Positions 1 through 64,000 of a DNA stretch of 64,000 bases are shown here, piece by piece. A model generated the notes under the pieces. The model saw only the letters and a list, made by a program, of their open reading frames with translations. It was not told where the DNA came from and did no database searches. A program made the translations under genes and the position numbers. Position 1 is the stretch's first letter; the number at the start of each line of letters is the position of its first letter. The DNA comes from Kordiimonas marina (GTDB lineage Bacteria > Pseudomonadota > Alphaproteobacteria > Sphingomonadales > Kordiimonadaceae). The DNA lies in the NCBI RefSeq assembly GCF_023006325.1, contig NZ_JAINDF010000002.1:558001-622000 (forward strand). Direction: 5' to 3'.

Positions 1-683
1 CCCGTCAGCACGCGGCCGAGGAAGTTGTCACGGTCCAGCATGGTGACCAGCATGGAGAAGGGCTTGTCAGCCGCGCCTTCGCGCACGGGTTCCGGCGCAG
101 GCACATGCTCGATGATCTTCTCAAACAGCGGGTGCAGGTTCTCACGCGGGCCTTCGAGGCTTTCGTCGCACCAGCCATCACGGCCCGATGCATAGAGGAT
201 CGGGAAGTCGAGCTGGTCTTCGTTGGCGTTCAGCGCCACGAACAGGTCGAAGCAGGCGTCGGTTGCCTTGTCCGGGTCACCGTCCGGCTTGTCCACCTTG
301 TTCACAACCACGATCGGACGCAGGCCAAGGGCCAGTGCCTTCATGGTCACGAATTTGGTTTGCGGCATCGGGCCTTCAGCGGCATCCACCAGAAGGACAA
401 CACCATCCACCATGGAAAGGATACGCTCCACCTCGCCACCGAAGTCGGCGTGGCCTGGGGTGTCGACGATATTGATGCGGGTGTCCTGCCACATCACGCT
501 CGTGCATTTTGCGAGAATGGTGATGCCGCGCTCACGCTCCAGGTCGCCACTGTCCATGGCGCGTTCGGCGACGCGCTGGTTGTCACGCACGGTGCCGGAC
601 TGGCGGAAAAGGTTATCCACCAGCGTGGTTTTGCCATGGTCGACGTGCGCGATGATGGCGATATTGCGAATGTTTTTCGTCAT
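1..683 (-). CDS. typA: GTP-binding protein TypA/BipA (5' part, cut by window edge)
   Basis: This is a translational GTPase of the EF-G/LepA class that acts on the ribosome under stress or cold. The first 227 residues are visible; the rest lies beyond base 1. All G-domain motifs are present: P-loop AHVDHGKT at residues 12-19, switch I RGIT at 52-55, DTPGH at 74-78 and NKVDKP at 128-133. The start [20 protein letters not shown] matches how TypA proteins begin. The spacing between the P-loop and the later motifs, and the segment AKCTSV after RGIT, favour TypA over LepA or EF-G. The gene stands alone, with about 250 bases between it and the divergent membrane-protein gene. Confidence 0.95.
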
Positions 684-943
684 GTGACTTTCAACTTAAA
701 AAAGGCCCACGGAAAACATTCCCCGGGGCCCCCGAATCCAAGATTTGCGCGCCTTATACGCGGATCAGGCCGTTTGAGCAAGGAAAACCGCGTGACAGTT
801 TCGTGGCAGTAGGGCGTTTTCATGCCTGAAAGTGTGATTCCCTCCAAGGCTGCGGTTGTTCTTGGGTCCGGATTGGCGTAAAGTGTTAACGAAATCTTAA
901 CAACAGTTACCGGACTGGCTTTTGGCCGCGATGGGGGGTGACG

Positions 944-1813
944 ATGGTAAGAGTAAACACGCGGCATGTGTTTTCTGCCGCCTTCCATTTTTTGTGGGCC
1001 CGTAAGAACGGCCTCCGCAAGGCTGCGATGGCGCCGGCGGTGTTGATGCTGCTTGTGAGCCTGGTGGCTGATGAGGGCGGCAAACGGCCGCTCGCTGCGG
1101 TTTTCTTGCTGATTTACCTGGGCAGTTTTATCGCCTTTTTCTGGGTTCGGCGGATGCTGCGTGGCCCCGGAGGGATGGACCCGGAAGACGGGACATTCCT
1201 GGCGGTTGACGGCCATCTGGTCGGGGCCGGGCAGGCCTTCAGGCGGCTTCTCCTGTTCCAATTCTATCTGTGCCTTGTTGGCATCATCATCTATTTGGCC
1301 GGTGTGGGACTTGAAAAACTGATGCTGGCTGGAAGGCTGGCTCAGGGCGATATGCTGTTTTATTTCGCAAGTCTTGCCGTCCTTGTTGCCTCACCGCTTG
1401 TGGTGCGGCTTGCCCTGATGATGCCGGCAGCAGCCCTCGGTCATCCACATCATGGGCTTTTCGATTCCTGGCGGATGACGAGGGGCCACACGACGGACCT
1501 TCTGCGCCTGTTCCTGGCGCTATGGGTGGTGAATATCGGCGTGTCCCTGGTGATGGACGGCCTGCATATGGCGGCGGACTATTTTGTCGGCGGCACGGTG
1601 GGGCTGCTCTCCGGCGGGGTTTATGTACTGGTCCATTTTCTGGCCACGGCCAGCACTTACCTGCTGATTGCCTTCTGGGCCGGGGCGGGCAGCATCGTCT
1701 TCTATCAGCTATGCTCCAATATCGCGGACTATGCGGTGCCGCGGCCCGACTTCCTGGCGCCGGAAGACGATGAAGCCGCCAGCCATGACGACCCCGTAAC
1801 CCACGGGGCTTAG
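944..1813 (+). CDS. Multi-pass inner-membrane protein of unknown function
   Basis: This protein of about 289 residues has roughly six hydrophobic segments: near residues 30-42, 52-70, 103-125, 140-165, 190-215 and 225-255. A charged acidic C-terminal tail is probably cytoplasmic. The stretch RLALMMPAAALGHPH followed by a SWRMTRG motif resembles integral-membrane families of the YciC/glycerophosphodiester-phosphodiesterase membrane-domain type. That is a loose likeness, not an assignment. The ATG at 944 sits about six bases after a GGGGG Shine-Dalgarno run. An in-frame GTG at 938 is the alternative. The 3' end overlaps the convergent glycosyltransferase gene by four bases. Confidence 0.8.
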   Translation: MVRVNTRHVFSAAFHFLWARKNGLRKAAMAPAVLMLLVSLVADEGGKRPLAAVFLLIYLGSFIAFFWVRRMLRGPGGMDPEDGTFLAVDGHLVGAGQAFRRLLLFQFYLCLVGIIIYLAGVGLEKLMLAGRLAQGDMLFYFASLAVLVASPLVVRLALMMPAAALGHPHHGLFDSWRMTRGHTTDLLRLFLALWVVNIGVSLVMDGLHMAADYFVGGTVGLLSGGVYVLVHFLATASTYLLIAFWAGAGSIVFYQLCSNIADYAVPRPDFLAPEDDEAASHDDPVTHGA

Positions 1814-2859
1814 GCGGCGAGGGCGGCGAGGAACTGGTCGGTCACGGCCTGCCAGCTATAAAGCCTGGCGAAGCTGGCGGCGGCGTCCCTGTCACAGGTA
1901 AGCGCACTGCGGATCGCCGTATCGAGATCAGCATCAAGGGCCGCGATCGGGGTGGTCCAGTCCTCGAACGGGCCTGTACCGTCCGCGCCGACCACATCCA
2001 AGGGCCCCTGCACCGGGTAGGCGGCAACCGGTGTGCCGCAGGCGAGCGCTTCAATCATCACAAGGCCGAAGGTGTCCGTCTTGCTCGGGAAGACGAAGAC
2101 GTCGGCGCTGGCGTAGGCCGCGGCCAGGTCTTCCCCGAACTTGGGGCCGAGGAAGCGGACGTCCGGATAGTCGGCCTGAAGCTTCTTGAGGGCGGGGCCG
2201 TCGCCGACCACCACCTTGGTGCCGGGAACCTGGCTCTTGAGGAAGGCTTCGATGTTTTTTTCAACCGCGACCCGGCCGACATAAAGCTGGACCGGCCCTT
2301 CCATGCCCTGCATTTCCGACTGGCTGCCGCGCAGGTCCGGGTGGAACTGATTGGTGTCCACGCCGCGCGTCCATTCGACGATATTGCCGAAACCTTTGTC
2401 CGAGAGCAGCGTCCGCACTGTTTGGGTGGCGACCAGCACACCGCTGCTTTTCGCGTGGAAGCGACGGAACAGCGGGTATATCCAGTCGGCCTTCACCGGG
2501 AAGCGGGCCTCAACATATTCCGGGAAGGCGGTATGGTAGGCGGTGGTGAACGGCCGGTCATGCTTCAGGCACCAAGCGCGCCCGGCCCAGCCAAGCGGCC
2601 CTTCGGTGGCGATATGGATCGCATCCACCTGCCAGCGGTCCAGGATCGCGGCGGTCCGTCTGCGGGCATTCAGCGCGATCTTGATCTCCGGGTAGGTGGG
2701 CAGCGGCATGGTGGAAAAAAGCTTCGGCGTCAGCATGAAGACCTTATGCCCGCGGGCCTTCAGTTCATGACGGAGCGTATCGAGCGTGCGCACGACACCG
2801 TTTACCTGGGGGTGCCAGGCATCGGTGATGATGCAGATACGAAGGCTGCGCTGTTGCAT
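1810..2859 (-). CDS. Glycosyltransferase, GT4-type (alpha-mannosyltransferase-like)
   Basis: This protein of 349 residues has the GT-B fold of family GT4. The N-terminal Rossmann half starts RICIITDAWHPQVNGVVRTL, where the NGV loop binds acceptor or donor. The C-terminal half carries the nucleotide-sugar site: YVGRVAVEKNIEAFL (about 193-207), then VVGDGP, then the EX7E-type segment PSKTDTFGLVMIEALACGTPVAAYPV. It most resembles MgtA/SqdX-type mannosyl or glucosyl transferases that modify glycerolipids. The exact sugar and acceptor cannot be read from sequence. It lies nine bases downstream of the LpxH-like phosphoesterase on the same strand. The two are probably co-transcribed, which suggests envelope lipid work. 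Confidence 0.88.
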   Translation of the reverse strand: MQQRSLRICIITDAWHPQVNGVVRTLDTLRHELKARGHKVFMLTPKLFSTMPLPTYPEIKIALNARRRTAAILDRWQVDAIHIATEGPLGWAGRAWCLKHDRPFTTAYHTAFPEYVEARFPVKADWIYPLFRRFHAKSSGVLVATQTVRTLLSDKGFGNIVEWTRGVDTNQFHPDLRGSQSEMQGMEGPVQLYVGRVAVEKNIEAFLKSQVPGTKVVVGDGPALKKLQADYPDVRFLGPKFGEDLAAAYASADVFVFPSKTDTFGLVMIEALACGTPVAAYPVQGPLDVVGADGTGPFEDWTTPIAALDADLDTAIRSALTCDRDAAASFARLYSWQAVTDQFLAALAA

Positions 2860-2868
2860 CCAGGGGGC

Positions 2869-3879
2869 CTATTCAGCCGCGACCGGCACAGGCGCCACAT
2901 CGTCTTCACGGCGCTTCTTGGCCTTGGTGCGCTTCTTCTTGACGTCCTTGTGACGGGCGGCGACTTCGTCAGCCCAGTACAGGATCTCGAACCGGCCGTC
3001 TTCATGCTCCACAAGTGCTGTGCAGCTTTCGACCCAGTCGCCGTCGTTCATATATTCGATGCCGCCGAAAAAGCGGCGTTCGGCATGGTGGATATGGCCG
3101 CAGATGACGCCGTCGATGCCGCGCCGGGCCGCTTCAGCCGCCACGGCTTCCTCGAACTTGCCGATATATTCGACCGCGTTCTTCACCTTGTGTTTCAGGT
3201 AAGCGGACAGTGACCAGTAGCTGTAGCCCATCTTGCGCCGGAGCCAGTTGACCAGCGTGTTGAGGCGGAGGAGCAGGCCATAGGCACGGTCCCCCACGTG
3301 GGCGAGCCATTTGGCATATTTGACCACGCCGTCGAACTGGTCGCCGTGCAGCACCCAGTAGCGGCGGCCGGTGGCAGCGGTATAGATCATGTCCGGCACC
3401 AGTTCGACCCCGGCCATATTGTGGCCTTCGAAGCCGCGCAGGCCTTCGTCATGGTTGCCGGGAATATAGGTGACCTTGGTGCCGTGCTTAGCCATCTTCA
3501 GCACCTTGCGGATCACGTCGTTATGGTCGGTGTCCCAGTACCAGGATCGCTTGATCGCCCAGCCGTCGACAATGTCCCCCACCAGGAACAGGTGGTCACA
3601 GCTGACCGTCTTCAGGAAGTCCAGCAGCAGGTCGACGCGTGCGGCGCGGGTGCCCAGGTGCGTGTCGGATATAAAAACAGCGCGATAATGACGCGCTTTC
3701 CTGTGTTTGACGGGCTCCTGGCTGGGCTCGGGTCGCTCGGCCCGCGCCATGTCGCCGACGGGCGGCGTTCCCGGAAGCCCCGGACCGGAAAGGGGGCCCC
3801 GGCCGGGCGTGCGTTCAAGCACAGCACCTTGGAGACCGGGGTGGGGAGGAAACATGTTATGTCCAATATCTGTCTTCAT
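2869..3879 (-). CDS. UDP-2,3-diacylglucosamine diphosphatase-like metallophosphoesterase
   Basis: This is a calcineurin-type phosphoesterase with the full set of metal-site motifs: FISDTHLG (D-x-H), LVGDIVDGW (GD), YIPGNHDE (GNHD), LHGDQFD, and ICGHIHHAE (GHxH). The order and spacing match LpxH/LpxH2-like enzymes that cleave UDP-diacylglucosamine in lipid A synthesis. The C-terminus is lysine/arginine-rich (KKKRTKAKKRR). The frame is open back to a TTG at 3984. I chose ATG 3879 (MKTDIGHN). The 60 proline-rich residues before the phosphoesterase core look unconserved, so ATG 3750 is also possible. It is first in a probable two-gene operon with the glycosyltransferase. Confidence 0.85.
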   Translation of the reverse strand: MKTDIGHNMFPPHPGLQGAVLERTPGRGPLSGPGLPGTPPVGDMARAERPEPSQEPVKHRKARHYRAVFISDTHLGTRAARVDLLLDFLKTVSCDHLFLVGDIVDGWAIKRSWYWDTDHNDVIRKVLKMAKHGTKVTYIPGNHDEGLRGFEGHNMAGVELVPDMIYTAATGRRYWVLHGDQFDGVVKYAKWLAHVGDRAYGLLLRLNTLVNWLRRKMGYSYWSLSAYLKHKVKNAVEYIGKFEEAVAAEAARRGIDGVICGHIHHAERRFFGGIEYMNDGDWVESCTALVEHEDGRFEILYWADEVAARHKDVKKKRTKAKKRREDDVAPVPVAAE

Positions 3880-4156
3880 GGCGGCCATACTGGCGCATGC
3901 ACGTGACAGGGACGTTGCGGGCCCGTGACTTTTTTTTGACAGTGGAATGAGGGTGTTTCGAAGGGGGTGAGTCGCGCCAGACAATCTTTGTCATGCTCGC
4001 GCCAGCTGCATAAAAATAAAACTTATACGAGCAAAATGTGGAAAAAACTGCAATAAAATATATATTGAAAATAGCAGCTTAGCGACATTTAAGGGTTTTT
4101 CAACATTTCTTGGCCTATGCTGCACTTGGATTTTGGCTGTGAAGCTTTTATCTTAT

Positions 4157-4240
4157 GTGTAGCGGGTACCCCCCGCTAATGCCCTCCGTGGGCGTTTCCT
4201 CCCTGAGCCTGGGCCACGCTTATGCGTGGCCTCTTTTTTT
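4157..4240 (+). ncRNA. Candidate small RNA with anti-Shine-Dalgarno linker
   Basis: The stretch is intergenic and no plus-strand gene lies upstream for over 2 kb, yet it ends in a strong intrinsic terminator. Three hairpins are seen. The first pairs TAGCGGG 4160-4166 with CCCGCTA 4172-4178. The second pairs GCCC 4181-4184 with GGGC 4190-4193. The terminator pairs GGCCACGC 4212-4219 with GCGTGGCC 4224-4231 and is followed by seven T. The unpaired linker 4195-4204 holds TTTCCTCCCT, complementary to Shine-Dalgarno sequences. A weak sigma-70-like promoter (TTGGAT, 17 bases, TATCTT) would start transcription near 4157-4160. The family is unassigned. Confidence 0.5.
4212..4240 (+). terminator. Rho-independent terminator of the candidate small RNA
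   Basis: An eight-base-pair perfect stem (GGCCACGC/GCGTGGCC) with a four-base loop is followed by TCTTTTTTT. It is oriented so that only a plus-strand transcript starting in the 4.0-4.2 kb gap can use it. Confidence 0.8.
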
Positions 4241-4381
4241 GTGGATTCGGCCGCCGCGTCCCCTGCGGCCGGGATGTCCCTTCTGACCCCACCTTCTTCG
4301 CCATGCTGCCAGCATCCGTTTCATCGGCCTTGGTGCGGCCCCGGTCGTTCCGCCCCGGTAATGGTTTTGTGGCGCGCATAA

Positions 4382-4407
4382 AGAAAGGGCGCCCCGAAGG
4401 ACGCCCT
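4382..4407 (-). terminator. Terminator of the TonB receptor gene
   Basis: Read on the minus strand, AGGGCG and CGCCCT pair around a stable TTCG-type loop, followed by TTTCTTT. It lies 26 bases past the stop codon of the receptor gene at 4433. Confidence 0.7.
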
Positions 4408-4432
4408 CCCAAATCTTTCAGGTCCCTACGCC

Positions 4433-7057
4433 TTAGAAGGTGTAGCGGGCACGGACATAGTAGAAGCCGCCGGAGAAGCCCATCGGGGAGTTCACCGGAT
4501 ATTTGGCGCCAACGATGCCGGACCACGGGTTCAGGTCCGGATAGTTGTTCAGGAGGTTATCCGCGCCAACGGACAGCTCGAAGTTATCCATGATGTTGTA
4601 GCCGACCGAGGCATCGAAGGTTACTTCGGCACCCGGGTTGATCGGCAGGCCGCACGAATCTACGTGAGCTTCGAAGTAGCCAGCGTAGTAGTTGGCGCGC
4701 GCCATGATGTTCCACTTGTCGGTCTGGTGCGTGAAGGTGGCATTACCGCGATAGTGCGGCAGGCCGCTTTGCAGGACTTTCACACGACAAGCGTCCAGGG
4801 TACCGGTTTTGGTAACCTTGGTACCGGTGTAGTTACCGGCGATCGCGATCTGGCTGCTACCGTCTTTGAACAGATCCAGCGGGATCGTGGCCACAACGTC
4901 CACACCCTGCGTACGGGTGTTAAAGTCGTTGACGTAGAAGCGGAACGCCTGCAGGTCCGAGGCAAAGGTGATGCCCGAAGCCAGAAGGTCAGCCCGTTCG
5001 GTATCCGACAGGGTATAGGTGCCGGACTGGGAGATACGGTCGGTAACCTTGATGTTGAAATAATCAACAGTGATGTTAGCCGAACCGAGATCAGCCACGA
5101 AGCCGACGGAGAAGTTCTTCGACTTTTCCGGACCAAGCGGCTGAGCGCCCTTGGTAACGGCGATCGGGTTGGTCGGCGGGATGGTACCACGCTGAGCCAG
5201 TTGCAGGCGGCCGTTCACATTCTCGAACACGGTCGAGATGTTCACAACATGCTGCTGACCAACAGTCGGTGCCCGGAAGCCCGTGCTGTAGCTGGAACGG
5301 ATGCGGAAGTTGTCGGTGATTTTATAGAGGCCCGACACTTTGAAGTTGGTGGTGTCACCAAAGTCAGAGAAGTGCTCGTAACGGAGGGCCGCACCGAGAA
5401 TCAGTTTGTCGGTAACGTCGGCTTCGGTATCGAGATAGAAGGCGATGTTCGAACGGTCCCAGGAGCCTGCAACCTGCGGGCTGTAACCGTTAAAGCCGTT
5501 GGAACCGATGCCGAAGTTCTGCGAGACCGACTGCAGCTGACCATTCGTGTCAACGTAGGAGATCGGCTTCGCGAGAACGCCAGCTTCGAAGGATTCGGGC
5601 TGACCGACATGGGTTTCGAACTGCTCTTCACGCCACTCGAAACCACCTGCGATGTTGATCGGCGAAGCAAGACCGGCTTCAACCGGATAGCTCAGGTCGA
5701 CGTTGAAGTTCTTTTCAAGCTGAACCGCGCCACCAAGCTTGAAGTCGTTCGGCGAAGCCGAACCCATGCTCGGGTTAACGGTGTTCTTGATGAAGTAGTT
5801 GACTTCGTTCCGGCCAACGGTACCGCTGACGTCGTAGGTCATGCCGTTCTTGAGCTCACCCTTGAAGCCCATGGTGATGCCGGCATCGTTCAGGTCACCA
5901 CCGAACTTCGGCGTGAAGCCGCCCGGGAACATTTCGTTGAAGACGAAACAGTTCGGGTCAGCGGCGATCTGCGCCATCATGGAAGCTTCGCTGGCGGAGC
6001 CGATGACAAGCGGGTTCGGGATCGTGCCGGTCGAGAAGTCGATGCCGCCCGGGCAGGTCTGACCGTCATACGGGGTCATGTCACCAACGAGACGGGTGAC
6101 GCCGCCGTCGCCAGTGTAAACACCGGAACGGGTGTTCGGGTTACGGTAGAAGAAGCCGCCTTCAACCGTACGCTCGGCATAGTTGGCGAAAGCATAGATT
6201 TCGTTGCTGTCGCTGGTGTGGATGCCGAAGTTCAGGAAGGTCTTCCAGTTGTTCTTGACTTTAGGCGCGCCCCAGACCTGCGAAACCGGCTTCGGCGTGT
6301 CGGTGTTGCCAGCGGCAATCAGCGCCAGCGTGTCGTCACGCTCAACCGAGCGGCTGGTCGGGTCGGTGTCGAGCCATTCGGCCGACAGGTTCAGGAAGCC
6401 GCTGTCGGTAACATGCATGCCCCAGTTGGCAGAAAGCTGCCGCTGGGCGCCGTCACCTGCGTAGGTTTTACCCCATTTGGCTTCTACGGAACCGCCTTCA
6501 GCGTCGTCCTTCATGACGAAGTTCATAACACCGGCGATAGCATCCGAACCGTACTGAGCGGCAGCGCCGTCACGCAGCACTTCAACGCGCTTGAGCGCGA
6601 TGGTCGGAATAACGCTGATGTCCGGGCCTTGCGCGCCATCCGACAGACCACCACCCAGGAAGGTGATGACGGCGGAACGGTGTTCACGCTTGCCGTTGAT
6701 CAGAACCAGGGTCTGGTCGGATGCGAGACCGCGCAGGTTCGCCGGGCGAACCAGGGTCGAGGCATCGTTGATCGGCTGCGTGTTTGCGTTATAGGACGGG
6801 ACCATCGTGCGAAGCATGTTGGTCATGTCGCCCGTGCCTTGGTTCGCAAAATCGTTGCCGGAAATAACGTCGACCGGGGCCGGCGTATCGGCAGCGGAAC
6901 GGCCCATACGGCGCGAACCGGTTACGACGACTTCTTCAATAGCCATATCGCCTTTTTTGGCTTCGGCTTTCTTTTCCTGGGCGATCGCGGCGGTGCTTGC
7001 GCACGTAGTAACGGCGATCAGTGATACACCCCAGAGATAATGTTTCATGGTACCCAC
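4433..7057 (-). CDS. TonB-dependent outer-membrane receptor (large)
   Basis: This protein of 874 residues takes up an unknown ligand across the outer membrane using TonB energy. A signal peptide ends near AAIAQ (about residue 27). A TonB-box-like segment IEEVVVTGSR follows at about 40-49. The plug domain follows with NLRGLASDQTLVLINGKR and the ERVEVLRDGAAAQYGSDAIAGVMN-type motif (here KRVEVLRDG). A long beta-barrel ends in ARYTF, with the terminal aromatic residue required for barrel insertion. I chose GTG 7057 because GGAGGAG lies four bases upstream. ATG 7048 is the alternative. No substrate-specific enzyme is adjacent; an N-formylglutamate amidohydrolase lies upstream on the same strand, separated by about 380 bases. 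Confidence 0.93.
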   Translation of the reverse strand: MGTMKHYLWGVSLIAVTTCASTAAIAQEKKAEAKKGDMAIEEVVVTGSRRMGRSAADTPAPVDVISGNDFANQGTGDMTNMLRTMVPSYNANTQPINDASTLVRPANLRGLASDQTLVLINGKREHRSAVITFLGGGLSDGAQGPDISVIPTIALKRVEVLRDGAAAQYGSDAIAGVMNFVMKDDAEGGSVEAKWGKTYAGDGAQRQLSANWGMHVTDSGFLNLSAEWLDTDPTSRSVERDDTLALIAAGNTDTPKPVSQVWGAPKVKNNWKTFLNFGIHTSDSNEIYAFANYAERTVEGGFFYRNPNTRSGVYTGDGGVTRLVGDMTPYDGQTCPGGIDFSTGTIPNPLVIGSASEASMMAQIAADPNCFVFNEMFPGGFTPKFGGDLNDAGITMGFKGELKNGMTYDVSGTVGRNEVNYFIKNTVNPSMGSASPNDFKLGGAVQLEKNFNVDLSYPVEAGLASPINIAGGFEWREEQFETHVGQPESFEAGVLAKPISYVDTNGQLQSVSQNFGIGSNGFNGYSPQVAGSWDRSNIAFYLDTEADVTDKLILGAALRYEHFSDFGDTTNFKVSGLYKITDNFRIRSSYSTGFRAPTVGQQHVVNISTVFENVNGRLQLAQRGTIPPTNPIAVTKGAQPLGPEKSKNFSVGFVADLGSANITVDYFNIKVTDRISQSGTYTLSDTERADLLASGITFASDLQAFRFYVNDFNTRTQGVDVVATIPLDLFKDGSSQIAIAGNYTGTKVTKTGTLDACRVKVLQSGLPHYRGNATFTHQTDKWNIMARANYYAGYFEAHVDSCGLPINPGAEVTFDASVGYNIMDNFELSVGADNLLNNYPDLNPWSGIVGAKYPVNSPMGFSGGFYYVRARYTF

Positions 7058-7221
7058 AAAACTCCTCCATTTTTTATTTGTGGCAGTGAAAGCGCAGCCA
7101 CCCCCCAGTCATTCGGGCTACGCCGCCTTTATCAGGCACCCTCGATACTGCTTTGGTTTAGCGGGGGCAGGAAGGTTGAAACGGGCATCAGATTGGGCTG
7201 AAACGGAATAATGTTTCAGTG

Positions 7222-7241
7222 TTGTGACAAAATTGGCACAA
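7222..7241. promoter_or_regulatory. Possible operator upstream of the first TonB receptor
   Basis: A 20-base imperfect palindrome, TTGTGACAAAATTGGCACAA, matches in eight of ten symmetric pairs. It lies 165 bases before the receptor start in an AT-rich promoter region (7058-7439) that has no convincing gene. The half-sites resemble TGTGA/TCACA, but the spacer is too long for a normal CRP site, so the regulator is unknown. Confidence 0.35.
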
Positions 7242-7439
7242 TTCTAACAATATAGATGGTAATATTGAACTAATATATCAAGGTGAGTTTATTTGCTCCA
7301 AGAACAGATGGTCTTGGAGAATGTTTCCGGCGGAAACGACGGCAGGTCACTTAACCTTAAGACGATCCGGGGCGCGGCTTTGGGAATCATTCCTGAATTT
7401 TTTGTGGAAAAGAGGGGGCTAAGGGCAGCCTGGGCGGGC

Positions 7440-8366
7440 CTATTCGGCGGCGCGGGGAAGTGCCCCGGGGGTGCGGTCCGGGAAGGCCTGGGCGGCGTTC
7501 CGGGTGAAATCCGCCATAAAGCGGGTCAGTCTCTCCTGGACGTCCCCAAATCCGTCATGGGGTTCGATCGTTTCTTCATCCATGTAAAGCGCGCGGTTGA
7601 GCTCTATCTGCAGGGCATGAACATTGTTGCCCGGGCTGCCGTAATGCTGGGTGACAAAGCCGCCGGCATAGGGGACGTTGCGCCGGACGCTGAAGCCCGC
7701 GCGCACCAGCATTTCTTCGGCCATGCTGGCAAGTTCCCGGCCACAGGCGGTGCCCCAGCAGTCCCCAAGCACGATATCGGGGCCAGGCAGGCTGGTGCGT
7801 CCGCGTCCACTGCCGCCTTCGGACGGCATCGAATGGCAATCGATCAGGATGGCGTGGCCGAACTGGCGCCTTCGCGCGTCCACCAGGCTTCTCAGCCGGG
7901 TATGGTAGGGCTTGTGGATGGTATCGATCCGCTGCCATGCCTCCCGCTGGGGCAGGGGGGCGTCATAGATATTCAGGCCTTCAGCCACCTGTTTCGGAAT
8001 GGTGCCGAGCCCAGCCTTGACCCGGTGGCTGATATAAAGCGCGCCGGTATCGAGCGTGGGGCTGAACATCATCGGGTCCAGCTCATTTTCCGCGCGGTTG
8101 AGGTCCAGGTAGGACCGCGCATGAGTGGCGACCAGAAGCGCGGCCCCGAAACCCGGCGCCTCAGAAAACAGATGATCGACATAAGCGTCTTCGCAAAGCC
8201 GCAGGTTATGGGGGGTGAGCGCCGCATTCTTCACAAGCGCGGGCGGATAGTAGCGACCGCTGTGCGGCACGGCGAAGACAACACATTTCGGCGCCCCGAC
8301 CGGAGGGCGAAGCAGGAATGGCGGTGGCGCCGGGTCGGGTCTTGCAATGTCCGATATGTCGCTCAT
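7440..8366 (-). CDS. N-formylglutamate amidohydrolase family protein
   Basis: This zinc-dependent amidohydrolase of 308 residues would cleave N-formylglutamate, the last step of one histidine breakdown route, or a related N-acyl amino acid. Family motifs are VVFAVPHSGRYYPP near residue 31, CEDAYVDHLF, the substrate-binding YLDLNRAENELDP and ILIDCHSMPSEGG. No other hut genes are near, so the physiological substrate is uncertain. HutG2-like enzymes of this type are often found as single genes. The start MSDISDIARPD is followed by a proline-rich leader of about 20 residues. Confidence 0.88.
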   Translation of the reverse strand: MSDISDIARPDPAPPPFLLRPPVGAPKCVVFAVPHSGRYYPPALVKNAALTPHNLRLCEDAYVDHLFSEAPGFGAALLVATHARSYLDLNRAENELDPMMFSPTLDTGALYISHRVKAGLGTIPKQVAEGLNIYDAPLPQREAWQRIDTIHKPYHTRLRSLVDARRRQFGHAILIDCHSMPSEGGSGRGRTSLPGPDIVLGDCWGTACGRELASMAEEMLVRAGFSVRRNVPYAGGFVTQHYGSPGNNVHALQIELNRALYMDEETIEPHDGFGDVQERLTRFMADFTRNAAQAFPDRTPGALPRAAE

Positions 8367-8575
8367 GCCATGACCCTAGCGTTTTTTCAGAGCAGAGTCA
8401 TGAGAAGAGTCATTGGGAGAGTCGGGACGGCAGGCGCAAAGCCATTCCGGCAGCCGCCACCATGCCCTCGAAAAGCGTGTTATTTTAGTCTTGCGTGCCA
8501 GGCGTGGGCGGTGTAAACAACGCCCGTCCCGCCGGGGAGACCCGGTCCGCGGACTTACCATCGCTGAATTGGTAC

Positions 8576-8651
8576 GGTCGGTTAGCTCAGTTGGTAGAGC
8601 GTCCCGTTGACATCGGGGAGGTCGTTGGTTCGAGCCCAATACCGACCACCA
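8576..8651 (+). tRNA. tRNA-Val (anticodon GAC)
   Basis: A 76-base cloverleaf includes encoded CCA. The acceptor stem GGTCGGT (8576-8582) pairs with ACCGACC (8641-8647). The D-arm is GCTCAGTTGGTAGAGC. The anticodon loop TTGACAT carries GAC. The T-arm loop is TTCGAGC, the discriminator base is A, and CCA is at 8649-8651. This is the only tRNA found in the window. Confidence 0.97.
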
Positions 8652-8731
8652 TTCATCAGCTTCTTCCTGACATGATGATCCAGACATGCGAGCCCGCCCG
8701 GGGCGGCTGTGCGCCATTCGCTGATTGGTGC

Positions 8732-9295
8732 CTATTCGGCGGCTGAGTCCTGTTGGGTCGGTTGGTTGCCGCGTTCGGCCAGCGTGGTGCGGACGATCCG
8801 CTCCAGCGAACCGAGGATCGGCCCCTGTTCCCGGTGCAGGTCAAACCCCGCCGCGACAATCTCGAACAGATAGCCATGCATGGCGAAGATGAAATGGCTC
8901 AGGCTTTCGGGGTAGACATGTTGCTTGATGGCGCTTTTGGCGTGGCGGTCTGTCAGTTTTTCGACAAGCTCGGAATTTTCCACTTGGACCTGGCAGAAGG
9001 GACGCAGGCCCTTGTCCGCCATCCGGTGGTCCTCGATCGTGTCGTCCTCATACATTTCGGATGAGAAATAGACCGTCTTGCGGAAGCGGATCACGGCGTG
9101 GGGTTCACCGGTAATCTTGCCTGCCGGGTCGCGGGAGACTTCGGTCGCCCAGGTGTCGCTGTTGTTCTCGATATAATAAGCGAGATAGACATCGTCGCCG
9201 ACGCGGGCGTAGGCCGGAATCTGGAAATTATGGTTGGAATCGGGGATATGCCCCAAGGGTTTCAGTTTTTCCCCGTTACTGAATAAGCCGCTCAT
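8732..9295 (-). CDS. Protein of unknown function
   Basis: This soluble protein of 187 residues has no signal peptide or membrane segment. I do not recognise the family. The N-terminal half is beta-rich (VYLAYYIENN, HAVIRFRKTVYFSSEMY). The C-terminal third is helical and ends in QQDSAAE. I start it at ATG 9295 (MSGLFSNGEKL), which has AAGAAGG upstream. An earlier ATG at 9337 lacks a ribosome-binding site. It sits between tRNA-Val and the cation ATPase and may follow the ATPase gene in the same transcript, 90 bases downstream. Confidence 0.75.
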   Translation of the reverse strand: MSGLFSNGEKLKPLGHIPDSNHNFQIPAYARVGDDVYLAYYIENNSDTWATEVSRDPAGKITGEPHAVIRFRKTVYFSSEMYEDDTIEDHRMADKGLRPFCQVQVENSELVEKLTDRHAKSAIKQHVYPESLSHFIFAMHGYLFEIVAAGFDLHREQGPILGSLERIVRTTLAERGNQPTQQDSAAE

Positions 9296-9385
9296 CGCCT
9301 TGCCTTCTTTGCCCCAATCCCCACCATAATAAGCCAAATTTCCGAAAAGTGGTTGTGTTAATTCTTACTCTCCGGGAGCCCGGGG

Positions 9386-12016
9386 TCAGCTGGGGCCGGT
9401 CTTGCGTCTGGTAAGCTTGCGTCTGGCTGCGATGATTTTCGCGATCTGGGCAACCATGAGCGGGATCAGGCTGGCCATCAGCACGACCATCCAGCCCGCG
9501 CGGTCGAGCACGGCGATATGGAGAACGGCGGCAACAGGCGGGATCACCGCTGCCAGCAGGATGATGGCGAGGCACAGGACAATCGCTGCCCACACGAACG
9601 GGTTGCTACTGATCTGGTTCCGGAAAATCGGCGCCTTGCGGCTGCGCATGTTGAACACGTGCCAAAGCTGGCCCAGCGCCATGGTCATGAAGGCGACGGT
9701 ACCGGCGTAATCCGGCCCTTTTTCCGTATGCTCCAGCGCCCAATAGAAGGCGCTGACGACGCCAAGAGTCATCAGGCAGGCATAAACGCAGATGGCGGCC
9801 CAGTGGCGGCCCTGCAAAAGCCCTTCCGAGCGTGGGCGCGGTGGCCGGTGCAGGATTTCCCGGTCGCCCTTGCCGAAGCCGAGCGCGAGCGCGGGGAACA
9901 CGTCGGTCACCAGGTTCAGGAACAATATTTGAAGCGGCAGAAGCGGCAGCGGCAACCCGGCCAGCATACAGAGGGTCACGGTCAGCACTTCGCCGATGTT
10001 GCAGGACATCAGATAGATGACGAAGGTGCGGATGTTGGCGAAAATGACCCGGCCCTGCTGGATCGCCACGACGATGGAGGCGAAGGCGTCATCCTTCAGG
10101 ATCATCGCTGCCGCTTCCTTGGCGACTTCCGTTCCGCGCTGGCCCATGGCGATGCCGACGTCGGCCTTTTTAAGCGCGGGTGCATCGTTTACGCCGTCCC
10201 CTGTCATCGCGACAACCGCGCCCGCCTGCTGGTGCAGGTCAATCAGTTCCAGCTTCTGTTTGGGGCTCATGCGCGCGAAGACGCTGGTGTGCAGAAGCGC
10301 GGTGCGTTCGGCCTCGGTCTCCGCGTCCATATGCACGCCTTTGAGGGAGCGGGCCTCCCCGTCCGCCACGATCCCGACCGAGCGCGCGATGGAAAGCGCA
10401 GTGGCGGCATTGTCGCCCGTGGCCATCACCACATTCACTCCGGCGTCGTGGGCGGCCTGAACCGCGGGTGCGGCATCGTCCCGGGGTGGGTCCTCAAGCC
10501 CGACGAGGCCGAGGAAGGTGAGGCCGTCATAGGGCGCGGCACCCTCGGTGTCCGCGGTCTTTTCCGCAAGCGCCAGCACGCGGTGGCCATCCTTGGCGAG
10601 GGCGGCGGTGCGGCGGAGCCAGTCGGTGCGCATGCCCGGGCTCATCGCCGTGTCACCCATGTCGTCTGCGATATGGCTGGCCTTCTCAAGCACGGCTTCC
10701 GGCGCGCCCTTGACGGCATAGAGGAACTTGCCTTCCGCCTTATGGATGGTCGCCATCATGCGGATATCGGGATCGAAGGCTTCTTCGCTCAGGCGCGGGT
10801 AGCTGGCCTCTACTGTCTTGGTTGGTGTCCCGGCCTCTTCGGCGGCGGTGACGAGCGCGCGTTCCATCGGGTCCGACAATTGGGCCGCGTCCGCGCCGCT
10901 GTAGCAGAGCGCGCAGACCCGCAAGGCGCGTTTCGCAGGCTCGCTGTCGGCCATCACCGCATCCCTCTCCGGCGCGCTTGTGGTCAGCAGCGTGGTGACG
11001 GTCATGCGGTTTTCAGTCAGCGTGCCGGTCTTGTCGGTCAGGATGACCGTGACGGAGCCGAGCGTTTCCACCGCCGACAGCCGTTCAATCAGCGCGTTTC
11101 TTGCCGCCAGCTTCCACATGCCGCGGGCGAGCGCCAGCGTGGCGACAATGGGCAGGCCTTCGGGCACGGCAGCGACCGCCAGCGCAATCGCGGTCTTGAC
11201 CATCAGAAGCGCGTCCCGCCCGAGCGCGATCCCCATGAGGCTGAGCGCGGCCATCAGCATCAGCACGACCACGAGCAATTGTTCGGACAGCTTTTGCAGC
11301 CGTTCCTCAAGCGGGGAGCTGCCGCCCTTGGCCTCATCCGCCAGGGTGGCGATCTCGCCAAGCCGGGTTTTCTGCCCGGTGCCGATCACCATCCCGGTGG
11401 TAAGGCCGCGGGTAACGGCCGTGCCTTTATAGACCATGGCCGCCGGGCATGTGGCATCATCCAATTGGTCCACGTAGGCATTTTTGTCGACGGGGACCGA
11501 TTCCCCGGTCAGCAGCGATTCGTCCACCTGCAGCTTGGCGCTGTCCATGAGCCGGATATCGGCGGTGACGATGTCGCCTGCTTCCAGGAGCACGATATCC
11601 CCGGGGACCAATTCCTCCGCCGGGACGGTGAGGATTTCGCCTGCGCGCCTGACCCGCGTGGTGGTGCGGCCAAGCGCGCGCAGGGCCGCCATCGACTTTT
11701 CCGCCTTCATCTCGGCCCAGAAGCCGATCATGGCATTCATCAGCACGACGATCAGGATGGCGATACCTTCGGCCATGTCATCGAACAGGAAGGACAGCCC
11801 GGCCGCGCCCACAAGAAGCGCGGTCAGAAGGCTCTTGAACTGGTCGATCAGGATATCGGTGACGGATTTCTCACGGGCTTCAGCCAGCGCGTTGCGGCCA
11901 TAGGTTTCCAGCCGCTCCGCCACCTGGTCCGGGCGCAGGCCCGTGTCAGGGCTCACGTCAAAATAACGGCCGAGTCCCGCCACTGAAAGATGGTCATAGC
12001 CGTCGCGCTTGGTCAT
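9386..12016 (-). CDS. Cation-translocating P-type ATPase, type II (Ca2+-like)
   Basis: This is an 876-residue ion pump. The N-terminal cation ATPase domain (about 5-75) is followed by the actuator motif TGES at 170-173. The M4 signature is PEGLP at 285-289. The phosphorylation site is DKTGTLT with D328. The hinge is [21 protein letters not shown]. The M6 segment [18 protein letters not shown] has the NxxxD arrangement of Ca2+ and SPCA-type pumps, not the K+ or heavy-metal classes. M4 also has the Ca2+-pump-like [10 protein letters not shown]. It most likely exports Ca2+ or Mn2+; the exact ion is inferred. A GGGGGAAG ribosome-binding site precedes ATG 12016. Confidence 0.92.
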
Positions 12017-12271
12017 GCTGTCGTTCTTCCCCCGTTCGGCGGTATATTATAAGTGTGCGCACGGTGGCACAGTTTGGCCCTCCGCCCTTTGATGACGGTC
12101 AACCTGAAGGCCTTGGCAGTGTGTCATAAAAAGGGGGCGCCTTACCAGCCGGGAACCGCATGGAGGGGGCGCCCACGCGCAAGCCGATTGACCCCGTCGC
12201 CGCATTATGGCAGCAGAGGCAGGCACGTTCCTGGCCCATCCGGGGGCGTCTATCAAGAAAGGTCACTGCCT

Positions 12272-12856
12272 GTGCCGAAAGTCGGGATGCAGCCTATCCG
12301 GCGTCGCCAGCTTATCGATGCCACCATCCGCACCATTGCGCGTGTCGGCTATCCGGATGCCACGGTGGCGAAGATCGCCAAGGACGCGGGGCTGTCGGTC
12401 GGGATTATCTCCCACTATTTCGGGGGTAAGCAGGCGCTGCTGGAGGCCGCGATGGCGCAGGTGCTGTTTGACCTGCACACAGCCTTCGTCGCCCGGCTTG
12501 AGGAAGCGGAAACCCCGCGGGCGCGGCTGAGCGCCATCATCGCCACCAATTTCGATGACGACCAGTACCAGCCGGAAATCGTCCGCGCCTGGCTGGCCTT
12601 CTGGGCGCAGGTGCCCTTCTCGCCGGGCCTGGCCCGCCTGCAGGCGATTTACAGCAACAGGCTTCTGTCCAACCTCCGCCATGCGCTTCGCGCGCTCGGG
12701 CCGGGGGTGAATGTTACAGCCGCGTCGGAGCTGGTCGCCTCGCTGATTGACGGATTCTGGCTTCGCTCCGTGGTGACCGAGACCCCGCCCACCTTGCCGG
12801 AAATCCGTGCGACTATCGAAAAAGTCGTCGACCACTGTATTTCCGATTTGGCGTAA
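12272..12856 (+). CDS. BetI-like TetR-family regulator
   Basis: This repressor has 194 residues when started at GTG 12272, which gives MPKVGMQPIRRRQLIDAT, almost the same opening as BetI (MPKLGMQ.IRRRQLIDAT). The helix-turn-helix is about 28-52 (TVAKIAKDAGLSVGIISHYF). The ligand domain retains AWLAFWAQV and LIDGFWLR, both typical of BetI. BetI senses choline and represses betaine-synthesis genes, but no betA, betB or betT is nearby. The downstream genes are a TonB receptor and phosphatases. AAGAAAGG lies upstream of GTG. The frame is open to 12053, but the extra N-terminus looks non-coding. See the palindromes at 13041 and 18074. Confidence 0.85.
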   Translation: MPKVGMQPIRRRQLIDATIRTIARVGYPDATVAKIAKDAGLSVGIISHYFGGKQALLEAAMAQVLFDLHTAFVARLEEAETPRARLSAIIATNFDDDQYQPEIVRAWLAFWAQVPFSPGLARLQAIYSNRLLSNLRHALRALGPGVNVTAASELVASLIDGFWLRSVVTETPPTLPEIRATIEKVVDHCISDLA

Positions 12857-13040
12857 GCCGACCGGGTCTTATTGACTGAATTGTCACTAATCCTTTGACT
12901 TAACACGCTTTACGCGCTTCCCGCCTTGCGCGTGCGCCCCAGCGCGCCTGCCTCCTGTCAGGGAAACTTCCTCGAAGACTCATATTTCTGTCACTGAACC
13001 GTAATGGTTCCGGGGCATTAAGACGGCTGCATGATTTTTG

Positions 13041-13056
13041 TTGAATGAATGTTCAA
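13041..13056. promoter_or_regulatory. Candidate operator TTGAATGAATGTTCAA
   Basis: A dyad with TTGAA/TTCAA arms is extended by flanking T5 and A5 runs. It sits 44 bases before the second TonB receptor gene. A near-identical site (TTGAACAAATGTTCAA) precedes the AlkP-family gene at 18074. The shared core TTGAAYRAATGTTCAA suggests one regulator, with the adjacent BetI-like protein the obvious candidate. Confidence 0.6.
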
Positions 13057-13099
13057 TAAAAATTGGCAGCAATTTTAGCAATTCAAGGGCGCAGATATT

Positions 13100-15439
13100 A
13101 TGACAATCGATATGAAAAAAGTGCTGCTGGGGGCGTGTAGCGTTTTCGCCTTCGCAATGACAGCACACGCGGAGGAAGCGGCCACTGTAGCAAGTGCTGA
13201 CACGGCTGATAGCAATCTCGAGGAAATTATCGTTTCCGCTCGCAAGACCACCTACGCGAACAACGCGACGGACCAGGTCATGCTGGAAGCAACGCCGGAC
13301 GCATCGAGCGTTCTGGCCACGGTCGATAAACTTCCTGGTATCTTCATTTCCGAAGGCGGCACCTTCGGTTCGGATGACTGGTCCACGACCATCTCGATCC
13401 GCGGTTTCAACGTTGGCCTTTCCGAGCAGCAGATCGGCATGACCATCGACGGCCTGCCGAACGGTAACTCCAACTATGGCGGCGGTGCCAAGGCCAACCG
13501 TTATCTCGATAACGAAAACATGGAACGCGCCGAAGTTTCGCAGGGTACGGCTGACATTTCTTCGCCGTCGCACGAAGCCCTGGGCGGCACCATCAACTTC
13601 ATCAGTAACGATCCGACTGAAAACCAGCGCTTCTGGGCCGGCATCAGCGCGGGCCAGAACAACGCCCAGCGTTACTTCATGCGCTACGACACCGGTGAGA
13701 TCTTCGCCAACACGCGCGCTTACTTCTCCTACTCGCACCAGAACAACGATGCCTGGATCGGCACCGCTGGCGGCACTAAGCGTGACCACGCCGCGTTCAA
13801 GATCGTATCCGAGCAGGACCAGTGGAAATTCACCGGCCGCCTGTCCTGGGATGATGCCTGGGAAAACAACTACCAGCGTATTTCGCTCGATCAGTTCAAG
13901 AAGGACCCGAACTGGGACCGCCTGACCGACACCATCACCGGCATCCCGTATGTCGACCAGGTTTACCGTCCGGGTTGGGGTACGCTCCGTACCAACTGGT
14001 TCGCCTATGTGAAGGCTGAATATAAGGGCGACAACCTCGATGTAACCGTCGCACCTTACTACCATGACAACTGGGGCCGTGGTGACTGGACCCCGCCGTA
14101 TCTCGTACAGGTTGCCGGCGGCACCCAGCAGGCTGACGGCGCCATCTATGGCGGTAGCGCTGTGGGTTCCTACACCTACACCGACCCGAGCGGCAACCCG
14201 ATCGCGCCGATCGACGGCTGTACCGCGACCCTGTCGTTCCCGTATGGCGGCGGTTCGCCGGCCAACAACCCGGCCTGTTACCCGGCTGGTTCGCTGCCGG
14301 TTGGCTCCTACCGTCACACCAACTACGGCAAGACCCGTATCGGTGTAACCGCGGACGCCGCTTATCACCTCAGCGACACCAACACCCTGCGTGCTGGTCT
14401 GTGGTGGGAAAACAGCGATCGTCACGAATACCGCACCTGGCACAAAGAAATCGACCCGACCGTCGGGATCGAGTTCGAATACACCGAATACTGGCGCCAG
14501 TATGACCGCAACTTCAAGACCAACACGCTCATGATGTATGCGGAAGACACGGCCGAATTCGGCAAGCTGCAGGTTCGTGGTGGTGTGAAGAAGTTCCTGG
14601 TTGACCTGACCCGGGTCGACAACTTCGGCAACGATGCCAACCAGGGCCTGAAGTCCAACTCCAAGCTCCTGTTCACGGCCGGTGCCATCTACAGCGCCAC
14701 CGACAACATGGATGTGTTCGCGGGCTTCTCGCAGAACTTCGCCGCCATCAAGGATACGGTAATCGAAGGCCGCGCCAGCGTGACCAACCCGAACATCCCG
14801 GATCTTCAGGGCGAAACCGCAGACAACTATGACTTCGGTGTCCGTTTCTCGAACGCTGCCGTCAAGGCAACCGTGACCGGCTACTACATCAAGTTCAACA
14901 ACCGCATCACCTTCGTCTCCGCAGGCGACGGCACCACGGGCGTTGACTATCTTGAAGTTGGTCAGGGCACCTACCTGAACGTTGGCGGTATCGAATCGAA
15001 GGGTGTCGAAGCCAGCCTGTCGGCCGACTTTGCCAACTACTTCAACTTCTACAGCTCGCTGACCGTCAACAGCTCCAAATATACCGAGACCACGGCCCAG
15101 GTCGTTGCCGGTAACAAGGTGGCCCTGTCGCCGGAGTTCCAGTTCGTCGGGACGCTCAGCTACCACAAGGACGGTGTCCGTGCCGGTCTCTCCGGTAAGC
15201 ACGTCGGCAAGCGTTGGGGCGATTTCGCCAACACGCAGCGCCTGCCGTCCTTCACGACGTTTGACCTGTGGCTCGGTTACACGGTGGCGCAGAACGCCAT
15301 TCCGGGTATCGACACGATCGACCTCAGCCTCAATGTCACCAACCTGACCGACAAGCGGTATCTGGGTGGTGGTACGCCGGGCTCCTACTTCATCGGCGCT
15401 GGCCGTGAAGCGATCGCAAGCCTGACGTTTAAGTTTTAA
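13100..15439 (+). CDS. TonB-dependent outer-membrane receptor
   Basis: This receptor has 779 residues. The signal peptide is MKKVLLGACSVFAFAMTAHA, after a short MTID extension. A TonB-box-like LEEIIVSARK lies at about 40-49. The plug has the motifs TTISIRGFNVG, IGMTIDGLPNGN, and an ERAEVSQGTADISSPSHEALGGTINFIS-type segment. The barrel is rich in aromatic strands and ends in TFKF. The codon choice is strongly biased to frequent codons, which suggests high expression. It probably imports a compound released by the phosphatases encoded next to it. A strong terminator directly after the stop separates it from the PhoD-like gene, so only part of the transcription may continue downstream. Confidence 0.93.
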   Translation: MTIDMKKVLLGACSVFAFAMTAHAEEAATVASADTADSNLEEIIVSARKTTYANNATDQVMLEATPDASSVLATVDKLPGIFISEGGTFGSDDWSTTISIRGFNVGLSEQQIGMTIDGLPNGNSNYGGGAKANRYLDNENMERAEVSQGTADISSPSHEALGGTINFISNDPTENQRFWAGISAGQNNAQRYFMRYDTGEIFANTRAYFSYSHQNNDAWIGTAGGTKRDHAAFKIVSEQDQWKFTGRLSWDDAWENNYQRISLDQFKKDPNWDRLTDTITGIPYVDQVYRPGWGTLRTNWFAYVKAEYKGDNLDVTVAPYYHDNWGRGDWTPPYLVQVAGGTQQADGAIYGGSAVGSYTYTDPSGNPIAPIDGCTATLSFPYGGGSPANNPACYPAGSLPVGSYRHTNYGKTRIGVTADAAYHLSDTNTLRAGLWWENSDRHEYRTWHKEIDPTVGIEFEYTEYWRQYDRNFKTNTLMMYAEDTAEFGKLQVRGGVKKFLVDLTRVDNFGNDANQGLKSNSKLLFTAGAIYSATDNMDVFAGFSQNFAAIKDTVIEGRASVTNPNIPDLQGETADNYDFGVRFSNAAVKATVTGYYIKFNNRITFVSAGDGTTGVDYLEVGQGTYLNVGGIESKGVEASLSADFANYFNFYSSLTVNSSKYTETTAQVVAGNKVALSPEFQFVGTLSYHKDGVRAGLSGKHVGKRWGDFANTQRLPSFTTFDLWLGYTVAQNAIPGIDTIDLSLNVTNLTDKRYLGGGTPGSYFIGAGREAIASLTFKF

Positions 15440-15452
15440 GCCTCCCACTAAG

Positions 15453-15483
15453 GGCGGGTGCCTCCGGGCGCCCGCCTCTTTTT
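15453..15483 (+). terminator. Strong terminator between TonB receptor and PhoD-like gene
   Basis: A ten-base-pair GC stem (GGCGGGTGCC/GGCGCCCGCC, one G-T pair) has a TCCG loop and a TCTTTTT tail. It ends 20 bases before the next start codon, so it would act as an attenuating terminator if the two genes share a promoter. Confidence 0.85.
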
Positions 15484-15502
15484 CTGTTTAGGGGACACGA
15501 CC

Positions 15503-16603
15503 ATGATCAACCGCCGTACCACGCTCAAGATGATGGGTGCCGCAGGCGCGCTCGCCACTCTCGGGGGCCCGCTTGGCGCCCAGGCCGCCACCGGCGTTCA
15601 TAATGCCGACAAGGGCACGCGGCTTCAGCGCATCCTGTTTGGCTCCTGTGCGCATCAGGACAAGGACCAGCCGATCTGGACCCCGATCAATGCCATGAAT
15701 CCCGACCTTTTTATATTCCTCGGTGACAATATCTATGCCGACACGCGCGACATGGATGTGATGGCCGAAAAATATAAAAAGCTCGCCCGCAAGCAGGGCT
15801 TCCAGGACCTGATTGCCAAGACCCCGGTCATCGCCACCTGGGATGACCATGACTATGGCGAAAACGATTCCGGCTTCGATTATCCGATGAAGGAACCGTC
15901 CAAGGCCCAGTTCCTGGATTTCTGGGATACGCCGAAGAGCAGCCCGCGCCGCCGCGCCGATGACGGTGTCTATATGTCCTATGAATATGGCCCGGCCGAC
16001 CAGCGGGTGCAGGTGATATTGCTAGACCTGCGCTGGAACCGCACGCCGCTCAAGGCCGTCAGCAAGGCCGAAGCCAAACGGCGGGACCAGATGGCCTTCG
16101 GCCCCTATCTGCCGCAAAGCGGGCCGGGCATTACCATGCTGGGTGAAAAACAATGGGCCTGGCTTGAAGGTGAGCTCCGCAAGCCCGCCAAGGTCCGCAT
16201 CATCGGTTCCAGCCTGCAGTTCATCTCCACCTTCCCGGGCTGGGAAGGCTGGAGCCTGTTCCCCGGTGAACGCCAGCGCATGATCGACCTGATTAACCGT
16301 ACGGGCGCGGAAGGTGTGCTGTTCATCAGCGGTGATACCCACTGGGCGGAAATCTCGCTGCAGGATACCCATGTCCCGTACCCGCTTTATGACTTCACGT
16401 CCTCGGGCCTCACGCAGACCTGGTATAACATGAGCCCGAACGTCTACCGGATGCCCGGCTGCATGTATACGGACGTCAATTTCGGCATCCTGGAGATCGA
16501 CTGGAACGTGCCCGACCCGCAGATCGTGATGCAGGCGCGGGACGTGAACGGCAAGCCGGTCTTCGAGAAATCCATCCTTCTTAGCGAACTTTCGCGCCGC
16601 TAA
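15503..16603 (+). CDS. PhoD-like alkaline phosphatase/phosphodiesterase, Tat-exported
   Basis: This metallo-phosphoesterase of 366 residues belongs to the PhoD family (alkaline phosphatase D). A twin-arginine signal NRRTTLKMMGAAGALATLGG opens the protein, so it is exported folded with its metals. Active-site motifs are FGSCAHQD, PDLFIFLGDNIYAD, TWDDHDYGEND and FISGDTHWAEI, which provide Ca2+/Fe ligands in PhoD. The ORF could begin earlier (15458), but that overlaps the terminator. ATG 15503 has GGGGA upstream. PhoD enzymes hydrolyse phosphate mono- and diesters, including phospholipid head groups. This fits a scavenging role beside a TonB receptor and a choline-type regulator. Confidence 0.9.
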   Translation: MINRRTTLKMMGAAGALATLGGPLGAQAATGVHNADKGTRLQRILFGSCAHQDKDQPIWTPINAMNPDLFIFLGDNIYADTRDMDVMAEKYKKLARKQGFQDLIAKTPVIATWDDHDYGENDSGFDYPMKEPSKAQFLDFWDTPKSSPRRRADDGVYMSYEYGPADQRVQVILLDLRWNRTPLKAVSKAEAKRRDQMAFGPYLPQSGPGITMLGEKQWAWLEGELRKPAKVRIIGSSLQFISTFPGWEGWSLFPGERQRMIDLINRTGAEGVLFISGDTHWAEISLQDTHVPYPLYDFTSSGLTQTWYNMSPNVYRMPGCMYTDVNFGILEIDWNVPDPQIVMQARDVNGKPVFEKSILLSELSRR

Positions 16604-16681
16604 CCTCCCCGGGGTCCTCCCCCCATATAGAGCGGCGCGCGCCGTGCCTGTGTCTGGCGCAACCAGGACAGGGCAAGGTGA

Positions 16682-16712
16682 ATGGCGGGGTCCAGTGTCC
16701 GGACCCCGCCAT
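16682..16712. repeat. 12-bp perfect inverted repeat downstream of PhoD-like gene
   Basis: ATGGCGGGGTCC and GGACCCCGCCAT are separated by seven bases, between the convergent PhoD-like and AlkP-like genes. There is no T-run, so it may act as a processing or end-protecting stem rather than a classic terminator. A second imperfect stem at 16748-16776 (AGGCCGG/CCGGCCT) may end the AlkP-like transcript on the minus strand. Confidence 0.55.
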
Positions 16713-16802
16713 ATCTATGTCTGCGGTATTTTGGGAAAGGAAGGAACAGGCCGGACGGGGAGAGGCCGCCCGGCCTTAAACGCTGGGAGTTTTTCGCAGG
16801 CC

Positions 16803-17963
16803 TTACTTAGCCGCGCCCAGCATGGTCAGGACCGGCTTGCCCGCCTTCAGGGTCGCATGGTCGGATTTGTAGTTCTTGTAGCCAAGGAAGCGTGCCGCTG
16901 TGGCCGCCATCTGGCTTGAGGTTACCTCACCGCCGGAGATTTCGCCCAGCGCCGGGGTGTCGGGGCCAAGGGCCGCCATCCAGATCTGGCCGTCGCCCGG
17001 GAAGTTGCTGATCGCCTTGGTGCCGTCCGCCTTGGTGTAGGGGAAGTGGCCATGGCTGCGCCAATGCTCCAGCGTGTCGCCACCACGGCCGTGGTCACAG
17101 GTGATCAACAGCGTGGTGTGGCCGGCGTAGCGCGGGTCGGACTGCAGCCATGCCCACAGCTTGCCGATGAATTTGTCGGCGCGGTGTGCGGCATTGGCAT
17201 ACTGGTCATAGAAGCCTTCGTGGGCGAAATCATCGGTTTCGCCAAGGCCGATAAAGACCATGCGCATCTTCTTGTGGCGAAGGGCGGCACGGGCGAAGCC
17301 CATGGTGAAGGCGTCCAGGCGCACGGTGTCCCACGGGCTGGGGATGTCAGCCTGAAGCTTGTCCAGCATCGCGACTTCCTGGTCACCGTTGGCGGGGTAG
17401 GGTTCGAAGCCCGCGTTCACCGGCACGCCCGAACGGCCTTCATTGATGATGAAGGGGAACACGTCCCACGAGCCGAAAGCGGCGACCTTGCCTTTGTTTT
17501 CCGGCTTGTGAATCAGCCATTCCAGCACGGTGCGGTTCGGGTTCAGCACCTTGTCGTTGCTGTTGACCCGCGGGTCCGGGATACCGGTCAGGATCTCGCT
17601 ATAGCCCGGGTAGGAGAAGTGGTACGGGTTGGTGACATGGCCTTTGCTGCCCTTGTCGCGGTTGCCATAAAGCTGGCCCTGTTTCGCGATCACGGACCAG
17701 AAGAAAGGCATCAGCTTCTGCCGGCGTTCCTCCGGCGTTTTGCCGCCATAGTCACGCTTGAAGTCGGCATGAGTGTCTTTGTAGGCCATATAGTTCATAT
17801 GGTCGAAGAAGGCCGGGTCCACGCCCCGGAACACTTCCTGCCAACGCAGGCCGTCGATGGTGACAAGAACCACTGTGTCAGTAACGGGTTTCTTGTCGGC
17901 AGCAGTGGCCGGCACCGACAGGGCGGTGAAAAGAAAGATGAATACGCTTAAGGCTTTACGCAC
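16803..17963 (-). CDS. Alkaline phosphatase superfamily phosphodiesterase/phosphatase, exported
   Basis: This protein of 386 residues has signal peptide MRKALSVFIFLFTALSVPATAA. AlkP-superfamily metal sites are TIDGLR (D37), the nucleophile motif FSYPGYSEILTG with Ser117 where NPP enzymes have Thr, ETDDFAHEG (D244, H248), CDHGRGG (D290, H291) and a later HWRSHGH. The spacing fits the nucleotide pyrophosphatase/phosphodiesterase branch more than classic PhoA. It would act in the periplasm on organic phosphate esters. It is convergent with the PhoD-like gene. A perfect palindrome matching the one before the TonB receptor lies 111 bases upstream, suggesting co-regulation. Confidence 0.85.
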   Translation of the reverse strand: MRKALSVFIFLFTALSVPATAADKKPVTDTVVLVTIDGLRWQEVFRGVDPAFFDHMNYMAYKDTHADFKRDYGGKTPEERRQKLMPFFWSVIAKQGQLYGNRDKGSKGHVTNPYHFSYPGYSEILTGIPDPRVNSNDKVLNPNRTVLEWLIHKPENKGKVAAFGSWDVFPFIINEGRSGVPVNAGFEPYPANGDQEVAMLDKLQADIPSPWDTVRLDAFTMGFARAALRHKKMRMVFIGLGETDDFAHEGFYDQYANAAHRADKFIGKLWAWLQSDPRYAGHTTLLITCDHGRGGDTLEHWRSHGHFPYTKADGTKAISNFPGDGQIWMAALGPDTPALGEISGGEVTSSQMAATAARFLGYKNYKSDHATLKAGKPVLTMLGAAK

Positions 17964-18073
17964 GGTTTTACCCCATGATGTTCGTGTGATGGGAATGCCG
18001 GCAGAGAGCTCGGCAGAATGGGGTGAAGTCTGCCGCCGTTTGATGACAGTTCAGTGTCGGAACAGGAATTATT

Positions 18074-18089
18074 TTGAACAAATGTTCAA
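18074..18089. promoter_or_regulatory. Candidate operator TTGAACAAATGTTCAA
   Basis: A perfect palindrome with six-base arms TTGAAC/GTTCAA and spacer AAAT lies 111 bases upstream of the AlkP-like gene. It is the partner of the site at 13041-13056. Confidence 0.6.
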
Positions 18090-18115
18090 TAACCGGGTGT
18101 TGGGCTTAGCCCCGC

Positions 18116-18790
18116 TCAGAAACCGTGGAAGCTGGTGAAGTCATCTACCTCGACCCGGTCGGTGCGCAGGCTGTTGATCGGCGCGTCCTCATCGGCATAG
18201 CCAAGCGCCATGCCGGCATAGAGCATCTGGTCTTCGGGCAGCTTCAGGAAATCGCCCACGGTTTTCGGCAGCACCGACCAGGCTTCCTGCGCGCAGGTGG
18301 CCAGCCCGCGTTCCTGGGCGAGCAGCATCACCGTCTGCATGAACATGCCCATATGTGCCCACTGCGGCCGCCCCATGCCGCGGTCGATACAGAAGAACAG
18401 TCCCACAGGCGCGCCGAAAAAGCCGAAATTGCGGGAGAATTGCATCAGCCGCGCGGGTTTGTTGTCACGGCCGATGCCGATGGTGGCATAAAGGTCCTCA
18501 CCGTTTTTGAATCGACGGGAGCGATAAGGTTCCCACAAGGCCTCGGGGTAGGGGCTATAATCACCGCCTTCACCCATCGGATTTTCGCTGAGGACTTTAA
18601 AGACGCGCCCGAGAAGGTCGCTGAGCGCGTCGCCCGTCAGCGCATGGACGATCCAGGGCTGGAGGTTGCCACCGGACGGCGCGTAGCGTGCGATATCCAG
18701 GATCTCCCGCACGACCTCAAGGGGCACGGGCGTGTCCTTGAAGGCGCGGATGGAATGGCGGCCCCGGACGGCCTCGGTCACGCTGGTCAT
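18116..18790 (-). CDS. Nitroreductase family protein (FMN-dependent)
   Basis: This flavoenzyme of 224 residues has the nitroreductase fold. The FMN-binding opening GRHSIRAFKDTPVP, then ARYAPSGGNLQPW and the C-terminal GMALGYADEDAPINSLRTDR are typical of NfsA/NfnB-like and BluB-related reductases that use NAD(P)H to reduce nitroaromatics or quinones. ATG 18790 has AGGGGGAT nine bases upstream, so I prefer it to the upstream ATG at 18823. The gene stands alone. Confidence 0.88.
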   Translation of the reverse strand: MTSVTEAVRGRHSIRAFKDTPVPLEVVREILDIARYAPSGGNLQPWIVHALTGDALSDLLGRVFKVLSENPMGEGGDYSPYPEALWEPYRSRRFKNGEDLYATIGIGRDNKPARLMQFSRNFGFFGAPVGLFFCIDRGMGRPQWAHMGMFMQTVMLLAQERGLATCAQEAWSVLPKTVGDFLKLPEDQMLYAGMALGYADEDAPINSLRTDRVEVDDFTSFHGF

Positions 18791-18984
18791 CTGATTTATC
18801 CCCCTGTTGGCAGGTCTTTCCATAAGCTTAGCCCGCGCACGCCCGGCGTCAAAGCGCGGCTGCGAGATGCGCGTATGTCGGGTGAAAATCCCGGCATGGG
18901 CGGCATCTTGTTTCAGTTCCTTGAATTATTTGTGACCTGACGGATGCCTGATTGACTGCGGCTGTCCCGCGGCTACTATCGCGT

Positions 18985-19038
18985 TGTTTCTAAAAAGCAT
19001 CTGACTCATCAGCCGCAGTCCTCCTGCGGCTTTTTTTT
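18985..19038 (+). ncRNA. Candidate short small RNA with CCUCC terminator loop
   Basis: A plus-strand promoter-like pair (TTGACT 18952-18957, 16 bases, TACTAT 18974-18979) is followed 30 bases later by an intrinsic terminator. No plus-strand gene lies upstream for more than 2 kb or downstream before it. The predicted RNA is about 54 nucleotides. The terminator stem AGCCGCAG/CTGCGGCT (19011-19018 with 19024-19031) has loop TCCTC, giving an exposed TCCTCC motif able to pair with Shine-Dalgarno sequences. Confidence 0.45.
19011..19038 (+). terminator. Rho-independent terminator (plus strand, intergenic)
   Basis: An eight-base-pair stem AGCCGCAG/CTGCGGCT with a five-base loop is followed by eight T. 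The T-run is on the plus strand only, so it cannot serve the minus-strand genes on either side. Confidence 0.8.
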
Positions 19039-19078
19039 GCCTGCATACCAGAAGTCTGCACGCCAGTCCCAGACAGCG

Positions 19079-19111
19079 AAAAGGCGCCGCCCGGGGGTAG
19101 GGCAGCGCCTT
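19079..19111 (-). terminator. Terminator of the ferredoxin-NADP reductase gene
   Basis: AAGGCGC/GCGCCTT plus GCCC/GGGC form an interrupted stem 26 bases after the stop codon, with a short TTTT tail on the minus strand. Confidence 0.6.
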
Positions 19112-19136
19112 CTCTGATCGCGTTCCAGTGCGGCGG

Positions 19137-19949
19137 TTAGCCGACGAACGCTTTCTCATAAACATATTCGGCGGGGGCCGCGTTCGAGCCTTCGCTCAGG
19201 CCGAACTTCTGGCACAGCTCGCGCGTGTCTGCCAGCATGGCGGAGGAGCCGCAGATCATCACACGGTCACGCGCCGGGTCGAAGGACGGCAGGTCCAGGC
19301 TTTCGAACAGCTGGCCGTTTTCAATCAGCGTGGTGATGCGGCCGTGGCGGAAGTAGGGCTCGCGCGTGGCGCTGTCGAAATAATTCAGCTTGCCGTCCAC
19401 CAGTTCACCGAGGAATTCGTGGTTCTTGGTCTCGGTCACCACCTGCTTGCTGTAGGCCAGCTCCGCCACGTGGCGGCAGGTGTGGGTGACGATGACGCGG
19501 TTGAACTTCTCATAGGTTTCCGGGTCGCGGATGATGCTGGCGAACGGCGCGAAGCCGGTGCCGGTGGAGAGAAGGTAAAGGTTCTCACCCGGCGTCAGCG
19601 CGTCGAGGACCAGCGTGCCCACGGGCTTGCGGCCCAGCATGACGGTGTCGCCCGGCTGGATTTTCTGCAGGCGGGACGTCAGCGGTCCGTCCGGCACCTT
19701 GATCGAGAAAAACTCAAGCTGGTCGTCCCAGCTCGGGCTCGCGATCGAATAGGCGCGCATGATCGGCTTCTTCTCACCCTCAAGGCCGAGCATGACAAAC
19801 TCGCCGGAGCGGAAGCGGAACCCCGCCGGGCGGCTGATGCGGAACGAAAACAGTGCGTCGGTCCAGTGATGGACGGAAAGCACGGTTTCATAAGTCGGGC
19901 CGGTGGCGGAGGCGGGCTGGCTTTGGGCCAGGGTCTGTGTCGTGGTCAT
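19137..19949 (-). CDS. fpr: Ferredoxin--NADP reductase
   Basis: This FAD enzyme of 270 residues transfers electrons between NADPH and ferredoxin or flavodoxin. The FAD-binding motif is RAYSIASPSW (about 65-74). The pyrophosphate-binding PLTSRLQKIQPGD and the NADP-binding GTGFAPFASIIRDP follow. The C-terminal EYVYEKAFVG has the extended ending seen in proteobacterial subclass-I Fpr. The sequence from VLSVHHWTDALFSFRISRP onward matches Azotobacter- and Rhodobacter-type Fpr. It probably supports oxidative-stress defence and Fe-S assembly. The promoter region contains a GCATTAAT/ATTAATGC inverted repeat and a weak Fur-like TGAGAATAATT on the minus strand. Confidence 0.93.
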   Translation of the reverse strand: MTTTQTLAQSQPASATGPTYETVLSVHHWTDALFSFRISRPAGFRFRSGEFVMLGLEGEKKPIMRAYSIASPSWDDQLEFFSIKVPDGPLTSRLQKIQPGDTVMLGRKPVGTLVLDALTPGENLYLLSTGTGFAPFASIIRDPETYEKFNRVIVTHTCRHVAELAYSKQVVTETKNHEFLGELVDGKLNYFDSATREPYFRHGRITTLIENGQLFESLDLPSFDPARDRVMICGSSAMLADTRELCQKFGLSEGSNAAPAEYVYEKAFVG

Positions 19950-20081
19950 AAACTACTCCGTTACGGGACCGGGAGCTGCTCAGGCGACAGGACTTCCGGG
20001 AAGCAAGCGGGTGATACCACGGCTCCTATGCTAAGTCACCAGCATTTAATCTTAAGGATGAGGAAAAATATTTTTTATAAT

Positions 20082-20113
20082 GCATTAATTTGAAAAATTA
20101 TTCTCATTAATGC
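20082..20113. promoter_or_regulatory. Inverted repeat GCATTAAT-N16-ATTAATGC upstream of fpr
   Basis: Perfect eight-base arms lie 16 bases apart in a very AT-rich block (20040-20113) about 130 bases before the fpr start. The spacer and right arm, read on the minus strand, contain TGAGAATAATT, similar to half a Fur box. The rest of the 19950-20276 gap shows no gene. Confidence 0.4.
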
Positions 20114-20276
20114 GAGTATGGGGATTGGATTTAGGAAAAAGCCACTGTTATGCGGTTGGCGCAACGCTGGGCTGTCGTGGGGGCAGGTGCGGCCACGTGC
20201 CTCATGACCTACCCGCTGGAGGGGGAAAGTCAACTGCTTTTGTCGTGGCGTGGGACCTTGTGCCGCGGGAAAGGGC

Positions 20277-20699
20277 TCAGCCGTCTTTCGGTAGCGCCTT
20301 CTGGAGGAGGGTGACGACCTTCTGGGCTTCATCAGGTTTGAGGTCGAGGAAGAAGCGTTCGGCCATCTGGACGCGCAGCTTGGCAATGTCGCTCACCGCC
20401 TGTTCGCCCTTCTTCGTCATCGCCACATGGTTGGTGCGCTTGTCGGTGGCGTCCTTTTCCCGCCGGATATAGCCGTCCGCTTCCAGCCGTTTGAGCGCAC
20501 GCCCGGCGTTGCTGCGGTCGATCAACAGTCCGGCGGACAGCTTGTCCTGCGTGGTCTTGCCGCCCGCTTCATTTAGGAGGGTCAGGAGCCGCGCCTCGGT
20601 ATGGTTGAGGCCAAGGACGACGAAGGACCGTTCGGCAGCCTGATAGCGCCGCCTGGCCAGCGTGCCGATCATGTCGAAAAGCGTCAGAAAACTGTCCAT
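20277..20699 (-). CDS. MarR-family transcriptional regulator
   Basis: This winged-helix repressor of 140 residues has the DNA-binding part TEARLLTLLNEAGGKTTQDKLSAGLLIDRSNAGRALKRLEADGYIRREKDATDKRTNHVAMTKKG in pieces typical of MarR, with the DxRxxxV/L wing (DATDKRTNHV). I start it at ATG 20699 (MDSFLTLFDM), preceded by GGGGAATAGGGA. It is divergent from a methyltransferase gene. A perfect 20-base palindrome lies between its own -35 (TTGACA) and -10-like elements, which strongly suggests autoregulation. Confidence 0.88.
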   Translation of the reverse strand: MDSFLTLFDMIGTLARRRYQAAERSFVVLGLNHTEARLLTLLNEAGGKTTQDKLSAGLLIDRSNAGRALKRLEADGYIRREKDATDKRTNHVAMTKKGEQAVSDIAKLRVQMAERFFLDLKPDEAQKVVTLLQKALPKDG

Positions 20700-20740
20700 G
20701 TCCCTATTCCCCACCTTGACAATACTGCCGTTCTCTATAA

Positions 20741-20760
20741 ATATGCGTGCGCACGCATAT
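20741..20760. promoter_or_regulatory. Perfect palindromic operator ATATGCGTGCGCACGCATAT
   Basis: The 20-base exact palindrome is centred in the divergent MarR/methyltransferase promoter. It is nested inside a second inverted pair, TTGACAAT (20717-20724) and ATTGTCAA (20761-20768), whose TTGACA parts can act as -35 boxes for the two directions. It is the expected MarR binding site. Confidence 0.75.
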
Positions 20761-20785
20761 ATTGTCAATCAAGAAGGTGGCGAAA

Positions 20786-21364
20786 ATGGATAGAGAAGAA
20801 ATGGGCGCACTCCTGAGCCCGATGTTTGGAAAAATCGCGCATGATGGTGACCTTGTTCTGAAGGCGCTGAACTTGCCCAAAGATGCCGCGATCCTCGATG
20901 TCGGCACCGGTGCGGGCACCTTCGCCATCTTCCTCGCCTCCGAAGGCTTTAATGTGCTGACCGGTGAGCCGGAGACCGATACCTCCCACTATGCGGGCAA
21001 AGACTGGGCTTCGAACGCCGAGAAGGTCGGCCTCAGGGACAAGATCCGCTTTCAGGCGTTCGACGCAGGCGCCATGCCGTTCGCGGACGGGGCTTATGAC
21101 GCCGTCTTCTTCTTCGGGGTGCTCCACCATATCGATGAGGCCATCCGTGCCGATGTGCTGAAGGAAGCGCTGCGCGTGGCGGGCAATAAAGGCTCGGTCG
21201 TCTTCTTCGAGCCGCGGCAGGAAACGCTGGAAAAGCTGTGGACCACCGACCCGGACCACCCGCTGGCCGCCAACCCGGCCGACTATCTGCCGGGTAAGGA
21301 TGTGAGCGAACAGAAGCTCGAAGGCCAGATGATGAATATCTATATCTACCGGAACGCCGCCTGA
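20786..21364 (+). CDS. Class I SAM-dependent methyltransferase
   Basis: This protein of 192 residues has motif I AILDVGTGAGTFAIFLA (about 35-51), an acidic loop GEPE where ribose hydroxyls bind, motif II-like DAVFFFGVLHHI, and GSVVFFEPR. It belongs to the UbiE/Methyltransf_11-25 group. The substrate is not predictable. ATG 20786 follows AAGGTGG. The gene is divergent from and probably controlled by the MarR protein, an arrangement often seen for small-molecule resistance or detoxification. Confidence 0.85.
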   Translation: MDREEMGALLSPMFGKIAHDGDLVLKALNLPKDAAILDVGTGAGTFAIFLASEGFNVLTGEPETDTSHYAGKDWASNAEKVGLRDKIRFQAFDAGAMPFADGAYDAVFFFGVLHHIDEAIRADVLKEALRVAGNKGSVVFFEPRQETLEKLWTTDPDHPLAANPADYLPGKDVSEQKLEGQMMNIYIYRNAA

Positions 21365-21386
21365 CTTCAGGGTGCTCTCGCTGGGG

Positions 21387-23078
21387 CTATTTGGCCCCGG
21401 CTTCGCCTTCAAGCGCGCGATAGTCGCTTGCCCGCAGGCTGTCCAGCAGCGTCTGGACAGTGTCTGCGTCCGCCCCGCCCGCGCGGGCGACCTCCGCCCC
21501 CAGTTGCAGGCTGGCCTCCAATGTTTCCGGCACCGTGTGGCTGGCCCCGCGGGACAGCAGGTGTTTGGCCGTGCGTACATCATGAGCACGGGCATGAACC
21601 GGCAGGGCCGGGAACTGGGTGCGGGCGGCCTCCAGCGTGTGTTCCACCGTTTTCGGGTCCCGCATGGTCAACACCAGTAGCGCGGCGTTCTTGGCCCCCA
21701 CGGCATTGAGAATTTCCGTCCGGCTCGCATCGCCATAATAGGCGCCGATGCCGAGCGCGCGGGCGCGGGCGACATTGTCGGGGTCCAGGTCGATCGCGGT
21801 GGCGGGCAGCCCCAGCTCCTTCAGCATCCGTGCCACGGTTTCGCCGACCCGGCCAAAGCCTGCGATCAGCACATGGCCGTCGCGCTCGCCCGCTGCCTCC
21901 GGGGCGGGGACGGGCGCGGCCCTGGGGGCCAGCCGCTCCGCGAGCATCACCAGAAGCGGCGTCACGGCCATGCCGAGCGCGATCACGGCGGTGAGGAGGT
22001 CGGTCAGGTCTGTGGTCATCACGCCTTCAGCCTTGGCATAGGCGAACAGCACGAAGCCGAATTCCCCGGCCTGCGAGAGGAGCGCGCCGGCCTTGATGGC
22101 GTCCGGCAGGGTCAGCTTGCTCAGTCGCATCAGCGGGGTGACGATGACGGCCTTGAGGACCAGCAGCACGGTCAGCAAGGTCAGGATGGTGCCGGTGTGC
22201 ACCGTCAGCACCCGGATATCGAGCCCCATGCCGACCGAGATGAAAAACAGGCCGAGGAGAAGCCCGCGGAAGGGCTGGATATCCAGCTCAATCTGGTGGC
22301 GGTAGGCGGAATCGGCGAGGAGGACCCCGGCGAGGAACGCGCCCATCGCCATCGACAGCCCGGCGTGTTCCATCAGCCAGCCGAAGCCCAGTACCAGAAG
22401 GAGCGCCAGCGCGGTAAACACCTCCGGCGTGCGGCTGGAAGCCACAAGGCCGATGACCGGGTTGATCAGAAGCCGCCCGCCGATGATGGCGGCGGCCAAG
22501 ATCGCCACCGATTCCAGAAACGCGAGCCCGAGCGACATGCTGAGGGTAAACTCGGCATGGCCGAGCGCGGGCACGAGCGCGAGCAGCGGCACCACAGCCA
22601 AATCCTGGAACAGCAGCACGGAGAAGCTGGCGCGGCCCCACTGGCTGGAAAGCTGGCCCTTGGTCGCCATCAGTTGCACGCCAAAGGCGGTGGAGGAGAG
22701 CGCGAGGCCAAAGCCGATGATCACCGCGGGGCCAACCCCAAGGCCGAGGCCGAAGGCGGCGAGCAGGGACAACAATGCCCCGGTGATCAGAAGCTGCAGG
22801 CTGCCAAGGCCGAACACATGCCGCCGCATCACCCACAGGCGGGAGGGTTTCAATTCCACGCCAATCAGGAACAGCAGGAACACCACGCCGAACTCGCCAA
22901 GATGCGCGATGCCTTCGGGGCTTTTGATCAGGCCGAGGCCGAAGGGGCCGATGAGGGCGCCGCCGACCAGATAGCCGAGGATGGCGCCGAGGCCGAGGCG
23001 GCTGAACAGCGTGGCGGCGGTTACAGCCACAGCCATCAGGCTCAGGATTTCAATGAGCAGCGTGTCACCGGGCATCAT
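21387..23078 (-). CDS. Kef-type K+/H+ antiporter with RCK-N domain
   Basis: This protein of 563 residues has a 12-13-helix CPA2 antiporter domain (about 1-390) with the HLGEFGVVFLLFLIGVELKPSRLW, LSSTAFGVQLM and LLFQDLAVVPLLAL motifs of KefB/KefC. A cytoplasmic TrkA-N domain from about 400 has the nucleotide motif GFGRVGETVARML. In E. coli KefC these pumps are gated by glutathione adducts and acidify the cell against electrophiles. A glutathione S-transferase gene lies just upstream on the same strand (about 90 bases), which fits electrophile defence. Either of the first two ATGs could start translation. Confidence 0.92.
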   Translation of the reverse strand: MMPGDTLLIEILSLMAVAVTAATLFSRLGLGAILGYLVGGALIGPFGLGLIKSPEGIAHLGEFGVVFLLFLIGVELKPSRLWVMRRHVFGLGSLQLLITGALLSLLAAFGLGLGVGPAVIIGFGLALSSTAFGVQLMATKGQLSSQWGRASFSVLLFQDLAVVPLLALVPALGHAEFTLSMSLGLAFLESVAILAAAIIGGRLLINPVIGLVASSRTPEVFTALALLLVLGFGWLMEHAGLSMAMGAFLAGVLLADSAYRHQIELDIQPFRGLLLGLFFISVGMGLDIRVLTVHTGTILTLLTVLLVLKAVIVTPLMRLSKLTLPDAIKAGALLSQAGEFGFVLFAYAKAEGVMTTDLTDLLTAVIALGMAVTPLLVMLAERLAPRAAPVPAPEAAGERDGHVLIAGFGRVGETVARMLKELGLPATAIDLDPDNVARARALGIGAYYGDASRTEILNAVGAKNAALLVLTMRDPKTVEHTLEAARTQFPALPVHARAHDVRTAKHLLSRGASHTVPETLEASLQLGAEVARAGGADADTVQTLLDSLRASDYRALEGEAGAK

Positions 23079-23169
23079 GGGCGGACGGGGGCCTCCTTCC
23101 CCTAAAGGTCAGGTTCCCCACCAGTGTGCGGTCTCCCCCACCGGAAGGCAAGGGAATGCGGTTTGGCCT

Positions 23170-23751
23170 CTAGCTGATACCGATCTCCGCGTGGCAGCGG
23201 TCGACCCAGGCTTTCACATTGGCCCGTCCTTCAAGGCTGAAGCCGCCTTCGTGCGCGAACTGGGTGTAGGCGAGAAGTGCTATGTCGGCGAGGGTGAAGC
23301 CGCTGTCGGTCAGCCAGTCCTTACCCTCGAGCGCGTCTTCCATGAGGTCGAGCGCCGCGTTGCCGCGCTCCACGCGCCAACCGTCCAGCTCATTGAACGG
23401 CTTGCCGAGATATTTATGGTGGAAGCGGCAGACGGCGATATAGGGCTCGTGGCTATATTGCTCCCAGAACAGCCATTCATCGACCTTGGCGGCGGCGAAG
23501 GCATCGTCCGGCAACAGGCGGCTGCCGCGCGCCAGGTAGCGGATGATGGCGTTTGACTGCGCCAGCGTGCGGCCGTCATCCAGCTCGATCATCGGCACCT
23601 GGCCCTGCGGGTTCTTGGCGAGATAGTCGGGCGTGCGGCTGTCACCCTTCAGGACGTCCGCCTCGACCCATTCGTAAGGAATGCCGAGCAAATCGGCGGT
23701 ATATTTCACCTTCAGGCAGTTGCCTGAAATCATGTCGCCATAGATTTTCAT
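23170..23751 (-). CDS. Glutathione S-transferase
   Basis: This protein of 193 residues has an N-terminal thioredoxin-fold domain (1-78) with NPQGQVPMIELDDGRTLAQSNAIIRYLA, which contains the cis-proline V-P and the QSNAI glutathione-binding motif. The C-terminal domain is all-helical, with the TLADIALLAY N-capping box. It conjugates glutathione to electrophiles. It lies directly upstream of the Kef antiporter gene on the same strand and may share its transcript. Confidence 0.92.
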   Translation of the reverse strand: MKIYGDMISGNCLKVKYTADLLGIPYEWVEADVLKGDSRTPDYLAKNPQGQVPMIELDDGRTLAQSNAIIRYLARGSRLLPDDAFAAAKVDEWLFWEQYSHEPYIAVCRFHHKYLGKPFNELDGWRVERGNAALDLMEDALEGKDWLTDSGFTLADIALLAYTQFAHEGGFSLEGRANVKAWVDRCHAEIGIS

Positions 23752-23971
23752 TATGGGGTTTCTCCGTCGCTGTCGCCCTCAAAAAATACAGGGGCGCGCG
23801 GGGGCGGGCAAGCCAGCGGCAGCACAAGATTTTATGCCGATGATGGATCAGGTCAGGTTGTGTGATGGGCGGGCATGGATATGATGTCGCACCTGCCTAT
23901 CTCCGGACAAGATTTGACCCTATATTTGTTTGGGATTGACCCGGTAGCTGTATGAGGACTATAGCCGCGCC

Positions 23972-24460
23972 ATGAAACTCAATGAAGGCATCGAATGGGG
24001 CATCCACTGCTGTGGCCTTCTGGCGACCCTGCCGGAAGGGGCGGCGCTGCCCACCACCAAGCTGGCTGAGTTTTTCGACCTGCCGAAGGACTATCTGGCC
24101 AAGCATCTGCAGCATCTGTCCCGCGCGGGGCTGGTGAACAGCAGCCGTGGGCCCGGGGGCGGTTACAGCCTTGCCCGCCCGGCGGACAAGATCCGGCTTC
24201 TCGATATCGTTGAGGCGATCGACGGCAAGGGACCGAGCTTCCGCTGCGCCGAAATCCGCCGCCGTGGGCCGTCCGCTGTCGGCAGTGAATGCTACCAGAA
24301 GGACTGCTGTATCTCCCGTGCGATGCTGAGGGCCGATGCCGCCTGGCGCCAGTCGCTTGCGTCCGTCACGCTCGCCACGCTCTGCGATGAGTCGAAAGAG
24401 GACATGCCGTCCGAGCAGTTCCAGAAGGCCCAGGCCTGGATCGAACAGGAAGTCGGCTAA
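23972..24460 (+). CDS. Rrf2-family transcriptional regulator
   Basis: This winged-helix protein of 162 residues has the family motif LAEFFDLPKDYLAKHLQHLSRAGLVNSSRGPGGGYSLARP, including the wing RGPGGGYSLARP, and LLDIVEAIDG. Three to four cysteines (FRCAEI and ECYQKDCC) lie where IscR and NsrR bind an iron-sulfur cluster, so a redox, NO or iron signal is likely. No target is evident. It is separated by 99 bases from the downstream paraoxonase-like gene on the same strand. Confidence 0.9.
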   Translation: MKLNEGIEWGIHCCGLLATLPEGAALPTTKLAEFFDLPKDYLAKHLQHLSRAGLVNSSRGPGGGYSLARPADKIRLLDIVEAIDGKGPSFRCAEIRRRGPSAVGSECYQKDCCISRAMLRADAAWRQSLASVTLATLCDESKEDMPSEQFQKAQAWIEQEVG

Positions 24461-24559
24461 GCGCTTCCCGGGCTTCCCGCTATCTCCAAGATTGAAGAGT
24501 GCAATTCTGCCTCACCTGTCATACGCTTGTAAGGCTTATGGCAAACGGGGAGGTGTGTG

Positions 24560-25672
24560 ATGGCTGGGAATAAACGCATCAAAGGCGGCCGGGTCGCCCG
24601 GCGCTGGGTGATCGGCATGGCGGCGGTGGTACTGGTCGCCGCGGGCTACGCCTATGACATGATGTCGGACGCCGGGGTCTTCCGCACGCTCCACCCGCAC
24701 TTCTCAGGCAAATGCACCGCGATTGGGGGCGTGGTCGGGGTGGAGGACATCACCATCGACGGCGGCGGTATCGCCTATCTATCCAGCCATGACCGCCGCC
24801 TTTGGATGAAAACCGGCAAGGCCGACGGCGCGATCTACCTGTACCGCGCCGGCAGCCACGCTGAACCGATCAAACTGCCGAACGATTACAAGAAGCCATT
24901 CCACCCGCACGGGCTGAGCCTGTGGAAGGGCCGCGACGGCGCGCCGGACCGGCTGTTCGTCATCAACCACCCGGAAGAAAGCCAGAAGGCGATGGACCCC
25001 AGCACCATCACCTCCCAGGTGGAGATTTTCGACATCCGCGACGACGGCCTCCATCATATCCGCACGATGAAGCCGGATGAGAATTACAGCCTCAATGACG
25101 TGGTCGCCGTCGGGCCGGATACCTTCTATGCCTCCATCGACAAGGGCAGCCTGTCGGCGATCGGCAAGAAGCTGGAGCTGTGGGGGCGGCTGCCCAAGGG
25201 CGGCATCGCCTACGGCACCATCAACGGCATGCGCTTCCTCAAAGACGGGCTGACCTACGCGAACGGCATTCAGGCAAGCCGGGACGGCAAGTGGATATTC
25301 GTCTCCGAAACCACGGGCCAGCGCGTGCGTGCCTATGCCCGCGATGCCGAAACCGGGGCGCTGACGGAAAAAGCGTCGGTGGATATCCCGTCCGGCCTCG
25401 ACAATATCGAACTGGCCGATGACGGCACGCTCTATATCGGGGCACACCCCAAGCTGTTCGCCTTCACCGCGCACGCCAAGGACCCGGCCAAGCGCTCGCC
25501 CTCGCAAGTGTGGAAGGTCAGCTTTGACGGCAAGGCATTCGGCAAGCCCAAGGAAGTTTACTTGAGCGACGGCAACCCACTGTCGGGCTCCAGCGTCGCG
25601 GCCCCCTATAAAGGCGGGATGCTGATCGGCGGGGTGTTCGACCCGCTCATTCTGGATTGCGACGCCCGGTAA
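24560..25672 (+). CDS. Paraoxonase/arylesterase-like six-bladed propeller
   Basis: This protein of about 370 residues has an N-terminal membrane anchor (WVIGMAAVVLVAAGYAYDMM, about 15-36) and a calcium-dependent beta-propeller. It matches the PON family by VEDITIDGGGIAYLSS near the N-terminus, SLNDVVAVGPDTFYAS, YANGIQASRDGKWIFVSE, LDNIELADDGTLYIGAHPK and the family ending GSSVAAPYKGGMLIGGVFDPLILDC. Such enzymes hydrolyse lactones and aryl esters at the periplasmic face. A lactonase (quorum-quenching) role is possible but not shown. ATG 24560 follows GGGGAGG. GTG 24557 is the alternative. Confidence 0.85.
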   Translation: MAGNKRIKGGRVARRWVIGMAAVVLVAAGYAYDMMSDAGVFRTLHPHFSGKCTAIGGVVGVEDITIDGGGIAYLSSHDRRLWMKTGKADGAIYLYRAGSHAEPIKLPNDYKKPFHPHGLSLWKGRDGAPDRLFVINHPEESQKAMDPSTITSQVEIFDIRDDGLHHIRTMKPDENYSLNDVVAVGPDTFYASIDKGSLSAIGKKLELWGRLPKGGIAYGTINGMRFLKDGLTYANGIQASRDGKWIFVSETTGQRVRAYARDAETGALTEKASVDIPSGLDNIELADDGTLYIGAHPKLFAFTAHAKDPAKRSPSQVWKVSFDGKAFGKPKEVYLSDGNPLSGSSVAAPYKGGMLIGGVFDPLILDCDAR

Positions 25673-25683
25673 GGGCAGGCTAG

Positions 25684-26052
25684 TTATACGGCCGGGTAGG
25701 CGGCCTTGATTTCGCCCATGCGGGCGCGGGCGGCGGCCAGCCAGTCGGCGTCTTCCTCGGCCTGCTCGGCAATTTCACCGGCCTGGTCGCTGCCGTTTTC
25801 CTGCGCGATCATGTCCCACGCGGCGGCTTCGACGTCAAAGTCCCACGCTTCGGCCTCCTCGCCGAAGGTGTCTTCTTCAAGGTCGGTGCACAGATAGAAG
25901 GCGACCATGGCCTGCGCGTCAGCATACCCTTCGCGGGCGAGGGTCAGGAACGCGCGGAAGGCGGCCACATGGTCCTGCGCCACATCCTCCCCGTCCATCA
26001 GTTTTTCGGCGGCCTCGAAGCGGGCGGTCTGGTCCTCAAGGGTCTTGGTCAC
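25684..26052 (-). CDS. Small acidic Sel1-like repeat protein
   Basis: This protein of 122 residues is rich in Glu, Asp and Ala. The segment AEKLMDGEDVAQDHVAAFRAFLTLAREGYADAQAMVAFYL follows the Sel1/TPR-like pattern of paired helices with A..G..DAQ..vA.yL. A second, more degenerate acidic helical pair follows. There is no signal peptide. It may be a protein-protein adaptor; no function is assigned. It is convergent with the paraoxonase-like gene, 11 bases away. Confidence 0.7.
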   Translation of the reverse strand: MTKTLEDQTARFEAAEKLMDGEDVAQDHVAAFRAFLTLAREGYADAQAMVAFYLCTDLEEDTFGEEAEAWDFDVEAAAWDMIAQENGSDQAGEIAEQAEEDADWLAAARARMGEIKAAYPAV

Positions 26053-26210
26053 CGGCGTCTCCTCTGTCCGTTCTATTCAGTCTGGCTGGCCACCTTATGG
26101 CCAAGCTTGCCGCCTTTCGCCATAGAAAAAGTTCCATTTGCCATCATATGCCCTATATCTGCTGTTCATATATTCATGTGAAGCCAATTTCCTTTGAGCC
26201 GGAGACGACG

Positions 26211-27383
26211 ATGCAATCTTTCCATCCGCCCCTGCGCACCCTGATGGGCCCTGGGCCTTCTGACGTTCACCCCCGCATTCTGGAAGCCATGGCACGGCCG
26301 ACCATCGGCCACCTCGACCCCGCTTTCCAGGGCATGATGGAGGAGCTGAAGGAAGGCCTGAAGGCGCTGTTTAAAACCGAAAACCGGCTGACCTTCCCGG
26401 TCTCCGCCCCCGGATCGGCGGGCATGGAAACCTGCTTCGTCAACCTGGTGGAAGAAGGCGACACCGTCGTCGTGATCAAGAACGGCGTGTTCGGCAACCG
26501 CATGTGTGAAAACGTCACCCGCGCGGGCGGTGTGGTCGTTGAGATCAACGTCGAGTGGGGCAAGGCGCCGGACCCGGCGGTGGTCGATGCCACGCTGAGC
26601 GACCATCCGGAAGCCTGCATCCTCGCCTTCGTGCACGCCGAAACCTCAACTGGCGTGCTGGCCGATGCCGCCGCCCTGTGCGCGATCGCGCAGAAGCACA
26701 AATGCCTGACCATCATGGACGCGGTCACCAGCGTCGGCGGTGTGCCGGTGCTGATCGACGAGTGGGGCGTGGATGCGGTTTATACCGGATCGCAGAAATG
26801 CCTGTCGTGCGCGCCGGGCCTGTCGCCCGTGTCCTTCTCCGAACGCGCGCTTGAGCGCGTGCGCTCCCGCGCCACGCCGGTGCATAGCTGGTTCATGGAC
26901 CTGTCGCTCGTCATGGCCTACTGGGACGGGCAGGGCGGCCGCAGTTACCACCACACAGCCCCCGTGAACGCGCTTTACGGCCTGCATGAATCGCTGGTCA
27001 TGCTGTTCGAGGAAGGGCTTGAGGAAGCGTGGGATCGCCATGCGGCCATGCATAAAAGCCTCGCCGCCGGGCTTGAGGCCTTGGGGCTTGAGTTCCTGGT
27101 TGCCGAAGATATCCGCCTGCCGCAGCTGAATGCCGTCAAGGTGCCGGAAGGCGTCGATGAAGCCAGCATCCGGGCCTACCTTCTGGACGCCCACAATCTG
27201 GAAATCGGCGCCGGGCTCGGCCCGATGGCCGGCAAGGTCTGGCGGATCGGCCTGATGGGCACCAGTGCGTGCGAGAAGAACATCGACCTGTGCCTGACCG
27301 CGCTTGCCGATGCGCTCACCCGCCATCAGCATCCGGCGGATGCCGCCAAGGCGCTTGCCGCCGCCAAGGCTGTTCGTGGTTAA
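26211..27383 (+). CDS. Class V aminotransferase (alanine/serine--glyoxylate type)
   Basis: This PLP enzyme of 390 residues belongs to the AGXT group. The opening TLMGPGPSDVHPRILEAMARPTIGHLDPAF is characteristic. SAPGSAGMET binds the cofactor phosphate. ETSTGV follows. The aspartate is in IMDAVTSVGG and the PLP lysine is K196 in TGSQKCLSCAPG. It transfers an amino group from alanine or serine to glyoxylate. Starting at ATG 26211 (GGAGA upstream) gives the usual family length. The longer frame from 26097 is not needed. Confidence 0.93.
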   Translation: MQSFHPPLRTLMGPGPSDVHPRILEAMARPTIGHLDPAFQGMMEELKEGLKALFKTENRLTFPVSAPGSAGMETCFVNLVEEGDTVVVIKNGVFGNRMCENVTRAGGVVVEINVEWGKAPDPAVVDATLSDHPEACILAFVHAETSTGVLADAAALCAIAQKHKCLTIMDAVTSVGGVPVLIDEWGVDAVYTGSQKCLSCAPGLSPVSFSERALERVRSRATPVHSWFMDLSLVMAYWDGQGGRSYHHTAPVNALYGLHESLVMLFEEGLEEAWDRHAAMHKSLAAGLEALGLEFLVAEDIRLPQLNAVKVPEGVDEASIRAYLLDAHNLEIGAGLGPMAGKVWRIGLMGTSACEKNIDLCLTALADALTRHQHPADAAKALAAAKAVRG

Positions 27384-27425
27384 GACTGGGCGCGGCTGAA
27401 GATAAAAATTCTCTGAAAAGAAATG

Positions 27426-27455
27426 GGGCCACCCTTTGCCGGGGTGGCCCTTTTT
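27426..27455. terminator. Bidirectional terminator between convergent genes
   Basis: GGGCCACCC/GGGTGGCCC, a nine-base-pair stem, has a TTTTTCTT tail on the plus strand. It ends two bases before the stop codon of the convergent small membrane-protein gene. Confidence 0.85.
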
Positions 27456-27456
27456 C

Positions 27457-27714
27457 TTATTTGCCGCCTTTGTGGAATAGCCGCCGGAACAGGCTGCGCT
27501 TACACCTGCTGCCCCGGCTGGTGACCAGGAAGCTGGTGAAGCCCATGGCGAGGATCAGCATGAACATGTCGTCCTTGTGCCCGCTTTCCCGCATGAGATA
27601 GGCGGCGATCAGCATGGCGGTGGCCCATATGAGGGCGACTGCCACATTCCTGCGACCGGAGGGGGATGGTTTTTGGCCAGAGGGTTTTTGGCCAGATGTT
27701 TTTGGGTCTGTCAT
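27457..27714 (-). CDS. Small two-helix membrane protein
   Basis: This protein of 85 residues has an N-terminal Lys/Pro/Ser-rich repeat (SGQKPSGQKPSPSG), two hydrophobic helices (about 24-41 and 50-64) and a basic C-terminus (RGSRCKRSLFRRLFHKGGK). I recognise no family. It is the last gene of a three-gene operon with an XRE regulator and a larger membrane protein. Confidence 0.65.
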   Translation of the reverse strand: MTDPKTSGQKPSGQKPSPSGRRNVAVALIWATAMLIAAYLMRESGHKDDMFMLILAMGFTSFLVTSRGSRCKRSLFRRLFHKGGK

Positions 27715-27768
27715 GACTCGGGTCCTTTCTTGGTTTTATTGGGTTTGGTATCAGCTTCAGTATCAGCT

Positions 27769-27984
27769 TCAGGCGGCGTCTTCGGGCAGGGAGAAAATCT
27801 CCTCCACCGGCACGCCGAAATGCCGGGCCAGCTTCAGCGCGATCACGGTTGAGGGCACGAAACGCCCCACTTCGATGGTGCTGATGGTCTTGCGGCTGAC
27901 ACCGATGGCATCGGCCAGTTCGCCCTGGCTCATGCGGTGTTCGGCGCGGAAAACGCGGATGCGGTTATGGAGCTCATCCGACAT
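27769..27984 (-). CDS. XRE-family HTH regulator (compact, Cro-like)
   Basis: This 71-residue protein is a single helix-turn-helix domain: RIRVFRAEHRMSQGELADAIGVSRKTISTIEVGRFVPSTVIALKLARHFGVPVEEIF. It is of the short YozG/YgzD kind often paired with small membrane proteins. It begins two bases after the stop of the upstream membrane-protein gene, so it is translated from the same transcript. The near-palindrome at 28538-28553 in the operon promoter is a likely target. Confidence 0.9.
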   Translation of the reverse strand: MSDELHNRIRVFRAEHRMSQGELADAIGVSRKTISTIEVGRFVPSTVIALKLARHFGVPVEEIFSLPEDAA

Positions 27985-27986
27985 GC

Positions 27987-28478
27987 TCAGCCCTCCAGCG
28001 CGTCGTCGTCTTCGTCATCCGTATCGCGGGTGAGGAAGAAGTAAGCCGCGGCGAGTGAGCCGATGCACACCGCAACGGCGATATTCAGGAAGAAGGCGGC
28101 GGGCAGGTCCTGCAGGGCCTTCTGCGTGACCAGCACCATCACCAACAGCGTGACGAAGGTGATGGCGAAGGCGCGGGCCGCGGCTTCCTTGAACATCTGG
28201 CTCAGGAACCCGTCCGACTTGATGCAGACGCTCGGGTCGCTCCGGCGCAGGCGGAAATAGCGGAAAAAGGCCGGGAACAGCAGAAGGACGATCATGAGGC
28301 TGATGGCGTTGTTGCCCCAGCCGATCCAGTGCGAAACCTTGTCGGAGACCAGATACTGCACGGCATTGCCCGCGTGTTTGAGCGCCAGAAGCGCCACGCC
28401 GATGATGGTGCGCTGCATGAACTGGTCGACAACCTGTGCTGGGTTTACGGGCTTTTTCTCGTGCTTGCTCTCGGGCAT
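27987..28478 (-). CDS. Membrane protein in XRE operon
   Basis: This protein of 163 residues has about four hydrophobic helices (near 24-44, 58-75, 105-123 and 128-146) and a very acidic C-terminus (DTDDEDDDALEG). I recognise no family. It is first in the operon with the compact XRE regulator, an arrangement resembling DUF2178-type membrane protein/HTH pairs. That likeness comes from layout only. Confidence 0.7.
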   Translation of the reverse strand: MPESKHEKKPVNPAQVVDQFMQRTIIGVALLALKHAGNAVQYLVSDKVSHWIGWGNNAISLMIVLLLFPAFFRYFRLRRSDPSVCIKSDGFLSQMFKEAAARAFAITFVTLLVMVLVTQKALQDLPAAFFLNIAVAVCIGSLAAAYFFLTRDTDDEDDDALEG

Positions 28479-28537
28479 TGCTCGGGTCCTTATCTGATCC
28501 GTTTGGGTTCCATAATGTAACCTTTAGGTATCAAATA

Positions 28538-28553
28538 GGGTAATATATTGCCC
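28538..28553. promoter_or_regulatory. Near-palindrome GGGTAATATATTGCCC in XRE operon promoter
   Basis: The 16-base dyad is broken at a single symmetric position. It lies 60 bases upstream of the first gene of the XRE operon and is a plausible XRE operator. Confidence 0.5.
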
Positions 28554-28687
28554 ATGTCAAGAGGGTCGCTTCACGGGCGGTGCACGTCCCGCACAGCAAT
28601 GTGATCGCCCGTAAGGCTTGCGCTTGACGCCCACGGGGGCGATTTCCTACCGTGCGGCATAATCATAGACACGAGGGAGAGAACGCC

Positions 28688-29332
28688 ATGTCCGTCATCC
28701 AGCTTTATTCACTCGGCACGCCGAACGGCCACAAGGTGCATATCGCACTTGAGGAAATGGGCCTCGCCTATGAGGCGCACAAGATCGACATTGGCGCGGG
28801 CGACCAGTTCACGCCCGAGTTTCTGGCCATCAACCCCAACAACAAGATCCCGGCGATCACCGACCCGGACGGGCCGGACGGCAAGCCGATGAACCTGTTC
28901 GAATCCGGTGCGATCCTCCTATATCTGGCGGAGAAAACCGGCAAGCTGCTGCCCGCCGACCCGCGGAAGAAATGGGAAGCCATCCAGTGGCTTTTCTTCC
29001 AGATGGGCGGCGTCGGGCCGATGTTCGGCCAGCTCGGCCATTTCTTCAAATACGCCAGGGACAAGTGTGACCACCCGTACCCGGTGGAGCGTTACACGAA
29101 CGAGGCCAAGCGGCTGTTGGGCGTGCTGGAAAAACGCCTGGAGGGCCGGGATTATATCGTCGATGAATATTCCATCGCCGACATCGCCATCTTCCCGTGG
29201 GTCAACTGCCTGGAGGAATTCTACGGCGTCGTGGAACAGGTGGATCTGTACAGCTTTGGGAACGTTGAAGCCTGGCGCGCCCGCTGCAACGCCCGCCCCG
29301 CCACCATTAAGGGCCGCGCGCTGTTCAGCTAG
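28688..29332 (+). CDS. Glutathione S-transferase-like protein (YghU/disulfide-bond oxidoreductase type)
   Basis: This protein of 214 residues has the Nu-class/YfcG-like start IQLYSLGTPNGHKVHIALEEMGLAY, which has the active-site T-P-N-G. It also has NPNNKIPAITDPDG, the ESGAILLYLAEKTGKLLP motif and the IADIAIFPWV box. Relatives use two glutathione molecules as a disulfide reductase or peroxidase. ATG 28688 follows GAGGGAGAG. It is monocistronic. Confidence 0.92.
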   Translation: MSVIQLYSLGTPNGHKVHIALEEMGLAYEAHKIDIGAGDQFTPEFLAINPNNKIPAITDPDGPDGKPMNLFESGAILLYLAEKTGKLLPADPRKKWEAIQWLFFQMGGVGPMFGQLGHFFKYARDKCDHPYPVERYTNEAKRLLGVLEKRLEGRDYIVDEYSIADIAIFPWVNCLEEFYGVVEQVDLYSFGNVEAWRARCNARPATIKGRALFS

Positions 29333-29338
29333 GAAGGC

Positions 29339-29776
29339 TCAGGCGGAAAGGCCTTGCCACGCCCGGCGGGTGCCAATCAGGTAGGCGAGGCCGTAGCCGA
29401 AGCAGATGGCGGAGCTCCAGATCCAGAAGGGCGTTACCGGGCCGAGCGCGAAAAGCCACAAGCCCAGGGGTGCCAGGCTGCGGATCAGGTAAACGGCGGT
29501 GATGGCGGTGAGTGCGGTGCGCATAAGCGGCAGCCGCCTGATCAGCCCCGCGCCTGCGAAAGCGTAAGCCGCCCAGGTGAACAGCACGCTGGCGATGAAG
29601 ACCGTGACGATGGCGGGGTAAGGGTCACCCTTGGCGGCCATTTGAGCCATCTCTTCGCCGGCACCGAAGAAGCGGTACCAGTCCGGCCCGCCGAAAATAA
29701 CCCCGATATGAAGAAGCGCGGCCAGCGCGCTCAGGGCCCCGGCCACAAGGAGAGGTCGGTTCGCCCGCGCCGTCAT
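29339..29776 (-). CDS. Four-helix membrane protein of unknown function
   Basis: This protein of 145 residues has hydrophobic segments near 8-28, 55-78, 85-106 and 110-133. It starts MTARANRPLLVAGALSALAALLHIGVIFGGPDWYRFFGAGEEMA. The LHIGVIFGGPDWYRFFGAGE pattern is shared by small proteobacterial membrane proteins without a known role. It lies two bases after the stop of the desaturase gene on the same strand, so the two are co-transcribed. Confidence 0.75.
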   Translation of the reverse strand: MTARANRPLLVAGALSALAALLHIGVIFGGPDWYRFFGAGEEMAQMAAKGDPYPAIVTVFIASVLFTWAAYAFAGAGLIRRLPLMRTALTAITAVYLIRSLAPLGLWLFALGPVTPFWIWSSAICFGYGLAYLIGTRRAWQGLSA

Positions 29777-29778
29777 CG

Positions 29779-30903
29779 TCAGCCCTTGGCTTGCGCGGCT
29801 TTGGCCTCATGCCACAGCCGGGTGAGCGCGACCCACAGGTTCTTGCGGCTGGCGGCGAGGTAAAGCCTGTTGTCCGGCAGCTCGGCTTTCAGGCGTTCGT
29901 GGGCTTTCTCAAGCTGGTGGTAGGGCATGCCCGGGAACAGGTGGTGTGTGGCGTGGAAGCGGAGGCCCACCGGCGCCCACAGGGGCGTGATGTAACGGTT
30001 GCCCGGCACGTCGACACTGTCGAGGAATTCTTCCTGCTGGGTCATGCGGCGGTCACCCGGGTTCCGGTAAGCATGGGCGGCCAGCGTGCGCAGGCCATTC
30101 AGCAGCAGTACCAAAAAGGTCATCACATACCAGACGCCGAGGAAGGCGACGGGCACGATGCCAGCGTAAATCAGCCCGAGGCCGAGGAAGGCATAGGCGG
30201 CGGCGCCCAGGTCCTGCAGGAACCAGCTTTTGCCCTGGCCGGGGCGCGGCGCCGGACGGTCATAGGTGAAGTCGATCACCAGTGACGACAGGTGCCGCCA
30301 CATGAAGGTGCGCACCGGCGGCACGATGCAGGCGATCAGGAAAATCACGGTCGAGCGCACCAGCAAAAGCGCCGGGGTGATGGCGGTGCCCGCAAGGAAA
30401 GCCAGGATCTTCCACGGCTTGTCCACCGCGAACGGCAGATACTCGCCATCTTCCTTGGTGCCGTAAACCTGCGGCTTGTGGTGGTCGATATGCACATCCG
30501 TGTAGCTGTAGGACGGCACCAGCATCGGCATGCCGCAGGTGGCGTTCCACACGGCGCGGAACAGGCCGAAAGTGTTCTTGCGGAAGTGCGCCAGCTCATG
30601 AATGAAAATCACCGCCCGGTACATGGCGAGGGTGGCGACAATCATCGCGGCAATCTGCAGGAGGGACAGGAACGGCGCCAGCGTCGCGGTGACGATGGCG
30701 GCCCAGCCGAGCGTGCAGCTGATCAGAAAGTCAGTCCAATAGATACGCGGGTTCGGCTGCCACAGGTCCTTCACCAACCGGCGCGCTTCCCTGAGCGGAA
30801 AGTCAGCCGCGTTGATGGCGCTGGCATCCGTGTTCGCTGCGGCTTTGGGGTCGGCTTTTGCCTTTTGTCCGGTTTCCGGCATGTCCATGGTCAGGTTCTG
30901 CAT
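29779..30903 (-). CDS. Membrane fatty-acid desaturase
   Basis: This protein of 374 residues has three histidine boxes that hold the di-iron centre: HELAH, HIDHH and HATHH (in LRFHATHHLFPGMPYHQL). Hydrophobic segments lie between the boxes. It introduces a double bond into acyl chains or a related lipid using O2. The frame opens at 30984. I start it at ATG 30903 (MQNLTMDMPET); the upstream residues are basic, low-complexity and lack a ribosome-binding site. Co-transcribed with the small membrane protein downstream. Confidence 0.9.
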   Translation of the reverse strand: MQNLTMDMPETGQKAKADPKAAANTDASAINAADFPLREARRLVKDLWQPNPRIYWTDFLISCTLGWAAIVTATLAPFLSLLQIAAMIVATLAMYRAVIFIHELAHFRKNTFGLFRAVWNATCGMPMLVPSYSYTDVHIDHHKPQVYGTKEDGEYLPFAVDKPWKILAFLAGTAITPALLLVRSTVIFLIACIVPPVRTFMWRHLSSLVIDFTYDRPAPRPGQGKSWFLQDLGAAAYAFLGLGLIYAGIVPVAFLGVWYVMTFLVLLLNGLRTLAAHAYRNPGDRRMTQQEEFLDSVDVPGNRYITPLWAPVGLRFHATHHLFPGMPYHQLEKAHERLKAELPDNRLYLAASRKNLWVALTRLWHEAKAAQAKG

Positions 30904-31196
30904 CTGTCTCAAATGTCTTTGGGGCGGGCTGTGCCGCGCCGATTTCTTACCGCCTCTAGTGCCACATTCGGGCCGGTCAGGCAAAGCCTGAATAGGACGG
31001 CGGGGCCTTGCGGCCCTTGATTTCGCTCAAGTGTCGCGCTTTTGCCGCCAAGTTTTGGCAAAAATAAGGTCAGCCCCGCACAATGCAAGGGTCTGGGGCG
31101 CATATGCCGCACCACTTCCCCACTTTTCTTTTGGGCGGGCGGGGCATAAGGTGACCGTCCTTTTGGCCCCGGGTTATGGGGCGTATGTGACGGACG

Positions 31197-32123
31197 GTGA
31201 CAAGCGTGACGGACTATCAGGGCGTTCTGGACCATATCGCCGAGGCGGTTCAGCCGCACTTCGGCAAGGGCAAGGTGGCGGATTATATCCCGGCGCTGGC
31301 GTCTGTGCCTGCACGCAAGTTCGGCATGGCCGTGCGCACGACCGAAGGCGACCTGTTCGTGACCGGTGACGCGGCCGAGCGCTTTTCGATCCAGAGCATT
31401 TCCAAGCTGTTCATGCTTGAGCTCGCGCTCCAGCACTTCGGCGACATGGTCTGGACCCGCGTGGGCAAGGAACCGTCGGGTGACCGCTTCAACAGCATGA
31501 TGCGGCTGGAGCATGAAGCCGGTATTCCGCGCAACCCCTTCATCAACCCCGGTGCGCTGGCGATCACCGACCTGATGATGAGCCTGAAGGGTGACACAAA
31601 GTTTCGCATCCGAAACTATCTCCGGTTTCTGGCGATGACGGACACGGTGGACAGCAATGCGGACGTGGCCGCGTCCGAGCTGGCGCACGCCCATGTCAAC
31701 CGCGCGCTCGCCAACCTGATGAAGGGCTACGGCAATATCCACGGCGCGGTCGACGCGCTGATGGCAACCTACTGCTATCAATGCGCGATGGAGATGAACT
31801 GCGCCGAGCTCGCCACTGCGGCGCTGCCGCTTGCGGGCGGCGGCTACTCCGCGCTCCATGACGCGGCGGTGATTTCGGCGAGCCAGGCCAAGCGCATAGG
31901 GGCCGTGATGCTGACCTGCGGCATGTACGACAGTGTCGGCAGCTTTGCCTACCGGGTCGGCCTGCCGGCGAAAAGCGGGGTCGGCGGCGGCATTGTCGCC
32001 ATCGTGCCGGGCAAGATGGCCATCTCGGTCTGGGCGCCCGAGCTGGACGCGTTCGGCAACTCCTACGTCGGCACCCATGCCCTTGAGCTGTTCACGAACC
32101 TCACCCACACCAGCATTTTCTAG
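31197..32123 (+). CDS. glsA: Glutaminase
   Basis: This beta-lactamase-fold enzyme of 308 residues converts glutamine to glutamate and ammonia. The catalytic S-x-x-K is S67/K70 in FSIQSISKLFM. NPFINPGALA, YGNIHGAVDALMATYCYQCAMEMNC and SGVGGGIVAIVPGKMAISVWAPELD are glutaminase signatures. GTG 31197 is the likely start, but the ribosome-binding site is weak. The stop codon lies inside a triple 10-base direct repeat (AGCATTTTCT). Confidence 0.93.
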   Translation: MTSVTDYQGVLDHIAEAVQPHFGKGKVADYIPALASVPARKFGMAVRTTEGDLFVTGDAAERFSIQSISKLFMLELALQHFGDMVWTRVGKEPSGDRFNSMMRLEHEAGIPRNPFINPGALAITDLMMSLKGDTKFRIRNYLRFLAMTDTVDSNADVAASELAHAHVNRALANLMKGYGNIHGAVDALMATYCYQCAMEMNCAELATAALPLAGGGYSALHDAAVISASQAKRIGAVMLTCGMYDSVGSFAYRVGLPAKSGVGGGIVAIVPGKMAISVWAPELDAFGNSYVGTHALELFTNLTHTSIF

Positions 32124-32142
32124 CATTTTCTAGCATTTTCCC
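32113..32142. repeat. Three tandem copies of AGCATTTTCT
   Basis: Three adjacent 10-base copies, the last ending in CC, begin in the final codons of the glutaminase gene and cover its TAG stop. Slippage here would change the C-terminus or the 3' UTR length. Confidence 0.8.
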
Positions 32143-32300
32143 CATTCCACCGGCGCATCTATGGGCGGGCTGCTTTCGCGGTGCGCGGGCGTTCGTGTCC
32201 TATCTGCTTGAGAGGATTGAGACTTACTCCCGGATAATAATACATTGAGCACGTAATGGTTGTATGGTAAAGCTTATGCTTCCACTGGCTGGGGGCTGCT

Positions 32301-34196
32301 ATGACAAAAAAAGACGCTCAGGAACCCACCGCACGCACCGGTAAAAAGAAAGGCGAGGCCAAGGCCGTCAGTGCCGAAGCCGATGCCCTGGAAGCTGCGA
32401 CCAGCGAAGCCTCAGACGCGCTATCGAATGCTGAATCGGATGTTGCGAGACGCGTCAGCCGCGTGGTTGAAGGCGTTCAGGCGCGGGACCGCGCCGCCGC
32501 CGGGCAACAGGCCGGTACCGGGAAGACATCCGAAAACCCCACAGGTAACCAGGATGCCGGCAGTAGCGCCAGCAGCGGCGGCACAGCGTCGGCGGGGACG
32601 CCCCCTGCCGGGCCAGCGCCGGGAACCCCGGCGGATAAACAGACGCCAAAGGGGCGTCCGGGCCCCCGCCAGGGGGCTTTCGGCAGCAGATGGAACGCGC
32701 TTGCCCTTTATTTCTCCGACCCGTTCAAGGGGGTCGCCTGGCTGATGGGGGGCTTTGGTGTCCTGACCTTCCTGTATGTGATGGCGCACCTCTATTTCCC
32801 CACTGAGCTGCAGAAGGATTGCTGGTACAGCAATGTCGGCGAGGAGAAAGCGACACCGGCTGACGGTAAAACCCCGGACAAGCGGTTGAAGCCGCCCACG
32901 CGGGCCGAGGTCTGCAAGGGGAAGGAGCCGGCGATTTACCCGTCCCACGCCGATTTCATGACCGTGATTTTCGACACCAACCGGCTTCTGGGCTTTTTCT
33001 CCACCGAACAGATCAACAGCATCAAGGGCCAGATTGACGCCTATTTGAGGGATCAGCGCGACGCGGCGCTGGAAGCACGCGCGGAAATCCTGGGATCGAT
33101 CGCCGACACGGCGGCGCAGCTTGGCGCGCTTTCCGGCCCCGATGTACCGTCGGTTTCCCTGTCGTCCGCCCCTGGGATGAAGAAGGCGGCGACCCTGCCG
33201 ACCTATGAATATCCGCTGCCCCCCAAGGTGCTGAGGATGCTGGTTGCTTCTGGCTCCGGCACGCGGACGCCCGCACTCAATGCCGCGCTGGCGCAGACCA
33301 ACCTCGACAATGTGACCCACTGGCTTCTTTATGTGGCGGCCCGCTACGGCGTGACGGTACCCAACTGGGACAAGCGTGGCCTGTGCTATGGTGGCGGCTG
33401 CACCGGCTTGTGCGTGTCAATGATACCCAAGGATATGGGCGCTGCCGCCCAGTCCGTGACGGCGGCGGAAGGCCCAAGTGGGGCCACGCACCGGCAGGTC
33501 ACGGCGGACAGGCTGATCTATGAAATCCAGAATCTGTCGCACCTGTGCCGGCGCGAACAGACGATCTGGTCCAATGCCCTGTCGCTTGCCAACAATTTCG
33601 GCGACAACCTCGGCTTCGGCTGGCTGCATCTGGACAGCGGCTGGTGGGTGGCTGAATTGATTTTCCTGTCCTGGGTCGGCGTTATCGCCAACACGCTGGT
33701 GGCGATCCTCACGTCCATGCGGGCGCAGCGGACAGGCGGCGGCAACGGGTATGACCCGCAGATGTTCCTGATGATCCTGCCCAAGCTCGTGCTCGCGCCG
33801 ATCATGGCGATCGTGGTGGCGGCGCTGGTCGTCGCCGGGCTGACCGACGGCGGCATATCGCTCGCCAACGCCAAGATGTTCCTGGTGTTCGGCTTTATCT
33901 CCGGCTTCGCCAGCGAACGCTTCACCACCCTGGTGCGGGCCGCCATCTCCCGCCTGATGCCGCGGCTTGAAATATCGGAAGACAAACTGAAGGCCCAGAC
34001 CCGCTGGGTACCGCCCCCCAAAAGCCCGGGCCAGGCGCGGACAGTGGCAGAGCTGCGCGGCATCGTCCGCCAGACGGCGACCGAAAGCGCCCGCAATATC
34101 ATGAAGGTCAGCACCGCGACTGTCGGCAAGGCCGCGCCCGACGCCAGCGCGGGGACAAAGACGGCACCGGCGGGCGGACAAGGAGGGGTATCATGA
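32301..34196 (+). CDS. Large membrane protein of unknown function, first gene of a three-gene module
   Basis: This protein of 631 residues is unrecognised. Residues 1-115 are low-complexity (Ala, Gly, Pro, Lys) and probably disordered in the cytoplasm. A helix at about 140-165 (AWLMGGFGVLTFLYVMAHLYF) enters the membrane. A large domain with six cysteines follows (DCWYS, EVCKG, GLCYGGGCTGLC, LCRRE), probably disulfide-bonded in the periplasm. Three C-terminal helices lie at about 450-475, 490-515 and 525-545 (FLVFGFISGFASERF), followed by a basic tail. The next gene begins inside its stop codon region with AGGAGGGG upstream, so the module is one transcript. Confidence 0.8.
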   Translation: MTKKDAQEPTARTGKKKGEAKAVSAEADALEAATSEASDALSNAESDVARRVSRVVEGVQARDRAAAGQQAGTGKTSENPTGNQDAGSSASSGGTASAGTPPAGPAPGTPADKQTPKGRPGPRQGAFGSRWNALALYFSDPFKGVAWLMGGFGVLTFLYVMAHLYFPTELQKDCWYSNVGEEKATPADGKTPDKRLKPPTRAEVCKGKEPAIYPSHADFMTVIFDTNRLLGFFSTEQINSIKGQIDAYLRDQRDAALEARAEILGSIADTAAQLGALSGPDVPSVSLSSAPGMKKAATLPTYEYPLPPKVLRMLVASGSGTRTPALNAALAQTNLDNVTHWLLYVAARYGVTVPNWDKRGLCYGGGCTGLCVSMIPKDMGAAAQSVTAAEGPSGATHRQVTADRLIYEIQNLSHLCRREQTIWSNALSLANNFGDNLGFGWLHLDSGWWVAELIFLSWVGVIANTLVAILTSMRAQRTGGGNGYDPQMFLMILPKLVLAPIMAIVVAALVVAGLTDGGISLANAKMFLVFGFISGFASERFTTLVRAAISRLMPRLEISEDKLKAQTRWVPPPKSPGQARTVAELRGIVRQTATESARNIMKVSTATVGKAAPDASAGTKTAPAGGQGGVS

Positions 34197-35392
34197 TGCA
34201 TCGGCAGAAACACATAGTTCGCCATGAGGCGCACCCACCGGCCGGAGCATCCGCCCATGCCCCCAAAGGGCGGCTCCGGCTGGTTCCGGTGCTTCTGCTG
34301 ACGCTTACGCTGACAGCCTGCGCCGGGCGCCAGGATGCGGTGCAACTGATGTCCAGCCTGTCGGACACGACCGAAAAAGCCGCGGACGCCACGACCAAGA
34401 TCCACAAGGCCTACACCGATGAGGTGGCGAGCCATATCGCCGCCAGAAAGGCCGCCCTGTCGCTGGAAAAACTGCGCCAGGAGGCGGTGATCGGCCAATA
34501 TAAGGCGCAGGTGGATGCGACGTTCCAGACGGCGAAAAGCCAGCTCATGAGCGACTATGCCGACTTTGTCGCCTCGGTCGACCAGATGTCGGACAAGGCC
34601 GTGATCGATATCAAAACCAAAATCCCCGGTATGATGAAGCCGCTGGGGGATGCGTTCCAGGCGCTCAATACCGCCGCCGTGAAGGCCAAGAATATCGCCG
34701 ATACTGCCGGGGTTGACCGCACGGCGCGCCGGTCTGAAGCCCTGCTTCTGGCGGTGAGGGCATCGTTCGCGGCATCCGAATATAACCGGATCGAATATGA
34801 AGGCTTCGCCAACGCGCTTGACCAGTTGGCCAAGGAAAAGGCCGCCATCCTCGCCCAGGGCAAAACCATCCGGGACCAGAAGCTGCAGGACCTGACGGCT
34901 GCGCGCGACCGCTGTAACACGATGCTTGACGCCATGAAGGCCCCGCCGCCGATCGGGCCTGACCCGGAAGTGCCGGAAGAAGCGTTCTCCGCGCTTCAGA
35001 ATTATCTGGCCAACGTGGAAACCGCGGCCAAGGCGATGCAGCGCTATATGGCGGAAAACAGCTTCAAAAGCCGGTTCATGTCGATCGCCTCAGCCTTCCT
35101 TGGCGGCGTGCGCAATGCCGCGATCGGTACCATCACGGGGCAGGGCAATCCGGTGGACTGGAAGTCCTTTATCGGGAGCGGCAAAGGCCTTGCCGATATG
35201 GCGCTCGCCAGCGTGAAATCGGAAGCCCAGAATGTGGTCGATGGCGCCAAGTCGGTCTGGAGTTCCGAGAAGAACAAGGCCGCGGGCCAGATCGGCACCG
35301 CCGTCAAGGCCGCGTTCGAGGACCGGATAGACGAATGGACCAAAAAGAACGGGGCACAGACGGCGCCTACAACCGGCGCAGGAGGTAACTAA
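34193..35392 (+). CDS. Predicted lipoprotein with long coiled coil, second gene of module
   Basis: This protein of 399 residues has a basic n-region, a hydrophobic stretch LVPVLLLTLTLTAC and a lipobox (LTAC, cysteine near residue 43), so it should be lipidated. The rest is almost wholly helical and charged, with long heptad-like stretches (about 50-275). A Gly/Ala segment near 300-320 (MSIASAFLGGVRNAAIGTI) could insert in or lie on a membrane. I recognise no family. It overlaps the upstream gene by four bases and the downstream gene by one base (TAATG). Confidence 0.8.
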   Translation: MMHRQKHIVRHEAHPPAGASAHAPKGRLRLVPVLLLTLTLTACAGRQDAVQLMSSLSDTTEKAADATTKIHKAYTDEVASHIAARKAALSLEKLRQEAVIGQYKAQVDATFQTAKSQLMSDYADFVASVDQMSDKAVIDIKTKIPGMMKPLGDAFQALNTAAVKAKNIADTAGVDRTARRSEALLLAVRASFAASEYNRIEYEGFANALDQLAKEKAAILAQGKTIRDQKLQDLTAARDRCNTMLDAMKAPPPIGPDPEVPEEAFSALQNYLANVETAAKAMQRYMAENSFKSRFMSIASAFLGGVRNAAIGTITGQGNPVDWKSFIGSGKGLADMALASVKSEAQNVVDGAKSVWSSEKNKAAGQIGTAVKAAFEDRIDEWTKKNGAQTAPTTGAGGN

Positions 35393-35850
35393 TGCCAGTC
35401 AGGATCGACCAATCGCTCATCGACGCCTATATCCCCGATGACCTCAAGGACGTTATCAGCCAGGTGGAAACCCATGTCTCTGACGGGGTGGATGCCGCGA
35501 TCGACCAGTTCCGGGACAGCATCAATGCCCGCGCGGAGCAGTTCGCCAAAGGCACCTATGACAAGGATTTCGAGGCCCAGCTCGATAAGATCAAGGCCGA
35601 TGCCAAAAACCAGATGCAGGCGACACAGGAAACCTTCAATACCATCAAGGACCAGCTGACGGCCCTGAAGGCGGCTGTGAGCGCGGCGGATGCATCCGGC
35701 GCCACCCTGTCCGCCAGCGTCGAGGAGCTGAGCGCGAACGCCGCCAAGCTTGAAGCCGCGCTCCAGGCGATGGATGACAAGATCAACAATTTCGCAAGCC
35801 AGGGCGGCCGCCTTGTGGTCAAGGGACTGACCGGCCTTTTGCTGGGCTGA
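35392..35850 (+). CDS. Small amphipathic coiled-coil protein, third gene of module
   Basis: This protein of 152 residues has no signal peptide and is nearly all helical, with periodic Ala/Lys/Glu/Gln (DGVDAAIDQFRDSINARAEQF). The C-terminus is weakly hydrophobic (GGRLVVKGLTGLLLG) and could dock on a membrane. The pattern resembles apolipoprotein-like or phasin-like surface-binding helices, but no family is recognised. A perfect AGGAGG site precedes ATG 35392. Confidence 0.78.
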   Translation: MPVRIDQSLIDAYIPDDLKDVISQVETHVSDGVDAAIDQFRDSINARAEQFAKGTYDKDFEAQLDKIKADAKNQMQATQETFNTIKDQLTALKAAVSAADASGATLSASVEELSANAAKLEAALQAMDDKINNFASQGGRLVVKGLTGLLLG

Positions 35851-36039
35851 CGGGCAGCGGTTTCAGTTCCGGTCTTGGCCCCGCTTTTTGCCTTGTTTCC
35901 GAGTTTTTCCAGCCTCTTCATACCGGGGATTCAAATATCCGTGCAGCTTCTGGCTTGAAGCTTCGCGCGGTCGGCCTACCTGACGGTGGGAAAGCCCCCG
36001 TGAGGGGGTAGAAATTTACGGGAATGGATGAGGCATATC

Positions 36040-37239
36040 ATGCATCTTGAGTATACAGCCGAAGACGAGGCGTTCCGCCAGGAAGTGCGGGCGTTTTTGA
36101 AGGCCAAGCTGCCGGAAAAAGTATCCGAGCGCGTGAAAGCGGGCCAGATGCTCACCAAGGAGCAAATCCTGGACTGGCAGCGCACGCTGAATGAAAAACA
36201 TTGGGCCGTCCATAGCTGGCCTGAGGAATGGGGTGGCTCCGGCTTCAGCCCGATCCAGAAGCATATTTACGAGGAAGAGTGTGTGGCCGCCGGTGCGCCC
36301 GAGCTGCCGCCGTTCGGCCTGACCATGCTTGGCCCGGTGCTCTTGAAGTTCGGCAGCGAAGAACAGAAGGCACACTATCTGCCGCGCATCCTGAATGGTG
36401 ATGACTGGTGGTGTCAGGGCTATTCCGAGCCGGGTGCAGGCTCGGACCTCGCGTCCTTGAAGACCCGCGCTGTCCGGGACGGCGACCATTATGTGGTCAA
36501 CGGCCAGAAAACCTGGACGACCCTCGGCCAGTTCGCCGACTGGATCTTCTGCCTCGTGCGCACCGGCACCGAAGGCAAGCCGCAGGAAGGCATCAGCTTC
36601 CTGCTGATTGACCTCAATACCCCCGGCATCGAAATGCGCCCGATCATCACCATCGAAGGCGGGCATGAGGTCAACGAGGTCTTCTTCTCCGACGTTCGCG
36701 TGCCGGTCGAAAACCTGGTGGGCGAGGAGAACAAGGGCTGGACTTACGCCAAGTATCTGCTGACCCACGAACGCACGGGCATCGCCGGTGTGCCGGCCGC
36801 GAAGCAGCAGCTCAAGAAGCTGAAGGAAATCGCGCGTGAGACCGACATGGGTGACGGCACCAAGCTGATCGACGATCCGGCCTTCGCCGAGCGTATCGCC
36901 CGCGTGGAAATCGACCTGATGGCGATGGAGCTCACCAACCTGCGCGTTGTTAGCAAGGCGCAGGCCGGTGGCGCGCCGGGTGCGGAAAGCTCGATGATCA
37001 AGATCAAGGGCACGCAGATCCGCCAGGAACTGACCGACCTCATGCGCCGTGCGGTTGGGCCGTATGCGCTCGCCTTCACGCCGGAGGTTTATGAGGAAGG
37101 CTCCAACATCGCGCCGATCGGGCCGGAGCATGCCGCGCTTTATGCCGGTAAATATTTCAACTACCGCAAGATTTCCATCTATGGCGGGTCCAACGAAATT
37201 CAGCGCAACATCATCACCAAAATGGTGCTTGGGCTTTAA
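36040..37239 (+). CDS. Acyl-CoA dehydrogenase, large subunit (PimC-like)
   Basis: This FAD enzyme of 399 residues has the N-terminal domain EDEAFRQEVRAFLK, WPEEWGGSGFSPIQ, the FAD motif QGYSEPGAGSDLASLKTRA and the C-terminal YGGSNEIQRNIITKMVLGL. It is paired with a second, divergent acyl-CoA dehydrogenase gene 14 bases downstream, as in pimeloyl-CoA dehydrogenase PimC/PimD and heteromeric FadE pairs, which often act on dicarboxylic or steroid side-chain acyl-CoAs. Either ATG 36028 or ATG 36040 could start it; GAGG lies seven bases before the second. Confidence 0.92.
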   Translation: MHLEYTAEDEAFRQEVRAFLKAKLPEKVSERVKAGQMLTKEQILDWQRTLNEKHWAVHSWPEEWGGSGFSPIQKHIYEEECVAAGAPELPPFGLTMLGPVLLKFGSEEQKAHYLPRILNGDDWWCQGYSEPGAGSDLASLKTRAVRDGDHYVVNGQKTWTTLGQFADWIFCLVRTGTEGKPQEGISFLLIDLNTPGIEMRPIITIEGGHEVNEVFFSDVRVPVENLVGEENKGWTYAKYLLTHERTGIAGVPAAKQQLKKLKEIARETDMGDGTKLIDDPAFAERIARVEIDLMAMELTNLRVVSKAQAGGAPGAESSMIKIKGTQIRQELTDLMRRAVGPYALAFTPEVYEEGSNIAPIGPEHAALYAGKYFNYRKISIYGGSNEIQRNIITKMVLGL

Positions 37240-37253
37240 GGGAGGCAAGGAAA

Positions 37254-38372
37254 ATGGATTTTAATCTCTCCGAAGACCACAGCCTTCTGAAGGACATGGT
37301 CGCGCGCTTCGTGCGGGAAAAATATACCTTTGAAACCCGGGACAAGATCATCAAGTCGGACGTCGGCTACAGCCCCGAAATCTGGGCTGAGATGGCCGAG
37401 CTTGGCCTCGTCGCCGCCGTATTGCCGGAATCGGCGGGCGGCCTTGGTGGCACCGGGCTTGATATCATGGTGGTGATGGAAGAACTCGGCCGCGGCATCG
37501 TGGTTGAGCCCTATATCGCCACCGCAGTTCTGGGCGCGGGCCTGCTGGCTGAGGAAGCCGCTTCGGGCCGTGGCCCAGGCCTCCTGGATGACGTGGTCGC
37601 AGGCAGCAAGATCATCGCGCTTGCGCACATGGAAGCCGGTGCCCGTTATAACGATCAACGGGTGAATGCGGCCCTCGAGAAAGCCGGTGACGGCTTCAAA
37701 CTCACGGGCGCCAAGTCGGTGATCCTCAATGGCGCTGAGGCTGACACGCTGATCGTTTCGGCCAAGGGGCCGGAGGGGCTCGCGCTTGTCCTCGTCGACA
37801 AGGGCGCGGACGGCATGACCGTACGCGGCTTCAAAACCCATGACGGCGGCCGCGCGGCGGAAATCAGCTTCGACGGTGTCGCCGTCTCCGCGGATGACGT
37901 GCTCCTCTCCGGTGCGGACGCTGAAGCTGCTCTTGGCCGGGCGCTGGCCCGTGGCACCTTCGCCGTCTGCGCTGAAAGCATCGGCGTGATGGAAGCCGCG
38001 CGCGACGCCACGCTGGAATACCTGCGCACCCGCACCCAGTTCGGTGTGCCGATCGGCAAGTTCCAGGCGCTCCAGCACCGTCTCGTCGATGTGTGCCTGG
38101 AAATCGAACAAGCGCGTTCGATCGTGCTTCTGGCCGCAACCAACCTCCAGCATGACGCGGCTGAGCGGGACAAGGCGGTGAGCGCCGCCAAGTCGCTCAT
38201 CGGCCGGGTTGGCCGTCTGGTCGCCGAGGAAGCGGTGCAGATGCACGGAGGTATCGGTGTGACCTGGGAATTCTCGGTCGCGCATATGGCCAAGCGCCTG
38301 ATCATGATCGACCATCATTTCGGCGATACCGATCATCACCTGGAACGCTTCCAGAAGCTGTCCGCCGCCTAA
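37254..38372 (+). CDS. Acyl-CoA dehydrogenase, small subunit (PimD-like)
   Basis: This protein of 372 residues has a conserved C-terminal helical domain (RTQFGVPIGKFQALQHRLVDVCLEIEQARS and QMHGGIGVTWEFSVAHMAKRL). Its middle beta domain is more divergent than that of the upstream partner. This is usual for the second subunit of an alpha2beta2 acyl-CoA dehydrogenase in which FAD and catalytic residues are shared. A GGGAGG ribosome-binding site precedes ATG 37254. The operon ends at a strong terminator 25 bases after the stop. Confidence 0.9.
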   Translation: MDFNLSEDHSLLKDMVARFVREKYTFETRDKIIKSDVGYSPEIWAEMAELGLVAAVLPESAGGLGGTGLDIMVVMEELGRGIVVEPYIATAVLGAGLLAEEAASGRGPGLLDDVVAGSKIIALAHMEAGARYNDQRVNAALEKAGDGFKLTGAKSVILNGAEADTLIVSAKGPEGLALVLVDKGADGMTVRGFKTHDGGRAAEISFDGVAVSADDVLLSGADAEAALGRALARGTFAVCAESIGVMEAARDATLEYLRTRTQFGVPIGKFQALQHRLVDVCLEIEQARSIVLLAATNLQHDAAERDKAVSAAKSLIGRVGRLVAEEAVQMHGGIGVTWEFSVAHMAKRLIMIDHHFGDTDHHLERFQKLSAA

Positions 38373-38396
38373 GGGGCGGACACGCGAAAAACAACA

Positions 38397-38428
38397 AAGG
38401 CCCGTGCCGGTGTGGCGCGGGCCTTTTT
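38397..38428. terminator. Terminator after the acyl-CoA dehydrogenase pair
   Basis: A 12-base-pair stem beginning AAGGCCCG/CGGGCCTT with loop GGTGT has a TTTTT tail on the plus strand. It also serves the convergent cupin gene. Confidence 0.88.
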
Positions 38429-38446
38429 CGTAATGGCAGCCAGCCC

Positions 38447-38767
38447 CTAGAGAAGCTGAACCGTCTGGTCGGTGACTACCAGGAATTCCGTATCTTCCAG
38501 TGCTTCGGCATCATGGACCTCACCGGATTCAACCACCCAGTAATCGCCGGCATCAAGCGTGATATCGCCAACACGGAGGCGTCCTTTCAGGACCAGCGCC
38601 TGTTCGCGCCCAGGGTGCCGGTGCGGCGGATAACTACTGCCTTTTTCCATGGCGACGAGGGTGGTGCCGCCAGCACCTGCCCCCTCGTTCAGGCGCAGGG
38701 TTTTATAAAGAACCCCCTTGATGTTGATATCCTCCCAGGGAAGATTTTTCAGGGTTTTGGTTTGCAT
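38447..38767 (-). CDS. Cupin-domain protein (ChrR-like)
   Basis: This single cupin barrel of 106 residues has cupin motif 1 SSYPPHRHPGREQALVLKG with metal ligands H, H and E. The second motif is weaker: AGDYWVVESGEVHDAEA, with one His. This is the compact ChrR/anti-ECF C-terminal cupin type. A start at ATG 38767 has GAAGGAAA upstream. It is divergent from a MocR-type regulator, which most probably controls it. Confidence 0.85.
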   Translation of the reverse strand: MQTKTLKNLPWEDINIKGVLYKTLRLNEGAGAGGTTLVAMEKGSSYPPHRHPGREQALVLKGRLRVGDITLDAGDYWVVESGEVHDAEALEDTEFLVVTDQTVQLL

Positions 38768-38823
38768 TTTGTTTCCTTCGCTGTGGCTTGACATCGGGCC
38801 ATGGCTGACATCATAGATTTGTA

Positions 38824-38869
38824 AATGGCCCACACGAAGGGCCATTATAGGCTATATGGCCGGTCCAAT
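38824..38869. promoter_or_regulatory. MocR boxes in the divergent cupin/regulator promoter
   Basis: AATGGCCC (38824-38831) and GGGCCATT (38839-38846) form an inverted pair. ATGGCC (38856-38861) and GGTCCAATT (from 38861) follow. A further GGCCAT lies at 38797-38802. Similar AATGGACC and ATTGGAC boxes recur before the ccdA operon at 40371-40401. Confidence 0.5.
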
Positions 38870-38881
38870 TTGGAGGCGATC

Positions 38882-40354
38882 ATGAGCAAGGGATCCGCAG
38901 GCGCCGTCTTTTCGGGAATTACGCTCGATGAACAGGCAGACCTGCCGCTTTACCGGCAGATCTATTTGGCGCTGCGGCAGCCGATGCTGGATGGCAGCCT
39001 GCCGCCGGGCAGCCGGATGCCGTCCACACGGACCCTGGCAAAGGACCTCGGCGTCGCCCGCAACACAGTGGTCGTGGCCTATGACCTGCTGGCGGCGGAG
39101 GATTTCATCGAAAGCCGGGTTGGGGCTGGCGCCGTGGTGCGGGCCGATGCCCGGCGCAAGGGCCCCGTCGGGGGGCGAGGGACGGATAGCCCCGTTACAC
39201 GCCCGCAGTCGCAGCCGTCAAAGCGGGCGGCGACCACCAAGGCAGCGCTTGGCCATGTGATGGAAGGAAAGAACCTGCGCATGGCATTCGGCGTGCCGGA
39301 TATAAGCGCTTTTCCGGCGCATCTGTGGCAGGGGATTATCGGCCGTACGCGGCAAACGCAGGCGGGCTGGGGCCTTGAAAGCGGGGATCTTCTCGGCCTT
39401 AAGAACCTGCGCCGGGCGATTGCTTCGCACCTTGCCGTCTCCCGCGGGACCGTATGCGACCCCGCGCAGGTCATCATAACGTCAGGGACACACCGTTCGC
39501 TCGACTTCGCTCTCAAGGTCACGACCGATCCGGGGGACCGGGTCTGGGTCGAAAACCCCGGCTACAAATATGCCTATGGCGCCATGGCGTCGGCGGGGGT
39601 GAAGACCATCCCCGTGCCGGTGGATGCGGATGGATTGGACGTCAAGGCCGGGGTGGCGCTTGACCCGCATGCCCGGGCGGCATATGTGACGCCGTCCCAT
39701 CAGTTTCCGCTCGGCATGACCATGGCGCTCAGGCGCAGGGTTGACTTGCTGGCCTGGGCGGAACGCGAAGGCGCCTGGGTTTATGAGGATGATTATGACA
39801 GCGACTACCGCTATGCCGGGCGGCCGCTCGCCGCGCTCCAGGGGCTCGACAGGGCGGGGCGGGTTATCTATATGGGCACCTTCAACAAGGCGATGTTCCC
39901 GGGGCTCAGGCTCGCCTTCATGATTGTCCCCGAGGCGCTGGTCGATGCCTTTGCCACGGTTATCAGCGCCACGGATGGTGCACCACCGCCTTTCATGCAG
40001 AATGTTCTCGCGCAGTTTATCGAGGAAGGGCACCTCGAAAGCCATTTGCGGCGGATGCGGACGCTCTATGCCGCGCGTTATGCTCATGCGCTTGAGGCCG
40101 TCGCCGCCCGTGTGCCGGAGGCCACTTTTCTTCCGTCCGGCGCAGGGATGCATGTGACGCTGCGGCTGCCGGCGGAGACCGATGACAAAACCTTGTCGGC
40201 GCAGCTTCTGCAGGCAGGCTATATGATGCCGCCTTTGTCGTCCTATTGCTTTGCGCCCAGGCGGCAGGCAGGCCTGATGCTGCCCTTCGCCGGGGTCCCG
40301 GAAACGGTGACCGATGCTGCCCTTGATGCCCTAGCCAGGCTGCTGCGGCACTAA
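38882..40354 (+). CDS. MocR/PdxR-type PLP-dependent GntR regulator
   Basis: This protein of 490 residues has an N-terminal GntR winged helix (about 18-80: LPLYRQIYLALRQPMLDGSLPPGSRMPSTRTLAKDLGVARNTV). A fold-type I aminotransferase domain follows, with VYEDDYDSDYRYAGRPLAALQG and the PLP lysine in MGTFNKAMFPGLRLAF. Such regulators sense PLP or an amino compound. GGAGG precedes ATG 38882. Divergent from the cupin gene, it lies upstream of the thiol-redox operon, which has similar boxes in its promoter. Confidence 0.92.
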   Translation: MSKGSAGAVFSGITLDEQADLPLYRQIYLALRQPMLDGSLPPGSRMPSTRTLAKDLGVARNTVVVAYDLLAAEDFIESRVGAGAVVRADARRKGPVGGRGTDSPVTRPQSQPSKRAATTKAALGHVMEGKNLRMAFGVPDISAFPAHLWQGIIGRTRQTQAGWGLESGDLLGLKNLRRAIASHLAVSRGTVCDPAQVIITSGTHRSLDFALKVTTDPGDRVWVENPGYKYAYGAMASAGVKTIPVPVDADGLDVKAGVALDPHARAAYVTPSHQFPLGMTMALRRRVDLLAWAEREGAWVYEDDYDSDYRYAGRPLAALQGLDRAGRVIYMGTFNKAMFPGLRLAFMIVPEALVDAFATVISATDGAPPPFMQNVLAQFIEEGHLESHLRRMRTLYAARYAHALEAVAARVPEATFLPSGAGMHVTLRLPAETDDKTLSAQLLQAGYMMPPLSSYCFAPRRQAGLMLPFAGVPETVTDAALDALARLLRH

Positions 40355-40370
40355 ACTGCCTGCCTTCAAT

Positions 40371-40401
40371 ATTGGACTACTTATCCCATCCATAATGGAC
40401 C
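40371..40401. promoter_or_regulatory. Repeated ATTGGAC/AATGGACC boxes before the ccdA operon
   Basis: ATTGGAC (40371-40377) and AATGGACC (40394-40401) are direct repeats 23 bases apart, about 90-115 bases before the ccdA-like start. They resemble the boxes in the MocR promoter. An AATTGGCC follows at 40414. Confidence 0.4.
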
Positions 40402-40487
40402 TTTTTCAAAGCCAATTGGCCGCCTAGCGTGCAGCTAACGGCCGGGTGTTCCGGCCTCTGTTCGGGTTCCTTGGAAGGGGTAATTCC

Positions 40488-41210
40488 ATGTTTGATACGT
40501 TTGAAGCGGGCTTGCGCGCGGGGGCTGGGCTGGATTTCGGTCCGGCGATGATCGCGGCGCTGGCCGCTGGGGTGGTGACCAGCCTCACGCCCTGCGTTTA
40601 CCCTGTGCTGCCGATTACCATCGGTGTTCTGGGCCGCGCCGGGCGGGATGCGTCCGAGGCCTACAGCCGTCTCCGGCACATCGGCAATGCTGGGCTATAT
40701 GCACTAGGCCTTGCCGGTACCTATGCCGGGCTTGGTTATGCCGCCGCATCGGCGGGCGTCTTTTTTGGCGCCGTCGCGACCAATCCGGTAACGCTTATTC
40801 TGGTTGCGAACCTTTTGTTCCTGTTTGCGGCCTGGTCCATGGGTTGGGTCAGCTTGCCGGGGTTTTCCCTGCAATCCGTGGCCGGGACCGGTGTCCCGAT
40901 GAAGAAGTATCAGCTCGTCCTGATGGGGGCGGTTTCGGGCCTGGTGATCGGCCCTTGCACGGCGCCGGTTTTTGGCGCGCTGATGTTTTATATTTTCAGC
41001 TCGGGGGACCGCATCAAGGGCGCGCTGCTTCTGTTTACCTTTGCACTCGGTATGTCGCTTGTCCTGGCGGCGGCGGGGTTTATCGCCGGTGTGGCTGGCA
41101 GGCTTCCCCGGTCCCCGCGCCTGATGAAGGCTGTCAGCCGTTTTCTGGCGCTGCTGGTTGCCATCACTGCTGAATATCTGCTGGTGCAGGCGGGAAGGGG
41201 GCTGCTGTGA
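40488..41210 (+). CDS. CcdA/DsbD-like transmembrane thiol transporter
   Basis: This protein of 240 residues has six hydrophobic helices. Two cysteines in paired proline motifs, TSLTPCVYPVLP (C36) and VIGPCTAPVFG (C157), are the redox pair of the DsbD membrane domain and CcdA. It carries reducing equivalents from cytoplasmic thioredoxin to the periplasm. GGAAGGGG lies upstream of ATG 40488. It is the first gene of a four-gene operon in which every junction is a four-base ATGA overlap. Confidence 0.9.
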   Translation: MFDTFEAGLRAGAGLDFGPAMIAALAAGVVTSLTPCVYPVLPITIGVLGRAGRDASEAYSRLRHIGNAGLYALGLAGTYAGLGYAAASAGVFFGAVATNPVTLILVANLLFLFAAWSMGWVSLPGFSLQSVAGTGVPMKKYQLVLMGAVSGLVIGPCTAPVFGALMFYIFSSGDRIKGALLLFTFALGMSLVLAAAGFIAGVAGRLPRSPRLMKAVSRFLALLVAITAEYLLVQAGRGLL

Positions 41211-41740
41211 AACGTTTGCTTTCCCTCTTCGCCGTTTTGATGCTGGCACAAACAGGCCACGCCCATGACAGGGCGGGGGAGCGACCCCAACGCTGTCCGG
41301 CCAACGGCCAGGCCGTGGCTGGGCCTGATGTCAGCTACGGCGCCTATAAATTGATGCTGCCGGGCCGGGCGCTCATCACGGTGCTGGCGGACTGCGGCAC
41401 GCTTAGAGGCGCCAATCTGGAAGTGGCGGAAGTTACTTTGATGCCGCGCAAGGGCGGGGTGGCTGTCACCCCCAATCATACCCATCCGGGGTATGAGCTT
41501 TTCTATGTCCTGTCCGGGACACTCCGTTACGGCGTCGCGGACCGGGTCTATGAGGTGCGGCCGGGCGGTCTTGCCATCATCCGGCCCGGGGTCCGTATCT
41601 TCCATGATGCCATAGGCGGGAAACCCGTGAAGCTTCTCGCGATCTGGAGCCCGGCAGGCGCGCTTGAAGACCTCAAGGACCGTTTCGGCTTTGTGCCGGT
41701 TTCCGATTTTCCGACATCAGTAGAAGGGAACAAAAAATGA
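41207..41740 (+). CDS. Exported cupin-domain protein
   Basis: This protein of 177 residues has signal peptide MKRLLSLFAVLMLAQTGHA. A single cupin barrel follows, with motif 1 VTPNHTHPGYELFYVLSGTLRYG (metal ligands H, H, E) and motif 2 PGGLAIIRPGVRIFHDAIGG. Cys31 and Cys63 could form a disulfide. It is a periplasmic metal-binding protein encoded between a thiol transporter and a TlpA-like reductase, so it may be their client. No enzyme activity is assigned. Confidence 0.82.
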   Translation: MKRLLSLFAVLMLAQTGHAHDRAGERPQRCPANGQAVAGPDVSYGAYKLMLPGRALITVLADCGTLRGANLEVAEVTLMPRKGGVAVTPNHTHPGYELFYVLSGTLRYGVADRVYEVRPGGLAIIRPGVRIFHDAIGGKPVKLLAIWSPAGALEDLKDRFGFVPVSDFPTSVEGNKK

Positions 41741-42243
41741 AGTCATTTCTCGTCGCCGCCGCTTTGGTGGCAGGATTGGTCTCTGCCCCGGCCGTGATGG
41801 CGGAGGCCACCCAGGCCAGCCCGCTTGTGGCCCATATGGAGGACGGAACGGCTGTACCGCTTGCCGGGTTCCCGGCCGGTCGGCCCGCCGTTGTCAAATT
41901 CTGGGCGACATGGTGTGTGGAATGCCGTCATGAGATGCCGGAACTGCAAAGGATGTACAGGCGCTACGGCGACAAGCTCAGTTTCGTTCTGGTCGATATC
42001 GGCTTCAATGAAACACCGGCCAAAGTCGCCGCGTTCCTGAAGCAACATGGCTATAGCTTCCCGTTCGTGTTCGACAAAAATGCCCAGCTCTTGCGGGCCA
42101 TGCATGTGTTTGGGACGCCCACGCATATCCTGCTGGATGCCCGCGGCGATGTGATCTACCGCGCAGGCGCACTGGATGACCGGCTGCGCGCCCAGATCGC
42201 CAGCCTGGCGGACGGGCGTACCGGCCAGGGAGGGGAGCAATGA
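41737..42243 (+). CDS. TlpA/ResA-like periplasmic thioredoxin
   Basis: This protein of 168 residues has a signal peptide ending near VMAEA. The thioredoxin fold has active site WATWCVEC (C60 and C63) and the cis-proline loop FGTPTHILLD. It should pass electrons from the CcdA-like protein to periplasmic disulfides, for example in cytochrome maturation or the exported cupin encoded before it. Both its junctions are ATGA overlaps. Confidence 0.9.
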   Translation: MKSFLVAAALVAGLVSAPAVMAEATQASPLVAHMEDGTAVPLAGFPAGRPAVVKFWATWCVECRHEMPELQRMYRRYGDKLSFVLVDIGFNETPAKVAAFLKQHGYSFPFVFDKNAQLLRAMHVFGTPTHILLDARGDVIYRAGALDDRLRAQIASLADGRTGQGGEQ

Positions 42244-42773
42244 AGGTCCTCCGCCGCTTTTTCGCGCTTGCCTTGATGCTGCTGTCATGGCCCGCATCTC
42301 TGGCATACGCCGCGTCCATCCCTGTGCCCGCTGTGGCGGCAACGGCGCTTGACGGACGGCATGTCGATAGTGCCGCCTTCCGTAGGCGAAAACCGGTTTA
42401 TCTCTATTTTTTTGCCCAGTGGTGCGAGACATACCTGATGAACACGGACAAGGCGGCGGCAGGGCGCTGCGCTGAGGCCACGAAAGCCATGCAGGCGCTG
42501 GAAGCCAGCTATGGGGACCGCATCGCGATTATCGGCATCGCCTCAAGCCTGAGCGCGACCCCGGATGGCGTGCGCGCCTTTATCAAAAAACATGATGTCC
42601 GCTATCCGGTCGTGTTTGACGAAGGCGGGCGTCTGTTCTCGGCCTTCGGCGTGATGGCCTTCCCAACCTCGGTCCTGATTGGGCAGGATGGGACCCTCTC
42701 CGCCCGCCTTGTTGGCACTGCCGGGGTGGACCGGTTGGAGGGCCTGCTTTCCCACTCGCCAGCGTTGCGATAA
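42240..42773 (+). CDS. TlpA-like protein with altered active site
   Basis: This protein of 177 residues has a signal peptide (to about AYAAS) and a thioredoxin/AhpC-TSA fold. The active-site region reads FFAQWCETYLMN: the first cysteine (C62) is kept and the second is replaced by Tyr, so it cannot work by a normal CxxC cycle. A further cysteine, C77, could be the resolving partner. The cis-proline loop FGVMAFPTSVLIGQDG is intact. It may act as a one-cysteine peroxidase, a mixed-disulfide carrier or a binding protein. Last gene of the operon. Confidence 0.85.
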   Translation: MKVLRRFFALALMLLSWPASLAYAASIPVPAVAATALDGRHVDSAAFRRRKPVYLYFFAQWCETYLMNTDKAAAGRCAEATKAMQALEASYGDRIAIIGIASSLSATPDGVRAFIKKHDVRYPVVFDEGGRLFSAFGVMAFPTSVLIGQDGTLSARLVGTAGVDRLEGLLSHSPALR

Positions 42774-42844
42774 ACTGTTCGTGAACTGCGACGAATGACA
42801 GGTGTGGGGGCTTTAAGTCCGCCGCGGCGTCCCCATATATGAAA

Positions 42845-42935
42845 CATCCGGGGTGCCCCACTCCTCCCCCCCCTAAGCCCCGGACCAACGACCCGCGCGC
42901 CGCCCCCCCCTAATGACGCGCGGGTCTTTTCTTTT
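42845..42935 (+). ncRNA. Candidate Cuckoo/CcsR-type small RNA with two C-rich loops
   Basis: Two hairpins are seen. CCGGGG (42848-42853) pairs with CCCCGG (42878-42883) around a 24-base loop holding CTCCTCCCCCCCC and TAAG. GACCCGCGCG (42890-42899) pairs with CGCGCGGGTC (42917-42926) around a loop holding CCCCCCCCTAAT. The second hairpin ends in TTTTCTTTTC. Both loops carry the same C8-TAA core. Two hairpins with C-rich anti-Shine-Dalgarno loops are the layout of the CcsR/Cuckoo RNAs of alphaproteobacteria. It may be processed from the 3' end of the ccdA operon or made from a TATATG-type -10 near 42836. Confidence 0.6.
42890..42935 (+). terminator. Terminator hairpin at the end of the redox operon/small RNA
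   Basis: A perfect ten-base-pair GC stem with a 17-base C-rich loop is followed by TTTTCTTTTC. Confidence 0.85.
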
Positions 42936-43093
42936 CTGGGGTCAGCCTTTGCTTTCCGGGTACTCAAGGTCTTATTATTGCTCGATAAAGTAGCAAAATA
43001 TCCACTATTTACGATTGTTAAAGGTTTCCCCGGGTACAGTGTCGGTCCTTGGCGCTCAGGGGGAGCACCAAGCGAAAAGACAAGCGAGAGACC

Positions 43094-43669
43094 ATGGTGC
43101 ACGGTGACAATCAGTCAGTTTCTTCCCAGCTCACCGCGCAGGATATGGATGACAGCAAGACCCTCAGGAACGTGAAACCGTCCGATGCGGCGCTGAAGCT
43201 GGTGTCCGGGTTCGAAGCTGTGTCCGATGCCCTCAAAAGCCGTTATCTCGCCGAGATGCTGGATTATTACGCCAGCCTGAGCGCGGGCACGTCGGGCCTG
43301 CCGTCCCCTGCCCAATTCGATCCGACCGTTTTGCCGCACCATATGCCGAACCTCTATATGGTAGAGCTTAGGCCGCGCCAGGATGGCGGGACAGAGTATC
43401 ATTACACCATGTTCGGGACCGGGCTGAGGCTGCTTTTCGGCGTCGATATGACCGGGAAGCTGATTGGCGAATTCCCGGATCATAACCGGGTCGAGCGTAC
43501 CGCTGAGGTGTTCCGCCATATTGCCGAAACCGGGCTCCTTACCCGCACGGCGGGCGAATTCCAAAGCCGCAACGGCATGCCGGTGTGGGGCGAAGCGCTG
43601 ACCATGCCGCTGGGGGACATGGGCACCGTGACCCATATTGTCGCCGACCTGGATTACGACAATCGCTAA
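43094..43669 (+). CDS. PAS_5-type PAS-domain protein
   Basis: This soluble protein of 191 residues has the pattern LDYYASLSAGTSGLPSPAQFDPTVLPHHMPNLYMVELRP...YHYTMFGTGLRLLFGVDMTGKLIGE. That is the alphaproteobacterial PAS_5 family (formerly DUF), a stand-alone sensor-like domain of unknown signal. A start at ATG 43094 (MVHGDNQ) is preferred; the frame is open to 43049. It is followed at once by its own terminator (GCCGG/CCGGC, T6). Confidence 0.88.
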   Translation: MVHGDNQSVSSQLTAQDMDDSKTLRNVKPSDAALKLVSGFEAVSDALKSRYLAEMLDYYASLSAGTSGLPSPAQFDPTVLPHHMPNLYMVELRPRQDGGTEYHYTMFGTGLRLLFGVDMTGKLIGEFPDHNRVERTAEVFRHIAETGLLTRTAGEFQSRNGMPVWGEALTMPLGDMGTVTHIVADLDYDNR

Positions 43670-43690
43670 GCCGGGTTCCGGCTTTTTTCA
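43669..43690 (+). terminator. Terminator of the PAS_5 gene
   Basis: AGCCGG/CCGGCT with loop GTT and six T begins at the stop codon. Confidence 0.75.
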
Positions 43691-43731
43691 TTTTTGGATG
43701 TGTGCTTTCCCCACGTGTAATGCGCCTGGGG

Positions 43732-44649
43732 TCAATGGTCTTTGGGCGCCAAGAAGATGCTGGGCTCCAAGCCGTTCAGGCGGAAGAAGGTGGCCAGTGC
43801 GCCGCTTTCGGTCGCCTGCTTCAGCCGGGCGTTGAACCCGCGCAGGAAGGCCCGGTTGGCCGGGGTGTCATGGCAGACGATGCGGATGATCGGCGTCGGC
43901 ACCGGGACATAATTCGGGTCATAAGGCGGCAAGGGTTCCTGGAGGTGCCGGAAGACAAACAGCACATCGGGCAGGTTGGCGACAATGGCGTCCACCGTGC
44001 CGGTTCTCAAAAGCTTGGCTTTGTCCACCTCGTCAGCGATGGGGATGAAGGTCACATCCGGCACCTTCACCGAATGCGGGATTTTGGCCCCCATGGCGAA
44101 GGCGATGCGCTTGCCGGTCAGGTCCGTTTCCTGGCTGATCAAAGGTTTGCCGGGGGGCGTGAAGATACGGATTGGCGAGCGGAGAAGCCCGTCGCTTTCA
44201 ATCAGCCTGTCATGCTCATCCCAGTCGCCGGTGCGGTAAAGCGTGTCGACATTCTTGGGGTAAACGCAGCTCTGCCTGTCTTCAAGGAAGGCGCGCATGG
44301 CCCGGCGGTAGGGGATAACGTCATAATGCTTCCGGGCGGTTTCCGCATCCAGCAGAAACCGGATCAGATCGTTATAGAAGCCGGTTCTATCGGTTGCGAG
44401 TGTGATACCCCAGCTGGTGGCATAGATATGGGCCGGGCTATTGCCTTCAGCAAGTTTCGTGGCCGCGTCGGGGGATGTTTCCCCTGGCACCAGCTTGTGC
44501 AGGAATAGTGGTTCCCCGGAGGTGTCAGGGCCAGGGGTGTCACGGACAACAGAGGCTGCAGACCGCCCTGCGGATGGCTCAGCCCCCGCCGACAAGCCGA
44601 TAGCCAGCATCAATGCTGCGATCGCCGCGCCGAAACCCCGGATGGTCAT
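43732..44649 (-). CDS. Orphan solute-binding-like periplasmic protein (paralogue A)
   Basis: This protein of 305 residues has a signal peptide ending near GLSAGAEPS. After a variable linker it has the family signature HIYATSWGITLATDRTGFYNDL, then YDVIPYRRAMRAFLEDRQSC, DLTGKRIAFAMGAKIP, DEVDKAKLLRTGTVDAIVANLPD and IVCHDTPANRAFL. The order and the second-lobe motifs are those of family 3 solute-binding proteins (type II periplasmic-binding fold). Two cysteines shared by all five paralogues are probably a disulfide. No ABC permease or ATPase gene is near. ATG 44649 has AAGGGG upstream. Confidence 0.8.
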   Translation of the reverse strand: MTIRGFGAAIAALMLAIGLSAGAEPSAGRSAASVVRDTPGPDTSGEPLFLHKLVPGETSPDAATKLAEGNSPAHIYATSWGITLATDRTGFYNDLIRFLLDAETARKHYDVIPYRRAMRAFLEDRQSCVYPKNVDTLYRTGDWDEHDRLIESDGLLRSPIRIFTPPGKPLISQETDLTGKRIAFAMGAKIPHSVKVPDVTFIPIADEVDKAKLLRTGTVDAIVANLPDVLFVFRHLQEPLPPYDPNYVPVPTPIIRIVCHDTPANRAFLRGFNARLKQATESGALATFFRLNGLEPSIFLAPKDH

Positions 44650-44869
44650 GTTACCCCTTTTGCGCAAATCCCCAGGTGCGGATAAGAAGCTGTCAGCCTC
44701 TTATCGCGCCTGGTTACACTCTCCCTAAGCGAAAGTGTAAGCCGGAAAAGGTTAGAACTTGCTTAACACGGGGCCTGATGCCGGGCTCTCTTGGCCCTAT
44801 ATCATGATAGCCCGGCGGATATGCCATAAGGTTGCGTAATAAAATTTTACAGATGGCGCATTTCTCTTA

Positions 44870-45108
44870 TTGACAATTGCGCGGTTCAGCAATTAAAGAA
44901 GCAGACAAGCGAGCCCGTGGTGGGTTCAGCGAACGGATTTTGAAACATGACTTACCTTTGGACCATCTCGAAAGCAGTGAAGGGCGCACAAATGTTTATT
45001 TGTGTCCGTCACGCGATCGTGCCCAGGGGTGGAGCTGCCGAGATCTAGAGCAGCGAATAGAAACAAAAGTTTCAACCCCTCCTGGGCCAAGGCTCCGGAG
45101 GGGTTTTT
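44870..45108 (+). ncRNA. Candidate non-coding transcript of about 200 bases
   Basis: A TTGACA -35-like box (44870-44875) and a TTAAAG -10-like box (44893-44898) precede about 200 bases that contain no convincing reading frame. The stretch ends in a strong intrinsic terminator at 45074-45108. Inside is the hairpin CACAAAT/ATTTGTG (44987-44993 with 44998-45004). It matches no RNA family I can recall, including 6S, SRP, tmRNA and RNase P. The RNA boundaries are inferred. Confidence 0.4.
45074..45108 (+). terminator. Strong terminator before the structured leader
   Basis: AACCCCTCC (45074-45082) pairs with GGAGGGGTT (45097-45105), a nine-base-pair stem, followed by a five-T tail. It separates the upstream non-coding transcript from the leader of the 45400 gene, so a promoter is needed after it, or read-through must be regulated. 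Confidence 0.85.
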
Positions 45109-45117
45109 CGTTTTGGG

Positions 45118-45395
45118 CCTATACGAAAAACCAAGTGAAGCGTTGAGGCCCCAGTGAGTGATGCGTTGAAGAGAATGCCCCGGGTTGGGGCAGTGAGGAA
45201 CAAGGCCGAAGGGCCGGTGACATATCAGACGCTGCCGCATAGGTACGCCCCACGGGGACGCCGAAGGTACGCAAAGAGACATCACCGCCCCGGATGCCGA
45301 GACTGAAACGAAACTAGGGTCGATAAGACCAGATACGAGCTACGGAGAAAGTCAAAGGGGCGTGCAGCCCCGGAGAAAGAGGCGTATAAGGAAAG
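45118..45395 (+). promoter_or_regulatory. Structured, riboswitch-like 5' leader of the 45400 gene
   Basis: About 275 non-coding bases fold into many hairpins joined by purine-rich linkers. A closing helix pairs CCTATACG (45118-45125) with CGTATAAGG (45383-45391, one bulged A). Its 3' strand runs into the Shine-Dalgarno AAGGAAAG, nine bases from ATG 45400. Inside are TGCCCC/GGGGCA (45176-45192), GGCC-GAAG-GGCC (45204-45215), an enclosing GGTGA/TCACC (45216-45220 with 45282-45286), GGTC/GACC (45318-45330) and GGGGC/GCCCC (45357-45371). The 5' part repeats GCGTTGA...CAGTGAG twice. It matches no riboswitch class I can recall. Confidence 0.55.
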
Positions 45396-45399
45396 AACC

Positions 45400-45888
45400 A
45401 TGAGCGCGATTTTCCAATTCAGCCCAGCAGCTACGGGCAAGGAGAGATTTGAAGCCTTCAAGGCGGCATTGCCGCTGGCCGTAAGGCGCGCCCGTCGCGG
45501 CTTCGGCGGCTTCATCACCCTCGACCTTGGCCACCCCATGGAGCCGGACGCCATCACGGGGGAACCCCAATGGCAATGGCACCTGTGGGTCTATACCTGC
45601 GACTGGGACCTGAAGCGCGGTGGGGAACGCCTGCTGTGGCGGCGCGAAAGCGACAATGCCCATGCCAATCTGGTGCTTGAACGGCTCCAGGGCGAGGATT
45701 TGGTCGCGATCGAGTTCGCCGAAGCCGACGACTGCTTCATTTTCCGCTTCTCCGGCGGCTACGACCTGCATGTCGACCCGAACTTCTACGGCTATGACGC
45801 CGGTGACGACATGTTCATGCTGTTCAAGCACGGCGAGCGCGATGTGCTCAGCTATTCGCCTGAACGGCGGTTCTACAAAGCAGCGTAA
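45400..45888 (+). CDS. Protein of unknown function downstream of structured leader
   Basis: This soluble protein of 162 residues is rich in aromatic and acidic residues and has no signal peptide. The C-terminal part, DCFIFRFSGGYDLHVDPNFYGYDAGDDMFMLFKHGERDVLSYSPERRFYKA, resembles small alpha/beta immunity-type proteins, but I cannot name a family. It begins with MSAIFQFSPAATGKERF. The gene is followed 11 bases later by the small DUF4926-like gene, so the two form an operon. The long structured leader is the main feature. Confidence 0.75.
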   Translation: MSAIFQFSPAATGKERFEAFKAALPLAVRRARRGFGGFITLDLGHPMEPDAITGEPQWQWHLWVYTCDWDLKRGGERLLWRRESDNAHANLVLERLQGEDLVAIEFAEADDCFIFRFSGGYDLHVDPNFYGYDAGDDMFMLFKHGERDVLSYSPERRFYKAA

Positions 45889-45899
45889 GGAGCAGGACT

Positions 45900-46142
45900 A
45901 TGGACTTATTTCACGACGTAAAACTGCCGGCCGACATGCCGCAGTATGGTCTCCGCAAAGGCTCCACGGGCGCGATTGTGTCTGAGGGCCGCTCGCACCG
46001 CCGGATTTATACGGTGGAGTTCCCGCAAGGGGCGATGCGCGCGTCGACCATGCTCGACCTCGATGCCGATGCCTTCGACCTGACCGGTGAAACCGTGGTC
46101 GTGGCGTCCTGGCGGCAGGCAGCCATGGTGCTCGAACGCTGA
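45900..46142 (+). CDS. DUF4926-like small protein
   Basis: This protein of 80 residues follows the DUF4926 pattern. The opening is D(V)KL..DMPQYGLRKGSTGAIVSE, then a beta-barrel-like YTVEFPQGAMRASTMLDLDADAFDL. Members are often second genes in toxin/antitoxin-like or immunity-like pairs. A stop-to-start gap of 11 bases with AAGGAGCAGG links it to the 45400 gene. The role is inferred from layout only. Confidence 0.7.
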   Translation: MDLFHDVKLPADMPQYGLRKGSTGAIVSEGRSHRRIYTVEFPQGAMRASTMLDLDADAFDLTGETVVVASWRQAAMVLER

Positions 46143-46162
46143 GGCACGACAGGCCGTAAGTG

Positions 46163-46350
46163 GGCCCGGTTTTCCAGAAGAAAATCCCGGGCTCCAGGTC
46201 ACAAGCCCTGACCTTTAGCCGTTAACCCCCTCCGGGGACCGTGTTTTCTGTTTTTCAGCAACCAGGCAGATTGACATTCCCGGACCCAAACCATTGAGAC
46301 CCCTGGCGCCGCCTCTCCTCCCCCTTACCCCTGAAGGCGGCGCTCCCCTC
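46163..46350 (+). other. Non-coding 3' region of the 45400-46142 pair
   Basis: No gene is seen between 46143 and 46597. It holds an interrupted hairpin (GCCCGG/CCGGGC with TTTTC/GAAAA inside, about 46163-46190), a C-rich plus-strand stretch (46290-46345) and then the terminator at 46351. Confidence 0.5.
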
Positions 46351-46384
46351 AAGCCCCACGTCCCTAAGCGTGGGGCTTTTTTTT
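46351..46384 (+). terminator. Terminator of the 45400-46142 pair
   Basis: AAGCCCCACG (46351-46360) pairs with CGTGGGGCTT (46369-46378), followed by a run of eight T. Confidence 0.88.
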
Positions 46385-46597
46385 GCCCTCATCGCGGCCG
46401 GGGCTAACTCCCCGCTTTCGTTTATGATTCTGGCGTGTGCCGAGGTCTGACAAGTCATCCGGGCGCACTTTCATCTTGCAGTTGGCCGGTGGGAACGTCA
46501 GGCTATAGGGGAGGGTTCGGCCTTGGGAAGGGAACCGAGCTCGGGGGACAGAACTGCAAGGGTGGCTTACGGCTGCCCAACATGGGAGGGGACTGAC

Positions 46598-47185
46598 ATG
46601 ATCGCAGCATATAGTGTGATTGGACTTCTGGGCTTTGCCGTCATTTGGGCGGTCGTGGCCTATAACGGCCTTGTCGAGGCGCGGGTCAAGAAAGACAAGG
46701 CCTGGCACGAGATCAGCGCCCGGATGAAGCGGCGCTATAACCTGATTCCGATCCTGGTGGAAACCGTGAAGCGCCATGCTGGCTATGAGCGGGAAATCAT
46801 CGAAAATGTCGTGCTGGCGCGCAATATGGCGGCGACGACAAACGGCAGCCCGGCAGCCCAGGCTGCGGCTGAAAACAGGCTGACGGAGTCGCTCCGGCTT
46901 TTGTTCGCGGTGGCGGAGACCTATCCGGAATTTAAGGACAACCAGGTCTACATGGGTATTCAGGCCCAGCTTGCTGAAGAGGCAGAGCATATCCACGAGG
47001 CGCAGGCCCGGTATAACGACGCTGTCCGCAGCCTGAATGACAAGATCGATACATTCCCGTCCAGCCATGTGGCGGACATGTTCGGCTTCGAAGCGTCCGA
47101 GTCTTTCGATCTGGACGAAGGCAAGCAAGCTTCCGCGCCCGCCGCACCGATGGCCATGATGCTGAAATTCGGCGGCAGCTGGTAA
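46598..47185 (+). CDS. LemA family protein
   Basis: This protein of 195 residues has one N-terminal membrane helix (IAAYSVIGLLGFAVIWAVVAYNGLV, about 2-25). A LemA four-helix domain follows: ARVKKDKAWHEISARMKRRYNLIPILVETVKRHAGYEREIIE and ETYPEFKDNQVYMGIQAQLAEEAEHIHEAQARYNDAVRSLNDKIDTFPS. LemA proteins are membrane-tethered coiled coils, often next to TPM or M48 protease genes; here an M16 peptidase gene follows. ATG 46598 has GGGAGGGG upstream. Confidence 0.93.
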   Translation: MIAAYSVIGLLGFAVIWAVVAYNGLVEARVKKDKAWHEISARMKRRYNLIPILVETVKRHAGYEREIIENVVLARNMAATTNGSPAAQAAAENRLTESLRLLFAVAETYPEFKDNQVYMGIQAQLAEEAEHIHEAQARYNDAVRSLNDKIDTFPSSHVADMFGFEASESFDLDEGKQASAPAAPMAMMLKFGGSW

Positions 47186-47300
47186 GGCCGCGCTAAGGCT
47201 GTCTCGCGGAACGCGGTCCCAATTTCACCTTGCCCCGGCGTGAGCCACGGGGCAGGGTGTAAAGAAGGGGCGAAGGTTTGTTTGTTATCGGAGTTAGGTT

Positions 47301-50201
47301 TTGACCTATCCTGCTGTGCTGGCGCGGCGCGCGCTGTTTGTTCTCGTCATTTCCCTTTTTGCGCATCTGGCGCTTCCTCCCAACCCGGCGATCGCCGCCC
47401 CCAAAACGGGCTGGCCGCAGGACCATAGCGACCTCAAGCCGGACCCGAAGCTGCATTTCGGCACGCTCAAGAACGGCATGCGCTATATCCTCATGCATAA
47501 CGAAACCCCGAAGGGGGAACTTTCGATCCGCCTCCGGATGAATGTGGGGTCGCTTTCGGAACATAAGGACGAGCGCGGCTACGCCCACTTCATCGAGCAT
47601 ATGGCCTTCAACGGCACCAAGAACATGCCCGAAGGCCAGTTCGTCAAAACCATCGAACGGCTGGGCATCGCCTTCGGGGCGGACGCCAACGCCTACACCA
47701 ATTTCGATGAAACAGTGTTCCAGCTCGACCTGCCGAACCTCAAGAAAGAAACGCTGGATACCTCCTTCATGATCATGCGGGAAATCGCCGGGAACGTGCT
47801 GTTCGAAAAGGGCGCGGTGGACCGGGAACGCGGCGTGGTCATGTCCGAATACCGGCTGGATCAGTCGGTCTCCTCGACCGCGGGGCGCAAGGAAACGGAA
47901 TTTCTGGTGCCGGGCTCGCGCGCGTCGAAGCGCTTCCCCATCGGCACGGCAGCGGCTTTGAAGGCGGCGACGCCCGCCAAACTGAAAGCGCTTTACCATG
48001 CCTTTTACCGGCCGGAAAACGCGCTCCTGATCGTGGTGGGCGACATGCCGGTGGACGCCATGAAAGCGCGGGTCGAGAAGACATTCGCGGACTGGAAGGC
48101 CTCGGCGCCTGCGCGCGATACGGCCTATATGAAGGAAGTGCCCTATAAGGCGAATGCGAAGCCTGAGGTCAAGATGATGGTCGCCGAAGGGCTCGGCAAC
48201 GCCATCGGCATCAGCCAGGTCGCGCCCTATAAGCGGGAGCCGGACAACCGCGCCACGCGGCTTAACGCTTTCATGCGCAATGTGGCGCTGTCCATCGTGA
48301 ACCGCAGGCTGGACCAGCGCCGCACCGAAGGCGGGGCCGGGATGCTTTCGACCGGGGCCAGCTATTATCACCTGTATCAGGCTGCCGATGTTGCGGGCGT
48401 AACCGCGGGCATGGAGCCTGCCCTGTGGCAGAAGGCGCTGACCACGCTGGTGGAGGAATATCGCCGCGCCTATCAGTATGGCTTCACAAAGGCGGAAATC
48501 CATGAGGCGCTTCTTAATGAAGAAACCGCCGCCCGCCACGCCATCGACGCTGAAGCCAAGATGAAGAACGCCACCATTGCCCGGAGCCTGGTGCAGGATT
48601 TCGGCGAAGACTGGGTCGCGATCGACGCCCGCGCCAACCTCGCGCTGGTGCATGAGGCCGAGAAGGCCCTGACGCCTGCGAAGCTTCTTGAGGCCTTCCG
48701 CGGCATCTGGGGCACCGGCGCGCCCAAACTGTTCGTGACCGGCGGCAAGGACTTCAAGGCCACGCCGGCGGATATCCGCGCGGCGTATGACAAAGCGGCG
48801 ACCATGGCGGTGGCCGCGCCGAAGGAAGAGGCGGAAACCAAGTTCGCCTACACCCACTTCGGCACGCCGGGCAAGATCAAGTCCGAACGCAAGATCCTGG
48901 GCGGCAAGGCCACGGAAATCCGGTTTGAAAACAACGTCATGCTGACGCTGATGCCGACCAAGTTCGACAAGGCCAGTGTTTACGGCACGCTGCGCTTCGG
49001 CGGTGGCCTCGCGGCAATGGACGCCAAGGACGGCGCCGCCCGCTTCCTGTTCGATAATGCCTTCGCGGTCGGCGGCCTGAAGGCCCATGACCGCAACGCG
49101 CTGATGCGGCTTCTGGCGGGCAAGACGGCGGGGCTCTCGAGCTCCACCCACGGCATCGCCTACCAGTTCAGCGCCGGTTTCCGGCCTGAGGACATGCTCC
49201 TGCAAATGCAGCTTTGGGCCGCCTATCTCACCGCCCCCGGCTACCGCGAGGAAGCGGTGCGCTGGTTCCGCCGCGGCTTGCCCGGCTATTATGAGCAGAT
49301 GACCTCCACGGCCTCGAACGTTGCCTATGCCCAGGGCGCCAACATGTTCTACGGCAAGGACTACCGCTTCGTGATGCCGCCGCTGAAGACGCTTGAAAGC
49401 GTGGATATGGGGGACGTGAAGGCGCTGATCGACAAGGCCCGTACCCACAGCGCCATCGAAATGACGCTGGTGGGTGACTTTGATGAAAAGGCCGCGATCG
49501 ACGCGGTTGCCCGCACGCTCGGTGCGCTGCCCAAGCGTGCGGCGGAGCCCGCGTATCTGGCGCATTCGATATCCATCCCGGCCCAGGCGCCCGAGCAGGA
49601 GACGCTCTATCACAAAGGCCCGGCCGATCAGGCGACTCTGCGGCTCAGCTGGCCGACGGATGACAATACCGACATCAAGCGTACCGCAGCCCTGAACCTG
49701 CTGTCCGACGTGCTTGAGTCCCGCCTGCGGGACAAGGTGCGGGAAGACATGGGTGCGGCTTATGCGCCGGGGGTCAGCCACTCTGCCTCCAGCTTCCTCA
49801 AAGGGTTCGGGCTTTTCATCGTACAGACGGATGCCCGCCCGAAGGATGTGGGCACGCTTGAAGGCATCATTGAGAAGCTGGCCGAACATGTCGGCACCAT
49901 CAGCGCCGATGAGATGAAGCGTGCCCGTGCGCCGGTCCTCGCCGCGCACCATGCCGCCTTGGAGACCAACCGCTATTGGCTTGGCCGTCTGCTGCTGGCC
50001 CAGTCCGACCCGCAGACGCTAACCTACAGTGACCGCTACTATGCGGCTTTGAAGGCGCTGACACCGGCGGACCTTGAAAAGGTCGCGGCGGAATATCTGA
50101 AGAAGGATGAGGTCAGTGTCCTCAAGGTTCTGCCTGAGGCGAAAACGGTTGAAGCAAAGGCCAAAGCGGGCACCCAGCCCAAGCGGCCGGACGCAGGCTA
50201 A
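47301..50201 (+). CDS. M16-family zinc metallopeptidase (pitrilysin/PqqL-like), exported
   Basis: This protein of 966 residues has a signal peptide (to about AIAAP). Two M16 domain pairs follow. The inverted zinc site H96-F-I-E-H100 lies in RGYAHFIEHMAFNGTKNMP, and the third ligand glutamate is in RERGVVMSEYRLD. The second half repeats the fold without a zinc site, as in PqqL and other periplasmic M16B enzymes. It probably degrades peptides in the periplasm. The start is TTG 47301, eight bases after GGAG, and no ATG is better placed. A 919-residue open frame on the other strand is a codon-bias shadow. Confidence 0.92.
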   Translation: MTYPAVLARRALFVLVISLFAHLALPPNPAIAAPKTGWPQDHSDLKPDPKLHFGTLKNGMRYILMHNETPKGELSIRLRMNVGSLSEHKDERGYAHFIEHMAFNGTKNMPEGQFVKTIERLGIAFGADANAYTNFDETVFQLDLPNLKKETLDTSFMIMREIAGNVLFEKGAVDRERGVVMSEYRLDQSVSSTAGRKETEFLVPGSRASKRFPIGTAAALKAATPAKLKALYHAFYRPENALLIVVGDMPVDAMKARVEKTFADWKASAPARDTAYMKEVPYKANAKPEVKMMVAEGLGNAIGISQVAPYKREPDNRATRLNAFMRNVALSIVNRRLDQRRTEGGAGMLSTGASYYHLYQAADVAGVTAGMEPALWQKALTTLVEEYRRAYQYGFTKAEIHEALLNEETAARHAIDAEAKMKNATIARSLVQDFGEDWVAIDARANLALVHEAEKALTPAKLLEAFRGIWGTGAPKLFVTGGKDFKATPADIRAAYDKAATMAVAAPKEEAETKFAYTHFGTPGKIKSERKILGGKATEIRFENNVMLTLMPTKFDKASVYGTLRFGGGLAAMDAKDGAARFLFDNAFAVGGLKAHDRNALMRLLAGKTAGLSSSTHGIAYQFSAGFRPEDMLLQMQLWAAYLTAPGYREEAVRWFRRGLPGYYEQMTSTASNVAYAQGANMFYGKDYRFVMPPLKTLESVDMGDVKALIDKARTHSAIEMTLVGDFDEKAAIDAVARTLGALPKRAAEPAYLAHSISIPAQAPEQETLYHKGPADQATLRLSWPTDDNTDIKRTAALNLLSDVLESRLRDKVREDMGAAYAPGVSHSASSFLKGFGLFIVQTDARPKDVGTLEGIIEKLAEHVGTISADEMKRARAPVLAAHHAALETNRYWLGRLLLAQSDPQTLTYSDRYYAALKALTPADLEKVAAEYLKKDEVSVLKVLPEAKTVEAKAKAGTQPKRPDAG

Positions 50202-50231
50202 GCGCGTGATCTGCTGGCTTTGCCGGTGGCT

Positions 50232-51125
50232 TTAGCGGTCGCCGCCCGGCAGATAGTGCGTGGCATCCAGACCCTGACTGTTGAGGAAGCCGGCGAGCGT
50301 ACCGTCGGCTTCTATCTTTTTCATGTGCGCGTTCAGCTTGCCGATGAAAACACGGTTGTCCGGGGTGTCGTGGCAGACGACGCGTACCTGGGTGTTATTC
50401 AGCTCAAACGCCGGGTTGAAGGGCGGCAGCGGCGCGCCCAGCCGGTCCATCACGAACTTCAGGTCCGGCATCGCCGCGCTTATCAGGTCCACCCGGCCCG
50501 TAAGCAGCATCTGCGCCTTGGCGGCCTCATCGGTGACGGCAATGAAATCGATATTGGCGTCGCGCAGGAAATAGGGCACGCGGGAGCCCATGGCATAGGC
50601 CAGCACCTTATGCTCGATGGCGTCGGCTGAAGCGGGCGGTGTGGTGCCGGGGCGGGAGAAAACATAAACCCGGACCCGGATGATGGGCGCGCTTTCGATC
50701 AGCCCGTCGGTCTTCTCAATTTCCTTGCCGTCCATCAGAAGTTTCAGGTTGCTGGGGTAGAGGCAGCTGGTTTTCTCATCGAAGAAGCGGGCCTTGGCAC
50801 GGCGGTAGGGCTGGATCTCGTAATCCGAGCCCATGTCGGCTTCCATGATGGTCCGGCGGGCGAGGTCATTATAAAAGCCGCTGCCGTCCGACTTCAGTGT
50901 CATGCCCCAATCGGTGGCGAGAACATGGGTGAGCCGCGTGCCGACCCCGTCCATTTCGGACCTGTCCTTTGAACCAATATGGATCGGAATGGCTTGGACG
51001 GGGGGCGCTGAGGTCATGAGCGCGAGGAGACCAAGGCTGGCCATGGTCTTACATGCCCAGCGCTTAAGCTGGGGGGACTTCGTGTAGGTCTTGCCCGTCC
51101 GGCTATGGGTTATCGCAGTAATCAA
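50232..51125 (-). CDS. Orphan solute-binding-like periplasmic protein (paralogue B)
   Basis: A member of the five-gene family. Signal segment MASLGLLALMTSAPPVQA follows a long basic n-region. Family motifs are HVLATDWGMTLKSDGSGFYNDL, YEIQPYRRAKARFFDEKTSC, LAYAMGSRVPYFL, AKAQMLLTGRVDLISAAMPD and VVCHDTPDNRVFIG. The best start is TTG 51125 with GGAGTGG upstream; GTG 51155 lacks a ribosome-binding site and ATG 51044 would shorten the n-region. It is one of three consecutive minus-strand copies, with gaps of about 100 bases, each apparently transcribed separately or weakly linked. Confidence 0.8.
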   Translation of the reverse strand: MITAITHSRTGKTYTKSPQLKRWACKTMASLGLLALMTSAPPVQAIPIHIGSKDRSEMDGVGTRLTHVLATDWGMTLKSDGSGFYNDLARRTIMEADMGSDYEIQPYRRAKARFFDEKTSCLYPSNLKLLMDGKEIEKTDGLIESAPIIRVRVYVFSRPGTTPPASADAIEHKVLAYAMGSRVPYFLRDANIDFIAVTDEAAKAQMLLTGRVDLISAAMPDLKFVMDRLGAPLPPFNPAFELNNTQVRVVCHDTPDNRVFIGKLNAHMKKIEADGTLAGFLNSQGLDATHYLPGGDR

Positions 51126-51270
51126 ATCCGGCCACTCCTGTCTGTGACCCCCCACCTACGTCGGTTAGCATGGGCTGGCGGCCCCTGACAAACATTATCG
51201 CAAGGGGACGGGCCAGAAGGATTTCCCGATGAAGGCTTACTGGGAACAGGCAGGGGGGACGCGCCTGTCG

Positions 51271-52071
51271 TCAGGGGGCTGAGGGCATGTAGGCCGCGGG
51301 CTCAAGCCCACTGTTTTTCAGGAAGGTTTCAAGCTTACCGGACCGCACAAGCGCATCGACGCTTTGGCTCAGCCCCTGAAGGAAAGCCTTGTTGGCCTCG
51401 GTCGCATGGCAGGAGACAGTAAGCGCGGCGGAGCTGACATCAAACCCCGGCGCGAAGGGCGGCAGCGGCTGCTTGAGCGCGCGGAACACGAACAGGGCAT
51501 CCGGCAGCGCCGCCACGATCATGTCGACACGGTTACCCAGCAGCAGGCGCGCCTTGTCCAGTTCATCGGAAACCGGAATGAAGAGGGCGTGGCCGTTTTT
51601 AAGAAGCGTCGGTATTTCCGCGCCGGACGGGTAGGCGATGGTTTTGCCCGCAAGCCCATCCATGGTGGCGACCGCCTGCTCGCCCGGGCGGGAAAAAACA
51701 TGCATCCGCGCCTTGATGACGGCATGTGCCTCAGTGAAGCCATCGGTCGTGGGGATGAGGTTGCTGTCCTTCAGGAAGGCCAGGTTGGTCGGGTACAGGC
51801 AGGCGTTCTTATCCTGCAGGAAACGGCGGATCGCCCGGCGGTAGGGCAGGATTTCATAGTTGGCGGCCATGCTGTTTTCAGCCAGCACAAGACGCGCCAG
51901 GTCATTATAGAAACCGCTGCCGTCGGCCTTCAGGGTCAGCCCCCAGTTGGTGGCATAGATATGGGCGGGCGGGTCTTGGCGTGGGGCCGCAAAGGCCTGC
52001 GTGGCTCCACCGGCCAAGGCCAGCACCACCATTAGTATGAGCCGAGCTGTCATGCGCTTAAAACGGTGCAT
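51271..52071 (-). CDS. Orphan solute-binding-like periplasmic protein (paralogue C)
   Basis: This protein of 266 residues has signal peptide MTARLILMVVLALAGGATQAFA after six extra residues. Motifs are HIYATNWGLTLKADGSGFYNDL, YEILPYRRAIRRFLQDKNAC, GLAGKTIAYPSGAEIPTLL, DELDKARLLLGNRVDMIVAALPD and SCHATEANKAFL. It is the shortest copy, with almost no linker after the signal peptide, and probably shows the minimal domain. AGGA precedes ATG 52071. Confidence 0.82.
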   Translation of the reverse strand: MHRFKRMTARLILMVVLALAGGATQAFAAPRQDPPAHIYATNWGLTLKADGSGFYNDLARLVLAENSMAANYEILPYRRAIRRFLQDKNACLYPTNLAFLKDSNLIPTTDGFTEAHAVIKARMHVFSRPGEQAVATMDGLAGKTIAYPSGAEIPTLLKNGHALFIPVSDELDKARLLLGNRVDMIVAALPDALFVFRALKQPLPPFAPGFDVSSAALTVSCHATEANKAFLQGLSQSVDALVRSGKLETFLKNSGLEPAAYMPSAP

Positions 52072-52162
52072 GAAACGCTGTCCTACCCCCGCAATAAGAA
52101 ATGCAATAGCAGCAAGTATAGCGTGAAAAGGTTAATGGAATTGCTACTGTATCGGTATGGTT

Positions 52163-53038
52163 TTAACCGTTCCTGGGCAGATATAGGTCCGGGTCCAGCC
52201 CGTGCTTTTTGAAAAAGGCCCTGAGCGCGCCGTTTTTCAGTAAATGGTCAACCCGGGCGTTGAGGTGGGTAAGGAAGCGGATGTTCTGGGGTGTGTTGTG
52301 GCAATCCACGCCCATGGGCGATGTATCCAGCACCAGTGTGGGCGCATAGGGCGCCATTTTCACGCCCAGCTTGCGGAAGACGAATTCCGCATCCGGCAGG
52401 GTGGCGGTGATCATGTCAACCCGGCCCGAAAGCAGCATCCGCGCCTTGTCCACTTCATTGGCGACGGCGATGAACTGGACATCATGGCCGCGAAGGCGTG
52501 CTGGCGTGCGGGCACCCATGGCGTAGGCGATGGTCTTGCCGTTGATGGCAGCCTGGTCGGTGATGGGAGGGTCGCCAGGGCGGGAGAACAGGTGCAGGCG
52601 TGTCAGCACGAACGGTTTGCCGGTGACATAGCCATTCGCGGAGGCCATCGTCCCGCCCTTAATTGTGAAGGTCAGGTTGGAGGGGTATTTGCACGCGGTT
52701 TTGTCTTCTATGAAGCTCCGGTTTGCCCGGCGGTAGGGCAGAATTTCATACTCCACCGGACCGATGTCCGGCGCGCTCAAAAGAAGGCGGGCGAGGTCGT
52801 TATAGAAGCCGGTGCCGTTGGCCTTCAGGGTCAGGCCCCAGTCAGTGGCATAGATATGGGTGGTTGGCCCCGCAGGCGTCTTGGCGGCGCCCGCAGATGC
52901 GCCCATGCGGTAGGTGGTCTGGCCGGGGATACCGGCAGGCCGGCCGCTGGCATGTGCCGCCGAAAACCCTGCCATAAATCCCGCTGCAACAAGTGCTGCA
53001 GACACCGCAATTCCCTTGGTCGCTGCCCCAAAGGACAT
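52163..53038 (-). CDS. Orphan solute-binding-like periplasmic protein (paralogue D)
   Basis: This protein of 291 residues has a signal peptide (to about SAAHA). Motifs are HIYATDWGLTLKANGTGFYNDL, YEILPYRRANRSFIEDKTAC, AINGKTIAYAMGARTPARL, NEVDKARMLLSGRVDMITATLPD and DCHNTPQNIRFL. It appears closest to copy C, in keeping with local tandem duplication. GGGGGTTAG lies before ATG 53038. Confidence 0.82.
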   Translation of the reverse strand: MSFGAATKGIAVSAALVAAGFMAGFSAAHASGRPAGIPGQTTYRMGASAGAAKTPAGPTTHIYATDWGLTLKANGTGFYNDLARLLLSAPDIGPVEYEILPYRRANRSFIEDKTACKYPSNLTFTIKGGTMASANGYVTGKPFVLTRLHLFSRPGDPPITDQAAINGKTIAYAMGARTPARLRGHDVQFIAVANEVDKARMLLSGRVDMITATLPDAEFVFRKLGVKMAPYAPTLVLDTSPMGVDCHNTPQNIRFLTHLNARVDHLLKNGALRAFFKKHGLDPDLYLPRNG

Positions 53039-53236
53039 CGGCTAACCCCCAGTCAGTCATTCCTATCATTTTGGAGTGTAACGCGAATTCCGGACAGAAG
53101 CATAGCGAAAGATTTTTAGTTGAGAATGTTATTAAGAATCACTTGCAAAAACTATTTAAGGCGGTTTATGGTCCCCTCGAACACAAACACCGAGTCACGA
53201 CACACCCCGAAAAGGGGACAATCAGGGAGCTTATGA

Positions 53237-54136
53237 ATGACCCGTATCCGACCGCTTGCGACCGCCGCCCTTATGGCCGCTACCTTCGGAACCATCAGTG
53301 CCGCGCACGCCGACGAAAGCCTGCTCGGCCGTGTGAAAAGCGCTGAAGTCCTGCCCAAGGGGGCATATGACCTCACACTCGGCACCACCTGGCGCCAAGG
53401 CAAGGACCGGGGCAGCTATGACGGCGTCGATGTGAAGGCCGAGCTTGAATATGGCCTCACCAACCGGTTCCAGCTCGGCTTCGCCGTCTATGGCCGCAGT
53501 GTGCGTAACCGCGGCCTTTTGGTCGATGGTTACCTGCCGCAAGAAGGCACTTTCGGCCCCAAGCTCGCCGCCATCGAGGTGGACAGCAAATATAATTTCC
53601 TGAGCCCGGCGAAGGACGATTTCGGCCTGTCGCTTTATAGCGCGCTTTCCTACGGCTGGATGGACCAGCATTCGGGCCAGGACAAGAACACGCTTTCCTT
53701 GGAGATGAAGCTCCTCGGCCAGAAATATTTCATGGAAGGCCAGATGATCTGGATGGGCGGCATCGGCTTTGAAGGCACCTATGCCGACCGTGCCTATATC
53801 CCCGGCCTGCCCGAAGGCTTCGACTGGCCGATCGACCCGGAAACCGAGCTGGAGATCACCGTCAACACCGGGCTTTCCTACCGCTTCGCCCCCAGCTGGT
53901 ACATCGGCGCGGAAATCGAATATCAGACCGAGTTTGAAACCGAGGTCGGGCAGGAACGCTGGTCGGTCTTCGCCGGTCCCTCCATCCACTATGGCGGGGA
54001 GAAATTCTGGATGACGGCGACCTGGCTGCCGCAGCTGGACGGCGGTGGGGAACGCTACCCGGGACAAACCTCCGGCCTGCATCTCATCGAGAAAACCAAG
54101 AACGAGTTCATGTTCAAAATCGGCATGAACTTCTAA
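53237..54136 (+). CDS. Outer-membrane beta-barrel protein (DUF6662-like) of flavin module
   Basis: This protein of 299 residues has a signal peptide (to about SAAHADE). Alternating aromatic strands follow (AYDLTLGTTWRQG, VKAELEYGLTNRFQLGFAVYG, PSWYIGAEIEYQTEFE), with a final barrel strand NEFMFKIGMNF ending in Phe. It resembles DUF6662 barrels, which commonly precede FMN_bind genes. The FMN-binding gene starts 29 bases downstream. AGGGAG precedes ATG 53237. Confidence 0.82.
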   Translation: MTRIRPLATAALMAATFGTISAAHADESLLGRVKSAEVLPKGAYDLTLGTTWRQGKDRGSYDGVDVKAELEYGLTNRFQLGFAVYGRSVRNRGLLVDGYLPQEGTFGPKLAAIEVDSKYNFLSPAKDDFGLSLYSALSYGWMDQHSGQDKNTLSLEMKLLGQKYFMEGQMIWMGGIGFEGTYADRAYIPGLPEGFDWPIDPETELEITVNTGLSYRFAPSWYIGAEIEYQTEFETEVGQERWSVFAGPSIHYGGEKFWMTATWLPQLDGGGERYPGQTSGLHLIEKTKNEFMFKIGMNF

Positions 54137-54165
54137 AGCCCGGTTCCCGGAACGAGGAAAGCCCC

Positions 54166-54714
54166 ATGACTGACGCACGCACTTTCGGCTTCATGCTCAC
54201 TATGCCCGTCCTGGCGATCAGCCAGTCGGTTTACGCGAAGGATTATCTTTCGGTCCCTCAGGCGCAAAAGCTTCTGTTCCCGGATGCCGAAAGCTTCGCG
54301 CCCCATACGGTGAGCCTCACGAAGGCCCAGAAGAAGGCGATCAAGAAGCTCTCCGGCGTGCGTCAGCGCTGGGATGAACAGAAGGTCTGGAAGGCCGTGG
54401 CCGGGGGCAAAACCCTCGGCTGGTTCATCGTCGATGAAGTGGTGGGCAAGCATGAGTTCATCACCTACGCGGCGGCGCTGTCGGCGGACGGCCATGTGCT
54501 GGGGCTGGAGGTGATGAGCTACCGCGAAACCCACGGCGATGAGGTCATGCAGGCGGACTGGCGCGCCCAGTTCAAGGGCAAGACGCTCGGTGATGTTTTC
54601 AAGCTCGATGAAGACATTGCCAACATCTCGGGTGCGACGCTTTCCTGCCGCAACCTGACGGACGGCGTCCACCGTCTGCTCGCGCTTGAAAAGCTGGTGC
54701 TGAACCGTGGCTGA
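54166..54714 (+). CDS. FMN-binding domain protein (FMN_bind)
   Basis: This protein of 182 residues has a weak N-terminal export signal (FMLTMPVLAISQSVYA). The C-terminal FMN_bind domain has the flavinylation motif SGATLS at 155-160, where Thr158 is the expected site for covalent FMN attachment by ApbE. The ApbE gene overlaps its 3' end by eight bases. The flavin would carry electrons in the periplasm, as in NqrC/RnfG and related systems. GAGGAAAG precedes ATG 54166. Confidence 0.9.
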   Translation: MTDARTFGFMLTMPVLAISQSVYAKDYLSVPQAQKLLFPDAESFAPHTVSLTKAQKKAIKKLSGVRQRWDEQKVWKAVAGGKTLGWFIVDEVVGKHEFITYAAALSADGHVLGLEVMSYRETHGDEVMQADWRAQFKGKTLGDVFKLDEDIANISGATLSCRNLTDGVHRLLALEKLVLNRG

Positions 54715-55531
54715 GCACCTGCGCAGCCGCCCGCTTCTCGGCACCTATGTCGAGATCGGTGTTCCCGGTGACGGGAATGCCGCCACCGACCGCGCCATCA
54801 CCTGCGCGTTCGAGGCGGTCGGCCATGTGCACAGCCTGCTGTCGTTCCAGGAAGCGGGCAGCGCGCTTAGGGCCGTGAATGCGGCGCCGATGGTGTGGCA
54901 TGACCTGCCGCCCGCCTTCGCCCGCGTGCTCCGCCTGTCGCTTCTGATGATGCGGCGTTCGGGCGGGCTGTTTAACCCCACGGTCGGCGGCGCGCTGATC
55001 GCGGAAGGCGCCTTGCCGGGGTGCGGGGATGACCTGCCGCTCCCCTACGGCACGGCGGACGATATCGAGCTTATCGGTAACTGCGTGCGGCTCCGGCGCC
55101 CGCTCGCGCTGACGTTTGACGGCATCGCCAAGGGCTATGCGGTTGACCGCGCGGTGAAGGCGCTTCGCCAAGCTGGCATGAGGGCAGGGTGGGTCAACGC
55201 GGGCGGGGACATGCGCGCCTTCGGGGACCATGCCATCCCTGTCAGCAGGCGTGAGGCGGATGGCAGCCTCCGCCCTATCGGCGCGCTTCAGAACGGTGCT
55301 ATCGCAACCTCCTTGGTCGCCCCGCACGCGGGGGACCGTTTCCCCAGCCTGACCGTATCGGCAGGCGCAGGCGTGCCCATGCCCGGTGTCTGGACCGTGT
55401 CTGCCCGCTACGCCTGGCAGGCTGATGCGCTGACCAAAATTGCAGCCCTCGCTGCCCCTCAACACCGCGTGGCGCTCATCCGGGCGCTTCACGGTGCGCT
55501 TATCGCCGGACCGCAGGAGGTGGCGGCATGA
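54707..55531 (+). CDS. apbE: FAD:protein FMN transferase (ApbE)
   Basis: This protein of 274 residues attaches FMN from FAD to Ser/Thr of FMN_bind proteins. Motifs are RPLLGTYVEIGV at the start, FNPTVGG, LTFDGIAKGYAVDRAV and AGWVNAGGDMRAFGD, followed by the metal/FAD-binding region near ADALTKIAAL. No clear signal peptide is seen, which is unusual because ApbE often acts in the periplasm; it could act before export. It overlaps the FMN_bind gene by eight bases and the next gene by four. Confidence 0.92.
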   Translation: MAEHLRSRPLLGTYVEIGVPGDGNAATDRAITCAFEAVGHVHSLLSFQEAGSALRAVNAAPMVWHDLPPAFARVLRLSLLMMRRSGGLFNPTVGGALIAEGALPGCGDDLPLPYGTADDIELIGNCVRLRRPLALTFDGIAKGYAVDRAVKALRQAGMRAGWVNAGGDMRAFGDHAIPVSRREADGSLRPIGALQNGAIATSLVAPHAGDRFPSLTVSAGAGVPMPGVWTVSARYAWQADALTKIAALAAPQHRVALIRALHGALIAGPQEVAA

Positions 55532-56082
55532 AGGGCTATCCGAAACTGTTCGGCTGGACGCTGATCCTCACAGCATTTGGGCTTCTGCTCAGCGGGCTGC
55601 TCCTCATCCCCAGCATGCTGGATTTCCGGCTGGAAATGGATGTGCCGTGGCGGCTGGGGGCATCGGCAAGGCTGATGACTGCCGCGCTGCATGCCGGGGT
55701 CGCTTTCCTGATGCTGATGTTCCTCGGCGCCCTCTGGTCCGTCCATATGCGCGGGCACTGGCGTAAGGGCAAGCACCGGGTCTCCGGCAGCCTGCTTGTC
55801 TCCAGCTTCGTCTTGATGGCGCTGACCGGCCTTGGGATCTATTATTTCGGGGGGGAGGGCCTAAGCCTCGGCGCCAGTATCGCGCATGTGGGTGCGGGAC
55901 TTTTCGGCACCGGCCTTTTCCTGTGGCACGGCATCCGGGGTTATCGTGCCCGCACCGCCAAGGACGCCCGCCATAAGGCGCGGCAAGTGGCGCGGAAAAC
56001 GCCGCTCACGCTCGTGGCCTCCCGCGCGGAAGAGGCGGCGGAGGAAGTAGGCGTCAAAGAGGTTTCCGGCCCCAGCGCATGA
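55528..56082 (+). CDS. Four-helix membrane electron-transfer protein (PepSY/cytochrome b-like)
   Basis: This protein of 184 residues has helices near 10-27, 45-70, 88-108 and 115-138. Histidines lie at helix ends (LHAGVAFLML, WSVHMRGHW, IAHVGAGLF, FLWHGIRG) where b-type haem could bind. The C-terminus is polar. By position it should pass electrons across the inner membrane to the flavinylated protein. The haem ligation is inferred. The 3' end overlaps the convergent methyltransferase gene by 29 bases. Confidence 0.78.
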   Translation: MKGYPKLFGWTLILTAFGLLLSGLLLIPSMLDFRLEMDVPWRLGASARLMTAALHAGVAFLMLMFLGALWSVHMRGHWRKGKHRVSGSLLVSSFVLMALTGLGIYYFGGEGLSLGASIAHVGAGLFGTGLFLWHGIRGYRARTAKDARHKARQVARKTPLTLVASRAEEAAEEVGVKEVSGPSA

Positions 56083-56800
56083 ACAGCGGCCAGCGGATAT
56101 GCCGCGTCTCCACATCGCCCCACGCTTGCCGGAGGGTGGGCGCATAGGCGTCCAGTGGGTTTGCCCCCAACTGCCGGGTCGCGCGTTTCACCGACGACCA
56201 TGTGTTCATATAATTGATCAGCTGCTCCACCGACCAATCGGCGGTCAGCGCATAGCCGGGGTCCGGGTCTTCGGCGTAGGGGAAGCTGAATTTGCTGTAG
56301 CGGGTTTCGATATGCGCACGGTCCGCGGGCCAGTAGGGGCCGATGATATCGCGGTAGAAATGCAGGAACGGCGCCTCCAGCTCGGGCGGCAGGTCCATCA
56401 GGCCGTACCCCACCAACGCCAGCCGCCCACCCGGTTTCAGCACCCGGTCAGCGGCATGGTAGAAGGCGGGGAGGTCGAACCAGTGCGCGGCCTGCATGGC
56501 GGTGATGAGGTCGACGCTTTCGGGTGCCGCGTCCAGCGCCTCGGCGGTGCCGACCCGGTAGTCGATGTTGGGACGCGCCTCCGCGTGTTTGATCTGTTCC
56601 GCGCTGCCGTCATAGGCGATGACCTGGTCGAAATGGTCAGCCAGATGCACGGAAAACTGGCCGTTGCCGCAGCCGACATCGATGGCGAGCGCGTGCCCCG
56701 GCAGGTCCTTGGCGAGTAGGGCGGCGAGCCCGTCGTCATAGACCGGGCGGAAGGCCTTGTAGCCGGCGCTGTCAGCGGAAAAATGATCCTGGAAACTCAT
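56054..56800 (-). CDS. Class I SAM-dependent methyltransferase
   Basis: This protein of 248 residues has motif I LAIDVGCGNGQFSVHLA (about 36-52), acidic YDGS, a motif near ESVDLITAMQAAHWFD, and LKPGGRLALVGYG. It is of the Methyltransf_11/TMT-like kind, seen in small-molecule methyltransferases such as trans-aconitate methyltransferase. ATG 56800 (MSFQDHFSADSAGYKAFRP) has AAGGGAT upstream. The longer frame to 56971 has no support. Confidence 0.88.
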   Translation of the reverse strand: MSFQDHFSADSAGYKAFRPVYDDGLAALLAKDLPGHALAIDVGCGNGQFSVHLADHFDQVIAYDGSAEQIKHAEARPNIDYRVGTAEALDAAPESVDLITAMQAAHWFDLPAFYHAADRVLKPGGRLALVGYGLMDLPPELEAPFLHFYRDIIGPYWPADRAHIETRYSKFSFPYAEDPDPGYALTADWSVEQLINYMNTWSSVKRATRQLGANPLDAYAPTLRQAWGDVETRHIRWPLFMRWGRKPL

Positions 56801-57052
56801 GGAAATATCCCTTGGCTGCGGGGATGACACCATAGGCCCAACCCGCCTCCCGGTCCAGTCGGTCCAACCCACTGGGTGCGATTTTCCGCCCGGCAGCTCT
56901 GCCCCTAAAGCCCGCGTGCCATCCTGCCTGCTTTGCCCCGGCCCCCATGCCACAGGGCCTCCGCCGCCCATCCTTTCATTCCGCTCACCTTCCGCTCCTC
57001 ATCCAGTCTTCCCTTAGCCCATTATTTTTATTCTATTTTCCTCTTGTAATAG

Positions 57053-57074
57053 AATTAGAATTCTGATTCTAATT
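57053..57074. promoter_or_regulatory. Inverted repeat AATTAGAAT-N4-ATTCTAATT
   Basis: Perfect nine-base arms lie in an AT-rich island 278 bases upstream of the TetR gene. A TTGTAA/TTCTAA promoter-like pair overlaps it. It is a plausible TetR operator with a long leader. The following 57075-57351 is G/T-rich on the plus strand and holds only a doubtful 37-residue frame. Confidence 0.5.
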
Positions 57075-57351
57075 AAGGGCCGGAAAAATGAAGAAAACGG
57101 TTCGGCTTTTTGCTGGCGCGTCTTGGGTGGCGGGTTGGCGATGTATCTTTGGGTGCGCCTTTTGGGTGTGGCTGAAGGGGCCGGTCGCGGCCGTGCGTTG
57201 ATGCGACGGACGGTCGGTCGCTTGTGGCTGCCTTTTGGCGGCGGGCACGGGTGACACTGGTGAACGGCGTACTGGGACGGACATGCGGACGTCCGGGGCT
57301 TTGGCTTCGGGCGGTGAGAGATGAATTTTGGGCAATGCCGAGGGGTGACGT

Positions 57352-58092
57352 ATGAGCTCTGTTTCTGGGGTACAGTCAGGTTTTGGGGTAAGCACGGGCG
57401 CGATCGGTCCGTGGATCTACGGGCGCTGGGCCGAACCGCCAGCGCAAAGGCGCAGCCGCCGCACTTTCTATAAGTTTCTCGATGCCGCCGAGGCGCTTCT
57501 GGGTGAACGCCCGTGGCATGAGGTTTCGGTGCAGGATATCGTCCGTTCGGCCGAGGCGTCGGTTGGGGCCTTCTATAATCGTTTTTCCGACAAGGCGGCG
57601 CTTTTGCACTGCCTGGATGACCGGCTGGCTGAAGAATGCGAGCGCACGGTCGACGGGTTGATCACCGAAATGAAAGCCGCGCCCGTGCTCGTGTCCGAGG
57701 CGCCCGCGATCATGGTCAGCCTGTTCATGCGGCTGTGCGCCCAGCATGGCGGGGTGATCAGCGCGCTGGACCTTTCGGCCAAGATGGCGGCGCCCAAGGG
57801 GGCGAAGGCGCAAAAGGCCAAACAGCAGAAGGCCGGTGATGCGGCGGAGACGGCAGACAGCGTCTTCGGGCTCGGTGCCCGGTTCGATGGTGCGCTGACC
57901 CGTTTCGCCACCTTCCTCAGTGAAGAGGTGCTGGCCTACAAGGGGCACACGGCGGCGGCGCTTCTCGGCGCGTTCCAGGAGACCTTCTGGCTCACGCGGG
58001 AGCGGATCATCTACCGCCGGCAGGACGAAGGCGCGCGCCAGGGGCTGCATGATCTGCTGATGCGCCATTTTGCGGCCAGCCTGCACCGTTGA
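57352..58092 (+). CDS. TetR-family regulator
   Basis: This protein of 246 residues has an N-terminal helix-turn-helix at about 38-85 (FYKFLDAAEALLGERPWHEVSVQDIVRSAEASVGAFYNRFSDKAALLHCLDDRL). A large helical ligand domain includes an Ala/Lys-rich insertion (AAPKGAKAQKAKQQKAGDAAE). The target is unknown. It could regulate itself through the inverted repeat at 57053 and perhaps the binding-protein gene downstream. Confidence 0.88.
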   Translation: MSSVSGVQSGFGVSTGAIGPWIYGRWAEPPAQRRSRRTFYKFLDAAEALLGERPWHEVSVQDIVRSAEASVGAFYNRFSDKAALLHCLDDRLAEECERTVDGLITEMKAAPVLVSEAPAIMVSLFMRLCAQHGGVISALDLSAKMAAPKGAKAQKAKQQKAGDAAETADSVFGLGARFDGALTRFATFLSEEVLAYKGHTAAALLGAFQETFWLTRERIIYRRQDEGARQGLHDLLMRHFAASLHR

Positions 58093-58093
58093 C

Positions 58094-58127
58094 GTCAGGC
58101 CTGGGCTGAAGTCAGGCTTGGGCTGAA
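58094..58127. repeat. Two tandem 17-base copies after the TetR gene
   Basis: GTCAGGCCTGGGCTGAA is followed directly by GTCAGGCTTGGGCTGAA, one mismatch. A partial third copy (GCTGGGCCCGGGCCGAA) follows. The rest of the 58093-58537 gap shows no gene. Confidence 0.7.
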
Positions 58128-58537
58128 GCTGGGCCCGGGCCGAATGTGCCCGGGTTGACCGGCCTGAAATTGAATTCGGGCCGGTAGGGTTGAATGCGGG
58201 GTGCCGTCGCCGCCGGGTGCTGGATGGCACCCGGTCTGGAAGGGCGACTCTTCCTTATATTTGGCGCGCTTTTCCTTGCAGACGATTGCAGGATTTTGGC
58301 CCTTCACAGCCTCAGGGTGTGACGTGATTCCCATAGCGCGAGCAGGCACCCGGTTGGGCTATAATTTTGGTAAAATTTTCAGTTTTCCGCCAATCTGTCA
58401 TTGCGCCGTGGTCGAAAGCTTGCGACCGTCACTGGAGGGAGAGGACGGGGCAAGACTGGTCGTGTCCTGTGGGTGCGGGGGCACCTTGAAAGGATACGCA
58501 AGAAGCCAGCTGTCTCAGCCTTGGGTGTAATTCAGGC

Positions 58538-59431
58538 TTGGGTGACTTTTTGTTGCGTTTGAAATCTATTTTTATTTCCGGCCTTTTGGCGGCGGCCCTG
58601 ACAGGCGGGTCTGCATTTGAGGCAGGGGCCCTTGAAGCGAAAGCTGAGACCGCCCCGGTTATCTATGCCACCGCATGGGGCTATACGCTGGCGCAGGACG
58701 GCAGCGGTTTCTATAACGATGTGGCCGCGGCGCTGACCAAGCGCGAAGAGGGCCGCTCCTTCTATAAGCTCATGCCCTATAAGCGGGCCAAGGCGAAGTT
58801 CCTGGCGGACGCCGGCGGGTGCTTGTTTCCGTCATCGGTCGATGTGCTGAAGGCGGGCGGCCTCGCGGATGAGAAGCACCCGATGGTGCAGACCGAACCC
58901 CTGTTCGAGGCGAGAACCCATCTGTTTGCGGCGCCGGGGGAGGAACCCCCGCACACCATGGCGGACCTGAAGGGCAAGCGGATCGCGCTGCCCGCAGGCT
59001 CGATGATGATGGATCTCCTCAAGGGGTCCGGTGCCAAGATCATCGGGGTCAATGATGAAGAGAGCAAGGCCGAGATGCTGATGAGCGGCCGGGTGCAGGT
59101 CATGTCCGGGATGATGCCGGATACCGGCCTTGTCTTCGCGCATATGGGGCGGCAGTTGCCTGCCTTCGACGGCCGCTTCAGTTTCCTCAATGTCGGGCTT
59201 GCGGTGGTGTGCCGCAAAACGCCGGAGACGGAAGCGCTGATCGGCCGGCTCAATAGCCGAATCGCCGAGCTGGAGACCGACGCGGCCTACCGCGATATGC
59301 TTCACAGGGCAGGCGTCAAACCCGTGGGGGCCGGTGCGGAAGCCATGAATGCCATCATGCCCGCGGGCGGTGCCGATAGGCTTTTGCCGGCGCCGGCGGG
59401 GCGGCGGTTCCCACACCTCAAATTACGCTAA
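58538..59431 (+). CDS. Orphan solute-binding-like periplasmic protein (paralogue E)
   Basis: This is the most divergent of the five copies, with 297 residues and on the opposite strand. A signal segment (FISGLLAAALTGGSAFEAGA) precedes VIYATAWGYTLAQDGSGFYNDV, YKLMPYKRAKAKFLADAGGC, DLKGKRIALPAGSMMMDLL, EESKAEMLMSGRVQVMSGMMPD and VCRKTPETEALIG. The cysteine pair is kept, while the YRRA arginine pair becomes YKRA. The start is uncertain: TTG 58538, or TTG codons at 58550/58553. None has a strong ribosome-binding site. Confidence 0.78.
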   Translation: MGDFLLRLKSIFISGLLAAALTGGSAFEAGALEAKAETAPVIYATAWGYTLAQDGSGFYNDVAAALTKREEGRSFYKLMPYKRAKAKFLADAGGCLFPSSVDVLKAGGLADEKHPMVQTEPLFEARTHLFAAPGEEPPHTMADLKGKRIALPAGSMMMDLLKGSGAKIIGVNDEESKAEMLMSGRVQVMSGMMPDTGLVFAHMGRQLPAFDGRFSFLNVGLAVVCRKTPETEALIGRLNSRIAELETDAAYRDMLHRAGVKPVGAGAEAMNAIMPAGGADRLLPAPAGRRFPHLKLR

Positions 59432-59628
59432 GCCGTAGCGTCATATACCTTTCTGCGCCGTGTCGGCCCTGTGCAGGCGCTGTACTGGCCAGGGCGCGCG
59501 CACAGCGTATCGCTGCCGAACTTCGGTTTATCGCTCGCATCGACCGTTTCGTCGCACAATCGATGACGACGAAGCGCGAGAGCGCTACGCCCATGGAGCT
59601 CACAAAAGAGTTCGGAATCAGAGACTAC

Positions 59629-59710
59629 ACTCCTCCTGATCCGAGAGACCGTCCCTGGATGCCAGTCCCCCCAAGTTCATGTATCCAGGAGCCCGGCGGT
59701 CTCCTCTTTT
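59629..59710 (+). ncRNA. Possible small RNA or terminator structure with CUCCUCCU
   Basis: The 59432-59841 gap holds no convincing gene. At 59630-59637 is CTCCTCCT. A two-part stem follows: GAGACCG (59645-59651) with CGGTCTC (59697-59703), and inside it CTGGAT (59655-59660) with ATCCAG (59683-59688). The tail CTCTTTT ends it. It could be the terminator of paralogue E or a separate RNA. No clear promoter is seen. Confidence 0.35.
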
Positions 59711-59841
59711 GCGGGCTCTTCCCCTTCCTTGAAACAGCGTCTCAGGCCTTGCCCTGGGCGGCTTTGGCGTTGTCGCTACTCTCCTGGCCGGATTTGCGGT
59801 ATAAGGGGCCTCTTGGGGGCAACATTTAAGGGAGAAGAGAA

Positions 59842-60288
59842 ATGGCTCACCCTGTTAAGTTGTTGACTGTTGCGTTGGTAGGTTTGGGACTTTTGGCTGC
59901 ACCTGTTCAGGCGCTTTCGGCGCCGCCGGGGCACGCCAAACAGGACAAAATGGAAAAAGCCGAAAAGATGAAGTCCGGCAAGGGCGACATGGAGCGCATG
60001 AAGGACATGGACAAGGATCGCGATCGCGACAAGGCCATGGACCAGAAGATGAAGATGATGAAGGACCGCCAGCATCAGGAATGGTCCGATCTCATGAAAG
60101 CGCAGAAGGCTGCCAGGGCGAACAAGGAGCTGACGAAAGAGGAGCGCAAGGCGCTCAAGGCGCAGCAAAAAGAAGAGCGCAAGGCGATGAAAAGTCGCCA
60201 TCGGTCAGAAATGAAAGCCGCCGGGTTCAAGGCAGAGAAAAAAGAAAAGAAAGAAAAGAAAAAGTCCAAGGGCGATGACGACGATTGA
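59842..60288 (+). CDS. Small exported, highly charged protein
   Basis: This protein of 148 residues has signal peptide MAHPVKLLTVALVGLGLLAAPVQA. The rest is charged helix rich in Lys, Glu, Asp and Met (MEKAEKMKSGKGDMERMKDMDKDRDRD), and ends in a KEKKEKKEKKKSKG tract with DDDD. The central HQEWSDLMKAQKAARANKELTKEERKALKAQQKEE parallels a stretch of the 60576 protein, so the two are probably paralogues. A periplasmic metal-binding or CpxP-like chaperone role is possible but not shown. GGGAGAAGAG precedes the ATG. Confidence 0.72.
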   Translation: MAHPVKLLTVALVGLGLLAAPVQALSAPPGHAKQDKMEKAEKMKSGKGDMERMKDMDKDRDRDKAMDQKMKMMKDRQHQEWSDLMKAQKAARANKELTKEERKALKAQQKEERKAMKSRHRSEMKAAGFKAEKKEKKEKKKSKGDDDD

Positions 60289-60575
60289 GGTCGCTGAGCT
60301 GAAGACTCGCCAGGGGGTGTGAGGCCAACTCAAGCGCCCCCTGATGATGAAGATACGAACCGGGATGCCCGAGGGCCGCAACATGCGGGGCAGGGCTTTC
60401 CGGTTTTTTCTTTGGGCTGGTTTTTCTTTTCCTGATGGGAGGTTGGCTGGTTCCGGGCGCGTTTTGCTGAACGCCAGATGAACAATTTCGCCGCCTTTTT
60501 GCCCTTTTCCCGCCGCATTTCCTGCGCGGGCATTTCCTATAAAATCAGTGGGGCTAGGATTGCGGGAGATGAAAG

Positions 60576-60980
60576 ATGAACCAGCATTCCAAACCGTTTG
60601 TTGCTTTTACGTTTCTTGCCGGTGCTTTGACGGCTGTGAGCCTGGTGGCGTCGTCACCAGCCATGGCGGCGGGTACCGCGGGTGCCAAGGATACAAAGGC
60701 CACGGCACAGCATGAAACGCTTCTGGCCTATGCGCCTGATGCGGTCCGCAAAGCCTATCTCGATAAGGTTGAGGCTTTGAAGAAACAGCAGAAGGCCGAG
60801 TGGCAGCAGCTTCAGCGGGACCATAAAACCTCGCTCTCCAACCCGCTTCTGTCCAAGGATGACAGAGCGATCATGGAGAAGCAGCAGGCTGAAGAAAACA
60901 AGGCCGCGAAGGAAACCTACGCCGGTCAGCTTCAGGTGCTGCGCGAACAGTATGCGGATGAAACCGCCTCTCCGGCCTAA
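60576..60980 (+). CDS. Small exported helical protein, likely paralogue of the 59842 gene
   Basis: This protein of 134 residues has a signal peptide (to about SPAMAAG). The helical body KAEWQQLQRDHKTSLSNPLLSKDDRAIMEKQQAEENKAAKETYAGQ lines up with the centre of the 59842 protein, but without the Lys/Asp tail. GGGAG precedes ATG 60576. Function unknown; both lie upstream of the iron-uptake operon. Confidence 0.72.
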   Translation: MNQHSKPFVAFTFLAGALTAVSLVASSPAMAAGTAGAKDTKATAQHETLLAYAPDAVRKAYLDKVEALKKQQKAEWQQLQRDHKTSLSNPLLSKDDRAIMEKQQAEENKAAKETYAGQLQVLREQYADETASPA

Positions 60981-61152
60981 GCCGCGCGGCTGAACCCGGA
61001 AGACGGCGCGGCCTGTACCCCCTGGCAGCATAGTCTGCCGGGGCGGCCGCATGTCTGCCCCCCCCCTGGGCGCAGGCTTTGCGTCTACCGCGGCGCATAC
61101 ACCGCTGACCGCCGCCTGCAGCTTTATTCCTGACAGAAAAAGATATGGAAGT

Positions 61153-61206
61153 CCCCGAAGGCCGGCACCTCAGGGAATGCTATAAGGGGCGCCGGTACCC
61201 TCGGGG
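61153..61206. repeat. Long imperfect hairpin in the 60981-61737 gap
   Basis: CCCCGA (61153-61158) pairs with TCGGGG (61201-61206). Inside, GCCGGC (61161-61166) pairs with GCCGGT (61191-61196). The right flank GGTACCCTCGGGGGAGGA resembles GGCACCCTCGGGGAGGAGG near 63932. No gene is seen in 60981-61737; the remainder shows only AT-rich promoter DNA near its end. Confidence 0.4.
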
Positions 61207-61699
61207 GAGGACACATTCAATACCTACGGAGAGGAGGGGGCCGGGGGCAACATGGTTGGTTGGGCTGTTGCTCCCGGCCACTGGTCGGTGCCGTCCGGCA
61301 TTCCTTTGGGGGGCCAGCTCGCCAAGCATCCTGGGGGGACAACGTTGACAGGCACAGGGCCAAAAATCCATCGGTGCCTTGGGCACGGCAAGAGGAACTC
61401 CACCGCTGACCAAGTGTCTGATACTGAGACGACGGGGTTGCGGAATTTGAGAATGCTTCGACCATTTTTTTTGAAAAATCTTGGCGAATATTCCCCAAGC
61501 CATTGAATATAAATAATAATATTTTTCTGTTTTGCCGGGGAGAATGCCGGTTGTCCCCGCCAAGCGCCTGATATTCCAGATGCTTTTCACGTGTGTGTGC
61601 CCGGGTATGGCCCGTCCGGCACAGGCCTTTCCGTGCCTGGAGGGGACCGCGATAAAGCAGTTGACGGCTTCCGCGCCTTCAGTTAGAGAAAGACGTAAT

Positions 61700-61714
61700 T
61701 GAGAATCATTATTA
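61700..61714 (+). promoter_or_regulatory. Fur-box-like site before the iron-uptake operon
   Basis: TGAGAATCATTATTA fits the 7-1-7 Fur consensus (TGATAATNATTATCA) in 12 of 14 positions. It sits 24-38 bases before the ATG of the cupredoxin-like gene. A further ATTATCA follows at 61719-61725. Confidence 0.75.
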
Positions 61715-61737
61715 TTCTTATTATCAAGGAACCGCCG

Positions 61738-62097
61738 ATGATCCGCTACATGTTCTCCCCCCGGGCCGCGCTCTTTTCGCTGTTCGCACTTATGCTGCCT
61801 CTGGGCGCGCTGTCCGCGCCTGTGTCCGCCGAGGTGCCGGAATATGTCATCGTGATCAAGAATCACCAGTTCGAACCGGCGGAGTTGAAGATCCCGGCGG
61901 GGACCAAGGTGAAGCTGATTGTCCGCAATGAGGACCCGACGCCGGAAGAATTCGAAAGCTATGACTTCAACCGCGAGAAAATCGTGCGCGGCAACAGCCA
62001 GATCAAGGTCTTCGTCGGCCCGCTCAAACCCGGTACCTACAAATTCTTCGGTGAATTCAATCCTCAAACGGCCCAGGGCCGCCTGATCGTGGAGTAA
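61738..62097 (+). CDS. Cupredoxin-like periplasmic protein of iron-uptake operon
   Basis: This protein of 119 residues has a signal peptide (to about APVSA). A cupredoxin fold follows: VIVIKNHQFEPAELKIPAGTKVKLIVRNEDPTPEEFESYDFNREK and FVGPLKPGTYKFFGEFNPQTAQGRLIVE. This is the EfeO-N/cupredoxin_1 type that accompanies FTR1 permeases. Classic blue-copper ligands (Cys, two His, Met) are absent, so it may bind iron or lack metal. ATG 61738 has AAGGA upstream. The FTR1 gene starts five bases after its stop. Confidence 0.88.
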   Translation: MIRYMFSPRAALFSLFALMLPLGALSAPVSAEVPEYVIVIKNHQFEPAELKIPAGTKVKLIVRNEDPTPEEFESYDFNREKIVRGNSQIKVFVGPLKPGTYKFFGEFNPQTAQGRLIVE

Positions 62098-62102
62098 GGC
62101 TG

Positions 62103-63668
62103 ATGTTTGCCACCGCCATTATCGTGTTCCGCGAAGTGCTTGAAGCCGCGCTCATCATCGGCATCGTGCTGGCCGCCACCCGCGGTGTGCCCGCGCGCGC
62201 CCGCTGGGTTGCGGGCGGGGTGGCTGCCGGGCTCCTGGGTGCCGCCGTCGTCGCACTGTTCGCCGGGGCCATCTCCGACATGGCTGAAGGCATGGGGCAG
62301 GAATATCTCAACGCGGGCATCCTCTTGGCCGCGGTCGCCATGCTGGCCTGGCACAATATCTGGATGGCCGAACATGCGCGTGAGCTGTCGGCCCATATGA
62401 ACCGGGTCGGCACGTCGGTGGCCGAAGGCGAATTGCCGATGCGGGCGCTGGCGTTCGTGGTCAGCTTCGCGGTCCTGCGTGAAGGCTCGGAAGTCGTGCT
62501 GTTCCTGTACGGCATGGCGGCAAGCGCCGGTGGTGCGTCGCAGATGGCGCTGGGCGGCGGGCTTGGCCTTCTGGCCGGGGCAGTCGTCGGCGCCGGGCTT
62601 TACCTCGGCCTTCTCCGCATCCCCACGCGCCACCTGTTCCGTGTGACCGGCTGGATGATCCTGCTGCTGGCCGCCGGTATGGCGTCCGAAGCTGCGCGCT
62701 TCCTGGTGCAGGCTGACGCACTGCCCGCGCTCAGCGCCGGCCCTCTTTGGGACACCAGCAGTCTCCTCAGCGACAGCAACCTCATCGGCCAGGCGCTGCA
62801 TACGCTTGTCGGCTATACGCCGCGGCCCCTGGGCATCCAGCTGGTGGCCTACCTTGTTACGATTACCATTATTGGAGCTTTCATGATCCGCAAACCCCGT
62901 GCCCCGAAATTACCCCCGAAATTGCCGAAATCCGCTGGTGCCGCCGCCATTGTCCTGCTCTCGCTCAGCCTTGCGGGTGGCATGCTCACGGGCAAGCCGG
63001 CCTATGCGGGCGACAAGGTCTATAGCCCCATCGTCCACAAGGGCGAACTGGAGCTGGAATTCATCGGCCACCGTGACAAGGGCGGCGACCAGTCCCACAA
63101 GTGGGAGGTCGGCTACGGCGTGACCGACCGCTGGTCCACGGCGCTGTATCTGGAAACCGAGAAGGAGCCGGGGGACCCGTTGAAGGCCGAGGCCTTCGCC
63201 TGGGAAAACATCATCCAGCTGACCGAGCAGGGCGAACATTGGCTCGATGCCGGGCTTTACCTTGAATATGAGCACAGCATCCGGGAAGGCGGCCATGACA
63301 AGCTGGAGGGCAAGCTGCTCCTTGAGAAGGAAACCGGGCGTTTCATCAACCGCGTGAATATTATCTTCGAGAAGGAAATCTCCGGCCCCAACCCGGACGG
63401 GCTGGAACTGGGCTATGCCTGGCAGACCCGCTACCGCCTCATTCGCGCGTTCGAGTTCGGCGTCGAAGGCTTTGGCGGCTTCGGCGAGCTGAGCGAGTTC
63501 AAACCCGCGCGGGAGCAGCAGCATACGCTCGGCCCCGTCGTCGGCGGTGTGATCCCGATCACCACCAAATGGAACTTTAAATATGAGCTCGGCTATCAGG
63601 TCGGGCTGTCGGCCGCCGCCCCAGACAACCGCGTCAAGGCGATGCTGGAGCTGGAAACCTATTTCTGA
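62103..63668 (+). CDS. FTR1-family iron permease read in one frame with an outer-membrane barrel domain
   Basis: The frame encodes 521 residues. Residues 1-260 are an FTR1/EfeU permease with seven helices and both REXXE motifs (R10-E11-E14 in FREVLEAAL and R126-E127-E130 in LREGSEVV). No stop follows. Met261 begins a second signal peptide (AAIVLLSLSLAGGMLTGKPAYA), then about 220 residues of barrel-like strands ending in LELETYF. ATG 62883 (Met261) has GGAG five bases upstream, so a separate barrel protein can be made in the same frame. This is either a true fusion with an internal start, or a lost stop codon. Confidence 0.88.
   Translation: MFATAIIVFREVLEAALIIGIVLAATRGVPARARWVAGGVAAGLLGAAVVALFAGAISDMAEGMGQEYLNAGILLAAVAMLAWHNIWMAEHARELSAHMNRVGTSVAEGELPMRALAFVVSFAVLREGSEVVLFLYGMAASAGGASQMALGGGLGLLAGAVVGAGLYLGLLRIPTRHLFRVTGWMILLLAAGMASEAARFLVQADALPALSAGPLWDTSSLLSDSNLIGQALHTLVGYTPRPLGIQLVAYLVTITIIGAFMIRKPRAPKLPPKLPKSAGAAAIVLLSLSLAGGMLTGKPAYAGDKVYSPIVHKGELELEFIGHRDKGGDQSHKWEVGYGVTDRWSTALYLETEKEPGDPLKAEAFAWENIIQLTEQGEHWLDAGLYLEYEHSIREGGHDKLEGKLLLEKETGRFINRVNIIFEKEISGPNPDGLELGYAWQTRYRLIRAFEFGVEGFGGFGELSEFKPAREQQHTLGPVVGGVIPITTKWNFKYELGYQVGLSAAAPDNRVKAMLELETYF
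62883..63668 (+). CDS. Outer-membrane beta-barrel protein from internal start in FTR1 frame
   Basis: An alternative product of the same frame has 261 residues from ATG 62883 with GGAG at 62874-62877. It starts MIRKPRAPKLPPKLPKSAG, a basic n-region followed by a hydrophobic core and an AYA cleavage site, a normal Sec signal. The mature part (GELELEFIGHRDKG, WEVGYGVTDRWSTALYLETEKE, FGVEGFGGFGEL, KYELGYQVGLS) has regular aromatic strands and a terminal Phe. It may let iron or another substrate cross the outer membrane next to the FTR1 system. It overlaps the FTR1 entry by design. Confidence 0.6.
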   Translation: MIRKPRAPKLPPKLPKSAGAAAIVLLSLSLAGGMLTGKPAYAGDKVYSPIVHKGELELEFIGHRDKGGDQSHKWEVGYGVTDRWSTALYLETEKEPGDPLKAEAFAWENIIQLTEQGEHWLDAGLYLEYEHSIREGGHDKLEGKLLLEKETGRFINRVNIIFEKEISGPNPDGLELGYAWQTRYRLIRAFEFGVEGFGGFGELSEFKPAREQQHTLGPVVGGVIPITTKWNFKYELGYQVGLSAAAPDNRVKAMLELETYF

Positions 63669-63695
63669 CCCTCATCCCGCCCACCGGGATTAATA

Positions 63696-63737
63696 GCCCC
63701 CGTGAGGTCTTGCGTGGCCTTGCGGGGGTATTTTTTT
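63696..63737 (+). terminator. Terminator of the iron-uptake operon
   Basis: An 11-base-pair stem (CCCCCG/CGGGGG core, GAGG/CCTT continuation) is followed by seven T, 28 bases after the stop. Confidence 0.82.
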
Positions 63738-63767
63738 AGGGAGCCGGTGAATGCGTCCCGGACAGTC

Positions 63768-63800
63768 GGTGCCTGCCTTTCGGGGAGCAAGGCAGGCACC
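63768..63800. repeat. 12-bp perfect inverted repeat downstream of the operon
   Basis: GGTGCCTGCCTT and AAGGCAGGCACC are separated by nine bases (TCGGGGAGC). A second inverted pair GGCACCC/GGGTGCC lies at 63932-63938 and 63953-63959 with loop TCGGGGAGGAGGCC. No gene is seen in 63738-64000. Confidence 0.6.
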
Positions 63801-64000
63801 AGTCCGTAAAACCCCGCCTCCGGCTTGAGCGCGCGGAGGGCATTTAACAGGGGACCGGCTGCCAAACACTGCAGTGACATGACACGGACCCGGATTTACC
63901 CGGTTCTGTGGCCGCGGCTCTCACGGGCGTTGGCACCCTCGGGGAGGAGGCCGGGTGCCGAACGCTGGGCCGGGGGCTTCGCCTTGGCGGCAGGCGTGTG

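What the first reader, a model, noticed from the sequence alone, without database searches (positions are those of the whole stretch)
45118..45395. Riboswitch-like structured leader whose closing helix takes in the Shine-Dalgarno site
About 275 bases upstream of an unknown gene are not coding but fold into at least five local hairpins. A closing helix (TATACG with CGTATA plus CC/GG) has a 3' strand that runs into AAGGAAAG just before ATG 45400. A duplicated 5' block (GCGTTGA...CAGTGAG twice) and many A-rich linkers suggest tertiary contacts. A strong terminator sits just before it. I recognise no riboswitch, group I/II intron or other RNA class, so it may be a new regulatory RNA controlling the 45400/45900 pair.
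Basis: partly seen in the sequence, partly recalled or inferred. Interest (0 to 1): 0.72.

Follow-up and report, generated by a model that had tools for sequence, protein, structure and literature searches.

The report
Ribosome-controlled attenuator before immunity-like genes

Summary
The described stretch (45118-45395) is non-coding and hairpin-rich, but it is not a conserved RNA. In the nearest relative (protein 89% identical) the spacer is largely different. The five genomes with such a spacer show no well-supported common fold, and the TATACG/CGTATA closing helix is of near-chance quality. No Rfam family matches.

What is conserved lies just upstream (44870-45109): a TTGACA box, a 33-codon small ORF (44947-45048), a hairpin inside it, and an intrinsic terminator. 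The 3' end of the small ORF can pair with the terminator's 5' arm, forming an antiterminator. This layout occurs once in 18 of 19 genus genomes, each time before the 162-aa gene. Both helices show compensatory changes, and own arms pair better than swapped arms (3/20000 and 0/20000 permutations as good).

Best explanation: a ribosome-mediated transcription attenuator. Translation through the leader's last third hides the antiterminator, so transcription stops; slow or early-stalled translation lets the operon be read. The leader has no regulatory-codon run, so the trigger is probably general translation trouble.

Operon genes look immunity-like: DUF4926, DUF4279, NADAR, and a distant homologue of the 162-aa protein beside a pretoxin-HINT-like fragment. 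That function is inferred, not shown.

The parts
44870..44875 (+). TTGACA, probable -35 box; possible -10 TTAAAG at 44893-44898
   Evidence: TTGACA lies 77-107 nt before the small ORF in 18 of 18 genomes. The generic promoter scan did not report it; the -10 is weak.
44947..45048 (+). Small leader ORF, 33 codons: MTYLWTISKAVKGAQMFICVRHAIVPRGGAAEI*
   Evidence: Homologous ORF of 30-37 codons in 18 of 19 genus genomes, one with a GTG start. Over the same stretch frames +1/+2 are open in 0 and 7 of 18 (frame 0 is open by construction); between-clade protein similarity 26.8 in frame 0 against 12.9 and 14.5. Trp5 18/18.
44974..45014 (+). Hairpin P1 inside the small ORF
   Evidence: A hairpin forms in this segment in single-sequence folds of 18 of 18; consensus of 17 has 5 pairs, 4 with changes on both sides, energy only -2.93 kcal/mol.
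45021..45035 (+). Antiterminator strand, inside the last codons of the small ORF
   Evidence: Duplex with terminator 5' arm better than all but at most 11 of 200 mononucleotide shuffles in 14 of 18 genomes; own vs swapped 3/20000; 7 cells changed on both sides, 0/500 shuffles.
45060..45073 (+). Small hairpin GAAACAAAAGTTTC just before the terminator
   Evidence: Read from sequence; G014 keeps pairing with GGAAAC/GTTCC. Not tested statistically.
45074..45109 (+). Intrinsic terminator (attenuator): 5' arm 45074-45087, 3' arm 45091-45104, T run
   Evidence: The last 45 nt fold to a stem of -14.9 to -25.5 kcal/mol in 18 of 18; 9 cells changed on both sides, 0/500 shuffles; own vs swapped 0/20000.
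45109..45399 (+).
45400..45888 (+). Gene for a 162-aa protein without a Pfam, NCBIfam or PADLOC family
   Evidence: 18 of 19 genus genomes; no family above cut-off; model pLDDT 82.6
45900..46142 (+). DUF4926 gene, 80 aa
   Evidence: PF16277, E 1.8e-8, 34.1 bits over cut-off 29.1

Best explanation
The 5' leader is a ribosome-mediated transcription attenuator. RNA polymerase transcribes a leader with a 30-37 codon small ORF followed by an intrinsic terminator. The last codons of the small ORF form the 5' strand of an antiterminator that pairs with the terminator's 5' arm before the 3' arm is made. A ribosome reading the last third of the small ORF covers that strand, so the terminator forms and transcription ends near 45108. 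If translation of the leader is slow or stalls in its first part, the antiterminator can form first and polymerase reads through the spacer into the 162-aa gene and the DUF4926 gene. Shown: anatomy, linkage, conservation, and compensatory change in both alternative helices. Inferred: that the switch works in the cell, its direction, and its trigger (most likely general slowing of translation, because there is no run of one regulatory codon). The flagged 45118-45395 stretch is the untranslated spacer behind the attenuator.
For: The same layout is found once (E <= 0.001) in 18 of 19 genus genomes, each time upstream of the 162-aa gene on the same strand; the genome lacking it (G013, 76% complete) also lacks the gene. 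Terminator end lies +158 to +183 from the small-ORF start in 18/18. The antiterminator duplex is better than all but at most 11 of 200 mononucleotide shuffles in 14 of 18 genomes. Own arms pair better than swapped arms, 17 sequences: 3/20000 for the antiterminator, 0/20000 for the terminator. Pair counts on 17 sequences: antiterminator 79.7% of cells paired (3/500 shuffles as high), 7 both-side cells (0/500), covariation score 1/500; terminator 89.8% (0/500), 9 cells (0/500), score 0/500; both fall when slid. In G023 one 5'-arm base changes together with its partners in both helices. Between G000 and G014 the reading frame slips near the end of the small ORF while the RNA string GCCCAGGGG is kept. 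Folds of the transcript cut before the 3' arm: at least 5.5 antiterminator pairs with a ribosome at codons 2-10 in 18 of 18; with a ribosome from codon 28 to a few codons before the stop, at most 0.1 in 17 of 18.
Against: No expression data. With the complete terminator present, equilibrium folding favours the terminator in most cases: a ribosome at codons 2-12 gives more than 4 antiterminator pairs in only 4 of 18 (G014, G024, G025, G026; not G000), and at codons 13-26 only G014 and G016 exceed 5, so the model needs co-transcriptional kinetics. A ribosome on the stop codon itself leaves 10 pairs free in G000, G009, G012 and G020; the late block fails in G019 (4.0 pairs); without any ribosome G016, G017 and G009 form almost no antiterminator (0.1, 0.0, 1.2), so untranslated leaders need not read through. 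The duplex is no better than shuffles in G015, G022, G018 and G019. Of the five measures, two are not convincing: pairs with both-side change (33/500, 73/500) and further pair types (164/500, 481/500); the tool warns that relatedness inflates shuffle tests. The register was anchored by eye. The -10 box and SD in G000 are weak. Small-ORF dN/dS ranges from 0.11 to 0.96 over 29 of the 30 closest pairs (the other has dS 0).
Confidence: 0.8

Rival explanations
1. A metabolite riboswitch or other structured regulatory RNA within 45118-45395 that sequesters the Shine-Dalgarno site through a closing helix.
For: Several stable hairpins; the spacers of G014 and G010 are clearly more stable than shuffles (z -4.0, -5.0). 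One spacer hairpin keeps pairing between G016 and G017 by eye, and 2 of 9 consensus pairs have a both-side change.
Against: No Rfam match. Consensus over five spacers is one 9-pair hairpin with covariation term +2.37. Closing helix reached by 66/1000 shuffles, pair probability 0.004 with gene context, not seen in G014. Spacer length 212-291 nt; identity within 0.04 of shuffled in 5 of 10 pairs.
Confidence: 0.04
2. The small ORF is an independent small-protein gene with its own terminator; the operon behind it uses another promoter.
For: Conserved peptide start MTxLWT with invariant Trp5 and a strong terminator right after it. Clade-2 genomes have A+T-rich similar DNA just before the 162-aa gene that could hold a second promoter (read; not tested).
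Against: 18 of 18 linkage to the 162-aa gene with no second copy at E <= 0.001; the peptide C-terminus varies while its RNA pairing is kept; both mutually exclusive helices show compensatory change.
Confidence: 0.1
3. A nascent-peptide (arrest-peptide) attenuator: a specific drug or metabolite stalls the ribosome on the conserved N-terminal peptide, rather than general translation slowing. It is a sub-case of the attenuator, differing in trigger.
For: The first codons are the best conserved (Trp5 18/18, Thr2 17/18, CTT-TGG 14/18), and a stall at codons 5-9 leaves the antiterminator free in the cut transcript in 18/18.
Against: N-terminal conservation may reflect initiation or RNA constraints; the residues that follow differ strongly between the two clades. 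No stalling motif was tested.
Confidence: 0.3

Closest known systems
Classical ribosome-mediated transcription attenuators (trp, his, ilv leaders; recalled)
   Same: Leader ORF, hairpin within it, antiterminator using leader-ORF RNA, intrinsic terminator before the first gene.
   Different: No run of codons for one regulatory amino acid, and the operon is not an amino-acid pathway.
Listeria Rli53/lmo0919 and Rli59/lmo1652 antibiotic-responsive attenuators (passages of PMC8079631)
   Same: Small ORF in the leader; termination relieved by translation-inhibiting antibiotics. For Rli53 the ORF overlaps an anti-antiterminator/antiterminator arrangement.
   Different: No relation by sequence is claimed or was tested; Rli53 has a three-amino-acid ORF and controls an ABC protein giving lincomycin resistance. 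Induction here is untested.
ermC leader (named in passages of PMC2965389, as sensing a global slowdown in translation)
   Same: Senses translation rather than one amino acid.
   Different: ermC controls translation; here the anatomy is a transcription terminator.

Membership tests
Ribosome-mediated transcription attenuator | Translatable leader ORF between promoter and terminator | tested here: met
   Homologous ORF in 18 of 19 genus genomes; frame 0 similarity between clades about twice that of other frames. That frame 0 is open in 18/18 follows from how the stretch was chosen. Translation itself not shown.
Ribosome-mediated transcription attenuator | Intrinsic terminator upstream of the first structural gene | tested here: met
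   18 of 18 with the gene; both-side changes 0/500 shuffles
Ribosome-mediated transcription attenuator | Antiterminator that uses leader-ORF RNA and excludes the terminator | tested here: met
   Compensatory changes and swap test; 4 of 18 genomes not better than shuffles one by one
Ribosome-mediated transcription attenuator | Ribosome position switches between the two structures | tested here: inconclusive
   Switch seen in folds of the transcript cut before the 3' arm; in full-length equilibrium folds an early ribosome gives it in 4 of 18
Ribosome-mediated transcription attenuator | Measured termination/read-through dependent on leader translation | not testable with these tools
   Needs experiment
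Amino-acid-specific attenuator | Run of regulatory codons in the leader peptide | tested here: not met
   Read from the 18 peptides: no residue three times in a row except Ala-Ala-Ala in G015 and G026; a single invariant Trp
Riboswitch / known Rfam class | Match to a family covariance model | tested here: not met
   No match over 44870-45399 at gathering score or E up to 10
Riboswitch (new class) in 45118-45395 | Structure kept across homologues by compensatory changes | tested here: not met
   Five spacers: 9 consensus pairs, 2 with a both-side change, covariation term unfavourable
Polymorphic-toxin immunity protein (162-aa protein) | Encoded next to a polymorphic toxin | tested here: inconclusive
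   None noticed beside it in the genus loci read, without a dedicated search; the 31% homologue in G027 directly follows an ORF with a PT-HINT match, E 5.6e-6, 27.1 bits just under the 27.7 cut-off
NFACT-N (RqcH-like) domain (162-aa protein) | Structural match to NFACT-N | tested here: inconclusive
   By title, 10 of the top 11 Foldseek hits are RqcH/Rqc2/NEMF complexes or PavA/FbpA-type proteins, but E 5e-3 to 0.13, TM to query 0.35-0.43, rmsd 12-15; no sequence match. That these share the NFACT-N domain is recalled.

The most novel reading that the evidence does not exclude
A translation-damage alarm for an orphan immunity operon: when toxins or antibiotics slow ribosomes, the leader peptide is not finished, the attenuator opens, and the cell makes a set of immunity or repair proteins (162-aa protein, DUF4926, DUF4279, NADAR) whose membership varies between species behind one conserved attenuator.
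Probability: 0.25. Interest if true: 0.75.

Novelty: new member of a known kind. Interest (0 to 1): 0.52.

Why it matters
Attenuators without a regulatory-codon run are hard to find because their sequences drift. Here 18 genomes show one keeping its two alternative helices by compensatory change while even the peptide's reading frame slips. If the genes behind it are immunity proteins, these bacteria would be sensing toxin attack through its effect on their own ribosomes, which a reporter assay can test directly.

Tried and rejected
Riboswitch or known RNA class: no Rfam hit. Element repeated in its own genome: one copy. Similar DNA on plasmids: none. Conserved spacer fold: not supported. Leader peptide or gene outside the genus: in the order sample of 396 the leader profile hit 18 genus genomes plus one weak hit, G320 (E 0.004), which on reading lies in an unrelated longer frame; the gene hit 18 genus genomes plus G027 and G211. 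The class sample of 385 gave only G000 for both. For the distant homologues in G027 and G211 the 500 nt before the matched stretch hold no TTGACA, and only G211 has a run of five or more T. Function of the 162-aa protein by profile: nothing convincing. NFACT-N resemblance kept only as a weak lead. An internal-gap count meant to show 3-nt indels went against simple frame-keeping: 1- and 2-nt gaps were about as common as or commoner than 3-nt gaps in the pairwise DNA alignments.

Literature, as seen: PMC8079631, PMC2965389, PMC11833690, PMC11125620 and PMC13304343 by passages; PMC10117765, PMC5864092, PMC13178558, PMC11543638, PMC10343443, PMC12645872 and PMC4615327 by search listing only. Searches of the open library listed nothing that by title or abstract start describes this leader; subscription papers are not held. 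That the genus may be Kordiimonas is a guess from recall, not tested; only listed that family.

Full report
The stretch between the terminator ending at 45108 and ATG 45400 is as described in its letters: no supported coding frame, hairpins, the doubled GCGTTGA...CAGTGAG block and the TATACG/CGTATA complementarity. As evidence for a structured regulatory RNA it is weak. Folding is 1.5 to 2 standard deviations better than shuffles. A helix as long as the closing one occurs in 66 of 1000 shuffles, and its mean pair probability drops from 0.83 to 0.004 once 25 nt of the gene are included. Rfam gives nothing over 44870-45399. The region occurs once in the genome and was not found on plasmids.

Homologues decide it. 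The 162-aa protein is in 18 of 19 genomes of the genus. In five of these (G000, G014, G016, G017, G010; 'clade 1') it follows the terminator after a spacer of 212-291 nt. Between G000 and G014 the gene DNA is 84% identical, the leader before the terminator 77%, and the spacer 66% against 60% for shuffled sequence. In 5 of 10 genome pairs the spacer is within 0.04 of the shuffled value; only G016-G017 is clearly alike (0.82 against 0.61). The five-way consensus is one 9-pair hairpin with an unfavourable covariation term. What the spacers share is composition: T 11-14%, more G than C. Two of five are clearly more stable than shuffles (G014, G010). A rapidly changing, hairpin-bearing, T-poor untranslated spacer fits, perhaps shaped to resist Rho or RNases; that is speculation.

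What is conserved. Just upstream, each of the 18 genomes has the same series: TTGACA 77-107 nt before a small ORF of 30-37 codons, and an intrinsic terminator ending 158-183 nt after its start. The peptide mostly begins MTxLWT; Trp5 is in 18 of 18 and Thr2 in 17 of 18. Frame 0 is open by construction; over the same stretch the other frames are open in 0 and 7 of 18, and protein similarity between clades is 26.8 in frame 0 against 12.9 and 14.5. dN/dS is 0.11-0.96 in 29 of the 30 closest pairs, so selection on the peptide is at most moderate. A profile of the peptide finds one copy at E <= 0.001 in each of the 18 genomes, none besides G000 in a class sample of 385, and in the order sample of 396 only the genus plus a weak hit that reading dismissed.

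The switch. The end of the small ORF is complementary to the terminator's 5' arm. The terminator stem folds at -14.9 to -25.5 kcal/mol in 18 of 18; the antiterminator duplex beats all but at most 11 of 200 mononucleotide shuffles in 14 of 18 and not in G015, G022, G018, G019. With 17 sequences (G011 left out as near-identical to G023) own arms pair better than swapped ones: 3 of 20000 permutations as good for the antiterminator, 0 of 20000 for the terminator. Counts on aligned 11-nt arms give 79.7% and 89.8% of cells paired, with 7 and 9 both-side changes (0 of 500 shuffles each), and both drop when slid; but the number of pairs with both-side change (33 and 73 of 500) and of further pair types (164 and 481 of 500) does not stand out. 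One example is telling: in G023 a base of the 5' arm has changed together with its partners in both competing helices. Another: between G000 and G014 the reading frame slips near the end of the small ORF, changing the peptide, while the RNA string GCCCAGGGG stays. So near the C-terminus it is the RNA pairing that is kept. The small ORF also folds into a hairpin; 4 of 5 consensus pairs show both-side changes.

Ribosome logic. In folds of the transcript cut before the terminator's 3' arm, a ribosome at codons 2-10 leaves at least 5.5 antiterminator pairs in 18 of 18; from codon 28 to a few codons before the stop the maximum is 0.1 in 17 of 18 and 4.0 in G019. This predicts termination when ribosomes occupy the leader's end, and read-through when translation is slow or stalled early. 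Results against: with the full terminator, equilibrium folding mostly prefers the terminator, an early ribosome shifting it in 4 of 18 and not in the window's own leader, so kinetics are needed; a ribosome resting on the stop codon frees the strand again in G000, G009, G012 and G020; and without a ribosome G016, G017 and G009 form almost no antiterminator. The leader lacks a run of one regulatory codon, so amino-acid sensing is unlikely; general translation slowing, or a specific stall near codons 5-9, are the candidates.

The genes behind it. The 162-aa protein is constant; its neighbours vary. In the window it is followed by DUF4926. In G016 the next gene is DUF4279, a domain reported with immunity proteins of polymorphic toxins (PMC13304343, passages). 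In five genomes a NADAR-type gene precedes it (cluster c4; one member tested, E 2e-33). NADARs reverse guanosine ADP-ribosylation of DNA and RNA and can act as antitoxins (PMC11833690 and PMC11125620, passages). Several clade-2 genomes have an unknown gene of about 130-160 aa in between. The 31% homologue in G027 directly follows an ORF with a pretoxin-HINT-like stretch (E 5.6e-6, just under Pfam's cut-off), a usual place for an immunity gene (recalled). The AlphaFold model (pLDDT 82.6, six sequences) has weak matches to RqcH/Rqc2/NEMF-type structures, 10 of the top 11 by title. An immunity-like role is plausible but unproven.

Comparison and verdict. It meets the anatomical features of a ribosome-mediated transcription attenuator; functional proof is outside these tools. 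In manner it is closest to the Listeria antibiotic-responsive attenuators (PMC8079631, passages) and differs from amino-acid attenuators in lacking regulatory codons. I rate it a new member of a known kind, with moderate interest that would rise if the operon proves to be a toxin-inducible immunity set.

Noticed in passing
46276-46391: Below-threshold matches to several sRNA families (anti-hemB 32.2 bits, ar14 27.6, suhB 21.0), ending in a strong terminator; by eye a similar C-rich stretch with terminator follows the operon in G014 and G010. Possibly an sRNA with a CUCCUCC motif.
   Followed up: partly
4174-4247: suhB/mmgR sRNA above Rfam's gathering score.
   Followed up: no
43732-44667 and 50232-51044, minus strand: Two genes for related proteins (37% identity over 246 aa) flank the region; further related ORFs lie near the operon in other genus members (cluster c2, six genomes). 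Only weak, below-cut-off similarity to solute-binding proteins.
   Followed up: partly
L109 (G027), 490-936 minus strand: ORF with a pretoxin-HINT-like stretch immediately before a distant homologue of the 162-aa protein.
   Followed up: partly
L053, L052 upstream of the 162-aa gene: G018 and G012 carry short unknown ORFs between the attenuator and the NADAR-type gene (read).
   Followed up: no
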